Positions 1 to 54,053 of a stretch of 54,053 nt of DNA are shown piece after piece. The DNA is from Anaeromyxobacter sp. (GTDB taxonomy: Bacteria; Myxococcota; Myxococcia; Myxococcales; Anaeromyxobacteraceae), in the NCBI GenBank assembly GCA_025360965.1, contig JANYBC010000248.1, positions 1 to 54,053 on the forward strand. The letters are read 5' to 3'. A program made the position numbers and the translations under genes. Position 1 is the stretch's first letter; the number at the start of each line of letters is the position of its first letter. The notes under the pieces are model-generated. The model was not told where the DNA came from, searched no databases, and saw only the letters and a list, made by a program, of their open reading frames with translations.

Positions 1-23
1 AACTGCTGGACGTGCTTGGGGGC

Positions 24-1784
<1,761 letters not shown>

Positions 1785-1878
1785 TCAGTCTCCGTGAGAA
1801 TGCGTAGGTCTTGGCCCGCAGGCGGCTGGGCGTGCGGGGCGCGGTGGCCCTGGGCCCCGGTCAACTCGGTGGGGTAGC

Positions 1879-1907
1879 TAAACATCAAGAGTGGGCGCAG
1901 CTGTCAA
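1879..1907 (-). promoter_or_regulatory. candidate sigma-70-type promoter for icd
   Basis: On the minus strand a perfect TTGACA (1902-1907) is followed after 17 bases by TGTTTA (1879-1884), about 90 bases before the icd start. The -35 is perfect but the -10 is weak. It lies in the 270-base gap between icd and the divergent binding-protein gene; nothing else stands out there. Confidence 0.4.
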
Positions 1908-2054
1908 GGCATTGAACGCAGGCAATCTGGACTCGTCCGCACCAGAAAAGATGTCGCAGGCCCGCACTCCGGGTTCGATTGCCGGTCACCCGTGGCCGTG
2001 CCACCATCCCTCGCCACCAAGCCGAGGCTGGCTCGCGCCGGGACGAGGGAGACC

Positions 2055-2897
2055 ATGACGCTGGGAGGCGGGCCGGGACTGAGGCTCCTGCTGGCCATGG
2101 GGGCGCTGCTCTTTGGACCGGCCCCGGGGGCGGCGAGGGAGTTGCTGCGCGTCAGCGGCACCGGCACCGCGCTGGGCACCTTCAGGCAGCTCATCCCGGC
2201 CTTCGAGCGGGTCAACCCCGGGGTCACCGTCAAGCTGCTGCCGAGCGTCGGGAGCTCCGGGGCCATCCAGGCGGTGGCCGAGGGGGCACTCGATCTCGGG
2301 GTGTCGGGACGTCCGCTCGCACCCCGGGAGCAGGCCCGCGGGCTGGTCGCCATGGCCTACGCCCGCACGCCGTTCGTCTTCGCCGCCGGGCCGCGCGTCA
2401 GCGCCACCGGCCTCGAGGCGGCGCAACTGGTCCGCATCTACCGGGGAGAGGTGACCACCTGGCCCGACGGGGAGCGGGTCCGGCTGGTGCTGCGCCCACG
2501 CACCGACGTCGACACCGTCTTCATCCGGGCCATCTCGCCCGAGCTCGACGCCGCCATGGAGGTGGCGCTGGGGCGCGAGGGGCTCGTGCTGGCCGCCACC
2601 AACCAGGACTGCAACGAGGCCCTGGCCCGGACGCCCGGCTCGGTCGGCCCCACCACCTTGTCGCAGCTCCTCACCGAGAGCCACTCGCTGCGCCCGCTCG
2701 ACTGGAACGGCGTGACCCCGACCATCGTCAACCTGACCAGCGGCGCCTATCCGCTCGGGAAGACGCTCTGGGTGGTGAGCCGCTCGGTCCCACCGGCCGC
2801 GGTGACCCGCTTCATCGCCTTCCTCGGCTCCCAGGAGGCGAACAGGATCCTGGAGCGGACCGGGAACCTCCCGGTGCCACCGCCGCCGCGCCCCTGA
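2055..2897 (+). CDS. PstS-like periplasmic substrate-binding protein
   Basis: A 280-residue secreted protein of the PstS-like (PBP-like) superfamily. A signal peptide (MTLGGGPGLRLLLAMGALLFG, cleavage near GAA-RE) is followed by the typical opening LLRVSGTGTALGTFRQLIPAF. Next come VGSSGAIQAVAEGALDLGVSGRPL and the C-terminal FIAFLGSQEANRILERTG helix. The start at 2055 is chosen because GAGGGAGA precedes it and the signal peptide follows directly. The gene ends 4 bases before a hybrid histidine kinase, with no ABC permease or ATPase nearby. It therefore probably presents an oxyanion or similar ligand to the kinase rather than feeding a transporter. The ligand is not evident. Confidence 0.8.
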   Translation: MTLGGGPGLRLLLAMGALLFGPAPGAARELLRVSGTGTALGTFRQLIPAFERVNPGVTVKLLPSVGSSGAIQAVAEGALDLGVSGRPLAPREQARGLVAMAYARTPFVFAAGPRVSATGLEAAQLVRIYRGEVTTWPDGERVRLVLRPRTDVDTVFIRAISPELDAAMEVALGREGLVLAATNQDCNEALARTPGSVGPTTLSQLLTESHSLRPLDWNGVTPTIVNLTSGAYPLGKTLWVVSRSVPPAAVTRFIAFLGSQEANRILERTGNLPVPPPPRP

Positions 2898-2901
2898 CGC
2901 C

Positions 2902-4953
2902 ATGAACCCCGTCGATCGCGTCGCCAGGCTGGTGTCGATGGCCGGGAGCGCCCTCACCGCGCTCGCCGTGGCGCTGCCGCCGATCATCTACTTCGGCCTC
3001 TCCTACCAGCACGCCGCGGGCAGCCTGGAGGCCGAGGCCGAGCTCAACTCGATCGCCATCACCAAGGTGATCTCGGCCAACCCGGACCTCTGGACCTACG
3101 AGCAGGCCCGGCTCTCCGAGTTCCTGGCGCGGCGCCCGCGCCACCACGACGCCGAGCGCCGGCGGGTCCGCGACCTGAAGGGGCGGGTGGTGGCGGAGAA
3201 CACCGACCACCTCGAGGAGCCGGTCGTGGAGCGTTCGCTGCCGCTCCTCGACTCGGGGCAGCCGGTCGGCCGGATCGAGATCGCCCGGTCGCTGCGACCG
3301 CTGCTGCTCCAGGCCCTGCTGCTCGGCCTGGGGCTCCTGCCGCTCGGCCTGCTGGCCTTCATCACGCTTCGGTCGGTGCCGATCGGGGCCATCCGCGCCG
3401 GGCAGCAGGCGCTGCTCAGGCAGCGCGATGCCGCCCAGAGCTACCTCGACGTGGCCGGCGTGGCCTTCGTCCGGCTCGACGAGGCCTGGCGGATCACCCT
3501 GGTCAACCGGCAGGCCGAGGCGGTGCTGGGGAGGAGCGCCGCCGAGGTGGCCGGGCTCGGCTGGGTCGAGACCTTCGTCGAGCCCTCGGCGCGCGCCGCG
3601 GTGGCTGAAGCGCTGGGGAAGGCCCGCCTGGGCGAGGTCCTCGCACTGGAGCACGCGCTGCTCCGGCCCTCGGGCGAGACGCGCACCCTCGCCTGGTTCG
3701 TCACCCAGGCTGCCGACGAGGCCGGGCGGCCGGGGCTGCTCGCCTCCGGCGTCGACCTGACCCGCCAGAGGGAGCTGGAGCAGAAGCTGGTCCATGCCCA
3801 GAAGCTCGAGGCGGTGGGCCGGCTGGCAGGGGGCGTGGCCCACGAGTTCAACAACATCCTCTCGGTGATCAAGGTCTACGCCTCGTCGCTGCGGCGGGGG
3901 TTCGAGCCGGGCGACCTGCGACGGACCGACGTCGAGGAGATCATCGCCGCCTCGGACCGGGCCGCCTCGGTGGCTCGCAGCCTGCTCACCTTCAGCCGGC
4001 GCCAGGTCATGGCCGCGGCGCCGGTCGACCTGGCCAAGGTGCTCCGCGCCGCCGAGCGGCTGGTGCGCCCGCTGTTGCGCAGCGATCTCAGGCTCGAGGT
4101 GGTCGTGGCCGACGAGCCGCTGCCGGTGCTGGCCGACCCGGTCCAGGTGGAGCAGGTCATCCTCAACCTCGTCACCAACGCCCGCGACGCCATCGGCGAG
4201 GCGGGTCTGGTGCGGGTGAGCGCCAGGGCCGAGTTCCTCGATCGGGAGCAGGCCCGCGCGGCGGGCCTGGAGGCCCCGGGTCGCTATGCCCGCCTCGAGG
4301 TGGTCGACGACGGCCCGGGCTTCGACGCCGCCATCCGGGCCCGGCTCTTCGAGCCCTTCTTCACCACCAAGGAGGTCGGGAAAGGGACCGGCCTCGGCCT
4401 CTCGATCGTCTACGGCATCGTCTCGCAGCACCGCGGGGCCATCACCTGCAGCAGCGAGCCGGGGCGGGGAGCCACCTTCACGATCCGCCTGCCGCTCCTC
4501 GACGGCCCGGTGCCGGTGGCGGCAGCGGCCGCGCCGATGGCCGCGCTGGTGGGGGGCAGCGAGACCATCCTGCTGGCCGAGGACGACCTGGCGCTGCGCC
4601 AGGTGCTGGTGCGGCTCCTCCAGCGGGTCGGCTACACGGTGGTCGAGGCGGCGGACGGCGTCGAGGCGGTGGAGCGGTTCCAGGCCGGGCGGGAGCGGAT
4701 CGCGCTGGTGCTCCTCGACGTGGTCATGCCGCGGCTCAACGGGCGGCTGGCGCTCGACCAGATCCGGCTGCTCTCGCCGCTAGTGCCGGCGCTCTTCCTG
4801 AGCGGCCACGCCGCCGACGTGTCGGGGCAGCGTGAGATCCCGCTCGGCCCCGAGCCGCTCCTGCGCAAGCCGGTCGAGCCCGAGGTGCTGCTCCAGGCCG
4901 TGCGCCAGCGCCTCGATGGCGCCTCGTGCCCCGCCCCGGTCAAGGCCGGTTAG
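2902..4953 (+). CDS. hybrid sensor histidine kinase (PAS-HisKA-HATPase-REC)
   Basis: A 683-residue membrane kinase. Two membrane segments (about 13-33 and 133-155) bracket a roughly 100-residue periplasmic sensor, followed by a PAS-like domain (about 177-290). The H-box GGVAHEFNN has phospho-acceptor His314. The N-box is NLVTNARDA (about 422-430), with DDGPGF and GTGLGLSIVYGI ATP-lid motifs. A C-terminal receiver has Asp606 and Lys656. It is transcribed with the binding-protein gene 4 bases upstream, suggesting a ligand-loaded binding protein as its input. There is no separate response regulator beside it; the fused receiver may act alone or pass phosphate on. The 3' end overlaps the convergent SDR gene by 14 bases. 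Confidence 0.9.
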   Translation: MNPVDRVARLVSMAGSALTALAVALPPIIYFGLSYQHAAGSLEAEAELNSIAITKVISANPDLWTYEQARLSEFLARRPRHHDAERRRVRDLKGRVVAENTDHLEEPVVERSLPLLDSGQPVGRIEIARSLRPLLLQALLLGLGLLPLGLLAFITLRSVPIGAIRAGQQALLRQRDAAQSYLDVAGVAFVRLDEAWRITLVNRQAEAVLGRSAAEVAGLGWVETFVEPSARAAVAEALGKARLGEVLALEHALLRPSGETRTLAWFVTQAADEAGRPGLLASGVDLTRQRELEQKLVHAQKLEAVGRLAGGVAHEFNNILSVIKVYASSLRRGFEPGDLRRTDVEEIIAASDRAASVARSLLTFSRRQVMAAAPVDLAKVLRAAERLVRPLLRSDLRLEVVVADEPLPVLADPVQVEQVILNLVTNARDAIGEAGLVRVSARAEFLDREQARAAGLEAPGRYARLEVVDDGPGFDAAIRARLFEPFFTTKEVGKGTGLGLSIVYGIVSQHRGAITCSSEPGRGATFTIRLPLLDGPVPVAAAAAPMAALVGGSETILLAEDDLALRQVLVRLLQRVGYTVVEAADGVEAVERFQAGRERIALVLLDVVMPRLNGRLALDQIRLLSPLVPALFLSGHAADVSGQREIPLGPEPLLRKPVEPEVLLQAVRQRLDGASCPAPVKAG

Positions 4954-5917
4954 TGCCCGCCCGGCGGGTCAGCCAGCCCGCAACCGCCTCGGCCAGCCGG
5001 CCGGAGGCCGGGATCGATCCGGCCTCCGCAGCCAGCGCCAGCCGGGCCGCCACCTCCAGCGGCCGAGGCGCAGCCAGCCCGGCGGAGCGCCAGAAGCCGG
5101 GGCGCGTCCCGACGAGGTCGCTGGTGAGCCCCTCGACCAGTTCCCTGGCCAGCACGTGATCGGCCCGGGTCACCAGCCTGATCCAGTGGGAGGAGAGGCG
5201 CGGCGTGACCAGCGGGATCCTGACCAGCAAGGGCCTCCGGCCCATTACCGCCGCGATGCGGAGCAGGATGTCGGTCCCGGAGAGCGCCTCCGGACCAGGG
5301 AGGTCCCACCAGGTGCTCTCCTCCAGCTCGACCCTCCCGGCCGCGGCCAGCGCGGCCACCACGTCATCGAGCGCCACCGGCTCGCTCCGGTGCGCCAGCC
5401 ACGCCGGCAGCACCATGGCCGGCAGGCGGGCGGCCAGGTCGCGGACGATGGTCCAGGAGGCGCTCCCGGCGCCGATGATCATGCCGGCCCGCAGCTCGAG
5501 GCAGCGCACCGGTCCGCTCCGCAGCGCCTCGCCGGTCATGAGCCTGGCGCGCAGGTGCGCGGAGGGTGGCCCGCGCGGCGCCACCCCGCCCAGGTAGACG
5601 ATCCGCTCCAGGCCGGCGGCCCCCGCCACGTCGGCGAAGTCCTCGGCCCAGCGAAGCTCCTCGTCGGCCCAGTCCGGCCGGGCCGTGCCCATGCCGTGGA
5701 CCAGGTAGTAGGCGGCGCCGCAGCCGGCCATGGCCCGGGAGAGCGAGGCCGGGTCGCCGATGTCACCGCCGACCCAGTTCCGGTCGGGCCAGCGCCTCCG
5801 CGCCTCCTCCGGGCTGCGCGTCAGGCAGCGGACCTCAAGCCCCGCCGCGACCAAGGAGGCGTGGAGCGTGCGGCCGATGAAGCCGCTGGCGCCGGTGAGC
5901 AGGACGGGGTGGGGCAT
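4940..5917 (-). CDS. NAD(P)-binding atypical short-chain dehydrogenase / epimerase-like protein
   Basis: A 325-residue Rossmann protein of the NAD(P)H-binding atypical SDR group (YbjT/NDUFA9-like). The N-terminal glycine motif TGASGFIGR binds the dinucleotide, GGDIGDPASL matches the next conserved strand, and YYLVHGMG and the RAGMIIGAGSASW segment are typical of this group. No clear YxxxK catalytic pair is seen, as is common in atypical members. The substrate is unknown. It is a single gene, convergent with the kinase and divergent (33 bases) from the CPBP gene, with which it may share a control region. Confidence 0.8.
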   Translation of the reverse strand: MPHPVLLTGASGFIGRTLHASLVAAGLEVRCLTRSPEEARRRWPDRNWVGGDIGDPASLSRAMAGCGAAYYLVHGMGTARPDWADEELRWAEDFADVAGAAGLERIVYLGGVAPRGPPSAHLRARLMTGEALRSGPVRCLELRAGMIIGAGSASWTIVRDLAARLPAMVLPAWLAHRSEPVALDDVVAALAAAGRVELEESTWWDLPGPEALSGTDILLRIAAVMGRRPLLVRIPLVTPRLSSHWIRLVTRADHVLARELVEGLTSDLVGTRPGFWRSAGLAAPRPLEVAARLALAAEAGSIPASGRLAEAVAGWLTRRAGTNRP

Positions 5918-5950
5918 GCCAGCCGCCAGCTTGCTACAGTGTCGGGGACG

Positions 5951-6580
5951 ATGTCACCTCGCCTCGACCTGCCGCTCGCGACCGCCGCGTGGCTGCTCGG
6001 CTTCCTCTGGATCGGCCTGAGCGGCAGCTGGGTCCCGCTGGCGGCGCTGGCGGTCCTGCTGGCGGCGCGGCTGGTGGTCGGCGACGCCGAGACCCGGCGC
6101 CTGCTGCGCCCCAGCGGCGCCGGCTTGGCGCTGGGGGCGGCGGGGGCCGTCCTCCTCGTCGGCGCCAGCTACGCCCTCTACCGCCCGCTGGCCGCCCTGG
6201 TCCCCGGGCTCCCGGCCGCCACCACGGGGCTCTACCGGCTGCTCAACTCGGCGGGCCATCGACCCTCAGTGCTGGTGCTTTTGGTGCTGGTCATGTCGGT
6301 CAGCGAGGAGGTCGCCTGGCGCGGCAGGACGCTGTCGGGGGCAGCCGCCGTGACCGGGGCAGGCCGCCTCGACGGCGCCCGGGTGCTTCGCGTGGCGCAG
6401 GCCGGCCTGCTCTATGGCGCCGCCAGCCTGACCTCGGGCTCGGTGGTCCTCTTCGCCCTCTCGGCAGGCCTCGGCATGGTCTGGGGAGCGCTCCGGGTGG
6501 CCGGGCGCTCGCTCTGGCCGGCCATCGTGGCCCACGCGCTCTGGGATCTCGCGGTGCTGGTCGCCTGGCCGCTCGGCTGA
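5951..6580 (+). CDS. CPBP family intramembrane protein (incomplete protease motifs)
   Basis: A 209-residue, multi-pass, very hydrophobic protein. Motif 1 of the CPBP/Abi (Rce1-like) family is present as SEEVAWRG (Glu119-Glu120, Arg124), and motif 3 as AHALWD (His195, Asp199). The second family motif (FxxxH) aligns with LLYGAASL, where the histidine is Ser, so a metal ligand seems absent. Members are membrane proteases or membrane-anchored scaffolds. With one ligand missing this one may be inactive. The start at 5951 follows a 33-base gap to the divergent SDR gene. Confidence 0.75.
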   Translation: MSPRLDLPLATAAWLLGFLWIGLSGSWVPLAALAVLLAARLVVGDAETRRLLRPSGAGLALGAAGAVLLVGASYALYRPLAALVPGLPAATTGLYRLLNSAGHRPSVLVLLVLVMSVSEEVAWRGRTLSGAAAVTGAGRLDGARVLRVAQAGLLYGAASLTSGSVVLFALSAGLGMVWGALRVAGRSLWPAIVAHALWDLAVLVAWPLG

Positions 6581-6612
6581 GGCCCGCGATGGGGAGGGGC
6601 CTTCGAGACCGC

Positions 6613-7077
6613 TCAGCCCGGCGGCTCGCCGGCGCCGGCCGCCCGTGACAGCGCGCGCTCCACCGCGGCGCGCGCCGCCTGCGACACCAACTCCGGGCGA
6701 AGGCGCACGAGCAGCGCGAGCAGCCGCCCGGCCGCCTCGATCACCGGCAGCCGGAGCGCCGCGTCGAGGTCGCTGGCGACTCCGGGGAGGGCCCGCTCCA
6801 GTCGACGGCTCGGGTCGAGGTCGTCGAGCAGGCTGGCGGCCTCCTGCGGAAGCCCGGCCCGCAGCACCGCCACCAGGTGCCCCAGCGCCGAGACCCGGAC
6901 AAGCTGGTGGCCAGAGAGCCGCTCGCCCCGCGCCGCCCGCCCCGCGCCGGCGACCAGGTTGGAGAGGAGCTGGCCGGCGTGCCAGGCGAGGTTCGGCACC
7001 CGCCCGGCCGTGAGCGCCGCGGTGGCCTCCTGCACCCGGTGCAGGCGGGTCGCAATGTCGGCCCGGTCGAGCAGCAC
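6613..7077 (-). CDS. hypothetical Ala/Leu-rich helical protein, probably frameshifted at its start
   Basis: A mostly helical, soluble 154-residue product (LLDRADIATRLHRVQEATAAL and on) with no family I recognise. The first possible start in this frame is GTG at 7077, which has no ribosome site. A properly spaced start lies upstream in another frame: ATG at 7124 with AGGTGAC before it, overlapping the stop of the gene upstream as ATGA. That frame encodes MTPAEHRDFTPRTA and ends at TGA (7080-7082) just where the present frame begins with LKVLLD. One extra C near 7083, or a -1 slip there, would fuse the two. Treat it as a likely single gene, 6613-7124, broken by a one-base change. Confidence 0.5.
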   Translation of the reverse strand: MLLDRADIATRLHRVQEATAALTAGRVPNLAWHAGQLLSNLVAGAGRAARGERLSGHQLVRVSALGHLVAVLRAGLPQEAASLLDDLDPSRRLERALPGVASDLDAALRLPVIEAAGRLLALLVRLRPELVSQAARAAVERALSRAAGAGEPPG

Positions 7078-7120
7078 CTTCAGGCCGTGCGCGGGGTGAA
7101 GTCCCGGTGCTCGGCAGGGG

Positions 7121-7300
7121 TCATGTCACCTGAGTGGCAGCGGCGCCTTGAGCCTCGGCTCCCGCAGCCAGAGCCCCAGCCAGCTTCCTGAAGGCGCTCA
7201 GCAGCAGCCCGGCGGCCGGGAGCGCGCTGAGCAGGTAGCTCAGCACGCGCAGCCACCTGCCAGGGGTCGCGGGGCCGCCCGCTTCGGTCGTCTGTGCCAT
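7121..7300 (-). CDS. small single-pass membrane protein
   Basis: A 59-residue protein with one hydrophobic helix (LRVLSYLLSALPAAGLLLSAF) between a short hydrophilic N-terminus and a basic-then-Ala-rich tail (RKLAGALAAG). The start at 7300 is supported by GGAGG six bases upstream. Its stop overlaps the ATG at 7124 of the next reading frame (ATGA), which implies translational coupling. It resembles the first helix of DoxX-like proteins in tone only; no function can be assigned. Confidence 0.55.
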   Translation of the reverse strand: MAQTTEAGGPATPGRWLRVLSYLLSALPAAGLLLSAFRKLAGALAAGAEAQGAAATQVT

Positions 7301-7442
7301 CGAGTCCTCCGGGGGTCTGGCCAGAGTGTAAGGGGGGCTGCGGCGCCGCGCCACGCGCCCGAATGTCGCAGGCCCCGGCGGCCGGCCGGGCCCTGCCCCT
7401 GCCGGTGCTAGCCTCGACCGGCAGCAGAGCCGGAGAGTGACC

Positions 7443-9086
7443 GTGACCGCTTCGAGCCCGCCGGGAGCGCCGGACCGGTTCATCCCCTGGCGTCACAGGC
7501 TCTCGACGCGCCTGCTGGTGCCGCTGGCGCTCCTCCTCCTGGTCTCCCTGCTCGCCTTCCTCGCCTTCGAGCGGGCCATGAGCCAGGCGCTCATGGAGCA
7601 GGCCCTGGCCGGGTCGAGGCTCTTCGCCGAGACCATCACCAGCGCCACCCGCCACTCCATGCTGGAAGACCGCCGCGCCGACGCCTACGAGATCATGCGA
7701 TCCATCGGGGCGCAGCCCGGCATCGACCTGGTCCGGGTCTTCAACAAGGATGGCCGCATCACCTTCTCGTCGGTGCCCGGGGAGGTCGGGGTGGTGCTCG
7801 ACCGGACCGAGGCCTCCTGTCGCCCCTGCCACGAGGGGGCCCGGGCGCTCTCCGACCCGAGCCCGCAGCTGGCCAGCCAGGTGGTGGAGAGCCGCGGTCA
7901 CCGGGCGCTGCACCTCATCACCCCCATCCATGGGGATCCGCGGTGCAGCACCTCCGAATGCCACCACCACTCGCCCGGCGGGCAGGTGCTCGGCGTCCAG
8001 GAGGTGGTGGTCTCGCTCGCGGATGCCGACCACCGCCAGGCCCAGGTGCGCTGGTTCGGCCTGGGGGGCTCGGTGATCGGGGTGGCGCTGCTGGGTGGGG
8101 CGCTGGCCGGCTTCACCCGGCGGCGGGTGGTCGAGCCGGTGGCGGCGTTGCTGGAGGGGACCCTCCGGGTGGCCCGGGACCAGCTCGACCTGGAGATCCG
8201 CGTCGACGATCGGGGTGAGCTCGGGGTCCTGGCCGCCTCCTTCAACGACATGACGCGTGCGCTGCGGCGCGTCGAGGGCGATCTCAAGTCGCTCAACCTC
8301 GAGCTGGAGCAGAAGGTGGAGGCCCGGACCTCCGATCTCCGCCGCGCCCAGGCCGCGCTGGTCCAGACCGAGAAGCTCTCGTCGCTGGGACAGCTCTCGG
8401 CCTCCATCGCCCACGAGATCAACAACCCGCTGGCCGGGATCCTGACCTTCGCCAAGCTGGTCTCGCGGCAGCTCGACGGCGCGGTGGCCGATGAGGCCAC
8501 CCGGGCCACCATGAAGCGGAACCTTGCGCTGGTCGAGCGGGAGGCGGGACGCTGCTCGGCCATCGTGCGCAACCTGCTCGACTTTGCGCGTGAGCGGCCG
8601 CTCAAGCTGGAGCCGGTCGACGCCAACGCCGCAGTCGAGGAGTCCCTGCAGCTGATCGGCCACAAGCTGAGCCTCACCGGCCACCGGCTGGAGCGCCGGC
8701 TCGGGGACGTCCCCGCGGTGCTGGCCGACTTCGGTGAGCTGCGCCAGGCGGTCGTCAACCTGGCGCTCAACGCCATGGAGGCGATGGGTCCTCAGGGGAG
8801 GCTGCTGGTGGAGACGCGGGCGCTGCCGGGGGGGCAGGCGGTCGAGATCGCGGTGGAGGACGACGGCCCCGGCGTCCCGGCGGCGCTGCTCGGCAAGGTC
8901 TTCGACCCCTTCTTCACGACCAAGGAGAGGGGGACCGGGCTGGGGCTCTCGGTGGTCTACGGCATCGTGCAGCGTCACGGCGGGAAGGTCACCGTGGAGC
9001 AGGTCCTGCCCCACGGGGCCCGCTTCGTGCTCCGCCTCCCGACCGCGGTCCCGGGCCCGGGCGGCGACGAGCCGTACGGCGAGTGA
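7443..9086 (+). CDS. membrane histidine kinase with periplasmic heme-binding motifs
   Basis: A kinase of about 547 residues. TM1 (about 22-42) and TM2 (about 204-224) enclose a periplasmic domain with a c-type heme motif CRPCH (Cys126, Cys129, His130). A second, wider motif CSTSECH (Cys168, Cys173, His174) is followed by two more histidines. HAMP, coiled coil, H-box SIAHEINNP (His324), N-box LALNAMEAM, DDGPGVP and GTGLGLSVVYGIV follow, so catalysis looks intact. The sensor probably binds heme covalently and reads redox state or a gas. GTG at 7443 is preferred over GTG 7437 because GGAGAG (7432-7437) is then correctly spaced. It has no partner regulator beside it and points toward the NrfD/cytochrome operon. 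The protein at 15436-17082 shares its architecture. Confidence 0.9.
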   Translation: MTASSPPGAPDRFIPWRHRLSTRLLVPLALLLLVSLLAFLAFERAMSQALMEQALAGSRLFAETITSATRHSMLEDRRADAYEIMRSIGAQPGIDLVRVFNKDGRITFSSVPGEVGVVLDRTEASCRPCHEGARALSDPSPQLASQVVESRGHRALHLITPIHGDPRCSTSECHHHSPGGQVLGVQEVVVSLADADHRQAQVRWFGLGGSVIGVALLGGALAGFTRRRVVEPVAALLEGTLRVARDQLDLEIRVDDRGELGVLAASFNDMTRALRRVEGDLKSLNLELEQKVEARTSDLRRAQAALVQTEKLSSLGQLSASIAHEINNPLAGILTFAKLVSRQLDGAVADEATRATMKRNLALVEREAGRCSAIVRNLLDFARERPLKLEPVDANAAVEESLQLIGHKLSLTGHRLERRLGDVPAVLADFGELRQAVVNLALNAMEAMGPQGRLLVETRALPGGQAVEIAVEDDGPGVPAALLGKVFDPFFTTKERGTGLGLSVVYGIVQRHGGKVTVEQVLPHGARFVLRLPTAVPGPGGDEPYGE

Positions 9087-9115
9087 CGGGACGGCCCCGG
9101 GAGCCGGGCGCCGGT

Positions 9116-9817
9116 TCAGCGGTCGACGAAGGCGTTCGCCAGCTCGCGCCAGCCCTCGTCGCCGAGGAGCCAGGGCGCCGGGGCCACCAGCTCGCCGCCG
9201 TCGGCCGCCGCGTAGCCGAGGCGCCCCTCCACGAGGTGGTTCCAGCGGGCCGACTCCTCGCGGAGGAACTGCTCCGCCCCCGAGCCGTGCGGCAGGCTGG
9301 CGAAGGCGAGGTCGGCGGGAGCCACGGTCACCAGCCAGCCCCGGCCATAGCCGTCGCTCTTGACCAGCCCGGGGTCGCGGAGCGCCGCGGCGTTGACGGC
9401 CACCACCACCCCGTCGACCGGCGAGCGGACCGCCAGGGAGCGGGCGCCGGCGTGGAGGGTGGCGACGGTCGAACCCCGGCTGACCCGGGTCCCGGCCGGC
9501 TTGAGGTCGACCGCGTTCACGGTGGGCATGAGGCGGAGCGCCAGGGCGTCGAGGCCGACGCGCAACGACCCTCCGGCCAGGCGGGTCATCCAGGTGTGTC
9601 CCGCGCCGTACCAGGCGTCGGGCCGGAAGATCAGGCCGGCCACCTCGCGGAGGCCGAGGGAGCGCTTCTTGAGCTCGTCGGCACCGCGCACCATGGCGGC
9701 GATGAGCAGGACCGGGATGGTGAGGAGGATGACGAGGGCGAGGACGATGCCGGCGCGCGCCGCCAGGCCGGCGAGGAAGACCGCAACCAGTTCGATGGCT
9801 CCGAGGATGGTGGTCAT
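9116..9817 (-). CDS. membrane-anchored GcvH-like (lipoyl-domain fold) protein
   Basis: A 233-residue protein. An N-terminal helix (about 8-42) anchors it, and from about residue 65 it follows the glycine-cleavage H protein fold. Visible are AWYGAGHTWMTR (compare GcvH GITDHAQ region), VNAVDLKPAGTRV, SPVDGVVVAVN and the GWLVTVAPADL element. In true GcvH a lysine about 11 residues before the SPVSG turn carries lipoate; here the stretch is HAGARSLAVRSPVDG with no lysine, so lipoylation is not expected. It is the last gene of the NrfD operon, with an AGGGAG ribosome site before 9817. It is probably a structural or redox-complex subunit, not a glycine cleavage part. Confidence 0.75.
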   Translation of the reverse strand: MTTILGAIELVAVFLAGLAARAGIVLALVILLTIPVLLIAAMVRGADELKKRSLGLREVAGLIFRPDAWYGAGHTWMTRLAGGSLRVGLDALALRLMPTVNAVDLKPAGTRVSRGSTVATLHAGARSLAVRSPVDGVVVAVNAAALRDPGLVKSDGYGRGWLVTVAPADLAFASLPHGSGAEQFLREESARWNHLVEGRLGYAAADGGELVAPAPWLLGDEGWRELANAFVDR

Positions 9818-9869
9818 GACCGACTCCCTTTCACGTGCTGCATGCTGCAGGTCTCAGCGTGGTGCGCTC

Positions 9870-10217
9870 TCACTCCGCGTGGCAGCTGGTACAGTCATCG
9901 AGGCCGAACGCCTCCTTCCCGTGGCAGGCGCCGCAGTCGCGCCCCGCGCTCATCCGCTCGTGGGTGATGGCGGGTCGCTTCCCGGCCTGGGAGGCGCCCA
10001 GCATGCTGAACCGCCCGGGGTGGCAGGAGAGGCAGGCCGGCCGGGTCTCGTCGACGTGGCTCCCGTGGTGGAAAATGACCTGGCCTGGGCTGTCGGCGCC
10101 CCGCTTCAAGGCCAGCGGGCCGGGGAGGCGGGGCAGGTCCCGGGCCATGGCCAGGCCGGCGCCCAGCAGCAGGCCGGCGGCGGTGAGCAGCAGCGCGCGG
10201 CGGCGCGAGGCGGTCAT
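9870..10217 (-). CDS. triheme cytochrome c7-type protein
   Basis: A 115-residue exported cytochrome. The signal peptide (residues 1-25, AMA-RD cleavage) is followed by three CXXCH motifs: CLSCH (62-66), CGACH (95-99) and CTSCH (109-113). Extra histidines (FHHGSH near 49-54, THER near 85) can serve as distal ligands, as in the class III c7/c3 fold. Its ATG overlaps the stop of the upstream GcvH-like gene (10214-10217). It is likely the periplasmic electron carrier of the NrfD/ferredoxin complex encoded in this operon. Confidence 0.9.
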   Translation of the reverse strand: MTASRRRALLLTAAGLLLGAGLAMARDLPRLPGPLALKRGADSPGQVIFHHGSHVDETRPACLSCHPGRFSMLGASQAGKRPAITHERMSAGRDCGACHGKEAFGLDDCTSCHAE

Positions 10218-10954
10218 GGCGTCCCCTTCTCGGTGTGGAAGAACTCCCGGGCCAGGGCCTCCCAGCCGTCGTCGCCGGCCAGCGCACGCGCCAGGCCGTC
10301 GACCGGAGCGCCCCCGTCCTGCAACACCTGGCCGACCTCGGGGCTGGCCCGCATGGCCAGGGCCTCGGCCTCACCGTCGAGGAAGTGGCGGGCCGCCTGG
10401 GCGTGGAGCAGCTGGCGCTGGTCGGCCTCGAGCCGCGGGGCCTTGACCTTGTAGAGCCAGCCGGTGCCGTAGGCATTCTGCAGCAGCCGGGGGTCCTCGG
10501 CCACGGCCCGGTTGACCGCCACCACCGTGCCATGGACCGGGGAGACCAGCGGGACGCTCCGGTGTCCGTCGCCGAGCGCGATGGCCGCCTCCCCCTGCAC
10601 CACCACGGCGCCGGCGCGTGGCAGGTCGATGCGGGTGGGCGAGACCAGCCGCTGGGCGAAGTCGTCGACGCCAACCGCGACCAGGCCATCGGCCTCGACG
10701 CGGGCCCAGGTGTGGCCCGGGTGGAGCGCCACGCCGGCCGGGACCTGGAACCAGCCCAGGCTGGGCCAGGGGGCGGCCACGGCCACGGCCGGCCAGCGCT
10801 CGGCGTCGCGGCGCCCACGGATCGCCTGCTCGGCCATCTCCCTGCGGCCGCCCTGGACGTAGCGCCACATGGGGACGAAGAGCAGCAGGTAGGTGACGGC
10901 CAGCCCGTACTCCATGAGCTTGGCGGGGTAGATGGCGAGGAAGTCGGAGGTCAT
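10214..10954 (-). CDS. membrane-anchored GcvH-like protein, second copy
   Basis: A 246-residue protein. A single N-terminal membrane helix (KLMEYGLAVTYLLLFVPMW) is followed by a GcvH-like domain from about residue 70. The domain shows HPGHTWARVEADGLVAVGVDDFAQRL, matching the GcvH pattern, then SPVHGTVVAVN and AYGTGWLYKVKAP. The lipoate lysine position holds His or Arg (GDGHRSVPLVSPVHG), so it is probably not lipoylated. Both its start and stop overlap neighbours as ATGA (10951-10954 and 10214-10217), tying its synthesis to the NrfD subunit and the cytochrome. It is distinct in length from the paralogue at 9116-9817. Its role is inferred to be in the respiratory complex. Confidence 0.8.
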   Translation of the reverse strand: MTSDFLAIYPAKLMEYGLAVTYLLLFVPMWRYVQGGRREMAEQAIRGRRDAERWPAVAVAAPWPSLGWFQVPAGVALHPGHTWARVEADGLVAVGVDDFAQRLVSPTRIDLPRAGAVVVQGEAAIALGDGHRSVPLVSPVHGTVVAVNRAVAEDPRLLQNAYGTGWLYKVKAPRLEADQRQLLHAQAARHFLDGEAEALAMRASPEVGQVLQDGGAPVDGLARALAGDDGWEALAREFFHTEKGTP

Positions 10955-12183
10955 GGCGTCTCCTCTCCGTGGCCCTGCGGGAAGGCGGGGTCTTCGCGGA
11001 CGATGGGCATGCGGTTGACGATCCAGCGGAAGGCGACGACGCCGAGGGTGACCAGCGTCAGCGAGACCCAGACCTCCATCCAGCTGGGGACGTAGCGGAT
11101 GGGGTTGGTCCAGTTGAAGGCGATGACCGAGACGTTGAGCCGGTTGAGAATGATGCCGCCCACCGCCAGCACCGCGGCGACCTTGACGGCCGCGGGCTCG
11201 CGGTTGCGGGCGCCCCAGGCGAAGAGCAGGGATGGCACCAGCACCAGGCCGACGGTCTCGACCAGGAAGAGGGCGCCCCAGCCGGTGGCGAGGTGGCCCC
11301 AGGCGTGCCCGTCGATGACCCCCTGCAGCTTGATGAAGAAGTAGGCGAAGGCCACCACCGCGCCGGCCTTGCCGAGGCCGCAGACCAGGGCATCGACGTC
11401 GACGTGCTTCCCGACCAACTGGCGGGCGAAGACCTTGTGGGAGATGGAGCTCTCGATGACCGCCATCGAGATGCCGGCCAGGATCGCCGAGATGAAGAAG
11501 AAGATGAAGATGAACGGTGAGTACCAGAGCGGGTGGAGCTTGGTGGGCGCCAGCAGGAAGAGCGACCCGAGCGCCGACTGGTGCATGGTGGAGAAGACCA
11601 CCGAGAGCACGGTCAGGGCGATGAGCGTCTTCTTGAGGACTGCGTGCAGCTTGCGCCAGCCCATCCACTCGAAGAAGGGGACCGTGAACTCCAGCAACAG
11701 CACGGTCGTGTAGCACATGACGCACCAGGCGACCTCGAAGAGCGGGGAGGCCGAGCCGTAGTTGAAGACCGCCTGGACGATGTTCCAGGGGCGGCCCAGG
11801 TCGGCCAGCAGGCCGATGACCGCCATCAGGTAGCCGAGGAAGGCGGTCAGGATCGCCGAGCGCTCGATGGCGTGGTAGTCGCGCAGGCCGAGCAGCTGCA
11901 CCGAGGCACCGATCGTGAAGCCGCCGGCGGCCAGCACGATGCCGGTCATCATGTCGAACCCGATCCAGAGGCCCCAGGGGTAGGCCTGGGAGAGGGCGGT
12001 GGTGGCGCCCAGCCCGGCGGCGAAGCGGTACGCCAGCAGCGGCAGGCCCACCACCAGGATGACCGCGGCGACGGCGTTGGCCGGGGTGAGCAGCGAGCGG
12101 AGGTACTCGCCCCAGCCCATCCCGAGCAGCACCTTCTCGCGGAGGAACGACGACGGGCCGGTCAGCGCCAGGGCATCAGCCAT
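10951..12183 (-). CDS. NrfD/HybB-type quinone-interacting membrane subunit
   Basis: About 410 residues with roughly nine or ten membrane helices, from the NrfD/polysulfide-reductase family. Family features include the early PWGLWIGFDMMTG helix, LADLGRPW, HQSALGSLFLLAPTKLHPLWYSP and the FNWTNPIRYVPSW loop. These subunits exchange electrons between menaquinone and a partner ferredoxin. The start at 12183 (MADALALTG) is chosen over an upstream ATG because AGGAGG precedes it. It overlaps the ferredoxin gene by 8 bases and the GcvH-like gene by 4. With the ferredoxin and c7 cytochrome this resembles the three-part Cbc-type menaquinol:cytochrome complexes known from Geobacter. Confidence 0.9.
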   Translation of the reverse strand: MADALALTGPSSFLREKVLLGMGWGEYLRSLLTPANAVAAVILVVGLPLLAYRFAAGLGATTALSQAYPWGLWIGFDMMTGIVLAAGGFTIGASVQLLGLRDYHAIERSAILTAFLGYLMAVIGLLADLGRPWNIVQAVFNYGSASPLFEVAWCVMCYTTVLLLEFTVPFFEWMGWRKLHAVLKKTLIALTVLSVVFSTMHQSALGSLFLLAPTKLHPLWYSPFIFIFFFISAILAGISMAVIESSISHKVFARQLVGKHVDVDALVCGLGKAGAVVAFAYFFIKLQGVIDGHAWGHLATGWGALFLVETVGLVLVPSLLFAWGARNREPAAVKVAAVLAVGGIILNRLNVSVIAFNWTNPIRYVPSWMEVWVSLTLVTLGVVAFRWIVNRMPIVREDPAFPQGHGEETP

Positions 12184-13054
12184 GGTGATCCTCCTGCTCC
12201 TCGATCTGGTCACGCCGCTTCGAGAAGGCGTAGAGCCCCATCAGCAGCGGGGGCCAGAGCGTCATGATGAAGGGGGGGGCGCCGAGGGCGCCGGCCACCA
12301 GCTCCGAGTAGGGGCGCTCCGGCATGCCGGTGGCGAGGGCCAGCTTCTCGAAGGGGACATCGGAGATGTAGAGCCAACTGGTGCCGCCGGCCTCGTGCTC
12401 GCCGTAGACACGGCGCAGGTAGGTGGAGCCCTCGGCGTAGATGCGTCGCTTGGCCTCCTCGAGCAGCGCGGTGCGCCTCCCGAAGGTGAGGGCGCCGGTG
12501 GGGCAGACCGAGGTGCAGGCCGGCTCGAGGCCCGCGGCCTGGCGCTCAGCGCAGAAGCCGCACTTGCGGACGCGCGGAGCGGCCCGCTCGTACTCGTACT
12601 TGGGGATGTCGAAGGCGCAGGCCACCATGCAGTAGCGGCAGCCCATGCACCTGCTGGCGTCGTAGACGACCGGGCCGCTGGGGAGCTTGTCCATGGCCCG
12701 CACCGGACAGGCCGAGGCGCAGGCCGGCGCCAGGCAGTGCATGCACTGCTTCTTGGCGAAGCGCGGCTCTCCGGAGGGCCCCTCGGCCTGGTTGATGACC
12801 GTGAAGACGTGCTGGCTGGTGTCGCGCTGCACCGACAGGTCGGCGGCGGCGTCGGGGGCCGGATTCATGTTGGCCTCGGCGCAGGCCCCCTCGCAGGCGC
12901 GGCAGCCGGCGCAGCGCGTGGTGTCGACGAGCACGCCGGGTTGCCCCGGATCGACCGGAGCTGAAGCGGCGGCGCGAGCCGTGGCGGCGGTGACGAGGCC
13001 GGTGCCGGCCGTGACGCCTGCCACCTTCAAGAAGCCCCTCCTGGTCAGGCGCAT
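12176..13054 (-). CDS. Tat-exported 4Fe-4S ferredoxin subunit (HybA-like)
   Basis: A 292-residue iron-sulfur protein. The N-terminus MRLTRRGFLK is a twin-arginine signal, followed by a hydrophobic stretch to about residue 32. Cysteine groups suit four [4Fe-4S] clusters: CAGCRACEGAC (from Cys48), CMHCLAPACASACP, CMGCRYCMVACAFDIP and CGFC with CTSVCP. A C-terminal hydrophobic helix (FIMTLWPPLLMGLYAF) anchors it, as in HybA. ATG 13054 is chosen because it begins the Tat signal. It relays electrons between the NrfD subunit and the periplasmic cytochrome; the direction is not visible from sequence. Confidence 0.9.
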   Translation of the reverse strand: MRLTRRGFLKVAGVTAGTGLVTAATARAAASAPVDPGQPGVLVDTTRCAGCRACEGACAEANMNPAPDAAADLSVQRDTSQHVFTVINQAEGPSGEPRFAKKQCMHCLAPACASACPVRAMDKLPSGPVVYDASRCMGCRYCMVACAFDIPKYEYERAAPRVRKCGFCAERQAAGLEPACTSVCPTGALTFGRRTALLEEAKRRIYAEGSTYLRRVYGEHEAGGTSWLYISDVPFEKLALATGMPERPYSELVAGALGAPPFIMTLWPPLLMGLYAFSKRRDQIEEQEDHHG

Positions 13055-13076
13055 GGCGTTCCCCCTGGCGTGACGG

Positions 13077-13286
13077 TCAGGCATGGCCAGCGCCTTCCAG
13101 CGTCTCGTCCCCGTCCACCGCGCCGCGCCAGCTCCCCGCCGCCGCCTCGGTGAAGGCGGGGCAGGAGGCGTAACGCTCCCCATCGCAGCTGCTGGCGGTG
13201 GTGACGCGGTCGACGGGGACCAGCTTCTTCACCGGGTAGGCCCGGCAGAAGACCATCGAGACTTCCTTGCGGTACGGACAGGTCAT
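13077..13286 (-). CDS. small Cys-rich protein leading the NrfD operon
   Basis: A 69-residue soluble protein with four cysteines in a compact pattern: CPYRKEVSMVFC, then SSCDGERYASCP. They could bind a metal or an Fe-S cluster. I do not recognise a named family. ATG 13286 is preferred over ATG 13298 for two reasons: GGAGG lies just before it, and the predicted sigma-54 transcript would begin at about 13298, leaving no leader for the earlier ATG. It is the first gene of the redox operon, 22 bases before the ferredoxin gene. A role in sensing, cluster delivery or complex assembly is possible but unproven. Confidence 0.7.
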   Translation of the reverse strand: MTCPYRKEVSMVFCRAYPVKKLVPVDRVTTASSCDGERYASCPAFTEAAAGSWRGAVDGDETLEGAGHA

Positions 13287-13309
13287 GCGCGCCTCCATGG
13301 CCTCCTCTC

Positions 13310-13324
13310 GCAAGGACGGGGCCA
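13310..13324 (-). promoter_or_regulatory. sigma-54 (-24/-12) promoter of the NrfD/cytochrome operon
   Basis: The minus strand reads TGGCCCCGTCCTTGC. GG and GC occur at the exact 12-base offset of the sigma-54 consensus TGGCACG-N4-TTGC. Transcription would start near 13298, giving a very short leader with GGAGG before ATG 13286. The gene for a sigma-54 activator lies immediately upstream on the same strand. Confidence 0.7.
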
Positions 13325-13423
13325 ATGGTCGCCCAGGCCGGCGGTGGCGGCGGCGATCCCTGTTCACGCGCGGTTACGAGCGGCCGCGGCGCGCCGCGCA
13401 GCCCGCGGCTTCCGGGGAGCGTG

Positions 13424-13475
13424 GAGGAACTCAACGCCGCTCTACACCCTGTCCGGTCAGGGTGTGGAGTTCCTC
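13424..13475. promoter_or_regulatory. nested inverted repeats, candidate activator-binding site
   Basis: Outer arms GAGGAACTC (13424-13432) and GAGTTCCTC (13467-13475) enclose perfect inner arms ACACCCTG (13444-13451) and CAGGGTGT (13458-13465). The element lies 100-150 bases upstream of the -24/-12 promoter, the usual place for enhancer sites of sigma-54 activators. It also follows the activator gene's stop by 9 bases, so a hairpin terminator is the alternative, but no T-run follows. Confidence 0.55.
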
Positions 13476-13483
13476 GACACCGA

Positions 13484-14879
<1,396 letters not shown>

Positions 14880-14893
<14 letters not shown>

Positions 14894-15428
14894 GGCGGCT
14901 CCTCCCCGGCTCGGTGAGCCGGTGACGACAGCGTGGACAGAGGTGGCGAGATTTTTCGTCGACGTCGCGCACGCCGGCGGCGCGGGTCATGACGCAGCGA
15001 GGGACCTGGCAGTGGAGCAGGCCGTAGGCGTGACCGAGCTCGTGGACCGACTCCTTGACGAGCCGCTCCATGAAGAGCCCCTCGCCGCCCGGGCCGAGAT
15101 CCTCGCGGAGCCGGGCCGCCGAGGCCACCGCCACGCGGCCCCCGAGCTGGGCCTCGCCAAAAACGTAGGTGAGGATGGGGATGAAGAGGTCCTGGTCAGT
15201 GAGGCCGAGCAGCTTGCCGCCGGGCGGCCCGACCTGGAGCAGCCAGGAGAGCATGCGGCTGGTGAGGTGCTGCCGCCGCTTCGGGTCCCAGGTGCCGCTG
15301 GGCCGCCCCGGTGGCTCGGCGCACCGCACCGCGACCCCGTAGGCCTGGGCCAGCTCCTGCTGGACCCGCTCCATCACCGCGGGCGCCATGGCGCGCTCCC
15401 CGATCCACCAGATGGTGATGGGCTCCAT
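14880..15428 (-). CDS. amzA: archaemetzincin zinc metalloprotease (M54)
   Basis: A 182-residue peptidase. The zinc site HELGHAYGLLHC (129-140) fits the family signature HEXXHXXGXXHC. The further cysteines Cys145, Cys164 and Cys167 (RHLCPRCR) match the second zinc site of archaemetzincins. Its substrates are unknown in bacteria. It has no signal peptide, so it is probably cytosolic. It lies between the kinase gene (7-base gap) and the response-regulator gene (14-base overlap), which suggests a part in the same signalling output, for example turnover of a regulator or redox protein. That role is inference. Confidence 0.92.
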
Positions 15429-15435
15429 GATCGAG

Positions 15436-17082
15436 TCACTGCCCCGCGCCCTCGTCGGCCTGGGGCGGCGCAGGGAGGTGGATGGCCACCCGGGTCCCCG
15501 GCCCCAAGGCGCTGGTCACCGTCACGGTGCCGCCGTGGCGATGGATGATGGAAAGCACCTGCGCCAGCCCCAGTCCGGCGCCGGCCGTGGCCGACAGGTC
15601 GGGGTCGAAGAACTGGGCCAGCCGCTCCGGCGCCAGCACCCCGGAGTCGGTCACCACCAGCTCCACGCCGCGACCCTCGCGGCCCGGGCCGCTCTCCACG
15701 GTGAGCTGGCCGCCCGCGGTCATGGCGCCGCAGGCCCGCAGCAGGGTGTCGAGCACCGCCTGGCGGAGCAGGCTCCGATCTCCCAGGACGGGAGGGGCCG
15801 GCTGCGCGCGGTGGGTGACCGTGACGCCCTGGAGCCGGGCCTCGCCGCCGGCCAGCTCGAGCGCCTCCTCGATGACGGCGTCGAGCCCGACCAGCTGGGC
15901 CGAGAAGACGTGCTGGGTGGAGAGGTCGCAGAGCCGGACCACCACCTCGCCGGCCCGCTCCGCCTCGCGCTCCACCAGCCGGAGGTCGTGGGCCAGCCGG
16001 CTCCGCTCGGCGTCGGCCAGCGGTCCCGTCTCCAGGGAGCGGGCGCCGTTCCGGGCGATGGTGAGGATGCCGGAGAGCGGGCTGCCGAGCCGGTGGCCCA
16101 CCGCCGCGGCGAGGCGGCCCAGCGCCGCCAGGGTCTCGCCCCGCGACAGCTGCTCGCGGGCCTCGACGAGGGCGCGGGTCCGGGTCTCGACCTGCCGTTC
16201 CAGTCCCTGGTTGAGCTCGTCGAGTTCGGTCCGCGCCGCCCGCAGGGAGCGGACCATCTCCCCGAAGCTGGCGGCGAGGAGCCCCAGCTCGCCGCCGAAG
16301 CGTGGGGCGGCCGGTTGCGCCAGGTCCCGCCGGGCGACCCGGCGGGTGGCCGCGACCAGGGCCGCCACCGGCAGGACCAGCCGCCGGCGCGTCAGCCACC
16401 AGAAGGCCAGGCCGAGGCCGCCGGCCACCAGCGCGGCCACGCCGAGGGAGCTCCAGCGGAAGGCCGCCAGCCGGGCGTCGGCCGCGGCCAGGGGGCGATC
16501 GACGGCGAGCAGGCCGAGCAGCCGCGCTGCGCTCGGATGGACGTGGCAGCCCGCTGTGGCGCAGGCCGGCTGGTTTACCACCGGGGCGACCAGTTGGAGG
16601 GTGCGCTGCCCCCCGGCCACCTCGACGCTACGCCGTCCGTCCAGCCCCGCGGCGCGCGCCGTCCCGGCGCCGTGGCAGACCACGCAGTGCGGGCCGCCCG
16701 GGTCGAGCGTGCGGCCGATCTCGGTGCCGTCCGTGGAGAATGCGACCCGTCCGGCATGGTCGAGCAGGCGGATCCGGCCGACGCCTGGCTGCCGTCCGAT
16801 GTCCTCAAGGATCCGGTAGGCGTCCTCGCGCCGGTCGAGCAGCATGGCGCGGTTGATGGCGGTGGCGGCGGTCTGCGCCACCAGATCCGACTCCTCGGCT
16901 GCCTGCTGGACCACGAACCGCTCGAAGCGCAGCTCCGCAGCGAAGAACGCGGTCACGACGACCAGGCCGGCCCCCGCGGTGAAGAGCAGCAGCTGCGAGG
17001 AGAGCCGGTCTCGCCAGCGCAACTCGTAGCCGAGGTCCTCCGGTGGCTCCGGTGCCTCGGGTGGCGCTGCGATGGTCGCCAT
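15436..17082 (-). CDS. heme-motif sensor histidine kinase with degenerate catalytic domain
   Basis: A 548-residue paralogue of the kinase at 7443-9086. TM1 (about 28-49) and TM2 (about 211-230) enclose a periplasmic domain with CVVCH (Cys133-His137) and a wider CATAGCH (Cys174, Cys179, His180), both candidate covalent heme sites. The H-box VGHRLGSPLSG keeps His330. The ATP-binding domain is worn: the N-box reads LLRQAVLDTLLRACGAM without its asparagine, although VTDSGV and a G2-like AGLGLAQVLSI remain. It may be a poor kinase, a phosphatase or a partner of the intact paralogue. ATG 17082 has a purine-rich GGGGGGAAG site before it; an in-frame upstream ATG would add 27 basic residues. Confidence 0.85.
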   Translation of the reverse strand: MATIAAPPEAPEPPEDLGYELRWRDRLSSQLLLFTAGAGLVVVTAFFAAELRFERFVVQQAAEESDLVAQTAATAINRAMLLDRREDAYRILEDIGRQPGVGRIRLLDHAGRVAFSTDGTEIGRTLDPGGPHCVVCHGAGTARAAGLDGRRSVEVAGGQRTLQLVAPVVNQPACATAGCHVHPSAARLLGLLAVDRPLAAADARLAAFRWSSLGVAALVAGGLGLAFWWLTRRRLVLPVAALVAATRRVARRDLAQPAAPRFGGELGLLAASFGEMVRSLRAARTELDELNQGLERQVETRTRALVEAREQLSRGETLAALGRLAAAVGHRLGSPLSGILTIARNGARSLETGPLADAERSRLAHDLRLVEREAERAGEVVVRLCDLSTQHVFSAQLVGLDAVIEEALELAGGEARLQGVTVTHRAQPAPPVLGDRSLLRQAVLDTLLRACGAMTAGGQLTVESGPGREGRGVELVVTDSGVLAPERLAQFFDPDLSATAGAGLGLAQVLSIIHRHGGTVTVTSALGPGTRVAIHLPAPPQADEGAGQ

Positions 17083-17188
17083 GATCTTCCCCCCCGGGAA
17101 GCGTACCAATCCGCGGAGGGCGAGCGCGGCCAGGTGGCAGCGCGCCCGGCGCCCGCTCATCATCGTTCAGTTTCTCCACACCGCGCTT

Positions 17189-17217
17189 GCGTCACGTTGG
17201 CGCACGCGGCGTGACGC
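17189..17217. promoter_or_regulatory. inverted repeat in the divergent control region
   Basis: GCGTCACG (17189-17196) and CGTGACGC (17210-17217) form a perfect 8-base dyad with a 13-base spacer. It lies between the divergent heme-motif kinase and HEAT-repeat genes, where an operator would be expected. Its function is not known. Confidence 0.35.
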
Positions 17218-17280
17218 CGCCGTGGCAATGCGACGCGGTGCTCCCCGCAAGGTGCACCGACATCCGCCCACCCAGACTCC

Positions 17281-17309
17281 TTGACGGCCAGGCGTCGGGG
17301 CGGTTCACT
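17281..17309 (+). promoter_or_regulatory. candidate sigma-70-type promoter for the HEAT-repeat/HD operon
   Basis: TTGACG (17281-17286), a 17-base spacer and TTCACT (17304-17309) stand 18 bases before the start codon at 17328, with GGGGGGAG as ribosome site. The remainder of the 245-base gap shows only the inverted repeat listed separately. Confidence 0.35.
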
Positions 17310-17327
17310 CCTTCCTCGGGGGGAGCG

Positions 17328-19013
17328 ATGACGCAGCCGACAGCGCCGCGAGGCGAGACGCCCGACGAGGGCGAACGCGTCGGCCCGCTGGCCGGCAGCG
17401 GCCCCGGTGCCGTGGCCGTGCAGTTCGTGGCCGCGCTCTCCAAGGCGGCACGCTCCTTCACGCTCTACGCCCCGACCAACGCCGTGGTGCGCCAGTTCCT
17501 CGCCGACTACCAGGCCCGCGCCGCCGAGGCGACCGCCGGCGGCGACCTGGTCCTCGACGTGCACCCCTGGGAGCTGCGGCGCGATGGCGAGGTGGTCTAC
17601 CGCGAGGAGGACCGCGAGCGGTCGCTCTCCTTCCGGCTCTTCCGCGACGGCGTGCGGCGCCTCACCTTCCGCCCCGGGGTGGCCTGGAGCGAGCTGCTCA
17701 CCTTCCTCGAGATCCTCGCGGTCCGTTATGTCGGCATCCGCCAGCAGGAGGAGGACGTGGTCACGCTGCTCCGCAAGGGCGCCTTCGACGGGATCGGCTT
17801 CGCCGCCGTCGAGGGGTTCGCGCCGGAGGAGGACAACCCGGAGCCCGAGGGGGTGCGGCGCAGCCGCGGTCAGGGGAGCCGGGCGCCGGCCGGCTACGAC
17901 GCGCCGTTCCCGCTGCTCCCCCCGCCGGGTCCCATCGCCTGGCGGGAGGTGCCGGCCGCGGCCCTGGCCTCGCTCCAGGCCACCGAGGGGCCCGAGGCGC
18001 TGGCCGCCGACGCCATCCGGCTGGCGGCGCAGCTGCTGGCCGAGGCCGGGCGCGGCCTGGTGCAGCCCCGCGAGCTCCAGCTCTTCCTCCTCGAGCTGCG
18101 AGACTACTTCGTGGCCGACGCCGCGCTCGGTCCGCTGGCCACGCTGGCGGAGCTGGTGGGGCGCACGCCACCTGGCCAGCTGCGCGACGACCTGCTGAGG
18201 ACCCTGGGCGACGAGCGGCTGCTGGAGGCCCTGCTGGCTGCGGTGCCCCCGGGCGCGACCCAGCTTCCACCAGAGGCGCTCCGGCTCATCCCGCTGGTCT
18301 CGGCCAGGGCGGCCCTCGACCTGCTGGTGGCCGAGCCGGACGAGGGGCGCCGGCACGTCCTCGCGCTCATCGCCGAGGCCCGGCTCCCGGCCGACGCGGC
18401 CGACATCATCGAGCGGCTCACCACGCTCGACGCCAGGGTGGCGCGCGACCTGGTGCAGGCCATCGGCTCCAAGGCGCCGGGCCAGGCGTCGCAGGCGGCC
18501 GCGGCGCTGCTCGACCACCCGGACGAGCACCTCCAGGTGGCGGCGCTCCAGGCGCTGGAGGGGGCCGCCAGCGACTTCCCGGTGCAGCGGCTGCTGAAGC
18601 TTCTCCACTCGCCGCGGGCGCCGGTCCGGATCGGCGTGGCCAACGTTCTGGCCCGGAGCGGCAAGGCGGCCGCCTTCCAGCCGGTCCATGAGGCGCTGGC
18701 CGGGCGCAAGGACTGCTCCACGGCCGAGGCCGACGCGTTCGGCGCCGCCATGGCCCGGCTCGATCCGGGCCGGGCCGCGCCGCTCTTCGTCGAGTGGCTC
18801 AAGCCGCGCCGCGGTCTGATGAAGGCGCTGGGGAGTTCAAAGCAGGAGGAGTTGCTCCGCTTCGCCGCCGCCTCGGGCCTGGGGGCGCACCCGTCCCCCG
18901 AGGCCCAGGCCCAGCTCGAGGCCCTCTCCAAGGCGGCGGGGGACGAGGCCTTCCGCCGCCACTGCTTCGCCGTGCTGGCCCGCCGCCGGCACCAGGGAGC
19001 CCGCCATGGATGA
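17328..19013 (+). CDS. HEAT-repeat-like helical protein
   Basis: A 561-residue cytosolic protein without signal peptide. The N-terminal third has a conserved-looking module (VQFVAALSKAARSFTLYAPTN, then FRLFRDGVRRLTFRPGV) that I do not recognise. From about residue 330 it turns into alpha-helical repeats of HEAT type (for example HLQVAALQALEGAASDFPVQRLLKLLHSP with its 30-odd-residue period). The start at 17328 has GGGGGGAGCG directly upstream. The last codons overlap the next gene by 8 bases, so the two are co-translated. It is probably a scaffold or regulator working with the HD-domain partner. Confidence 0.7.
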   Translation: MTQPTAPRGETPDEGERVGPLAGSGPGAVAVQFVAALSKAARSFTLYAPTNAVVRQFLADYQARAAEATAGGDLVLDVHPWELRRDGEVVYREEDRERSLSFRLFRDGVRRLTFRPGVAWSELLTFLEILAVRYVGIRQQEEDVVTLLRKGAFDGIGFAAVEGFAPEEDNPEPEGVRRSRGQGSRAPAGYDAPFPLLPPPGPIAWREVPAAALASLQATEGPEALAADAIRLAAQLLAEAGRGLVQPRELQLFLLELRDYFVADAALGPLATLAELVGRTPPGQLRDDLLRTLGDERLLEALLAAVPPGATQLPPEALRLIPLVSARAALDLLVAEPDEGRRHVLALIAEARLPADAADIIERLTTLDARVARDLVQAIGSKAPGQASQAAAALLDHPDEHLQVAALQALEGAASDFPVQRLLKLLHSPRAPVRIGVANVLARSGKAAAFQPVHEALAGRKDCSTAEADAFGAAMARLDPGRAAPLFVEWLKPRRGLMKALGSSKQEELLRFAAASGLGAHPSPEAQAQLEALSKAAGDEAFRRHCFAVLARRRHQGARHG

Positions 19014-20352
19014 GCTGGCCCAGGCCCAGTCGAGCCTCGGGAGGGCGCTGGGTCGCGCCCGCGCCGGAGAGGACCGCGAGCTGGCGCAGAAGGTCCGCGA
19101 GGGTGGCGAGCAGCTGGTCCACCTGCTCTCCGGCCTGCTCAAGCTGACGCGCGTTCACACCCCCGACAACCACGCCTTCGACGCGCCGGTGGCGGAGCTG
19201 GGGAGGGTGCTGGCGAGCCTGGGAGAGGTGCTCGGCTCGGTCAACCTGGTGACCGTCGAGGACCAAGTCTACCTGAACGACCTCCGGGTCAGGACCGACA
19301 GCAAGCCGGGCGCGGCCGGGCTCGGGGGCGAGCTGCGCCGCCACAACACCGGCGGGCTGGTCTTCCACGCGACCCTAACCGGAACCCAGATCCGGGCACT
19401 CGTGAAGGGGCTGTCGGGGGCGCCCGCGCCGGAGTGGCCGCGCGGGACCCTGAGCCAGTGGCTGGTGGAGAACGACGTGGGCCCGGTCGAGCTGCGCGGC
19501 ATCTACCGGTTCCAGGAGGTCCGCTCAGAGCGTGAGCCGCCGACGCGGGCGCCCGAGCAGATCCTCGCCTTGCTGCTCGACCTCGCCGCCGAGAGCTGGG
19601 ACCAGCTGGGGGCCGGGCGGGTGCTCAACCCGCTCCCCATCCGGCGGGCCGTCGTGGAGGCGCTCGAGTCAGGGCTCCACTCCCCGGCCTTCTGGGTCGG
19701 GTTCCCCGACTGCCCGCCCCACGCCGCGCACGCGGTCGAAGTGGCGACGGTGGCGCTCCTGCTCGGCAGGGAGGCCGGGTTCCCGGCCGGCCTGCTGCAG
19801 GATCTCGGCATCGCCGGGCTGGTCCACGACGCCGGATACCTGGCGCCAGGGGTCGGGGAGGGGGCCGCGGCGCTGGCCCGCCATCCGATCGAAGGGGCCA
19901 GGCTGGTGCTGCGGCAGCGCGGCTTCTCCGAGGCCAAGCTGCGGCGGCTGCGCGGGGTGCTGGAGCACCACCGGGACCAGGCCGATCCCGGCGGGCCACC
20001 GTCGGCGGCCGGTGCCGCGCTGCGCCTCGCCGAGGACTACGCCAACGTCATCCGGCTCTACGGGACCAAGGTGACCCGCGCCGACGCGCTTGGGGCGATG
20101 CTCAAGGCCGGGGGGAAGCTCTACCACCCGGCCCTGGCGCAGGCGCTCGTCAACGCGCTGGGTCGCCACCCGCCGGGGACGCTGGTGGAGCTCGGCGACG
20201 GGAGCTTCGGGCGGGTGGCGCTGCCGACGCGGAGCCCGGCGACCTGGGATCGACCGATCGTGAAGAAGCTCGATCCAAAGTCCCGGCTGGCGACCGGGCC
20301 CCTGGTCGACACGGCCGGCGACGCGGTGATCCGGAGGGCGCTGCCAGGCTGA
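19006..20352 (+). CDS. HD-domain (degenerate HD-GYP-like) protein
   Basis: A 448-residue protein. The C-terminal half has an HD phosphohydrolase layout: HAAHAVEVATVALLLG, GIAGLVHDAGYL (His-Asp pair), HPIEGARLVLRQRG and VLEHHRDQ. Then RLAEDYANVIR follows, as in HD-GYP domains, but the GYP triplet itself is replaced by a Gly/Pro-rich loop. The N-terminal half opens with helices similar in role to those of the preceding gene (LLSGLLKLTRVHTPDNHAF). Cyclic-di-GMP or another nucleotide may be the substrate, but the missing GYP makes this uncertain. It is co-translated with the HEAT-repeat protein. Confidence 0.75.
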   Translation: MDELAQAQSSLGRALGRARAGEDRELAQKVREGGEQLVHLLSGLLKLTRVHTPDNHAFDAPVAELGRVLASLGEVLGSVNLVTVEDQVYLNDLRVRTDSKPGAAGLGGELRRHNTGGLVFHATLTGTQIRALVKGLSGAPAPEWPRGTLSQWLVENDVGPVELRGIYRFQEVRSEREPPTRAPEQILALLLDLAAESWDQLGAGRVLNPLPIRRAVVEALESGLHSPAFWVGFPDCPPHAAHAVEVATVALLLGREAGFPAGLLQDLGIAGLVHDAGYLAPGVGEGAAALARHPIEGARLVLRQRGFSEAKLRRLRGVLEHHRDQADPGGPPSAAGAALRLAEDYANVIRLYGTKVTRADALGAMLKAGGKLYHPALAQALVNALGRHPPGTLVELGDGSFGRVALPTRSPATWDRPIVKKLDPKSRLATGPLVDTAGDAVIRRALPG

Positions 20353-20360
20353 TCCTGGGA

Positions 20361-20378
20361 GGGGCCGGGTGAGGCCCC
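20361..20378 (+). terminator. GC hairpin after the HD gene
   Basis: GGGGCC (20361-20366) and GGCCCC (20373-20378) form a tight stem 9 bases after the stop of the HD-domain gene. There is no T-run after it, so Rho-independent termination is only possible. Confidence 0.35.
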
Positions 20379-20499
20379 GCCGGCCGGGCTCGGAGCGCAA
20401 GCCATGCGCGCGCGGCCTCTGGAACGCAGCTTTCGCGGGCCAAGGTTGCTGATCTTCCAAGGGAATGGCGCGGCACGCCATATGCTAACCATCCTGTCG

Positions 20500-20817
20500 A
20501 TGGTCCAGTTCGAGAGCCAGGCCCGGGAGTTCCTCCTGACGCGACGCCACCGGCTGCGGTGGCAGGTCGAGGCCGGGCGCGGCGCCGGTGCGCTCGCCGG
20601 CGGCCACTGGTACGACACCGAGGCGCTCCCGGCCCCCGTCGGCGAGGAGACCCGCCGCGAGCTGGCCGAAGTCGAGGCGGCCTTGCAGCGGATCGAGCAG
20701 GGCTCCTACGGCACCTGCCTCTCCTGCGGCGGACCGATGGGGCTGCACCGGATGCGAGCCATCCCGGAGGCGCGCTACTGCGTCGGCTGCAGCGGCCAGT
20801 TCGTCGAGGTCGAGTAG
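20500..20817 (+). CDS. DksA/TraR-type zinc-finger protein
   Basis: A 105-residue protein (111 if the ATG at 20482 is used). An N-terminal coiled coil (FESQAREFLLTRRHRLRWQVEA, then EETRRELAEVEAALQRIEQGSYGTC) leads into a C4 zinc finger: CLSCGGPMG, then ARYCVGCSGQF. This is the DksA/TraR family layout, and these proteins bind RNA polymerase through its secondary channel. The acidic tip residues of DksA are not obvious. The start at 20500 (MVQFESQ) is chosen by similarity to the family opening; neither ATG has a good ribosome site. Confidence 0.8.
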   Translation: MVQFESQAREFLLTRRHRLRWQVEAGRGAGALAGGHWYDTEALPAPVGEETRRELAEVEAALQRIEQGSYGTCLSCGGPMGLHRMRAIPEARYCVGCSGQFVEVE

Positions 20818-20852
20818 CGCGGCCGCAGGGCGCCTGCTATCACCGGCTCCTC

Positions 20853-21539
20853 GTGTCCAGCGCACCTTCGCCCCCGCCGGTCCTCGCCTACCTGCTCGGC
20901 GACGCGCTCTACCTCAACGTCACCAGCGGCTGCACCCTGGCCTGCATCTTCTGCCCGAAGATCAGCGACGACGACTTCACGGTCGGCGCCTACGACCTGC
21001 GGCTCAAGGGGAATCCTGAGCTCGAGGCGATCTGGGACGCGGCCCGGGCAGCCGGCCTGGCGGGGCGCGCCGAGGTGGTCTTCACCGGCTTCGGTGAGGC
21101 CTCCCGCCGGCTCGACGTGGTGCTGGAGCTGACCCGCCGGCTCAAGGCGGCCGGGGTCCGGCGCGTCCGCCTCGACACCGATGGGCTCGCCAGCCTGCGG
21201 GAGGGGCGAGACGTGGTGCCCGAACTGGCTGCCGCGGGGCTCGACGCCGTCTCGGTCTCGCTCAACGCAGCCGACGCCGCGACCTACGCGCGGCTCTGCC
21301 CGAGCCACTACGGGGAGGCGGCCTATCCGGCCGTGAAGGCCTTCATCCGCTCCGCCGTGGCCAACCTCAGCGAGGTGGCAGCCAGCGTGGTCGGCGTGGA
21401 GGGGCTCTCCGAGGCCGGGTGCAGGGCCGTCGCCGAGGGGCTCGGGGCCCGGTTCAAGTGGCGCCCCGCCGGCCGGATCGGTCGGCTGCAAGGCCCCCAG
21501 TCCGGGGTACCTGGTGGCTCCGAGCGCGCAAAATCCTGA
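20853..21539 (+). CDS. TatD-linked radical SAM protein
   Basis: A 228-residue radical SAM protein. It opens with LGDALYLNVTSGCTLACIFC, containing the CX3CX2C cluster motif, followed by VVFTGFGEASRRLDVV (the GGE-like SAM strand), RLDTDGLASL and VSVSLNAADAATYARLCP. The short length and the YLN-T--C-L-C-FC opening match the group usually found next to or fused with TatD nucleases. No TatD gene is seen here. The start is GTG 20853, 35 bases after the DksA-type gene, so they may be co-transcribed. The reaction is unknown. Confidence 0.85.
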   Translation: MSSAPSPPPVLAYLLGDALYLNVTSGCTLACIFCPKISDDDFTVGAYDLRLKGNPELEAIWDAARAAGLAGRAEVVFTGFGEASRRLDVVLELTRRLKAAGVRRVRLDTDGLASLREGRDVVPELAAAGLDAVSVSLNAADAATYARLCPSHYGEAAYPAVKAFIRSAVANLSEVAASVVGVEGLSEAGCRAVAEGLGARFKWRPAGRIGRLQGPQSGVPGGSERAKS

Positions 21540-21578
21540 GCCGCCGGAAGCCCCGATTCGCCCGGGGACGCTGGATCT

Positions 21579-21590
21579 TTCCGGCCGGAA
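21579..21590. promoter_or_regulatory. 12-base perfect palindrome before a sigma-54 regulator gene
   Basis: TTCCGGCCGGAA is a perfect palindrome, 57 bases before the start at 21647. It may be a regulator half-site pair or chance in GC-rich DNA. The rest of the 107-base gap shows nothing clear. Confidence 0.25.
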
Positions 21591-21646
21591 GGGGCATAGA
21601 ACGGTCATTCACGCAGTCTTTGCGCTTCCCGAGGCGGTGCGGCGGC

Positions 21647-23079
<1,433 letters not shown>

Positions 23080-23083
<4 letters not shown>

Positions 23084-24213
23084 GGGAGCCGCGGCAGCCG
23101 CAAGATGAACCGCGCCCCGCCGCCCGGCGCGTCGTCCACCTCGACCGTCCCTCCGTGCTGCGCCACGATGGCGTGGACGATGGAGAGCCCCAGCCCCGAG
23201 CCCTTGGCCTTGGAGGTGAAGAAGGGCTCGAAGATCCGGTCGCGCGCCGCCGCGGGGACCCCAGGCCCCGAGTCATCGATGAGGACGCACACCCCGGGAC
23301 CAGGCGCCCCCGGCGCCGGGTCGGCCGCCTCGGGGCCGCAGCGCACCCGCACCGTCCCGCCGTCCGGGGTGGCCTCGATGGCGTTGAGCGTCAGGTTCAC
23401 GAGCACCTGGCGCAGCCGCTCCTCCTCGCCAGCCACGCGGGTGCTGCCGGGCGCCCCGCTGACCTCGCGCACCAGCCCGATGGAGCGCCGCTCGGCCTCA
23501 CCGGCCAGCAGGTCGAGCACCCGGGCCACCACCAAACAGAGCTCGACCGGGCGCGGCACGAACTCGCGGGGCCGGGCGAACTGGAGGAAGTCCTCGAGGA
23601 TGTGATCGAGCCGGCGGATCTCGTCCTTCACCAGCAGCAGCGGCTCGAGCAGCGGCCCGTGCAGCTCGCCGCCCAGCCGCTGGACCCGCCGCTCCAGCAC
23701 GGTGAGCTGGAGGAGGGCGGCGTTGAGCGGGTTGCGGATCTCGTGGGAGAGGCCGGCAGTCATGGTGCCGACGGCCGCAAGCTTCTCGGCCATCTGCGCC
23801 TGGTGCGCCAGCGCCCGTTTCTCACCGTGGAGCCGGACCTGGCGCATGGCCTGCTCCACGGTCACCAGCAGCTCCTGGGTGGCGCAGGGCTTGACGAGGT
23901 AGGCACAGGCGCCGGCCCGCACCGCCGCCACCGCCGACTCCAGCGTGGCGAAGCCGGTCAGCAGCACCACCTCTCCGGTCGGGCTCAGCTCCTTGAGGAG
24001 CGGCGCCAGCGCGGTGCCGTCGCCGTCCGGCAGCTTCAGGTCGACCAGCGCCACGTCGAACCCCTCTGCGGCCAGGGAGAGGGCGCCGGCGCAGGAGCCG
24101 GCCCAGACAACGGCGTAGCCGGCTTCTTCGAGGATCTCGGCGAGGTTCTCCGCCAGCGCCCGGTTGTCGTCGACCAGCAGGATGCGGTGGCGGCGGGCCT
24201 CCTGGTCCTTCAC
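23080..24213 (-). CDS. receiver-histidine kinase hybrid (REC-HisKA-HATPase)
   Basis: A 377-residue cytosolic protein. An N-terminal receiver (ILLVDDNRALAENLAEIL, DVALVDLKLPDGDG, YLVKPC) is followed by an H-box GLSHEIRNPLNA, N-box LVNLTLNAIEAT, DDSGPGVP and GSGLGLSIVHAIV, all intact. The start is GTG 24213, whose last bases overlap the stop of the double-receiver gene (GTGA, 24210-24213). As the third gene of a globin-sensor operon it probably takes phosphate on its receiver and relays it. No membrane segment is seen. Confidence 0.9.
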
Positions 24214-24794
24214 GGGCCGGTCCCCGGTTGGGCCGCGTGCAGCCGCTCGACGGCGGCCAGCAGCGCCGCGGTGTCGAAGGGCTTGCGGAAGAAGGCCGGC
24301 GCCCCCGCCTCGGGAGCGGCGGGGACGCCGGTCATGATCAGCACGGGCAGCCCGGGGAAATTGAGCCCGAGCCGCCGCATCGCCTCGCAGAGGTTGTCCG
24401 AGAGCCGGGGGTCGTCCTCGATGACCGCCACCAGCCCGTCGCGCCGCGCCGCAGACAGCAGCTCGAGCAGCGGGCCGATGGGCACCGGCTTGGCCAGCAC
24501 CGCCAGCAGCCCCTCTCGTCGCGCCGCCTCCAGCGTGTCGTCGGCGACGTGGGCGGTGACCACCAGCGCCGCCAGCCCCGGGTCGAGGCGACGCACCTCG
24601 TGGACCAGCTCGGCGCCGCCCATCCCCGGCATGCGCATGTCGGTGAGCAGGGCCTGGTAGCGCCACCGGGTCACCAGCGCCAGGGCCTCGCCGCCGCCGC
24701 CCGCCAGGTCGACCTCGGCCCCCTGGTCGCGGATGATCTCGGCGAGGTTCTCGGCGAACTCGCGGTTGTCGTCGACGATCAGGCAGCGGCGCAT
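24210..24794 (-). CDS. double-receiver protein with a shortened second receiver
   Basis: A 194-residue protein made of two receivers. The first is complete ([37 protein letters not shown]). The second begins normally ([23 protein letters not shown]) but jumps directly to LPVLIMTG and FFRKPFD. About 35-40 residues that should hold strand 3 and the phospho-acceptor Asp are missing, consistent with an in-frame deletion. It has no output domain, so it likely passes phosphate between the globin-kinase and the receiver-kinase encoded on either side; it overlaps both genes. Confidence 0.85.
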
Positions 24795-25948
24795 GGGCTC
24801 CTCGGCGTGCCTGAGGTGGGGAGTCGCAGCGTGAAGCGGGCGCCGCCGCCCTCGCGTTCGGAGTAGGCCACCTCGCCGCCATGCCGCTCGGCGATCCGCT
24901 TGCAGAGCGCCAACCCGAGGCCGATGCCGTGGTCCTTGGTGGTGATGAGCGGCTCGAAGAGCCGGCGGCGGGTGGCCGGGTCGACGCCCGGCCCGGTGTC
25001 CTCGATGTCGAGGGCGACGCCGCTGGGCTCCGGGCGGCCCCGGATGGTGACGGTGCCGGCCGGCGCGGCGGCGAAGGCGGCGTTCTCCAGCAGGTTGACC
25101 AGCACCTGGCGCAGCTGCCCGGCGTCGCCCTCGATCTCGGGGAGCTCGGCCAGCCCCACCAGCTCCACCGCCACGCCCGCCGGCCAGCGCAGGCCGGTGC
25201 GCGCCGCCGCCACCACCTCGGCCAGCCGGACCGGCTCGCGCTGCAGCGGCCGGTTGCGGACCATGTCGAGCAGGTTGGTGATGATGGCGTTGGCGATGTC
25301 GAGCTGTTCCTTGATCCGGTCGGCGTGCTTCCGGGCGCGCTCGTCCTCGGCGAGGCGGCCACGCAGGATGTAGAGCGAGGTCTCGATGACGCCCAGCGGG
25401 TTGCGCAGGTCATGGCCGATGGAGGCCACCAGCTGGCCGAAGGTGCTGAGCCGCTCGACCCGCGCCTGCTGCGCCAGCAGGTCCTCGCGGTAGGTGTGGA
25501 GCATGATGGCCAGCTCGAGGTCGAGGATCTTGGAGAGCGCGCCGCGGGTCGCCTCCATCCCGGCGCCGGCCGGCAGGCTGGCCACGGCCAGCCCGTCGAG
25601 CTCGGCGCGCACCACGTTCATGGCCCCGAACATCAGGTGCTGCGGCATGCCGATGCGGACGTGCACCTGGCCGATGCGCTTGCGGTGCTCCCAGTAGGCG
25701 TCGTCCCAGGGGCCGAGCAGCAGGGTCCCGAGCCAGGCCACCAGCGTGGTCTTGAGCCGGCCGACCTGGGACTCGCCCCCCTGCAGGACGCGGGTCGACT
25801 CCTCGTGCTCCAGGATCCGCGCGTAGAAGGTCTCGGCGATGGACTGGAAGGCCGGGGCCGCCAGCGGGTGGAAGGCCCTCAGCCGGAGCGCGTCCTCCTC
25901 GCCGAACCGGACGTACCGCTGCAGCTCGTGGAAGACCGTCGCCGGCAT
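24779..25948 (-). CDS. globin-coupled sensor histidine kinase
   Basis: A 389-residue cytosolic kinase. Residues 1-150 are a protoglobin/globin-coupled sensor domain ([21 protein letters not shown] at the start, proximal His96 in [20 protein letters not shown]), expected to bind heme and sense O2, NO or CO. The kinase core follows: [12 protein letters not shown] (His179), [21 protein letters not shown] and [18 protein letters not shown]. It is the first gene of a three-gene phosphorelay operon. Its start at 25948 lies 51 bases after tatA on the same strand, so tatA may be co-transcribed. Confidence 0.93.
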
Positions 25949-25999
25949 GGCTCTCGGATCGAGGGAGGCCGGGGGCGGATCCCCAGCGAGACGCGGCGC

Positions 26000-26188
26000 C
26001 TAGGCCTTGGGCTGCTGGTCGGTCGACGGCGGGATCTTCTTCTCCTCGTCCTCGCCGCCGAAGGCCTTCTTGAAGCTGCGGATCCCCTGGCCCAGTCCGG
26101 CGCCGAGCGCCGGCAGCTTGCTGGCGCCGAAGAGCAGCACGAGGATGAAGCCGATGATCAGCAGTTCCGGCATTCTCAGACCAAGCAT
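26000..26188 (-). CDS. tatA: TatA/TatE twin-arginine translocase subunit
   Basis: A 62-residue protein with the standard TatA plan: short periplasmic N-terminus, membrane helix ([21 protein letters not shown]), an amphipathic helix ([19 protein letters not shown]) and a charged tail. Start 26188 has GGGAG seven bases upstream. No tatB or tatC is nearby. It would serve the Tat-exported ferredoxin of this window among others. Confidence 0.92.
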
Positions 26189-26266
26189 GTGGATACTCCC
26201 GTCGACCACGTGAAGGGGCGCGCCTTCGACAGAACCGGCGCGACTGTCCTTGACCCTGCCGGAAGC

Positions 26267-26923
26267 CTACGCCGCAAGCTCCTCGGCCGCCACCGTGGCC
26301 AGCCGGACGGCGTCGAGGACGCGCACGCCGCGAGAGGCGTCGATGAGACCGTCGTTCTCCAGCCGGGTGAGGCAGCGCGAGAGGGTCTCGGGGCGCATGC
26401 CGAGCAACCGGGCCACCACCTGCTTGCGCACGGCGTTGGGCCGGTCGGCCAGGAAGCGGGCGTGGGCCAGCGCGAAGCGGGCGACGCGGGCCAGGCAGTC
26501 GCCCTGCCGCCAGTTGACCTCGTCGCGCTGCTGGTGCGACTCGGTGAGCAGCAGGTCGAGCACCACCCGGGAGGCTCCCTTCTCGGGGCCGACCCACTGG
26601 GCCAGCGCCTCGCCGCTGATTCCGCAGACGCGCACCCGGGAGAGGGCGCGCACCTCATAGGGCGAGGCTGCTCCCTGCAGCGCCTCGGTGCAGAGCAGCG
26701 AGGTCGGTCCGCGCAGAGACAGGGCCAACTCGGTGCCCTTGGGGCTGACGGCCGAGAGGGCCACGAACCCCTCCTTGATGAAGTAGACGGTCCGGGGGCG
26801 CTCGCCCTGGGCGCAGATCGTCGACCCGGGCTCGCGGGTGGTCGGCGTGAGCCGGCACTTCCCTTGCGAGGCGACGCCAAATCCACAGCAGGCGCAGTCG
26901 TTGACCGGTTGCTTGCTCAGCAT
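26267..26923 (-). CDS. Crp/Fnr-family regulator with N-terminal cysteine cluster
   Basis: A 218-residue regulator. A Cys-rich N-terminus (CACCGFG at 10-16 with Cys23) resembles an FNR-type Fe-S ligand set, followed by a cyclic-nucleotide-binding-type barrel (ICAQGERPRTVYFIKEGFVAL). A C-terminal winged HTH follows (RKQVVARLLGMRPETLSRCLTRLENDGLI). ATG 26923 is preferred over the ATG at 26953 because GGAGG lies before it. Oxygen or redox sensing is the likely input. The 186-base gap upstream has the nonamer ACTTGATCT twice (26957-26965 and 27011-27019), which could be half-sites. Confidence 0.85.
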   Translation of the reverse strand: MLSKQPVNDCACCGFGVASQGKCRLTPTTREPGSTICAQGERPRTVYFIKEGFVALSAVSPKGTELALSLRGPTSLLCTEALQGAASPYEVRALSRVRVCGISGEALAQWVGPEKGASRVVLDLLLTESHQQRDEVNWRQGDCLARVARFALAHARFLADRPNAVRKQVVARLLGMRPETLSRCLTRLENDGLIDASRGVRVLDAVRLATVAAEELAA

Positions 26924-26956
26924 GGCGTCCTCCAAGATGCGACAAGTTACCACCCA

Positions 26957-27019
26957 ACTTGATCTCGGTCCACTCGCATGAGGTAGGCCCGCGAAATGCC
27001 GAAGGAAATGACTTGATCT
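26957..27019. promoter_or_regulatory. repeated ACTTGATCT in the gap between regulator and mobB
   Basis: The same nine bases occur at 26957-26965 and 27011-27019, 54 bases apart (about five helical turns). They carry the TTGAT half-site of FNR-type boxes. This could be autoregulation of the adjacent Crp/Fnr gene; chance cannot be excluded. Confidence 0.3.
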
Positions 27020-27109
27020 TGTGCACGGCTTGCACCTTGCTCGTGATCAAGCCCGATCCGGCGCAAGCGTTGCGGGGCCGCCGGACCTGCACCATGGCAA
27101 GATGACGGC

Positions 27110-27649
27110 ATGGCTGCTCGACGACGCGGGCCAACGCCCATGGTGGCAGTCTCCGGGCCGAGCGGGGCCGGAAAGACGCGGCTCATCACACGACTGCTCC
27201 CGCTCCTGCGCCGTCGCGGGCTCACCGTGGCGGTCATCAAGCACACGGGCCACCCGCATGGCCTCGACGTGCCAGGCAAGGACACCGACCTCTTCATCCG
27301 GGCCGGCGCCGTGGCGGCGGCCATCCAGGGGCCGGCGGGGCTGGCGTACTTCGGGCCTCCCACGGCCGGGGCGCGTGCCATGGCCCGCCTCCTCCCACCC
27401 TGCGACCTGATCCTCGCCGAGGGGTGGCGCAGCGAGCCGCTCCCGCGCCTCGAGGTCCATCGCCGCGCCGTGGAGGCCGCCTTCCTCTGCGCCACCGACC
27501 GGCGCGTCTTCGCGCTGGTCAGCGACGAGCCGGCGCCGCGCCGGTTGCCGACCTTCGATCCCGATCGGCTTGGCCCGCTCGCCGACCTGCTGGTGGCCCG
27601 CCTGGCGCGGCCCGGGAGGCGCCGCCGTGCGGCAGGTCGGACTTCTTGA
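27110..27649 (+). CDS. mobB: molybdopterin-guanine dinucleotide biosynthesis protein MobB
   Basis: A 179-residue GTP-binding accessory protein for molybdenum cofactor maturation. The P-loop GPSGAGKTRL comes at the N-terminus, followed by VAVIKHTGHPHGLDVPGKDTD, in which the MobB-typical Lys-His and Asp-Lys-Asp-Thr residues are conserved. LAEGWRSEPLPRLEVHR matches the family Walker B and nearby region. The C-terminus is basic. It is alone on its strand, divergent from the Crp/Fnr gene; mobA is not in the window. modBC at 50959-52718 serve the same metal. Confidence 0.9.
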   Translation: MAARRRGPTPMVAVSGPSGAGKTRLITRLLPLLRRRGLTVAVIKHTGHPHGLDVPGKDTDLFIRAGAVAAAIQGPAGLAYFGPPTAGARAMARLLPPCDLILAEGWRSEPLPRLEVHRRAVEAAFLCATDRRVFALVSDEPAPRRLPTFDPDRLGPLADLLVARLARPGRRRRAAGRTS

Positions 27650-27675
27650 CACCCCTGGCCGGGCGCCGTTATCTT
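27646..27675 (+). promoter_or_regulatory. sigma-70-type promoter for the metX-hom fusion
   Basis: TTGACA (27646-27651), an 18-base spacer and TATCTT (27670-27675) precede the start at 27691 by 15 bases. It overlaps the stop codon of mobB. The leader is too short for a SAM riboswitch. Confidence 0.5.
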
Positions 27676-27690
27676 CGCAACTTATCCACT

Positions 27691-29916
27691 ATGACGGAAA
27701 TGACCTCCAGCGCCGCTCCGCCGGCTCCCGGCAGCGGACGCGCCGCCTTCGCCGCTCCGGAGACCCGCTTCCTCGACCTCCCGGGGACCTTCCAGCTCGA
27801 AGCCGGTGGCTTCCTCCCCGGAGTCCGCGTCGCCTACCGGAGCTGGGGCGCGCTCGACGCCGACGGGTCGAACGCCGTGGTCATCTGCCACGCCCTGACC
27901 GGATCGGCCGACGCCGACCGCTGGTGGACGCGGATGTTCGGGCCGGGGCGGGCGCTCGATCCCTCCCGCGACTTCGTCGTCTGCTCCAACATCCTCGGCA
28001 GCTGCTACGGCACCACCGGGCCGGCCGAGGTCGATCCGGCCACCGGCCGCCCGTGGCTGGGCCGCTTTCCGGAGGTCACGGTCCGCGACATGGTCCGGGT
28101 CCAGCAGCGGCTGGCCGGTGCGCTCGGGATAAAGCGCATCAAGCTGGTCATCGGCGGCTCGCTCGGCGGGATGCAGGTGCTGGAGTGGGGGCTGCTCTAC
28201 CCGGAGCTGGTCGAGGGCCTGGTCTTCATCGCCTCGACGGCGCGCCACTCGGCCTGGGCCATCGGGCTGGGGGAGGCGCAGCGCCAGGCCATCTTCGCCG
28301 ATCCACGCTGGCGCGGTGGAGACTACGATCCGGCCGACCCTCCGGTCGCCGGCCTCTCGGCGGCGCGCATGATGGCGATGCTCTCCTACCGGAGCTTCCC
28401 GTCCTTCGAGGAGCGCTTCGGGCGCCGCTCGGAGTCGGCCGACCAGTTCGCCATCGAGAGCTACCTGCACCACCAGGGGCGGGCGCTGGTAGACCGCTTC
28501 GATCCGGCCAGCTACGTGACCCTGACCCGCGCCATGGACACCCACGACGTCAGCCGCGGCCGCGGCGACTTCGACGAGGTGCTGAGGGGGCTGCGCCCGC
28601 GCACGCTGGTGGTGGCCATCGACTCGGACATCCTCTACTGGCCGGCCGAGCAGCGCGAGGTGGCCCGGCTGGTGCCGGGGGCGCGGCTGGCGGTGATGGA
28701 CTCGATCCACGGGCACGATGCCTTCCTCATCGACGTCGATCGGCTCTCCGACCTGGTCTCGGAGTTCCGCGGCAGGGCCGCGCAGGCGGCCGGCGGTGAG
28801 GCCGTGGAGCGGGCCTACGCCGGCAAGGGGCTGTCACTGCTGGTGCTCGGCACGGGGAAGGTGGGGAGCGCGCTGCTCGACCAGCTGGCCGCGCAGCGGA
28901 GCGCGCTCGAGGCCGACCACGACCTGGTGCTGCGTGTGGCCGGAGTGGCCGACACCCGCGCCACCCTCTTCGAGGAGGCCGGCGTCGAGCTCGCCAGCTG
29001 GCGCGACCGGCTGGCGGCGACGCCGGAGAGCGGACCGTTCGACGCGGCGCGGGCGCCGGCGCTGCTCGATCGCCTCGCCCGGCTCCCGCACCCGGTGCTG
29101 GTCGACCTGACCGCCGCCGACGGGATGGAGTTGGTCTACCAGCAGGCCTTCCGGCGCGGCATCGACGTGATCGGCGCCAACAAGCGGCCGCTGGCGGCCG
29201 ACGGCAAGGTGGCCCGCGAGCTGCGCGACCAGCGGCGGCTGCACCACCGCACCTTCGCCCATGACTGTGCGGTCGGGGCCAGCCTTCCGGTGCTCGACAC
29301 CCTGCGCAAGCTGGTCCAGGCCGGTGACAGGGTCGTGCGCATCGAGGGGATGCTCTCCGGCACCATCGGCTACCTCGCCAGCGAGGTGCAGAAGGGGGTG
29401 CCGCTCTCGATGGCGCTGCGCTGGGCGGTCGGGCTCGGCCACACCGAAGCCGACGCCCGCGACGACCTCTCCGGGCTCGACTCGGCGCGCAAGGGGCTGA
29501 TCCTGGCGCGCGAGGCGGGGCTCGACGCCGAGCTCTCCGACGCGGTGGTGGTGCCGTTCGTCCCGGCCCGGCTGCTCGAGCCGGTCGAGCTGATCGCCTC
29601 GCTGCGACGCCACGACGCCGTGCTGGCGGCCGAGGTGGACAGGCTGCGCGGGGAGGGGAAGGTGCTGCGCTACCTCGTCAGCATCGCGCCGGCGCCGGGC
29701 GGCCGGGCCGCGATCCGGGTCGGCCCGGCGGCGGTCGACGCCACCCATCCGGCGGCGCGGCTGGTCGGCGTCGAGGCCTTCGTGGCCTTCACGACGGCGC
29801 GCCACGCCGATCGCCCGCTGCTGGTGCAGGGGGCTGGCGTTGGCGGCGCCCTGACTGCCGGCGGCATGCTGGCCGAGCTGATCCGGCTGCGCGGCACCGG
29901 CGGCGCCGGCTGGTAG
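27691..29916 (+). CDS. homoserine O-acetyltransferase-homoserine dehydrogenase fusion
   Basis: A 741-residue two-domain enzyme. Residues about 25-365 are MetX: an alpha/beta hydrolase with CHALTGSADADRWW, nucleophile elbow GGSLGG (Ser157), acid Asp313 and GHDAFL with His342. Residues about 380-741 are homoserine dehydrogenase: NAD(P) motif VLGTGKVGSALL (387-392), GANKRPLA, and GMLSGTIGYLASEVQKG with LGHTEADARDDLSGLD. The dehydrogenase makes homoserine and the transferase acetylates it for methionine synthesis, so the fusion joins consecutive steps. No ACT domain is seen, so allosteric control by threonine is not obvious. Both active sites look complete. Confidence 0.93.
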   Translation: MTEMTSSAAPPAPGSGRAAFAAPETRFLDLPGTFQLEAGGFLPGVRVAYRSWGALDADGSNAVVICHALTGSADADRWWTRMFGPGRALDPSRDFVVCSNILGSCYGTTGPAEVDPATGRPWLGRFPEVTVRDMVRVQQRLAGALGIKRIKLVIGGSLGGMQVLEWGLLYPELVEGLVFIASTARHSAWAIGLGEAQRQAIFADPRWRGGDYDPADPPVAGLSAARMMAMLSYRSFPSFEERFGRRSESADQFAIESYLHHQGRALVDRFDPASYVTLTRAMDTHDVSRGRGDFDEVLRGLRPRTLVVAIDSDILYWPAEQREVARLVPGARLAVMDSIHGHDAFLIDVDRLSDLVSEFRGRAAQAAGGEAVERAYAGKGLSLLVLGTGKVGSALLDQLAAQRSALEADHDLVLRVAGVADTRATLFEEAGVELASWRDRLAATPESGPFDAARAPALLDRLARLPHPVLVDLTAADGMELVYQQAFRRGIDVIGANKRPLAADGKVARELRDQRRLHHRTFAHDCAVGASLPVLDTLRKLVQAGDRVVRIEGMLSGTIGYLASEVQKGVPLSMALRWAVGLGHTEADARDDLSGLDSARKGLILAREAGLDAELSDAVVVPFVPARLLEPVELIASLRRHDAVLAAEVDRLRGEGKVLRYLVSIAPAPGGRAAIRVGPAAVDATHPAARLVGVEAFVAFTTARHADRPLLVQGAGVGGALTAGGMLAELIRLRGTGGAGW

Positions 29917-29951
29917 CCCTGCCGGGGAGCCCGGCCAGGAGCTCCGTCGCC

Positions 29952-29980
29952 TTGCCTCGGGCCCGGTCTCGCCATAGATC
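29952..29980 (+). promoter_or_regulatory. candidate promoter placing the transcript start at the ATG
   Basis: TTGCCT (29952-29957), a 17-base spacer and TAGATC (29975-29980) put the start of transcription at about 29987, which is the ATG of the methionine aminopeptidase. No ribosome site is visible, so a leaderless mRNA is possible. Confidence 0.3.
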
Positions 29981-29986
29981 CCTCAC

Positions 29987-30964
29987 ATGACCGAGGTCGC
30001 CAAGGAGCCCAGGCCGGGCCGCAACGATCTCTGCTGGTGCGGCAGCGGGCAGAAGTACAAGAAGTGCCACCTCGAGTCCGACGGGGCCGGTCGCACCGTG
30101 CCCCGGCCGCGTCCCCGCCGCCCGGCCCTCGTGCCCGGCCGGGTGACGCCGGCCCGCGCCGTCCCTGCAGGGATCCCGCGCCCCGACTACGCCCTCACCG
30201 GACAGCCGGGCGGTACCGGACGCGACGTCAAGACGGCGGGAGAGCTGGAGCGGCTGCGGCGGGCCTGCCAGGCGGCGGCCCGGGTGCTGCGCATCGGGGG
30301 GGAAGCGGTCCGGGTCGGCATCACCACCGACGCGCTCGACGCCATCTGCCACGACGAGATGATCCGGCTCGGCGGCTACCCATCGCCGCTCAACTACCGC
30401 GGCTTCCCCAAGTCGATCTGCACCTCGCCCAACGAGGTGATCTGCCACGGCATCCCCGACAGCCGGCCGCTCGCCGACGGCGACATCGTCAACCTCGACA
30501 TCACCATCTGGCTCGATGGGATGCACGGGGACTGCTCGGCCACCTTCCTGGTCGGCGAGGTGGACGAGGCCGGCAGGCGGCTGGTGCGCGTGGCGCGCGA
30601 GTGCCTGGAGCGCGGCATTTCGGTGGTGAGGCCGGGGCGCCCGGTCGGCGACATCGGCCGGGCCATCGAGCCGCACGCCGCCGCCTCGGGCTTCGGCGTG
30701 GTCCGCTCCTACTGCGGTCACGGTATCGGCGAGACCTTCCACACCTCGCTGCAGATCCCCCACCACGTCGACCCGCGGGCCAGGCGGGTCATGGAGCCGG
30801 GGCTCACCTTCACGATCGAGCCGATGATCACCGAGGGGCGCTGGGACGATGCCCTCTGGGATGACGGCTGGACCGCCGTCACCGCCGACGGGCGGCGCTC
30901 GGCCCAGTTCGAGCACACCGTGCTGGTGACCGCCGACGGCGCCGAGATCCTCACCACCGAGTAG
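29987..30964 (+). CDS. map: type I methionine aminopeptidase with N-terminal SEC-C zinc motif
   Basis: A 325-residue enzyme that removes the initiator methionine. An N-terminal SEC-C motif (RNDLCWCGSGQKYKKCH, residues 12-28) probably docks on ribosomes or SecB-like partners. A Pro/Arg-rich linker follows, then the pita-bread catalytic domain from about 80. All five metal ligands are visible: Asp171, Asp182, His245, Glu278 and Glu309. Also typical are ICTSPNEVICHGIPD and GHGIGETFH. It runs in line with the aminopeptidase gene 15 bases downstream, forming a protein-turnover pair. Confidence 0.95.
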   Translation: MTEVAKEPRPGRNDLCWCGSGQKYKKCHLESDGAGRTVPRPRPRRPALVPGRVTPARAVPAGIPRPDYALTGQPGGTGRDVKTAGELERLRRACQAAARVLRIGGEAVRVGITTDALDAICHDEMIRLGGYPSPLNYRGFPKSICTSPNEVICHGIPDSRPLADGDIVNLDITIWLDGMHGDCSATFLVGEVDEAGRRLVRVARECLERGISVVRPGRPVGDIGRAIEPHAAASGFGVVRSYCGHGIGETFHTSLQIPHHVDPRARRVMEPGLTFTIEPMITEGRWDDALWDDGWTAVTADGRRSAQFEHTVLVTADGAEILTTE

Positions 30965-30979
30965 CGCGAGGCACTAACC

Positions 30980-33541
30980 ATGCACCCGACCGCTGACGCC
31001 GCCTTCCGGCTCCCGCTCGACGTCCGTCCGCTCGGCTACGACGCCGCGCTCTCGGTCGACCTCATTGGACGCCGCTTCACCGGCGAGCTGGCGCTCTCGC
31101 TGCGGCTCGGCCGGCCGGTGGACGAGCTGGTGGTCCACGCCGCCGGGCTGCAGGTGACGCGGGCGGTGGCCGTGGCGGGCGGCGTCGAGCAGGCCGCCAC
31201 GGTGACGCCGGTGGCGGTGAGCGAGACGCTGCGGCTCGGGTTCGCGAGGCCGCTGCCGGCCGGGCCGGTGACGCTGCGGCTCGCGTGGACGGGGCAGTTC
31301 TGCGAGGGCCTGCGGGGGCTCTACCTGGCCGGTCCCGGGCTGGCGGCGACGCAGTTCGAGGCGGCCGACGCCCGGCGCGTCTTCCCCTGCCTCGACGAGC
31401 CGGGCTTCAAGGCGCCCTGGAAGCTGGTCATCGAGGCTCCGGCCGCAGCGGTCGTGCTCTCCAACGGTGGCGTCGAGGGAATCGAGACGGCCGGCGACCG
31501 GCGCCGCCACCGCTTCGCCGAGACGCCGCCGCTCCCCACCTACCTCGTCGCCCTGGTGGTTGGCCCGCTGGCCTCGGGGCCGGCCGACGAGGTGCGCGGC
31601 GTCACCGCCCGCACCTGGGCCAGCCCGGAGAAGGCGGCCCTGCTCGGCTTCGGCCAGGAGGTGGCGCGCGCCGCGCTGCCGCGGCTGGAGGATTACTTCG
31701 GCCTGCCCTACGCCTTCGGCAAGCTCGACCAGGTCGGCCTGCCGGAGTTCGAGGCCGGCGCCATGGAGAACGCCGGGCTCATCACCTACCGCGAGGTGGC
31801 GCTGCTGCTCGACCCGGCCACCGCCTCGCTGGCCCAGCGCAAGCGGGTGGCCGAGGTGGTGACCCACGAGCTGGCCCACCAGTGGTTCGGCAACCTGGTC
31901 ACCATGACCTGGTGGGACGACCTCTGGCTCAACGAGGCCTTCGCCACCTGGATCGCCTACCTGGTGGTCGACGACTGGCGGCCGGAGTGGCGGGTCTGGC
32001 TCGAGTTCGATCAGGGGAAGGCGTCGGCGCTCGGGCTCGACGCGCTCCGCTCCACGCACCCGGTCCACGCGCCGGTGCGGACCGTGGCCGAGGCGACCGA
32101 GGCCTTCGACCTCATCACCTACGAGAAGGGCGGGGCGGTGCTGCGCATGCTGGAGGGGTACCTCGGGCGTGAGACCTTCCGCGACGGCATCCGGCGCTAC
32201 ATGAGGCGGCACGCCCGCGGAAACGCGGTGGCCGCCGACCTCTGGAGGGCGCTGGGCGAGGCCTCGGGCGAGCCGGTGCTCGAGCTTGCCGAGGCCTGGA
32301 TCGACGCGCCCGGCTTTCCGCTGGTCTCTGCGACGCTCGCCGGGGCCGCGCTGCGGCTCACCCAGCGCCGCTTCTTCTCACGCCCCGGTGACGAGGAGCA
32401 GGGGGCCCGCTGGCCGGTGCCGGTGGTGCTGCGCTACGCGGTGGCCGGGCAGGCGCGCGAGCGGAGGCTGGTGCTGCGAGGGGCGACCGAGGTGGTCGAG
32501 CTGGAGGGCGCGCCCGATTGGCTGGTGGCGAACGCCGGCGGCACCGGCTTCTACCGGGTCGATCTCGACGAGCCGCTGCGGCGGCGGGCGGCCGGGAGCC
32601 TCGGCGCGCTGGCGCCGTCGGAGCGGGTCGGGCTGCTGGCCGACGAGTGGGCGCTGGTGCGGAGCGGCGAGCGCTCGATCGACCAGTGGCTGGACCTGGC
32701 GGCAGCCTTCCGGGGCGAGGGCGACCACGCCGTGCTCGATGAGCTGGTGGCGCGCCTCTCGACCATCGACCATCGGCTGGTGGCTGCGGTCGACCGGCCC
32801 CGGTTTGCGGCGCTGGTGCGCGAGCGGTACGGCGCCGCCTGGCGCGAGGTCGGCTGGGACGCGGCGGCCGGGGAGGGGGACGTGGAGCGGCTGCGGCGCG
32901 CGGCCCTGCTGCGGGCGGTGGGGCTGGTGGGGCGCGATCCTGCGGTGGCTGGCGAGGCGGCGGCGCGGCTGGAGCGGTTCGCCGCGGGCGAGCGGGACGC
33001 GCTCGATCCGAACCTGGTCGACGCTGCGGTCACGCTGGCGGCGCGGGGCGGCGACGCGGCCCGCTGGGAGGCCTTCGCGGGGCGCTTCGAGCGCGAGGTC
33101 GAGCCGGCCTGGCGGCGGCGCTGGCTGCTGGGGCTGGGGGCCTTCGAGGCGCCGGCGCTGGTGGAGCGGTCGCTCGACCTGCTCTTTGGCGACGGGGTGC
33201 CGCTGCAGGACTGGGCCTCCTTCGCAGCGGCGCTGTTCGCCAACCCGGCGGCGCGCGGGGCGACCTGGGCCCGGCTGCGGGCCGAGTGGCCGGCGGTGAC
33301 GGCGCGGCTGGCCAACGCGCCCATGCTCTGGCGGCGGGTCGTCGAGGCGAGCGGCCAGCTGACGACGCGGGCCGAGCTGGAGGAGGCGCGGGCCTTCTTC
33401 GGGTCGCAGCCGGTCGACCCGGTCAAGGCGGCGGTGGCCCAGACCCTGGAGCGGCTGGCCGAGGACGTGGAGCTGGCCGAGCGGGCCGGGCCGGTGCTGG
33501 GGAGGTGGGTGGGCGAGCCCGGTACCTGGCCAACGCGCTGA
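30980..33541 (+). CDS. M1 family zinc aminopeptidase (PepN/ERAP type)
   Basis: An 853-residue cytosolic aminopeptidase. The N-terminal beta domain is followed by the exopeptidase motif GAMEN (about 259-263) and the zinc site HELAHQWFGN (from His296) with the third ligand in LNEAFATW, about 18 residues on. A thermolysin-like domain and a long helical C-terminal domain (ERAP1_C type) complete it. There is no signal peptide. The start at 30980 has GAGG upstream. It probably clears peptides produced by the proteasome-like or Lon/Clp proteases, working next to methionine aminopeptidase. Confidence 0.95.
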   Translation: MHPTADAAFRLPLDVRPLGYDAALSVDLIGRRFTGELALSLRLGRPVDELVVHAAGLQVTRAVAVAGGVEQAATVTPVAVSETLRLGFARPLPAGPVTLRLAWTGQFCEGLRGLYLAGPGLAATQFEAADARRVFPCLDEPGFKAPWKLVIEAPAAAVVLSNGGVEGIETAGDRRRHRFAETPPLPTYLVALVVGPLASGPADEVRGVTARTWASPEKAALLGFGQEVARAALPRLEDYFGLPYAFGKLDQVGLPEFEAGAMENAGLITYREVALLLDPATASLAQRKRVAEVVTHELAHQWFGNLVTMTWWDDLWLNEAFATWIAYLVVDDWRPEWRVWLEFDQGKASALGLDALRSTHPVHAPVRTVAEATEAFDLITYEKGGAVLRMLEGYLGRETFRDGIRRYMRRHARGNAVAADLWRALGEASGEPVLELAEAWIDAPGFPLVSATLAGAALRLTQRRFFSRPGDEEQGARWPVPVVLRYAVAGQARERRLVLRGATEVVELEGAPDWLVANAGGTGFYRVDLDEPLRRRAAGSLGALAPSERVGLLADEWALVRSGERSIDQWLDLAAAFRGEGDHAVLDELVARLSTIDHRLVAAVDRPRFAALVRERYGAAWREVGWDAAAGEGDVERLRRAALLRAVGLVGRDPAVAGEAAARLERFAAGERDALDPNLVDAAVTLAARGGDAARWEAFAGRFEREVEPAWRRRWLLGLGAFEAPALVERSLDLLFGDGVPLQDWASFAAALFANPAARGATWARLRAEWPAVTARLANAPMLWRRVVEASGQLTTRAELEEARAFFGSQPVDPVKAAVAQTLERLAEDVELAERAGPVLGRWVGEPGTWPTR

Positions 33542-33550
33542 TGGAACGAC

Positions 33551-34264
33551 CTACCTCGGTGGGCCACGCTCCGGCGACGTGACCAGCTTCCCGGCGTCGA
33601 CCAGCCAGCGCTCCTGGAAGGCCCGGCGGGCCGCCCAGCCGACCTCCTTGAGCCACCAGCCGTTGGCCGAGCCGCCCACCACGGCGCCGATCACCGGGAT
33701 CACCGCCAGCGCCTTGCGACGGGTGAGGTTGATCCCGAGCTGCCTGGTCAGGGTACGCGCCAGCACCAGGGCGCCCTCCTGGCTCAGCCTGTTGGCCACG
33801 GCCCGGTCGCTCATGGCCTTCCAGGTCTGCTTCACCAGCACCACCTCGAGGGTGCGCAGGAAGCCGAGCGAGGCCACCTTCTCCTTCATCGAGTTGGCGC
33901 CCGAGATCGAGAGCACCCCGTAGATGAACTGGGCGTCCTCCGCGGCGGCGACGCCCATGGCCCAATCGTGGACCCGGTTGGCGAGTCGGTCGAGCCGTTC
34001 GAGGTCGAGGTGGCGGAGCTCCTCGATGGAGCTCACGCCGGCGTCGCGGAGCACGTCGTCGACGTCGGTGAGGTGGCGCGCCACCAGGTTGCTGAGGTCG
34101 AGCGCGCCCTGGATGGCGGCTCCGGGAAGCGCCTTCTGCGCCACCCAGGCCAGCGGCAGGGCGAAGAGCCCCATGGCGTGGGAGATCACACCGGGCACCT
34201 CGGCCTTCAGTGCCTCGATCTGTTCGAGCTGTCCGGCCTCGTACCGGGTCAGAGCGGTGGTCAC
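33551..34264 (-). CDS. EcsC family protein
   Basis: A 237-residue protein of the EcsC family: VRDLSNLVARHL-like segments, GVLSISGANSMKEKVASLGF and the glycine-rich membrane-associating stretch RRKALAVIPVIGAVVGGSANGWWLKEVGWAARRAF. The start is GTG 34264 with GGGAGG before it. It converges on the M1 peptidase gene with 9 bases between. The molecular function of the family is not established. Confidence 0.85.
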   Translation of the reverse strand: MTTALTRYEAGQLEQIEALKAEVPGVISHAMGLFALPLAWVAQKALPGAAIQGALDLSNLVARHLTDVDDVLRDAGVSSIEELRHLDLERLDRLANRVHDWAMGVAAAEDAQFIYGVLSISGANSMKEKVASLGFLRTLEVVLVKQTWKAMSDRAVANRLSQEGALVLARTLTRQLGINLTRRKALAVIPVIGAVVGGSANGWWLKEVGWAARRAFQERWLVDAGKLVTSPERGPPR

Positions 34265-34289
34265 GGACCTCCCCCGGCCGGGCCCGGCC

Positions 34290-35315
34290 TCACCACTCCA
34301 GCACCACCTTCCCCGACTGGCCGCTCCGCATGGCGTCGAAGCCTTGCTGGAACTGGTCGATGGGGAAGCGGTGGGTCACCACGGCGGAGAGGTCGAGGCC
34401 GCTCTGCAGCATGGCCACCATCTTGTACCAGGTCTCGAACATCTCCCGCCCGTAGATGCCCTTCAGGAAGAGCCCCTTGAAGACCACCTGGCTCCAGTCG
34501 ATCGCCTCCTGCCCCGGCATGATCCCGAGCAGCGCCACCTTGCCGCCGTGGTTCATCACCTCGAGCAACTGGCGGAAGGCTGTGCCGTTGCCGCTCATCT
34601 CCAGGCCGACGTCGAACCCCTCCTTCATGCCGAGCTGGGCCATCACGTCGCGCAGCTCCTCCTTCACGACGTTGACCACCCGCGTGGCCCCGACCTTCGC
34701 CGCCAGGGCCAGCCGGTAGTCGTTGACGTCGGTCACCACCACGTGGCGCGCCCCGACGTGCCGCGCGATGGCCGCCGCCATCACGCCGATGGGGCCGGCC
34801 CCGGTGATGAGCACGTCCTCGCCGACCAGGTCGAAGGAGAGGGCGGTGTGGGCGGCGTTGCCGTAGGGATCGAAGATGGCGGCCAGGTCGTCAGGGACGT
34901 CGTCGGGGATCCGGTAGACGTTGACCGCCGGCAGGCTGAGCAGCTCGGCGAAGGAGCCGGGCCGGTTCACGCCCACGCCGATGGTGTGACGGCAGAGGTG
35001 ACGCCGCCCGGCGCGGCAGTTGCGGCAGAAGCCGCAGGTGAGGTGCCCCTCGCCGCTGACCCGGTCGCCCGGCGTGAAGGCCTCCACCTCGGCGCCGACC
35101 CGCTCCACCACGCCGACGTATTCGTGGCCGACGATCATCGGCACCGGGATGGTCTTCTGGCTCCACTCGTCCCAGTTGTAGATGTGGACGTCGGTGCCGC
35201 AGATGGCGCTCTTGCGGACGCGGATGAGCACGTCGTGCACGCCCACCGCCGGCTCCGAGGCGTCGCGCACCATCCAGATCCCCTCGGTCCTCTGCGACTT
35301 GACGAGCGCCTTCAT
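34290..35315 (-). CDS. tdh: L-threonine 3-dehydrogenase
   Basis: A 341-residue zinc-dependent medium-chain dehydrogenase that oxidises threonine to 2-amino-3-oxobutyrate with NAD. Catalytic zinc ligand Cys39 lies in [16 protein letters not shown], the structural zinc cysteines in [15 protein letters not shown], and the NAD motif in [15 protein letters not shown]. Length equals the E. coli enzyme. Its ribosome site AGGAG overlaps the stop codon of the kbl gene 10 bases upstream, so both enzymes of threonine breakdown are made together. Confidence 0.97.
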
Positions 35316-35325
35316 GCGGACTCCT

Positions 35326-36519
35326 CTAGCGGATGACGCCGAGCGCCCGCCCGACCCTGGCGAACGCGGCGAGCGCGAGGTCGAGATCCTCGCGGGTGTG
35401 GGCGGCGCTCATCTGGGTGCGGATGCGGGCCTGCCCCCTGGGCACCACCGGGAAGAAGAAGCCGACCGCGTAGACGCCCTCGTCGAGCAGGCGCCGGGCA
35501 AACTCCTGCGCCAGCGGCGCCTCGTGGAGCATGACCGGGATGATGGGGTGCTCGCCCGGCAGCAGCGTGAATCCGAGCGCCGTCATCCCGGCGCGGAAGT
35601 GGGCGGCGTTGTCGCGGAGCCGACGGCGCAGGTCGCCGCCCTGCTCGACCAGGTCGAGGACGTGCAGGCTCACCCCGGCGATGACCGGCGGCAAGGTGTT
35701 GGAGAAGAGGTACGGGCGGGCCTTCTGGCGCAGCCACTCGACCACCGGCTTCGAGCCGGCCAGGTAGCCGCCGGCGGCGCCCCCCAGCGCCTTGCCGAGC
35801 GTCCCGGTGACGAGATCGACCCGCCCCATGACCCCGTGGTGCTCGTGCGAGCCGCGCCCATGCTCCCCCATGAAGCCGACCGCGTGGCTGTCGTCGACCA
35901 TCACCAGCGCCCCGTGCCGCTCGGCCAGCTCGCAGAGTGCCGGCAGCCTGGCCAGGTACCCGTCCATGCTGAAGACGCCGTCGGTCACCACCAGCTTGAA
36001 GCGGGCCCCGGCGGCGTCGGCGGCGGCCAGCTGCGCGGCCAGATCGGCCAGGTCGCCGTTGGCGTAGCGGAACCGCTTCGCCTTGCAGAGCCGGATGCCG
36101 TCGATGATCGAGGCGTGGTTGAGAGCGTCGCTGATGACGGCGTCCTCCTCGCCCAGCAGGGCCTCGAAGACCCCGCCGTTGGCGTCGAAGCAGGAGGAGA
36201 AGAGGATGGCGTCCTCAAAGCCGAGGAAGGCGGCCAGCCGCCCCTCCAGCGCCTTGTGCACCTCCTGGGTGCCGCAGATGAAGCGGACCGAGGAGAGGCC
36301 GAAGCCGAGCCGCTCCAGCGCCGCCTTCCCGGCCTCGACCAGCCCCGGCGTGCCGGAGAGCCCGAGGTAGTTGTTGGCGCAGAGGTTGATGACGCGCCGC
36401 CCGCCGGTCTCGACCCAGGCCCCCTGGCGGCCCTGCATGACCCGCTCGCGCTTGAGCAGGCCGTCGGCCTCGAGGGTGGCCAGCTGGGCGGTGAGGTGGG
36501 CGTCGAAGCGTTGGTTCAC
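35326..36519 (-). CDS. kbl: 2-amino-3-ketobutyrate CoA ligase (glycine C-acetyltransferase)
   Basis: A 397-residue PLP enzyme that splits 2-amino-3-oxobutyrate with CoA into glycine and acetyl-CoA. Seen are [48 protein letters not shown] and the PLP lysine in [16 protein letters not shown]. Start GTG 36519 is chosen because GGAGG lies five bases upstream and the length then matches the family; an in-frame ATG at 36594 would add an Arg-rich tail. It is the first gene of the kbl-tdh operon. Confidence 0.96.
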
Positions 36520-36559
36520 GAGATCCTCCGGTGCAGGCGCCCTCCTTCTACCTCGGCGC

Positions 36560-36588
36560 TCTTCATTTTTCCGTCGCTCTCCTGTAAT
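36560..36588 (+). promoter_or_regulatory. candidate promoter for speA
   Basis: TCTTCA (36560-36565), 17 bases, then TGTAAT (36583-36588). The transcript would begin at about 36595, at the GGGAG ribosome site that serves ATG 36606. Confidence 0.4.
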
Positions 36589-36605
36589 CACCACGGGAGA
36601 TGATC

Positions 36606-38564
36606 ATGCCCGAATCGAGAAGCGACGCCACCACCGCGATGGCCCTGTCCGACTGGTCCATCGAGCGCGCCACGCAGTACTACAACATCGCCGGCTGGGG
36701 AGCCGGCTACTTCTCGGTCAACGAGAAGGGGCACGTGGTGGTACACCCCCACGGCCAGCCCGGCCCGGTCATCGACCTGATGGACGTCGTCGAGGACCTC
36801 AGGGAGCGGAACATCGGCCTGCCCTGCGTGGTCCGCTTCCAGGACGTGCTGCGCGCCCGGGTCAAGCAGATAAACGAGTCCTTCGCCCGCTCGGTGGCCG
36901 AGCAGAACTACGCCGGCCGCTACTTCGGCGTCTACCCGATCAAGGTCAACCAGATGCGCGAGGTGGTCGACGAGATCGTCGACTCCGGCGCCCCGTATCA
37001 CTACGGCCTGGAGGCCGGCTCCAAGGGCGAGCTGCTCATCGTGCTGGCGATGAACACCGACCCGGAGGCCCTCACCATCTGCAACGGCTACAAGGACGAG
37101 GAGTTCCTGCGGCTGGCGCTGCTGGGGCGCAAGCTGGGGCGCAAGGTGATCGTGGTCATCGAGAAGCTCTCCGAGCTCCCCGAGCTGCTGCGCATCGCGG
37201 AGGAGATGCAGGTCGAGCCCATGATTGGGCTGCGCTCCAAGCTGACCACCCGCGGCACCGGCAAGTGGGAGGGGTCGTCGGGCGACTTCGCCAAGTTCGG
37301 CCTCACCATCCCCGAGCTGATCCACGCGGTGCGCATCCTCAAGGAGGCCGGCAAGGAGCACTGCGCCAGGCTGCTCCACTTCCACGTCGGCTCGCAGCTC
37401 ACCGAGATCCGGGTCGTCAAGGACGCCGTCAACGAGGGGGCCCGGGTCTACGCCAAGCTGCGCAAGATGGGGCTGCCCATCGAGTACTTCGACGTGGGCG
37501 GCGGACTGGGCGTCGACTACGTCGGCACCCGCATGAACGGCCACTCCTCCTCGATCAACTACTCGATGGACGAGTACGTCGACGACGTCGTCTACAGCCT
37601 GCAGCGCATCTGCGGCAACGAAGGGGTCCCCGAGCCGCACCTGGTCTCGGAGTCGGGCCGGGCCATCGCCGCCCACCACAGCTGCGTCATCATGAACGTC
37701 TTCGGCCACATCGAGATCGGCTCCGCGGAGGAGATCGCCGCCGCTTCGGTGCCTCAGCCGGAGGAGGCCAAGATCGTCCGCGAGATGCGCGAGATCGTCT
37801 CCTCGCTCAGCATGCGCAACCGCGCCGAGGCCTACCACGACGGCGCCGCCAAGAAGGAGGAGGCGCTGCAGATGTTCAAGCTCGGGCTGCTCGGGCTGGA
37901 GGAGCGCGCCGTCGTCGAGTCGCTCTTCTGGAAGCTGGCCCGCGGCATCGCCGAGATGAACCGCGGCAAGAAGCGGCTGCCCCGCGAGACCCGTGACCTC
38001 GGCGACAAGATCGCCGACCAGTACCTGGCCAACTTCTCGCTCTTCCAGAGCGCTCCCGACCACTGGGCCTTCGACCAGCTCTTCCCCATCATCCCGCTGC
38101 ACCGCATGGACGAACCGCCCACCCGCGACTGCACCATCGTCGACGTGACCTGCGACTCGGACGGCAAGATCGACCGGTTCATCGAGGGGGACGGCGTCGA
38201 CGAGACCCTCTCGCTCCACCCGCTGCGGCCCGGCGAGCCCTACTTCCTCGGGATGTTCCTCACCGGCGCCTACCAGGACATCCTCGCCGACATGCACAAC
38301 CTCTTCGGCCGGGTCAACGAGATCCACGTCTTCGCCGACGACGAGGATCCCGAGGACTTCTACATAGAGGAGTACATCCCGGGAGAGACCATCGCCAAGG
38401 TGCTCTCGCGCGTGCAGTACGAGCCCTCCGACCTGCTCCGGCGCGTCAAGAACGAGCTCGACCAGCGCATCAAGGATGGCACCATCCGCCCCAAGGACGG
38501 CGTCTCGCTCTCCGACTTCTACGAGACGGTCATGAAGGGCTACACCTACCTGCTGGAGAAGTAG
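36606..38564 (+). CDS. speA: biosynthetic arginine decarboxylase
   Basis: A 652-residue PLP enzyme converting arginine to agmatine, the first step to putrescine. It opens with WSIERATQYYNIAGWGAGYF, has the PLP lysine in FGVYPIKVNQ (Lys113), LRSKLTTRGTGKWEGSSGDFAKFG, and HFHVGSQL with GGGLGVDYVGTR, all typical of the large SpeA form. The start at 36606 is preferred over ATG 36600 since GGGAGA lies at 36595-36600. No agmatinase or agmatine deiminase gene is close by. The minus strand is also open over this length but is a codon-bias shadow. Confidence 0.97.
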   Translation: MPESRSDATTAMALSDWSIERATQYYNIAGWGAGYFSVNEKGHVVVHPHGQPGPVIDLMDVVEDLRERNIGLPCVVRFQDVLRARVKQINESFARSVAEQNYAGRYFGVYPIKVNQMREVVDEIVDSGAPYHYGLEAGSKGELLIVLAMNTDPEALTICNGYKDEEFLRLALLGRKLGRKVIVVIEKLSELPELLRIAEEMQVEPMIGLRSKLTTRGTGKWEGSSGDFAKFGLTIPELIHAVRILKEAGKEHCARLLHFHVGSQLTEIRVVKDAVNEGARVYAKLRKMGLPIEYFDVGGGLGVDYVGTRMNGHSSSINYSMDEYVDDVVYSLQRICGNEGVPEPHLVSESGRAIAAHHSCVIMNVFGHIEIGSAEEIAAASVPQPEEAKIVREMREIVSSLSMRNRAEAYHDGAAKKEEALQMFKLGLLGLEERAVVESLFWKLARGIAEMNRGKKRLPRETRDLGDKIADQYLANFSLFQSAPDHWAFDQLFPIIPLHRMDEPPTRDCTIVDVTCDSDGKIDRFIEGDGVDETLSLHPLRPGEPYFLGMFLTGAYQDILADMHNLFGRVNEIHVFADDEDPEDFYIEEYIPGETIAKVLSRVQYEPSDLLRRVKNELDQRIKDGTIRPKDGVSLSDFYETVMKGYTYLLEK

Positions 38565-38656
38565 CGGGTCCACCCGCCGACCGCTATACCCCTGACTTCA
38601 CCTGATCGCGCGCCGCCTCACCGGCGGAGTGCAGGACCAGAACCGAGGAGCACACC

Positions 38657-38857
38657 TTGTCCATCTACAAGAAGATCGAGATCGTCGGGACGTCGAAGGC
38701 CAGCTTCGCCGAGGCCGTCAAGGCGGCCGTCGCGGAGGCCGGCAAGTCGCTGCGCCACATGAGCTGGTTCGAGGTCGTGGAGGAGCGCGGCGCCATCAAG
38801 GACGGCAAGGTGCACGAGTTCCAGGTCACCATCCGCGTCGGCTTCAAGGTCGAGTAG
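38657..38857 (+). CDS. dodecin (flavin-storage protein)
   Basis: A 66-residue dodecin. The family pattern is complete: VYKKIEIVGTS-like opening, SFAEAVKAAVAEAGKSLRHMSWFEVVEERGAI, with the flavin-stacking Trp, and a closing FQVTIRVGFKVE strand. These form 12-mers that bind FMN or riboflavin. The start is TTG 38657; GAGGAG six bases before it makes this rare start convincing, and the family begins at this point. Confidence 0.95.
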   Translation: MSIYKKIEIVGTSKASFAEAVKAAVAEAGKSLRHMSWFEVVEERGAIKDGKVHEFQVTIRVGFKVE

Positions 38858-38870
38858 CGGCCGGTGGGCG

Positions 38871-38969
38871 TGGCGGCAGGGCAAGGGAATCGAACCCTCC
38901 AACAGCGCCTCTCAGCACCATCCACCGGTTTTGAAGACCGGGCCCGGCACCAGCCCAGGACGCCCTGCC
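38871..38969 (-). tRNA. selC: selenocysteine tRNA (anticodon TCA)
   Basis: A 99-base tRNA with encoded CCA (38871-38873). The acceptor stem has 8 pairs (GGCAGGGC with GCCCTGCC), the bacterial tRNA-Sec hallmark. The anticodon arm is CCGGT-CTTCAAA-ACCGG with TCA at 38932-38934. The long variable arm is GGTGCT-GAGA-GGCGCT and the T arm GAGGG-TTCGATT-CCCTT. It shows that the host inserts selenocysteine at UGA. selA, selB and selD are not in this window. Confidence 0.95.
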
Positions 38970-38976
38970 ATCGATG

Positions 38977-39005
38977 GATGTACGGGAGCGCCGCGATCCG
39001 GTCAA
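38977..39005 (-). promoter_or_regulatory. promoter of the selenocysteine tRNA gene
   Basis: On the minus strand TTGACC (39000-39005), 17 bases, then TACATC (38977-38982), which would start transcription within a base or so of the tRNA 5' end at 38969. Confidence 0.45.
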
Positions 39006-39026
39006 GCCATCTGCCGCGCCGCCTCG

Positions 39027-40631
39027 TCAGCGCGAGGCCTTGGAGGCCTTCGACGGCCGCGCCGCCGCGGCGGCCGGGCCGTGCTCCTCGCCCCAGAGCG
39101 ACATCACCACCGTGGCACGCTCGTGCGGCATGGCGGCGCGCGGTGAGCGGAAGCGCTCGATGGGCGAGTAGTAGCCGAAGTTGGAGACCCGGCTGGTGTA
39201 GATGCAGGCGTAGTCCTCCACCTGCTCCCCGAAGCGCGAGTTCTCGTTCCCCTCCTTGAAGAGGAAGCCCCAGGTGGCGTTGACGCCGGTCTCGAGCGCC
39301 AGCGCCAGGGCGTCGACGCGGGCGTTGGCGTCCCGCAGCGCCACCCGCAACGCGTCGAGCTCCCTCCGGATGCGGCGCGCCTCCACCTCCAGGCCGGTCG
39401 CCTCGCCGCCGGGCGCCCTGTCGCTCCGTCGCTCGGCCTGGTTGAGCGCGGTCCGGTGCGAGGCCACGGCGTCCTCCAGCTGGACCCGCAGCCGCTCCAG
39501 CCGGGCCAGCTCGCCGAGAACGCCGCGGTGGCCGTCGAGCCAGCCGAGCTCCCGCTCCAGCTCCTCGACCACCAGCGCGGTGCGCCAGAGCGAGCTCTTC
39601 CTGGAGCGGAGGATATCGCCGTAGATGTGGTCGCCGACGTAGAGCACCCGGTCGCCGCCCACTCCGAGCAGCTCCTCGAAGCGTGCCAGGTCCCCGCCCT
39701 GGTAGGTCCTGCCACGCTCCAGGGAGGTGGCCTCGCCGGCCGGCACCCCATCGGGGCGGAGCAACAGCAGCGGCCTGCGCTCGCTGAAGAAGCCCGGCTT
39801 TCCGGCGGTGGTGACGACGGCGTCGAAGTAGCTGCGCCAGGAGGCGTACTCGGGCAGCACGCCGTCGAGCACGTGGCGCATCACCGCGTCGGTGTAGTCG
39901 GCCTGGGAGTTGGTGAGCACGAAGAGCCGCTTGCCGCCGGAGCGCAGCTTGTGGAGCGCCGGCCCCAGCTCCGGATCGCGCACCAGGTAGCGAGGCAGGT
40001 CGGCCATCACCACGCTCTTGAGCGACCCGTCGCGGTGGACCGTGTCGATGGCCTCGCGGATGTCGTCGAAGAGCTGCTTGTAGTCGACCTCGAGGCCCTT
40101 GGACTCCTGCAGCTCGATCACCTCGGCGAAGAGGCAGCCCTCGGGGAGCGCGAAGAGGGTGTCGAGCCAGGCGAAGCGCGGGGATGAGAGGTGGATCTTC
40201 TCCTCCCGGTAGAGCCGGTGCAGTGCCTCGGTGGGGATGGGTCGCCTGCCGTGGATGCCCCGGCCGACGTGGTTGTGCCGGTCCATCTTGAAGAGGTGCC
40301 CGTGGAGCTTGTCGACCACCACGCCGCGGATGACGAAGTCGGGGTCGTAGGGGACCGTCCGCAGCGCCTCCGGATAGCCGGACTTCTTCACGAGCAGGTC
40401 GGCCGTCATGCGGAAGGCCAGCTCCTCCATCTGGCGGAGCTGGTAGATGGCCAGCGTGTAGTCCATGTCGAAGCCGACCGCCTCGATCTTGTCCATCCGC
40501 AGGGTGCGGTTGACGAAGACCTGTCGCGCCGGCGGGACCTCGCGGTGGCCGGTGACCGGCTCGGCCAGCAGCCGGGCGATCTCGGGGGCCTCCCAGCTGG
40601 GCGGGGGAGGGGAGGTGGGCTCGTCACTCAT
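39027..40631 (-). CDS. HAD-family purine 5'-nucleotidase (cN-II-like)
   Basis: A 534-residue enzyme of the HAD IG-type 5'-nucleotidase family (cytosolic IMP/GMP nucleotidase relatives). The nucleophile motif is GFDMDYTLAIY (DxDxT) near residue 54, motif II LFVLTNSQADYT, the lysine region AGKPGFF and motif IV VLYVGDHIYGDILRSRK. A long charged helical insert (ELGWLDGHRGVLGELARLERL and on) precedes the C-terminal FLFKEGNENSRFGEQVEDYACIYTSRVSNF, typical of the family. It hydrolyses purine monophosphates. It is a single gene followed by selC on the same strand. Confidence 0.88.
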   Translation of the reverse strand: MSDEPTSPPPPSWEAPEIARLLAEPVTGHREVPPARQVFVNRTLRMDKIEAVGFDMDYTLAIYQLRQMEELAFRMTADLLVKKSGYPEALRTVPYDPDFVIRGVVVDKLHGHLFKMDRHNHVGRGIHGRRPIPTEALHRLYREEKIHLSSPRFAWLDTLFALPEGCLFAEVIELQESKGLEVDYKQLFDDIREAIDTVHRDGSLKSVVMADLPRYLVRDPELGPALHKLRSGGKRLFVLTNSQADYTDAVMRHVLDGVLPEYASWRSYFDAVVTTAGKPGFFSERRPLLLLRPDGVPAGEATSLERGRTYQGGDLARFEELLGVGGDRVLYVGDHIYGDILRSRKSSLWRTALVVEELERELGWLDGHRGVLGELARLERLRVQLEDAVASHRTALNQAERRSDRAPGGEATGLEVEARRIRRELDALRVALRDANARVDALALALETGVNATWGFLFKEGNENSRFGEQVEDYACIYTSRVSNFGYYSPIERFRSPRAAMPHERATVVMSLWGEEHGPAAAAARPSKASKASR

Positions 40632-40722
40632 GCGCCTCGCAGCCTACACAAGGCCCGGCCGCGACGCGCCGTTTTGGCCCATGGAAAGTTGCGTCAGCCC
40701 CGGCGCGGACTACCCTCCACGG

Positions 40723-40953
40723 ATGCCCCGCCGCGTCTCCGCACCCTCACCCGCCAGCGCGCTGCTCGACCGGCTCGAGAGGCTCGAGCGGCGCGTCCTG
40801 CAACTCGAGACCGGAAGGGTCGGTCCGGGAGACGGCAGGGCCGCGGTGCCCAGGCGGGAGCGGCCGGTGACCCGCTGCAAGGGCTGCGGCCTGCCGCTGC
40901 GCCGGCTCAAGGGGCGTTGCGCCGCCTGCAAGCGTCCGCTCGGCACCATCTAG
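40723..40953 (+). CDS. small coiled-coil zinc-ribbon protein
   Basis: A 76-residue basic protein. The N-terminus is a short coiled coil (ALLDRLERLERRVLQLE) and the C-terminus a C4 zinc ribbon: CKGCGLPLRRLKGRCAACKRPLG. I do not recognise a named family. The ATG at 40723 has only a weak upstream GGA. It stands alone between the divergent nucleotidase gene and the M16 pair. Confidence 0.6.
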   Translation: MPRRVSAPSPASALLDRLERLERRVLQLETGRVGPGDGRAAVPRRERPVTRCKGCGLPLRRLKGRCAACKRPLGTI

Positions 40954-41006
40954 GACTCGCCGGCCGGTTGGACCGCCGCCCGGTCGGCGGCTATGTTCCA
41001 GCGGCG

Positions 41007-42305
41007 ATGCCCCGCCCCGCCGCACTCCGCCCCGCCGCCGCCCGCCTCATCGATCTCGACGCCGTCCGCGAGCAGGTCCTCCCCAACGGCCTCCGGCTCC
41101 GGGTGCTGCGCGAGGCCGGCGCGCCCACGCTGAGCTACGCCACCTTCTTCCAGGTCGGCTCGCGCAACGAGCGGCCCGGCATCACCGGCATCAGCCACCT
41201 CTTCGAGCACATGATGTTCAACGGGGCGGCCAGGTACGGCCCCAAGCAGTTCGACCGGGTGCTGGAGGCGCGGGGCGGCCACTCCAACGCCTACACGTCG
41301 AATGACTTGACCGTCTACTACGAGGATTTCGCCGCCGAGGCGCTGGAGACGGTGGTGGATCTCGAGTCGGACCGGATGCGCTCCTTGCGCATCGACGACG
41401 AGGCCCTGGAGCAGGAGCGCGGCGTGGTGATGGAGGAGCGGCGGCTCCGCACCGACAACTCGATCTCCGGCCTGATGGATGAGGCGCTCGAGGCCCTGGT
41501 CCACCAGGCCCACCCCTACCGCTGGCCGGTGATCGGCTGGATGTCGGACATCGAGCGCATCTCCCGCGCCGACTGCGAGGCCTTCTTCCGGAGCTGCTAT
41601 GCCCCCGGGAACGCGGCCATCTACGTGGTCGGCGATCTCGACCCGGAGGCGACGCTGGCGCTGCTGGCGAGCGACTACGGCGACATCCCGCCCGGCCCGG
41701 CGCCGGCAGCGGTCGCCAGCGGCGAGCCGGAGCAGCGCGGCGAGCGGCGGGCCGAGGTCCGCTACCCGGCCCAGGGACCGTCGCTGCTCTGCGGCTGGCG
41801 CGCCGCCGCCGCCCGGAGCCCCGACGCCGCGGCGCTCGATCTGGCCCAGGTCTGCCTCGGGGTGGGCGAGTCCTCCCGGCTGCGGCGCAGCCTGGTCCAC
41901 CAGTCGGCGCTGGCCACCTCGGTCGGGGTCAGCCACGGCTGGCGCATCGACCCGGGCGTCTTCTCCATCTACGCCGAGATCTCACCACGCGTGAAGGTGG
42001 AGCGGGTCGAGCGGGCCCTGGCCACCGAGCTGGCCAGGGTGGCCGACGAGGGGGTCAGCGCCGCCGAGCTGAAGCGGGCCCGGGCGCTGCTGCGCAGCTC
42101 GGTCCTCCACGAGCTCGGCACCCACAACGGGCTGGCCCAGGCGCTGGGCCAGGCCGAGGCGATGCTGGGCGACTGGCGCGAGGCGGGGCGGGCGCTCGAA
42201 CTCTACGCCAACGTCACCCCGGGCGACGTCAAGCGGGCGGTGCGCCGCTACCTGTCGCCGGCGCGGCGAAACACCGTGGTGCTGGTCCCGGAGCGGGCAC
42301 CATGA
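41007..42305 (+). CDS. M16 zinc protease, catalytic subunit
   Basis: A 432-residue pitrilysin-family peptidase. The inverted zinc motif HLFEHMMF (HXXEH) and a downstream Glu in LETVVDLESDRM make a complete active site. GGHSNAYTSNDLTVYY, VVMEERRLRTDN and HPYRWPVIG are family typical. No signal peptide is evident from this start, although the sequence begins with a short basic-hydrophobic stretch. It overlaps its partner gene by ATGA (42302-42305), implying a heterodimer. Confidence 0.93.
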   Translation: MPRPAALRPAAARLIDLDAVREQVLPNGLRLRVLREAGAPTLSYATFFQVGSRNERPGITGISHLFEHMMFNGAARYGPKQFDRVLEARGGHSNAYTSNDLTVYYEDFAAEALETVVDLESDRMRSLRIDDEALEQERGVVMEERRLRTDNSISGLMDEALEALVHQAHPYRWPVIGWMSDIERISRADCEAFFRSCYAPGNAAIYVVGDLDPEATLALLASDYGDIPPGPAPAAVASGEPEQRGERRAEVRYPAQGPSLLCGWRAAAARSPDAAALDLAQVCLGVGESSRLRRSLVHQSALATSVGVSHGWRIDPGVFSIYAEISPRVKVERVERALATELARVADEGVSAAELKRARALLRSSVLHELGTHNGLAQALGQAEAMLGDWREAGRALELYANVTPGDVKRAVRRYLSPARRNTVVLVPERAP

Positions 42306-43621
42306 GCCGGGTCCAGCAGCCAACGGTGGTGCGGACCCGGCTGGAGAACGGCCTGCAGGTGGTGGTGGCGCCGCGGCCCGGCGTGCCGCTGGTGGCGGTG
42401 CGGCTGCTGGTGCGGGCCGGCTCCGCGCTGGATCCGGCCCGCCGCTTCGGCCTCGCGCACCTCACCGCCGAGGCGGTCCGGCGCGGAACCCGGCGGCGCA
42501 GCGGCCCGAAGCTCGACGCCGAGGTGGAGGCCCTGGGCGCGGTGCTGGGCGGCGGCGTCGACGAGGACTCTGCGGCGCTCGGCCTCTCCGCCCCGCTGGA
42601 GGCCCTCCCTCGGCTCATCGACGTGGTGGCCGACGTCGCGACCTGCCCCTCCTTCCCGGCGCGCGAGGTGGAGCAGCTGCGCCGGCGGGAGGTGGCCGCG
42701 CTCGAGCACGACCTGGACGAGCCGGCCGTGGTGGCCGGGCGGGCCACCCTGGCGGCCGCCTTCGGTGAGCACCCCTACGGCCACCCTTCCGAGGGTCGCG
42801 GCCGCGACGTGGCGGCGACCCGGCGCGGCGATCTGGCCGCCTTCCACGCCCGCACCTGGCGCCCCTCGCGGGCCACGCTGCTGGTGGTCGGACCGGTCGA
42901 GGCCGCGCCGGCGCTGGCGCTGGCGGTGAAGCGGTTCGGCGGCTGGAGGGGTGCGCCCGGCGGTGAGCTGGAGATCGCCCCGCCGGTCGCGGCCATTGCG
43001 CCGGCGGTGGTGATCGTCGATCGCCCCGAGCTGACGCAGGTGCAGCTCCGCATCGTCTCGGCCGGCTTCCCGCGCAGCAGCCCGGACCACGCGGCCGGGC
43101 TGGTGGCCGGGGCGGTGCTCGGTGGCGGCTTCACCTCGCGGCTCATGGAGGAGGTGCGGGTCAACCGCGGCCTCAGCTACGGCGTCCGCTGCGGCTTCAC
43201 CTGCAGCCGGGCCGGGGGGCTCTTCTCCTTCTCCTCCTTCACCAAGGTGGAGACGGCCGGGGAGCTGGTGCAGGTGGCGCTCGACGAGATCGCACGCTTC
43301 CGCGAGGGCGGCCCCACCGAGGAGGAGCTGGAGCGGACCCGCGGCTACCTCTGCGGCCTCTACCCGCTCTCGCTGGAGACCCACGAGCAGTGGGCCGAGA
43401 AGCTGGCCGGCATCGAGCTCTACGGCCTCGGCGCCGACGAGGTGACCGGCTTCAGCGACCGGGTGCGCGCCGTGGACGCGGCCTCCTGCCTGGCGCTGGC
43501 CCGGCGCTGGCTGCCGGCGGAGCGGCGCGTGGTGGTGGCGGTCGGCCCGGCCCGGCGGCTCAAGGCGCAGCTGGCCCGCTTCGGCACGGTCCGGGTGGTG
43601 ACGGCCCGGTCGGTGATGTAG
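42302..43621 (+). CDS. M16 family partner subunit without zinc motif
   Basis: A 439-residue M16 homologue. Where the catalytic subunit has HXXEH this one has GLAHLTAEAVRRG, so zinc binding and catalysis are lost. It keeps the C-terminal glycine-rich loop (LGGGFTSRLMEEVRVNRGLSYG) used to hold substrate in two-subunit enzymes. This is the usual active/inactive arrangement of bacterial M16B heterodimers and the mitochondrial processing peptidase. Translation is coupled to the upstream gene. Confidence 0.92.
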   Translation: MSRVQQPTVVRTRLENGLQVVVAPRPGVPLVAVRLLVRAGSALDPARRFGLAHLTAEAVRRGTRRRSGPKLDAEVEALGAVLGGGVDEDSAALGLSAPLEALPRLIDVVADVATCPSFPAREVEQLRRREVAALEHDLDEPAVVAGRATLAAAFGEHPYGHPSEGRGRDVAATRRGDLAAFHARTWRPSRATLLVVGPVEAAPALALAVKRFGGWRGAPGGELEIAPPVAAIAPAVVIVDRPELTQVQLRIVSAGFPRSSPDHAAGLVAGAVLGGGFTSRLMEEVRVNRGLSYGVRCGFTCSRAGGLFSFSSFTKVETAGELVQVALDEIARFREGGPTEEELERTRGYLCGLYPLSLETHEQWAEKLAGIELYGLGADEVTGFSDRVRAVDAASCLALARRWLPAERRVVVAVGPARRLKAQLARFGTVRVVTARSVM

Positions 43622-43623
43622 CC

Positions 43624-44313
43624 GTGGAGTTCCTCTTCGAGGACGAGCTGCTGCTGGCGGTCGACAAGCCGGCCGGGCGCCTGGTCATCCCGGGGCGGGT
43701 GGCCGGCGAGCCCTCGCTGCGGGAGGAGCTGACGGCGCGCCACGGCCCGCTCTGGGTGGTCCACCGCCTCGACCGGGGGACCAGCGGCGTGCTGCTCTTC
43801 GCCCGCACCGCCGCGGCGCACCGCGACCTCAACCTCCAGTTCGAGCACGGCGAGCCGCGCAAGCTCTACCTGGCGCTGGTGGCAGGCCGGCCGCCGGAGC
43901 GCTTCGAGCGCGAGGAGGGGGTGGCCGCGGCGCGCAAGGGGAGGATGAAGCCGGTCCCCCCGGGCGACCCGCGCGGCAAGCCGGCGCGCACCGCCTTCCG
44001 GGTGCTGGAGCGGTTCGAGCCGCGCGGCGAGGTGGGGCCGCTGGCGCTGCTCGAGGCCCGGCCGGAGAGCGGGCGCACCCACCAGATCCGGATCCACCTG
44101 CTGGCGGCCGGCTGCCCGCTGGCGATCGATCCCGACTACGGCGAGGCCGGGCCGCTGCCGGGCCCCGACGGCAGGCCGGTGCTGACCCGCACGCCGCTGC
44201 ACGCCGCCTCGCTGACGCTGCGCCACCCGCTGGGGCGTTCGCTCACCCTCGAGGCACCGCTGCCGGCGGACCTGGAGCAGGCCCTGGCCGCGCTCCGCAA
44301 CGGGAGCGCCTAG
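43624..44313 (+). CDS. RluA-family RNA pseudouridine synthase
   Basis: A 229-residue synthase. The catalytic Asp lies in VVHRLDRGTSGVLLFAR, followed by KLYLALVAG and the uridine-binding RPESGRTHQIRIHLLAAGCPLAIDPDYG. It lacks an S4 domain, so it belongs to the short RluA/RluC-like group; the target uridine is not predictable. The start is GTG 43624, two bases after the M16 partner's stop. Its stop overlaps the convergent gene by four bases. Confidence 0.93.
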   Translation: MEFLFEDELLLAVDKPAGRLVIPGRVAGEPSLREELTARHGPLWVVHRLDRGTSGVLLFARTAAAHRDLNLQFEHGEPRKLYLALVAGRPPERFEREEGVAAARKGRMKPVPPGDPRGKPARTAFRVLERFEPRGEVGPLALLEARPESGRTHQIRIHLLAAGCPLAIDPDYGEAGPLPGPDGRPVLTRTPLHAASLTLRHPLGRSLTLEAPLPADLEQALAALRNGSA

Positions 44314-44720
44314 GCCCGGCCGTGGACCAGCACGCGCGGCTCGGCGCGGAAGGCCACGTCGATCTTGTCGGTGCGGACCCCGGTGACGAAGCCGAGTCCG
44401 AAGGTCGGGTGGTCGAGCACGTCGTCGACCACGAAGCGGCGCTTCAGCGAGTAGGCGACCGGAGGCCGCTTCTTGGCCGCCAGCAGCTCCTCGAAGGAGA
44501 TCACCACCTTCTTCTCGCGAGGAGGGCGGGCCGCCTTCTTCTTGGCCACCGAGCCGGCCAGGGTGATTGGCCCCGCCACCGGGCGGTACTTGTGCTCACC
44601 CTTGCAGGTGTTGCACTTCACCTTCGCCGGCTTGTCGCCCACCATGGCGATCACCGTGTGCGCGAGCGTCAACTCGCACTTGCTGCAAAGAGCATCAACC
44701 TCGCCGCCGACCTTGGTCAT
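44310..44720 (-). CDS. hypothetical zinc-finger protein
   Basis: A 136-residue protein. An N-terminal C4 finger (ALCSKCELTLAHTVIAMVGDK, then VKCNTCKGEHKYRP) is followed by a Lys-rich linker and a C-terminal beta domain (YSLKRRFVVDDVLDHPTFGLGFVTGVRTDKIDVAF). The latter resembles the small KOW/CarD-like folds found near transcription factors, but only in outline. Start 44720 has AGGTGTC upstream. Function unknown; RNA or RNA-polymerase binding is a guess. Confidence 0.7.
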   Translation of the reverse strand: MTKVGGEVDALCSKCELTLAHTVIAMVGDKPAKVKCNTCKGEHKYRPVAGPITLAGSVAKKKAARPPREKKVVISFEELLAAKKRPPVAYSLKRRFVVDDVLDHPTFGLGFVTGVRTDKIDVAFRAEPRVLVHGRA

Positions 44721-44802
44721 GTGACACCTAGCATACAGGAAACGGGCCGGCCGTGCCGGGGGGGGGGCCGGCGGAAAGGCGACCATCCCCTTGAAGCGTG
44801 AG

Positions 44803-45567
44803 ATGATCCCGCCCATGCGCCGGCTCCAGGCCGCCCTCGAGGACTTCGGGGGCATGATCTTCTTCGCCTTCGAGGCGGTGGCCTGGGCCTTTCGCCCGCC
44901 GTTCCGGCCCTGGCTGATCCTGACCCAGATGGCCTTCATCGGCGCCGGCTCGGTCTTCATCGTCGGGGTGACCGGCACCTTCAGCGGCATGGTCCTGGCG
45001 TTGCAGGGGAATTACGCCATGAAGCAGTTCGCCGCCGAGGGCTACGTGGGCGGCTCGGTCGCCCTGGCCCTGGCGCGGGAGCTGGCCCCGGTCCTTACCG
45101 CGCTCATGGTCACCGGCCGGGCCGGGAGCGCCATCGCCACCGAACTCGGCACCATGCGGGTCACCGAGCAGATCGACGCCATGGACTCGATGGCGGTCAA
45201 CCCCATCCAGTACCTGGTGGTCCCCCGCGTCATCGCCGCCCTGCTGATGTTCCCGGCGCTCACCATGGTGTTCAACCTGCTCGGCTACCTGGGCGCCTAC
45301 GTGATGGGGATCTACGTGGCCCGGATCCCGGTCGGCCCCTTCATCGAGCACACCCGCACCTTCCTCGTGACGGGCGACATCGGCCACGGGCTCCTCAAGG
45401 CGGTCCTCTTCGGCCTGGTGGTGGCGGTGATCACCTGCTGGCGCGGCTACTCGGCCACCGGCGGCTCGCGCGGCGTCGGCGAAGGGACCACCCGGGCGGT
45501 GGTGAGCAGCTCCATCGGCATCCTGGTGGTCGACTACGCCCTGACCCTCTTCTCGGTGGGCACCTGA
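44803..45567 (+). CDS. mlaE: MlaE family ABC transporter permease
   Basis: A 254-residue inner-membrane permease for lipid transport. Typical sequences are VGVTGTFSGMVLALQG, VGGSVALALARELAPVLTALMVTGRAGSAIATELGTMRVTEQIDA, and a C-terminal CWRGYSATGGSRGVGEGTTRAVVSS, the MlaE/YrbE hallmark. Five to six helices. Starts at TTG 44791, ATG 44803 and ATG 44815 are all possible; none has a strong ribosome site. It is the first gene of an mlaE-mlaF-mlaD-type operon; the stop shares a base with the next ATG. Confidence 0.92.
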   Translation: MIPPMRRLQAALEDFGGMIFFAFEAVAWAFRPPFRPWLILTQMAFIGAGSVFIVGVTGTFSGMVLALQGNYAMKQFAAEGYVGGSVALALARELAPVLTALMVTGRAGSAIATELGTMRVTEQIDAMDSMAVNPIQYLVVPRVIAALLMFPALTMVFNLLGYLGAYVMGIYVARIPVGPFIEHTRTFLVTGDIGHGLLKAVLFGLVVAVITCWRGYSATGGSRGVGEGTTRAVVSSSIGILVVDYALTLFSVGT

Positions 45568-46307
45568 TGATCCAGGTCCGCGACCTCTGGAAGTCCTTCG
45601 GCGGGAATCAGGTCCTCAAGGGGATCACGCTCTCCATCCCGCGCGGCCAGACCTACGTGGTGCTGGGCGGCTCGGGCTCGGGCAAGACGGTGTTGATGAA
45701 GCACGTCATCGGCCTCTTCCGGCCCGACCGCGGTACGGTCACCGTCAACGGCGTGCAGATCACCGGCCTGGAGGGGAAGGCGCTCACCGAGGCCCGCCGG
45801 GTCTTCGGCATGGTCTTCCAGGGGGCGGCGCTCTTCGACTCGATGACCGTCTACGACAACGTCGCCTTCCCGCTGCGCGAGCGCGGCCACTCCCCGACGC
45901 CCGAGCTGGTGCGCGAGAAGGTCCTGGCCAAGCTCAAGGTGGTCGACCTCGGCGACGAGGTGCTGGAGCGCTTCCCGGCCGAGCTCTCGGGGGGCATGCG
46001 CAAGCGGGTGGCGCTGGCACGGGCGCTGGTCTCGGACCCTCAGGTGGTCCTCTACGACGAGCCGACCACCGGCCTCGATCCCATCACCACCGACTACGTC
46101 GACGGGATGATCGTGGCCGCCAAGCAGAAGCTCGGCGTCACCTCGATGGTCATCAGCCACGACGTCGCCTCGGCCTTCAAGGTGGCCGACAGGCTGGCCG
46201 TGCTCTACGATGGACGCCTGGCTGCTGAGGGCACTCCCGCCGAGGTCAAGGCGAGCACAGACCCGTACGTGCAGCGCTACCTCTCCACCTGGTTCCAGAA
46301 GCAGTGA
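45567..46307 (+). CDS. mlaF: MlaF family ABC transporter ATPase
   Basis: A 246-residue ATPase. Walker A GGSGSGKTVLMKH, Q-loop MVFQGAALFDSMTVYDNVAFPLRE, signature [15 protein letters not shown], Walker B VVLYDEPTTGLDP and the switch His in MVISHDVAS are all present. The MK and LSGGM forms are typical of MlaF (YrbF) ATPases. It powers lipid movement by the MlaE permease and MCE protein encoded on either side. Confidence 0.95.
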   Translation: MIQVRDLWKSFGGNQVLKGITLSIPRGQTYVVLGGSGSGKTVLMKHVIGLFRPDRGTVTVNGVQITGLEGKALTEARRVFGMVFQGAALFDSMTVYDNVAFPLRERGHSPTPELVREKVLAKLKVVDLGDEVLERFPAELSGGMRKRVALARALVSDPQVVLYDEPTTGLDPITTDYVDGMIVAAKQKLGVTSMVISHDVASAFKVADRLAVLYDGRLAAEGTPAEVKASTDPYVQRYLSTWFQKQ

Positions 46308-46317
46308 GCTCCCGCCC

Positions 46318-48024
46318 GTGAAGATGCCGCACCTCAACAAGGCCCTCTCGGTGGGCGCGCTGGTGGCGGTGGCCGGCGTGGCCTTCCTGCTGGCCTTCAC
46401 CTTCTTCAAGAAGGGTGGCTACTCCGAGCGCGACAGCTACCTGGTCCACGCCTACTTCGCCGACGCCACCGGCCTGACCTGGAAGAGCCGCGCCCAGATC
46501 GCCGGCATCCAGATCGGCGAGATCGAGAAGATCGCGCTGGTGGGCCAGCGGGCCAGGCTCGATCTGCGCATCAAGAAGGGGATCGAGCTCAAGGCCAACG
46601 CCTGCTTCACCAAGGCCTTCCCCTCGGCGCTCCTGCCCGACGCCCTGCTGGAGGTCTCGCTGGGCGACGAGGGACTGCCCTCGCTCTCGTCGCTGCCGGT
46701 CGAGCAGCGCGAGGTCAAGTGCGTGCGGGAGACCGCCAGCACCCAGAAGCTGATCGAGGCCATGTCGAAGATCGCCGCTGACATCCAGGTGGTGACCGCC
46801 GATCTCAGCAAGACCGTCGGCGACCAGCGCGGCTCGATGCGGGAGATCATCGAGAACATCGCCAACCTGACCCGGCAGCTGGATCAGACCGTCTCCGAGA
46901 ACTCCGGGAAGCTGACCCGCCTGCTCGACAACGCCGAAGCCATCTCCGGCGACCTGCGCGACGTGACCGGCTCCGAGAAGGGTGGGCTCAAGGAGATCGT
47001 TCAGAACGCCGAGGTCATCTCGCGGCAGCTGCGCCAGCTCCTCGGCAGCGCCCAGGGGATCGTCGACGGGACCTCGACCTCGGCCCCGACCGGAACCGGG
47101 ACCTCGACCGGGAGCGCGGTCGCCGTCTCGAAGCCGTCGGTTGGCGCGGAGACCACCACGACCACCACCACGCCGGCCGGCACCACCACCACCACGACGG
47201 TTGCCGGCGGCGGTGGAGATGCCAGGGGGGTCAAGCAGGCCATCGAGAAGGCCAACGACAGCCTGGCCCGCCTCGACAAGCTGCTGGCCAAGCTGCAGGA
47301 GGGCGACTCGGTCGCCGGCAAGCTGCTCAACGACGAGAGGCTGGGCAACAAGGTCGGTGACGCGATCGAGACGTACAGCGCCTACGTCGACAACGTCAAC
47401 CGGATGCAGGTCGAGGTGCGGCTGCGCTCCGAGTGGCTCCTCAACCAGACCGCCGCCAAGACCTACTTCGGCATCCGGCTCGTGCCCCGGCCAGACAAGT
47501 ACTACATCTTCGAGATGGTCTCGGACCCGCGCGGGATGGACACCGTGACCACCACCACCACCAGCACCCAGGTCGGCTCGGCGCCGGCCACGCCGGACAC
47601 GGTGGTCACCACCAAGACCCACGAGCAGAAGCTCACCTTCTCCTTGCAGATGGCCAAGCGCTACGGCCCGGTCGCCCTCCGCGTGGGCATCATCGAGAGC
47701 TCTGGCGGCGTCGGCTCCGACCTGCACCTCTTCGACGACCGGCTGCAGGTCTCGGTCTCCATCTACCAGTTCAGCCGGCCCTTCCCCGGAGTCTTCCCGC
47801 GCGCCAAGGTCTTGCTCAACTACGCCTTCCTGCAGAACTTCTACGTGACCGCCGGCTCGGACGACTTCCTCAACCAGTGGCGTTCGGGCAAGTACCCGGG
47901 CGGCCCCAAGTTCTCGCTCGGCACCGACGTCTTCTTCGGCGGCGGCCTCTTCTTCACTGACGAGGACCTGAAGACGCTCTTCGGCATGGGTGCCGCCTCG
48001 GCGCTGACCCAGGCAACCAGGTGA
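46318..48024 (+). CDS. mlaD: MCE/MlaD protein with long C-terminal beta-rich domain
   Basis: A 568-residue protein (566 from ATG 46324). A single N-terminal membrane helix (LSVGALVAVAGVAFLLAFTFF) is followed by the MCE domain (VHAYFADATGLTWKSRAQIAGIQIGEIEKI, about 42-120), a helical region (about 140-250), and a Thr-rich linker encoded at about 47080-47215. More helix follows. The last 190 residues alternate in strands (VEVRLRSEWLLNQTAAKTYF, KYYIFEMVSDPRG, KLTFSLQMAKRYG) and suggest a membrane beta-barrel or large beta-sandwich. Classic MlaD is about 180 residues. This form could span from inner to outer membrane without a separate shuttle. Confidence 0.85.
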   Translation: MKMPHLNKALSVGALVAVAGVAFLLAFTFFKKGGYSERDSYLVHAYFADATGLTWKSRAQIAGIQIGEIEKIALVGQRARLDLRIKKGIELKANACFTKAFPSALLPDALLEVSLGDEGLPSLSSLPVEQREVKCVRETASTQKLIEAMSKIAADIQVVTADLSKTVGDQRGSMREIIENIANLTRQLDQTVSENSGKLTRLLDNAEAISGDLRDVTGSEKGGLKEIVQNAEVISRQLRQLLGSAQGIVDGTSTSAPTGTGTSTGSAVAVSKPSVGAETTTTTTTPAGTTTTTTVAGGGGDARGVKQAIEKANDSLARLDKLLAKLQEGDSVAGKLLNDERLGNKVGDAIETYSAYVDNVNRMQVEVRLRSEWLLNQTAAKTYFGIRLVPRPDKYYIFEMVSDPRGMDTVTTTTTSTQVGSAPATPDTVVTTKTHEQKLTFSLQMAKRYGPVALRVGIIESSGGVGSDLHLFDDRLQVSVSIYQFSRPFPGVFPRAKVLLNYAFLQNFYVTAGSDDFLNQWRSGKYPGGPKFSLGTDVFFGGGLFFTDEDLKTLFGMGAASALTQATR

Positions 48025-48031
48025 GGCTCCG

Positions 48032-48553
48032 GTGAAGGCCGGGTACAAGCTGGCGCTGGTGGGGCTGGTGGCGGTGGTGGTCGGGCAGCTGGCCGTGCAG
48101 GGTTCGGGGAAGACGTTGCGCCTCGGCGAGCCCCCTCATCCGTTCGCGCTGCAGACGGCCGACGGCACCGCGCTGGAGCTGGCGTCGCTGCGGGGCAGGG
48201 TGGTGGCGGTCAACTTCTGGGCCACCTGGTGCCCGCCCTGTTTGCGCGAGCTCCCCGAGCTGGCGGCGGCGCGCCAGCGGGACGGCGGGCGCTGCCTGGA
48301 GGTGGTGGGCGTGGCTGAGGAGTCGGCACGGGAGGACGTGGCGGCGATGGCCAGGACGCTGCCCTACCCGGTGGTGCTCGATCCGCGGGCCGGGGTGGCG
48401 GCCGCCTGGGGCGTCAGCGCCTATCCGCGGACCTTCCTGCTCGACCGCGAGGGGCGGCTGGCCCGGGTCTTCGACGGGCCGATCGACCGGGGCCAGCTCG
48501 AGGCGGCGGCGGCGCCGCTGCTCGACCCCGGGTGCCAGGGGGCGCGCCCGTGA
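48032..48553 (+). CDS. TlpA-like membrane-anchored thioredoxin
   Basis: A 173-residue periplasmic thiol oxidoreductase. An N-terminal membrane anchor (LALVGLVAVVVGQLAVQ) is followed by a thioredoxin fold with active site NFWATWCPPCLRELP and the cis-Pro loop SAYPRTFLLDREG. It is of the TlpA/ResA type, reducing periplasmic disulfides, for instance in apocytochrome c maturation, which suits the c-type heme proteins of this window. The start is GTG 48032, 7 bases after the MCE gene. The stop overlaps the yacG start. Confidence 0.9.
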   Translation: MKAGYKLALVGLVAVVVGQLAVQGSGKTLRLGEPPHPFALQTADGTALELASLRGRVVAVNFWATWCPPCLRELPELAAARQRDGGRCLEVVGVAEESAREDVAAMARTLPYPVVLDPRAGVAAAWGVSAYPRTFLLDREGRLARVFDGPIDRGQLEAAAAPLLDPGCQGARP

Positions 48554-48759
48554 GGCGCCATTGCCCCGCCTGCCGGCAGCCGGTGGGTGAACGGACCGTC
48601 AACCAGTCCTTCCCCTTCTGCTCCGAGCGCTGCCGGCTGGCCGACCTCGGGAAGTGGTTCGACGGGCAGTACCGGATCCCGGGCGAGCGGGCCGGAGACG
48701 GCGCCGCCGGGGTGGGGGGAGCCGACGACGAGGACGAAGGCGGTGGCGGCACCACCTGA
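48550..48759 (+). CDS. yacG: DNA gyrase inhibitor YacG
   Basis: A 69-residue zinc protein. The YacG zinc site CPACRQPVG plus FPFCSERCRLADLGKWFDGQYRIPGE is complete and close to consensus. The Gly/Asp-rich tail is disordered, as usual. It binds GyrB and reduces gyrase activity. The start is GTG 48550, overlapping the TlpA stop (GTGA). Confidence 0.92.
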   Translation: MRRHCPACRQPVGERTVNQSFPFCSERCRLADLGKWFDGQYRIPGERAGDGAAGVGGADDEDEGGGGTT

Positions 48760-48814
48760 CCCGGAGCCCGGCAGATTCGGCGCCGGCGCCTCGTTATGGT
48801 ATGAGCCCGCCGCG

Positions 48815-49540
48815 ATGGGCTTCGTCGACCTCCACTGCCACCTCCTCTGGGCCCTCGACGACGGCGTCGAGACCGCAGAGGAGGCTGTCGCCGCAGCCAG
48901 GCTGCTGGCCTCGCTCGGCTTCAGCGACGCCGCCCCCAGCCCCCACGCCAGCCCGGGGATGCCCTCCGGCGACCTGGCGGCCTGCGACGCGCGGCGGGCC
49001 GAGCTCACGGCGCTGCTGCTGACCGAGCAGGTGCCGCTCCGCCTCCACCCCAACGCCGAGAACAAGCTCGACGATGCCTTCTTCGGGCGGCTCGAGGTGC
49101 CGGCCCGGCGCGGCATCGGCGAGAGCCAGCGCTGGGCCCTGGTGGAGCTCCCCTTCCGCGCCGCCGTGCCCTCCCTCCCGGAGCTGGTCTTCCGGCTGCG
49201 GCGCCGCGACGTGCTCCCGCTCTTTGCCCACCCGGAGCGTTGCCAGGAGTTCGAGCGGCCCGGGCGGGCGGCCGAGGTGGTCCGGCTCGGGGGTGGCCTG
49301 CAGCTCAACGTCGGGGCCCTGGCAGGGCTCTACGGACGGCTCTCCCAGGACCTGGCGGAGCAGTTCCTCGAGGAGGGGCTCTATGCCGTGGCCGCCACCG
49401 ACCTGCACCGGGCCGACGGCGCCGAGGAGTGGATCCCGGAGGCCATGGAGCTGCTGGAGAAGCGGGGAGGGGACGGCACCCTGGAACGGCTCTTCGCCAC
49501 CAACCCCCGGCGGGTGCTGGCCGGCGAGGAGATCGCGTGA
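48815..49540 (+). CDS. CpsB/CapC-like PHP-domain phosphatase
   Basis: A 241-residue PHP-fold protein: VDLHCHLLWALDDGVET at the start, SPHASPGMPSG, LFAHPERCQEF, LNVGALAGLYG and ATDLHRAD follow the metal-binding histidine and Asp pattern of CpsB-type tyrosine phosphatases that regulate capsule export. No tyrosine kinase (Wzc/CpsD) is near, so the substrate is open. It is 55 bases downstream of yacG, and its stop overlaps the flippase-like gene by four bases. Confidence 0.85.
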   Translation: MGFVDLHCHLLWALDDGVETAEEAVAAARLLASLGFSDAAPSPHASPGMPSGDLAACDARRAELTALLLTEQVPLRLHPNAENKLDDAFFGRLEVPARRGIGESQRWALVELPFRAAVPSLPELVFRLRRRDVLPLFAHPERCQEFERPGRAAEVVRLGGGLQLNVGALAGLYGRLSQDLAEQFLEEGLYAVAATDLHRADGAEEWIPEAMELLEKRGGDGTLERLFATNPRRVLAGEEIA

Positions 49541-50631
49541 AGCGGCTGCTCCAGTCACTCGTCGGCGTCGGGGTCTCGGTCCTGGCGATCTGGCTCACCT
49601 TCCGCGGCAAGGACCTCGGCGCCATCTGGCTGGCCGTGAAGGAGGGGGACTACAGCTACCTCCCGCTCTACCTCACCACGCTCGGCGTCATCCACCTGCT
49701 GCGGACCATCCGCTGGGGGCTGCTGCTGGAGCCGATCGTCAAGGTCCCGTTCGCCCGGCTCAACGCCGTCTCGGCGGTCGGCTTCACGGCGCTGCTGATC
49801 CTGCCGTTCCGGCTCGGCGAGTTCGCCCGCCCCTATCTCATCGCCGAGCGGCCCAGGCTGCGGGTCTCGGCGGCGCTCTCCAGCGTGGTGGTGGAGCGGG
49901 TGGCCGACGGCATCTTCATGGCGCTGCTGCTGCTGGTGACGCTCTTCGCGGTCCCGGAGGGGACCCCGCACCTCGGCGAGATCCGCAAGGCCGGCTACCT
50001 CATGGCGGCGCTCTTCGGCGGCCTGCTCGGCTTCCTGGTGGTGGCCTACGTGAGCCGCGAGCTGGCGGTCCGCTGGGTGACGCGGCTGCTGACCCCCTTC
50101 TCCCCCCGCTTCGCCGCGCGCGCGGGCGGCATGCTCGACGCCTTCATCCGCGGTCTTCGGCTGATGCCGAGCAAGCGGAAGGTGGCGCTCTTCGTCGCCC
50201 TGACGGCGGTCTACTGGACGCTCAACGCCGTGGGGATGCTTCTCATGGCGCGGGCCTTCGCGCTCGACCTCCAGCTCGTCGAGGTCTTCACGATCCTCGG
50301 CGTGCTGGTGGCCGGGATCATGATCCCGGCCGGCCCGGGGATGGTCGGCACCTTCCAGCTGGCCTGCGCCTTCGGCCTCTCGCTCTTCGTGCCCGAGGCG
50401 GTGGCCAACACCCGCGGCGTGGCCTGGGCCAACGTGCTCTGGGCCACCCAGATCGGCTTCCAGTTGCTGCTCGGAGCGGTCTTCATCTTCTCGCCGCACA
50501 TCAATGTGGCGCGCATCTTCAGCTCGCCCGAGGGGACCGCCGAGGCGCTCGGCGACGAGGAGGCCGAGGCGCTCGCCAGCGAGCGCGGTGGGTCGCTGCC
50601 CGGGTCGGGGGGCCCGCCGGCCGCCGCTTGA
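49537..50631 (+). CDS. lysylphosphatidylglycerol synthase/AglD-type flippase-like membrane protein
   Basis: A 364-residue, multi-pass membrane protein of the UPF0104/AglD family (the MprF flippase-like domain without the synthase). Visible are HLLRTIRWGLLLEPI, LLILPFRLGEFARPYLIA, VVVERVADGIFMALLLL, and GIMIPAGPGMVGTFQLACAFGL. About eight helices. It probably moves a lipid-linked molecule across the inner membrane. The start is GTG 49537, coupled to the PHP phosphatase gene. The C-terminal 30 residues are charged and disordered. Confidence 0.88.
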   Translation: MKRLLQSLVGVGVSVLAIWLTFRGKDLGAIWLAVKEGDYSYLPLYLTTLGVIHLLRTIRWGLLLEPIVKVPFARLNAVSAVGFTALLILPFRLGEFARPYLIAERPRLRVSAALSSVVVERVADGIFMALLLLVTLFAVPEGTPHLGEIRKAGYLMAALFGGLLGFLVVAYVSRELAVRWVTRLLTPFSPRFAARAGGMLDAFIRGLRLMPSKRKVALFVALTAVYWTLNAVGMLLMARAFALDLQLVEVFTILGVLVAGIMIPAGPGMVGTFQLACAFGLSLFVPEAVANTRGVAWANVLWATQIGFQLLLGAVFIFSPHINVARIFSSPEGTAEALGDEEAEALASERGGSLPGSGGPPAAA

Positions 50632-50694
50632 CGGCCCCGGCGTGGGGGCCCTATAACCCCGCGTCCTTGCGGCGGTTGCTCGCGAGACCACTTC

Positions 50695-50771
50695 GGTGAG
50701 GTAGCTCAGTCGGCTAGAGCGGGGGTCTCATAATCCCCAGGTCGGGAGTTCGATTCTCCCCCTCACCACCA
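50695..50771 (+). tRNA. tRNA-Met (anticodon CAT)
   Basis: A 77-base tRNA with encoded CCA. Acceptor pairs GGTGAGG and CCTCACC, discriminator A, D arm with AGCTCAGTCGGCTAGAGC, anticodon loop CTCATAA with CAT at 50729-50731, and T arm GGGAGTTCGATTCTCCC. The closing pair below the loop is T-T. It lacks the initiator-tRNA G-C triplet pattern, so elongator Met is most likely; a lysidine-modified Ile tRNA cannot be ruled out. Confidence 0.95.
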
Positions 50772-50793
50772 GACACGCAGCCCCGACGTAAAG

Positions 50794-50823
50794 CGGCCCG
50801 CTGACCTTGAGGTCGGCGGGCCG
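50794..50823 (+). terminator. strong GC hairpin after tRNA-Met
   Basis: A 13-base stem (CGGCCCGCTGACC, 50794-50806, with GGTCGGCGGGCCG, 50811-50823, one G-T pair) closes a TTGA loop, 22 bases after the tRNA. Only short T content follows. It is a likely terminator in the 187-base gap before modB; nothing else is evident there. Confidence 0.55.
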
Positions 50824-50958
50824 TCGCATGTCTGCGGCGCAGCGACCCGGGGTGGCAACGGCCACCAGTTCGTGATCTTCCACGCCGACTGAGCCGGCCG
50901 GTCGAGAAGGGGCGAGCCAGCGAGCCGGGATCCGGGTACGGTCCTCCAGACCAGGTCC

Positions 50959-51633
50959 ATGGACGCCACAGCCCTCATCCTCTCGGTCGAGCTGGCCGCC
51001 CTCACCACGCTGATCCTCCTGCTGCTCGGCCTGCCGCTGGCCGCCTGGCTGGCCGGCAGCCGCTGGCGCTACCGCTTCCTGGTCGAGGCGGTGGTGGCGC
51101 TCCCGCTGGTCCTGCCGCCCACGGTGCTCGGCTTCTATCTGCTCACCGGGCTCGGGCCGCACAGCCCGGCCGGGCGGCTCTTCGAGGCGGTGGCCGGCCA
51201 CCCGTTCCCGTTCTCCTTCACCGGCCTCCTGCTCGCCTCGGTGCTCTACAGCCTCCCCTTCGCCGTCCAGCCGTTCGCCGGCGCGCTGGCCGGCGTCGAC
51301 CGCAGCCTCGTCGAGGCCTCGCACACGCTCGGGGTCTCGCGACTCGGCACCTTCTTCCGCATCACCCTCCCGCTCGCTTGGCCGGGGGTGCTGGCCGGCG
51401 CGGTGCTCGCCTTCGCCCACACCCTCGGCGAGTTCGGCGTGGTGCTGATGGTGGGCGGCAACATCCCCGGGCGCACCCGCACGCTCTCGGTCGCCATCTT
51501 CGACCACGTCGAGGCGCTGGAGTACGGCGCCGCCCACCGCACCGCCGCGCTGCTGCTGGTCACCTCCTTTGCCGTGCTGGCGCTGGTCTACGCCCTGCAG
51601 CGCCGGCCCTTCTTCCGATGGAACGAGCGCTGA
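50959..51633 (+). CDS. modB: molybdate ABC transporter permease ModB
   Basis: A 224-residue permease. Five or six helices with the family stretches VVALPLVLPPTVLGFYLL, SFTGLLLASVLYSLPFAVQPF and the EAA-like loop EASHTLGVSRLGTFFRITLPLAWPGVLAG, followed by AHTLGEFGVVLMVGGNIPGRTRTLSVAIFD. This pattern is specific for ModB. No modA binding-protein gene is next to it. It overlaps modC by 16 bases. Confidence 0.95.
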   Translation: MDATALILSVELAALTTLILLLLGLPLAAWLAGSRWRYRFLVEAVVALPLVLPPTVLGFYLLTGLGPHSPAGRLFEAVAGHPFPFSFTGLLLASVLYSLPFAVQPFAGALAGVDRSLVEASHTLGVSRLGTFFRITLPLAWPGVLAGAVLAFAHTLGEFGVVLMVGGNIPGRTRTLSVAIFDHVEALEYGAAHRTAALLLVTSFAVLALVYALQRRPFFRWNER

Positions 51634-52718
51634 GCTTCGAGATCGTCCGCCGCTTCCCCGGCGGCCCGGCGGTGGCGGCCCGCGCCAGCTGGCCGCTCGA
51701 CGGCCCGCCGGTGACCGTGCTCTTCGGCCCCTCCGGCTCCGGCAAGACCACCGTGCTGCGGGCGCTGGCCGGCCTGGATCGCCCCGAGGCCGGATCGATC
51801 GACTTCGGCGGTGAACGCTGGTTCGACGCCGGAGAGGGGATCGACCTCCCGCCGCAGCTCCGCGGCGTCGGCTTGCTCTTCCAGGAGTACGCGCTCTTCC
51901 CGCACCTCTCGGTGGCGGCCAACCTCGCCTACGGGCTCCACCGCCTCCCGCGCGGAGAGCGGGAGGGGCGGGTGGCCGAGCTGGCCGGGCGGTTCGAGCT
52001 GGGCGGGCTGCTGTCGCGGCGGCCGGCGCAGCTCTCGGGAGGGCAGAAGCAGCGGGTGGCGCTGGCCCGGGCGCTGGCGCCGCGGCCGAGGCTGCTGCTG
52101 CTCGACGAGCCGCTCTCCGCGCTCGACGCCCCGACCCGCGAGGCGTTGCGCGGCGAGCTGCGCCACCTGCTGGAGCGGGCCGGGGTTCCGGCCATCGTGG
52201 TGACGCACGATCGCGTCGAGGCCCTTGCGCTCGGCGACCGGCTGGCGGTGCTGGTCGACGGGACCATCCGGCAGGTCGGTCCGGTCCACCAGCTCTTCTC
52301 GGCCCCGGCCGACGTGGAGGTGGCGCGCGCCGTCGGCACCGAGAACGTCTTCCCGGTCCGCCTGGTTCGGAGCGAGGACGGGCTGGTGGTGGTGAGGGCG
52401 GAGGGGGCGGGCGGCGCCGAGTTGGTGGCGGTCGACCCGGGCGGGCTCGAGGACCGGGCCTACGCCTGCATCCGGGCCGAGGCGGTGCTGCTGGAGCCGG
52501 ACGGCGGCCACGCCTCGTCGGCGCAGAACCGGCTGGCGGGGGTGATCGCCTCGCGCCGCGACGAGGGGCCGCTCTCGCGGATCACCGTGGCCTGCGGCCT
52601 TGAGCTGGTGGCGCTGGTGACGCGGGCCAGCGCCGAGCGGCTCGGGCTGTCGCCGGGCCTCCGGGTGGTGGCGGTGGTCAAGGCGCCGGCGGTCCGTATC
52701 GTGCCGCGCACCACCTGA
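51618..52718 (+). CDS. modC: molybdate ABC transporter ATPase ModC
   Basis: A 366-residue ATPase. Walker [17 protein letters not shown]-loop [22 protein letters not shown], signature [15 protein letters not shown], Walker [13 protein letters not shown] and switch [12 protein letters not shown]. The C-terminal 110 residues form a TOBE/Mop-type domain that binds molybdate in ModC. Paired with ModB; the binding protein must lie elsewhere. With mobB this points to molybdoenzymes in the host. Confidence 0.95.
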
Positions 52719-52827
52719 GGCGTCGCGTCCCCTGACGCTCCACGTCATGGCCGGCCGCGCCGGGCGGTGGCGGCGGTATCGCCTCTCCCCCCTTCCGTTT
52801 TACCTCCCGAGCGGTTACTGGATCGCC

Positions 52828-54053
<1,226 letters not shown>

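Follow-up and report, generated by a model that had tools for sequence, protein, structure and literature searches.

The closest described counterpart of the protein treated here is the long MlaD from the three-component MlaEFD system of Veillonella parvula; statements on it refer to the main text of Grasekamp et al. 2023 (PMC10665443). This protein of 419 residues comprises a membrane anchor, an MCE domain, a helix of ~150 residues and a C-terminal domain, which is modelled by AlphaFold as a ten-stranded barrel and which, as an isolated construct, was recovered in outer-membrane fractions. V. parvula possesses neither MlaA nor MlaC, and its mlaEFD genes are followed by tolC and tamB, with TamB being named as antagonist. 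Long proteins represent the commonest form of MlaD (85 % of the homologues), a barrel was inferred in 103 homologue sequences (~10 %), and the absence of MlaA and MlaC in organisms with a long MlaD is described as a tendency rather than a strict rule (PMC10665443).

The window, i.e., the whole stretch of 54,053 nucleotides of Anaeromyxobacter sp. DNA that was analysed, is likely to encode a long bridge-type MlaD of this V. parvula kind. Compared by domain order, both proteins have an anchor, an MCE domain, long helices and a strand-rich C-terminal domain; in both organisms mlaE, mlaF and mlaD lie together, and MlaA and MlaC were found in neither genome. The two differ in length (568 versus 419 residues), in a linker of ~50 residues splitting the helices of the window protein, in the genes following the operon (TlpA-like gene in the window versus tolC and tamB in V. 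parvula) and in the presence of MlaC in many other genomes of the window's phylum. As judged by domain order, the window protein is a myxobacterial form of the published long bridge-type MlaD and no new kind of system. The idea of a single polypeptide bridging the envelope, reached independently in the initial annotation of this DNA, is accordingly already published, and the window MlaD represents a useful further example of it; among the side results, its coexistence with MlaC, the pairing of TolC-family genes with MlaC and the collagen-like linkers deserve to be retained. The terms "Myxococc-" and "Deltaproteobacteria" are absent from the main text of PMC10665443, although its supplementary species lists may contain them. 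A literature search on MCE proteins with barrels in myxobacteria retrieved no paper (most subscription journals being outside its scope), and a search combining MlaD with "Myxococc-" yielded, among the matches listed, none on this subject by title.

The window protein probably links both membranes to move lipids between them. Six MlaD copies would be seated via their MCE domains on an inner-membrane MlaE2-ABC2 transporter, the helices would cross the periplasm, and the C-terminal domain would form a small β-barrel residing in the outer membrane. Powered by ATP, MlaEF would thereby transport glycerophospholipid from one membrane to the other, with inward movement as the most likely direction and with neither MlaC nor MlaA taking part. 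Hexamer, outer-membrane insertion, lipid substrate and direction are transferred here by analogy from the published relative.

Other MCE systems are less similar. PqiB and LetB/YebT have several MCE domains each, and LetB/YebT is an MCE protein of periplasm-spanning length. The window protein differs from both by its single PF02470 match, which is the sole one found in the genome. Like the window MlaD, PqiB is long enough to span the periplasm (PMC10665443). MlaD of E. coli agrees with the window protein in the anchor, the single MCE domain and the partners MlaE and ATPase, but comprises only 183 residues without long helices or C-terminal domain (PMC10665443, main text) and uses MlaC and MlaA, neither of which was found in the window's genome. 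In line with this difference, the window protein scores 46.7 bits against TIGR04430 (MlaD equivalog of the six-component system), below the curated cut-off of 135, and falls outside this family. The same applies to TIGR00996 of the mycobacterial Mce proteins (58.6 bits, E 5.5e-16; curated cut-off 140.5). The latter (Mce1A-1F) likewise contain an MCE domain followed by long helices, and the matches to solved Mce1 chains (8fed) are confined to profile positions 3-238; however, none of the mycobacterial Mce matches extends to the C-terminal domain of the window protein. Moreover, mycobacterial Mce proteins form a heterohexamer, in which a small six-stranded barrel is assembled from one strand per chain (PMC10665443, main text).

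Gene, reading frame and operon

The positions of the genes and of the protein segments are compiled in Table 1. Translation of the long mlaD starts with GTG at 46318 or with an in-frame ATG at 46324. A false or frameshifted open reading frame was considered and ruled out, since relatives retain the full length in a single frame. The minus strand is likewise open throughout, which is interpreted as a shadow frame resulting from the GC richness of the gene.

Table 1 Genes and protein segments of the long mlaD locus (window positions)
Feature	Position	Strand	Extent	Basis or remark
mlaE, MlaE-family permease	44791..45567	+	258 aa	PF02405 E 2.1e-77; TIGR00056 225.5 bits, cut-off 212.2
MlaF-like ABC ATPase	45567..46307	+	246 aa	PF00005 E 8.3e-34
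Long mlaD	46318-48024	+	568 aa	Open frame over 568 codons; PF02470 above cut-off
N-terminal membrane anchor	46342..46410	+	Residues ~9-31	Hydrophobic stretch judged by reading the sequence
MCE domain	46423..46692	+	Residues ~36-125	PF02470 match 40-95; outer limits chosen by the authors
First helical stretch (predicted)	46723..47064	+	Residues 136-249	α hydrophobic moment
Thr/Gly low-complexity linker, not conserved	47065..47220	+	Residues ~250-301	Alignment of 26 sequences
Imperfect ACC triplet array in linker	47152-47195
Second helical stretch (predicted)	47221..47400	+	Residues 302-361	α hydrophobic moment
Conserved strand-rich C-terminal domain, putative outer-membrane barrel	47401..47961	+	Residues 362-548	Profile A3
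Second Thr-rich stretch, within strand-rich domain	47542-47616	+	Residues ~409-433
TlpA-like thioredoxin gene	48032..48553	+		PF08534 E 3.1e-20; gap to mlaD 7 bases
CpsB/CapC-type capsular polysaccharide frame	48587-49540	+		PF19567; just after TlpA-like gene

The genes form an operon in the order mlaE-ABC-mlaD, the ABC stop codon and the GTG of mlaD being separated by 10 bases. The best NCBIfam match of the ATPase is MlaF (NF008809), at 192.4 bits and below the cut-off of 441. An ABC gene precedes mlaD in all nine relatives' loci examined, and both mlaE and the ABC gene are located upstream in seven of them; in the remaining two (L022, L033), the sequence retrieved stops inside the ABC gene. 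The TlpA-like gene perhaps belongs to the same operon, and four of the nine loci (L002, L003, L009 and L022) likewise have a relative of this gene behind mlaD. Further out, Pfam assigns two upstream frames to M16 peptidases and another to a pseudouridine synthase, and the downstream neighbours are CpsB/CapC, LPG-synthase-like and ABC-permease frames.

The anatomy proposed in the initial annotation, i.e., anchor, MCE domain, helices, linker and strand-rich end, was confirmed by the reading frame, the PF02470 match, the hydrophobic moments and the conservation. The PF02470 (MlaD) match over residues 40-95 attains 34.3 bits (cut-off 25.1), and solved MlaD/MCE chains (e.g., 7d08, 6z5u and 7ch8) are among the matches of profile A1. 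Overall, 34 open frames were matched, 26 of which were aligned, including the window's own protein (L001). Three were left out as the same genes as L001, L002 and L003 (L005, L006 and L007, respectively), and five as partial (L017, L020, L021, L025 and L031). Relatives retrieved by scanning genome contigs originate from two Myxococcales MAGs (74 and 63 % protein identity), while a relative from a Nitrospirae MAG (L004) is 28 % identical across the whole protein.

Helical section and linker

A long helical region following the MCE domain, as is typical of long MlaD, is predicted from hydrophobic periodicity. In a profile of the 26 sequences, residues 136-250 display an α moment of 1.24 (0.75 in shuffled sequences) and residues 302-361 one of 1.29 (0.76 shuffled), values reached by none of 500 shuffles in either case.

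The Thr-rich linker reported in the initial annotation is present in the window protein (51 residues by alignment), but is no trait of the family, since 32-53 residues occupy this position in 12 of the 26 sequences and only 7-15 residues in the other 14. Eight of the 26 linkers (L003 and L008 to L014, i.e., L008, L009, L010, L011, L012, L013 and L014) contain collagen-like Gly-X-Y runs of 7-11 triplets with X and Y residues varying from sequence to sequence; none of 500 shuffles of the same residues reproduces the respective run. Runs of four occur in the linkers of L015 and L016, whereas runs of at least four are found neither in the window protein nor in its nearest relative (L002). Seven of the eight carriers belong to a single genus (g3), so that independent cases are few; the eighth, L003, is from the window's genus and is the same gene as L007 of genome G164. 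A literature search on MCE domains with collagen-like segments retrieved no paper, most subscription journals being outside its scope.

The linker is therefore characteristic of certain lineages and, where present, interrupts the helical section. Its lack of conservation and the Gly-X-Y runs argue against an unbroken helical tunnel in the window's family, and the low-complexity insertion of ~50 residues makes it more likely that the periplasmic section of the window protein consists of two flexibly joined helical bundles. Natural linker variants of 7-53 residues allow a direct test of whether a continuous tunnel is required in the helical section. One may also speculate that collagen triple helices re-sort the six chains into two trimers, giving two trimeric barrel assemblies. 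This arrangement, though highly improbable, would imply a switch from six-fold to three-fold symmetry between MCE ring and outer membrane and would fit the trimeric-barrel suggestion for V. parvula MlaD.

C-terminal domain

Profile A3, which covers residues 345-568 and was built from 25 of the 26 aligned sequences (L008 omitted), matches 166 of the 193 genomes of the phylum, including 137 of the 149 genomes with a completeness of ≥ 90 % and a contamination of ≤ 5 %. Across these 25 sequences, 18 columns are invariant. This conservation is stronger evidence for a real C-terminal domain than the alternation of hydrophobic residues noted in the initial annotation. The number of alternating segments in residues 362-560 (10 versus 8.15 in shuffles) is not above chance, being reached by 215 of 1000 shuffles. 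The β moment of residues 362-548 is modestly raised (0.77 versus 0.63) and reached by 19 of 500 shuffles, a frequency to be weighed in the light of this being a second statistic, run after the segment count had come out negative. For comparison, the MCE domain with its known β fold has a β moment of 1.01, reached by 3 of 500 shuffles. Given this weak alternation, the sequence pattern by itself is no proof of a membrane barrel.

Comparison with known families and structures did not assign the domain. Pfam searches with the 25 members revealed no family in common (two families with one member each, best E 0.06), and comparison of the profile with solved chains retrieved no relative of the domain, the two matches being at chance level (best E 0.055 over 25 positions). 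AlphaFold models, computed from alignments of four rows (the window protein and three related loci), attained a pLDDT of 37.3 for the C-terminal part and of 35.3 for the whole protein; they are unusable and were excluded from the evidence. A Foldseek search with the low-confidence C-terminal model yielded 483 matches at E ≤ 10, none of them at E ≤ 0.001; the best 50 of the 483 mix soluble β proteins, among them factor H binding protein and lipocalin, with the outer-membrane barrels OmpU, OmpX and OmpC and were disregarded. Since the models are unusable, assignment of the C-terminus as an outer-membrane barrel rests on resemblance to V. parvula MlaD and on conservation, and with this qualification the proposed single-polypeptide bridge agrees with the published domain order.

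Both the modest β alternation and the unusable models would also be compatible with a soluble periplasmic β domain which docks on an outer-membrane protein, e.g., a TolC-like one, with the periplasm still being spanned. PqiB, by way of comparison, is held to span the periplasm together with PqiC. Docking of this kind would gain from the location of tolC and tamB behind mlaEFD in V. parvula (main text of PMC10665443) and from the TolC-family genes adjoining MlaC in four of eight loci of relatives. However, none of the eleven window frames tested by Pfam is TolC-like, and the C-terminal domain of V. parvula MlaD, a protein of the same domain order, fractionates with the outer membrane (PMC10665443, main text). 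A soluble docking domain is therefore considered unlikely, and a domain residing in the outer membrane as a putative barrel is preferred.

The second Thr-rich stretch (Table 1) is shorter in the Nitrospirae relative and perhaps represents a surface loop.

MlaA and MlaC in the genome and the phylum

The own genome harbours one PF02470 (MCE) gene, one PF02405 (MlaE) match and two PF04357 (TamB) matches. Profile searches detected neither MlaA (PF04333) nor MlaC (PF05494) in it, while both proteins are recovered by these searches in the controls, E. coli and Caulobacter; a caveat to the absences is that the assembly, a MAG, is split into 259 contigs (given as 100 % complete and 1.43 % contaminated). 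A complete separate MlaA/MlaC set, named beforehand in the initial annotation as the observation speaking against its proposal, was accordingly not found. MlaA was likewise not found in the Nitrospirae MAG containing L004.

Among the 193 genomes of the phylum, PF02470 is present in 188 and the long mlaD finds a match in 172 (own genome included), whereas MlaC is present in 145 and MlaA in none. The C-terminal domain co-occurs with MlaC in 131 genomes; 35 contain the domain without MlaC, 14 MlaC without the domain and 13 neither of the two (seven genomes were counted as domain-negative by their absence from the list of positives, and the totals agree with 145 and 166). Within the window's family (own genus included), the domain is present in 21 of 24 genomes, and MlaC was not found in 14 of these 21. 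Three one-contig genomes of this family (G036, G066 and G082) contain the C-terminal domain, with MlaA and MlaC not found. In the own genus, MlaC was detected in two of four genomes (2.0e-19 and 4.1e-24), both assemblies being 79 % complete.

The joint occurrence of C-terminal domain and MlaC in 131 genomes indicates that bridge and shuttle do not exclude each other. The replacement of the soluble shuttle and of the outer-membrane partner, as put forward in the initial annotation, thus agrees with the MlaA- and MlaC-negative own genome, but is no general rule in the phylum. Genomes with the C-terminal domain of the long MlaD and either with (131) or without (35) MlaC offer a direct test of whether the MlaC shuttle is required by the bridge, tolerated alongside it or in competition with it.

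The wide distribution of MlaC (145 of 193 genomes) and the fact that diverged members can escape profile searches could also suggest that the extended MlaD works together with divergent, undetected MlaC and MlaA proteins, the C-terminal extension then being accessory. This appears very improbable, considering that MlaA is detected in none of the 193 genomes and that the profile failing to detect MlaC in the own genome does find it in two genomes of the same genus. Preference is therefore given to a bridge functioning without these partners in the window's organism, and MlaC may serve another system than the long MlaD in many genomes of the phylum.

A TolC-family gene adjoins MlaC in four of the eight MlaC loci examined (L039, L040, L042 and L044), as assigned by Pfam (PF02321) in L040, L042 and L044 and by tblastn in L039. 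In L052 and L053, MlaC was matched but a TolC-family gene was not; L043 and L050 are little informative on the pairing, since the MlaC query itself remained without match there. A literature search on MlaC with TolC in myxobacteria retrieved no paper, most subscription journals being outside its scope. In L044, the gene order is mlaE, a short mlaD (183 residues), a TolC-like gene and MlaC, and this locus seems to represent a second Mla-type system, in which a TolC-like protein takes the place of the MlaA used by E. coli.
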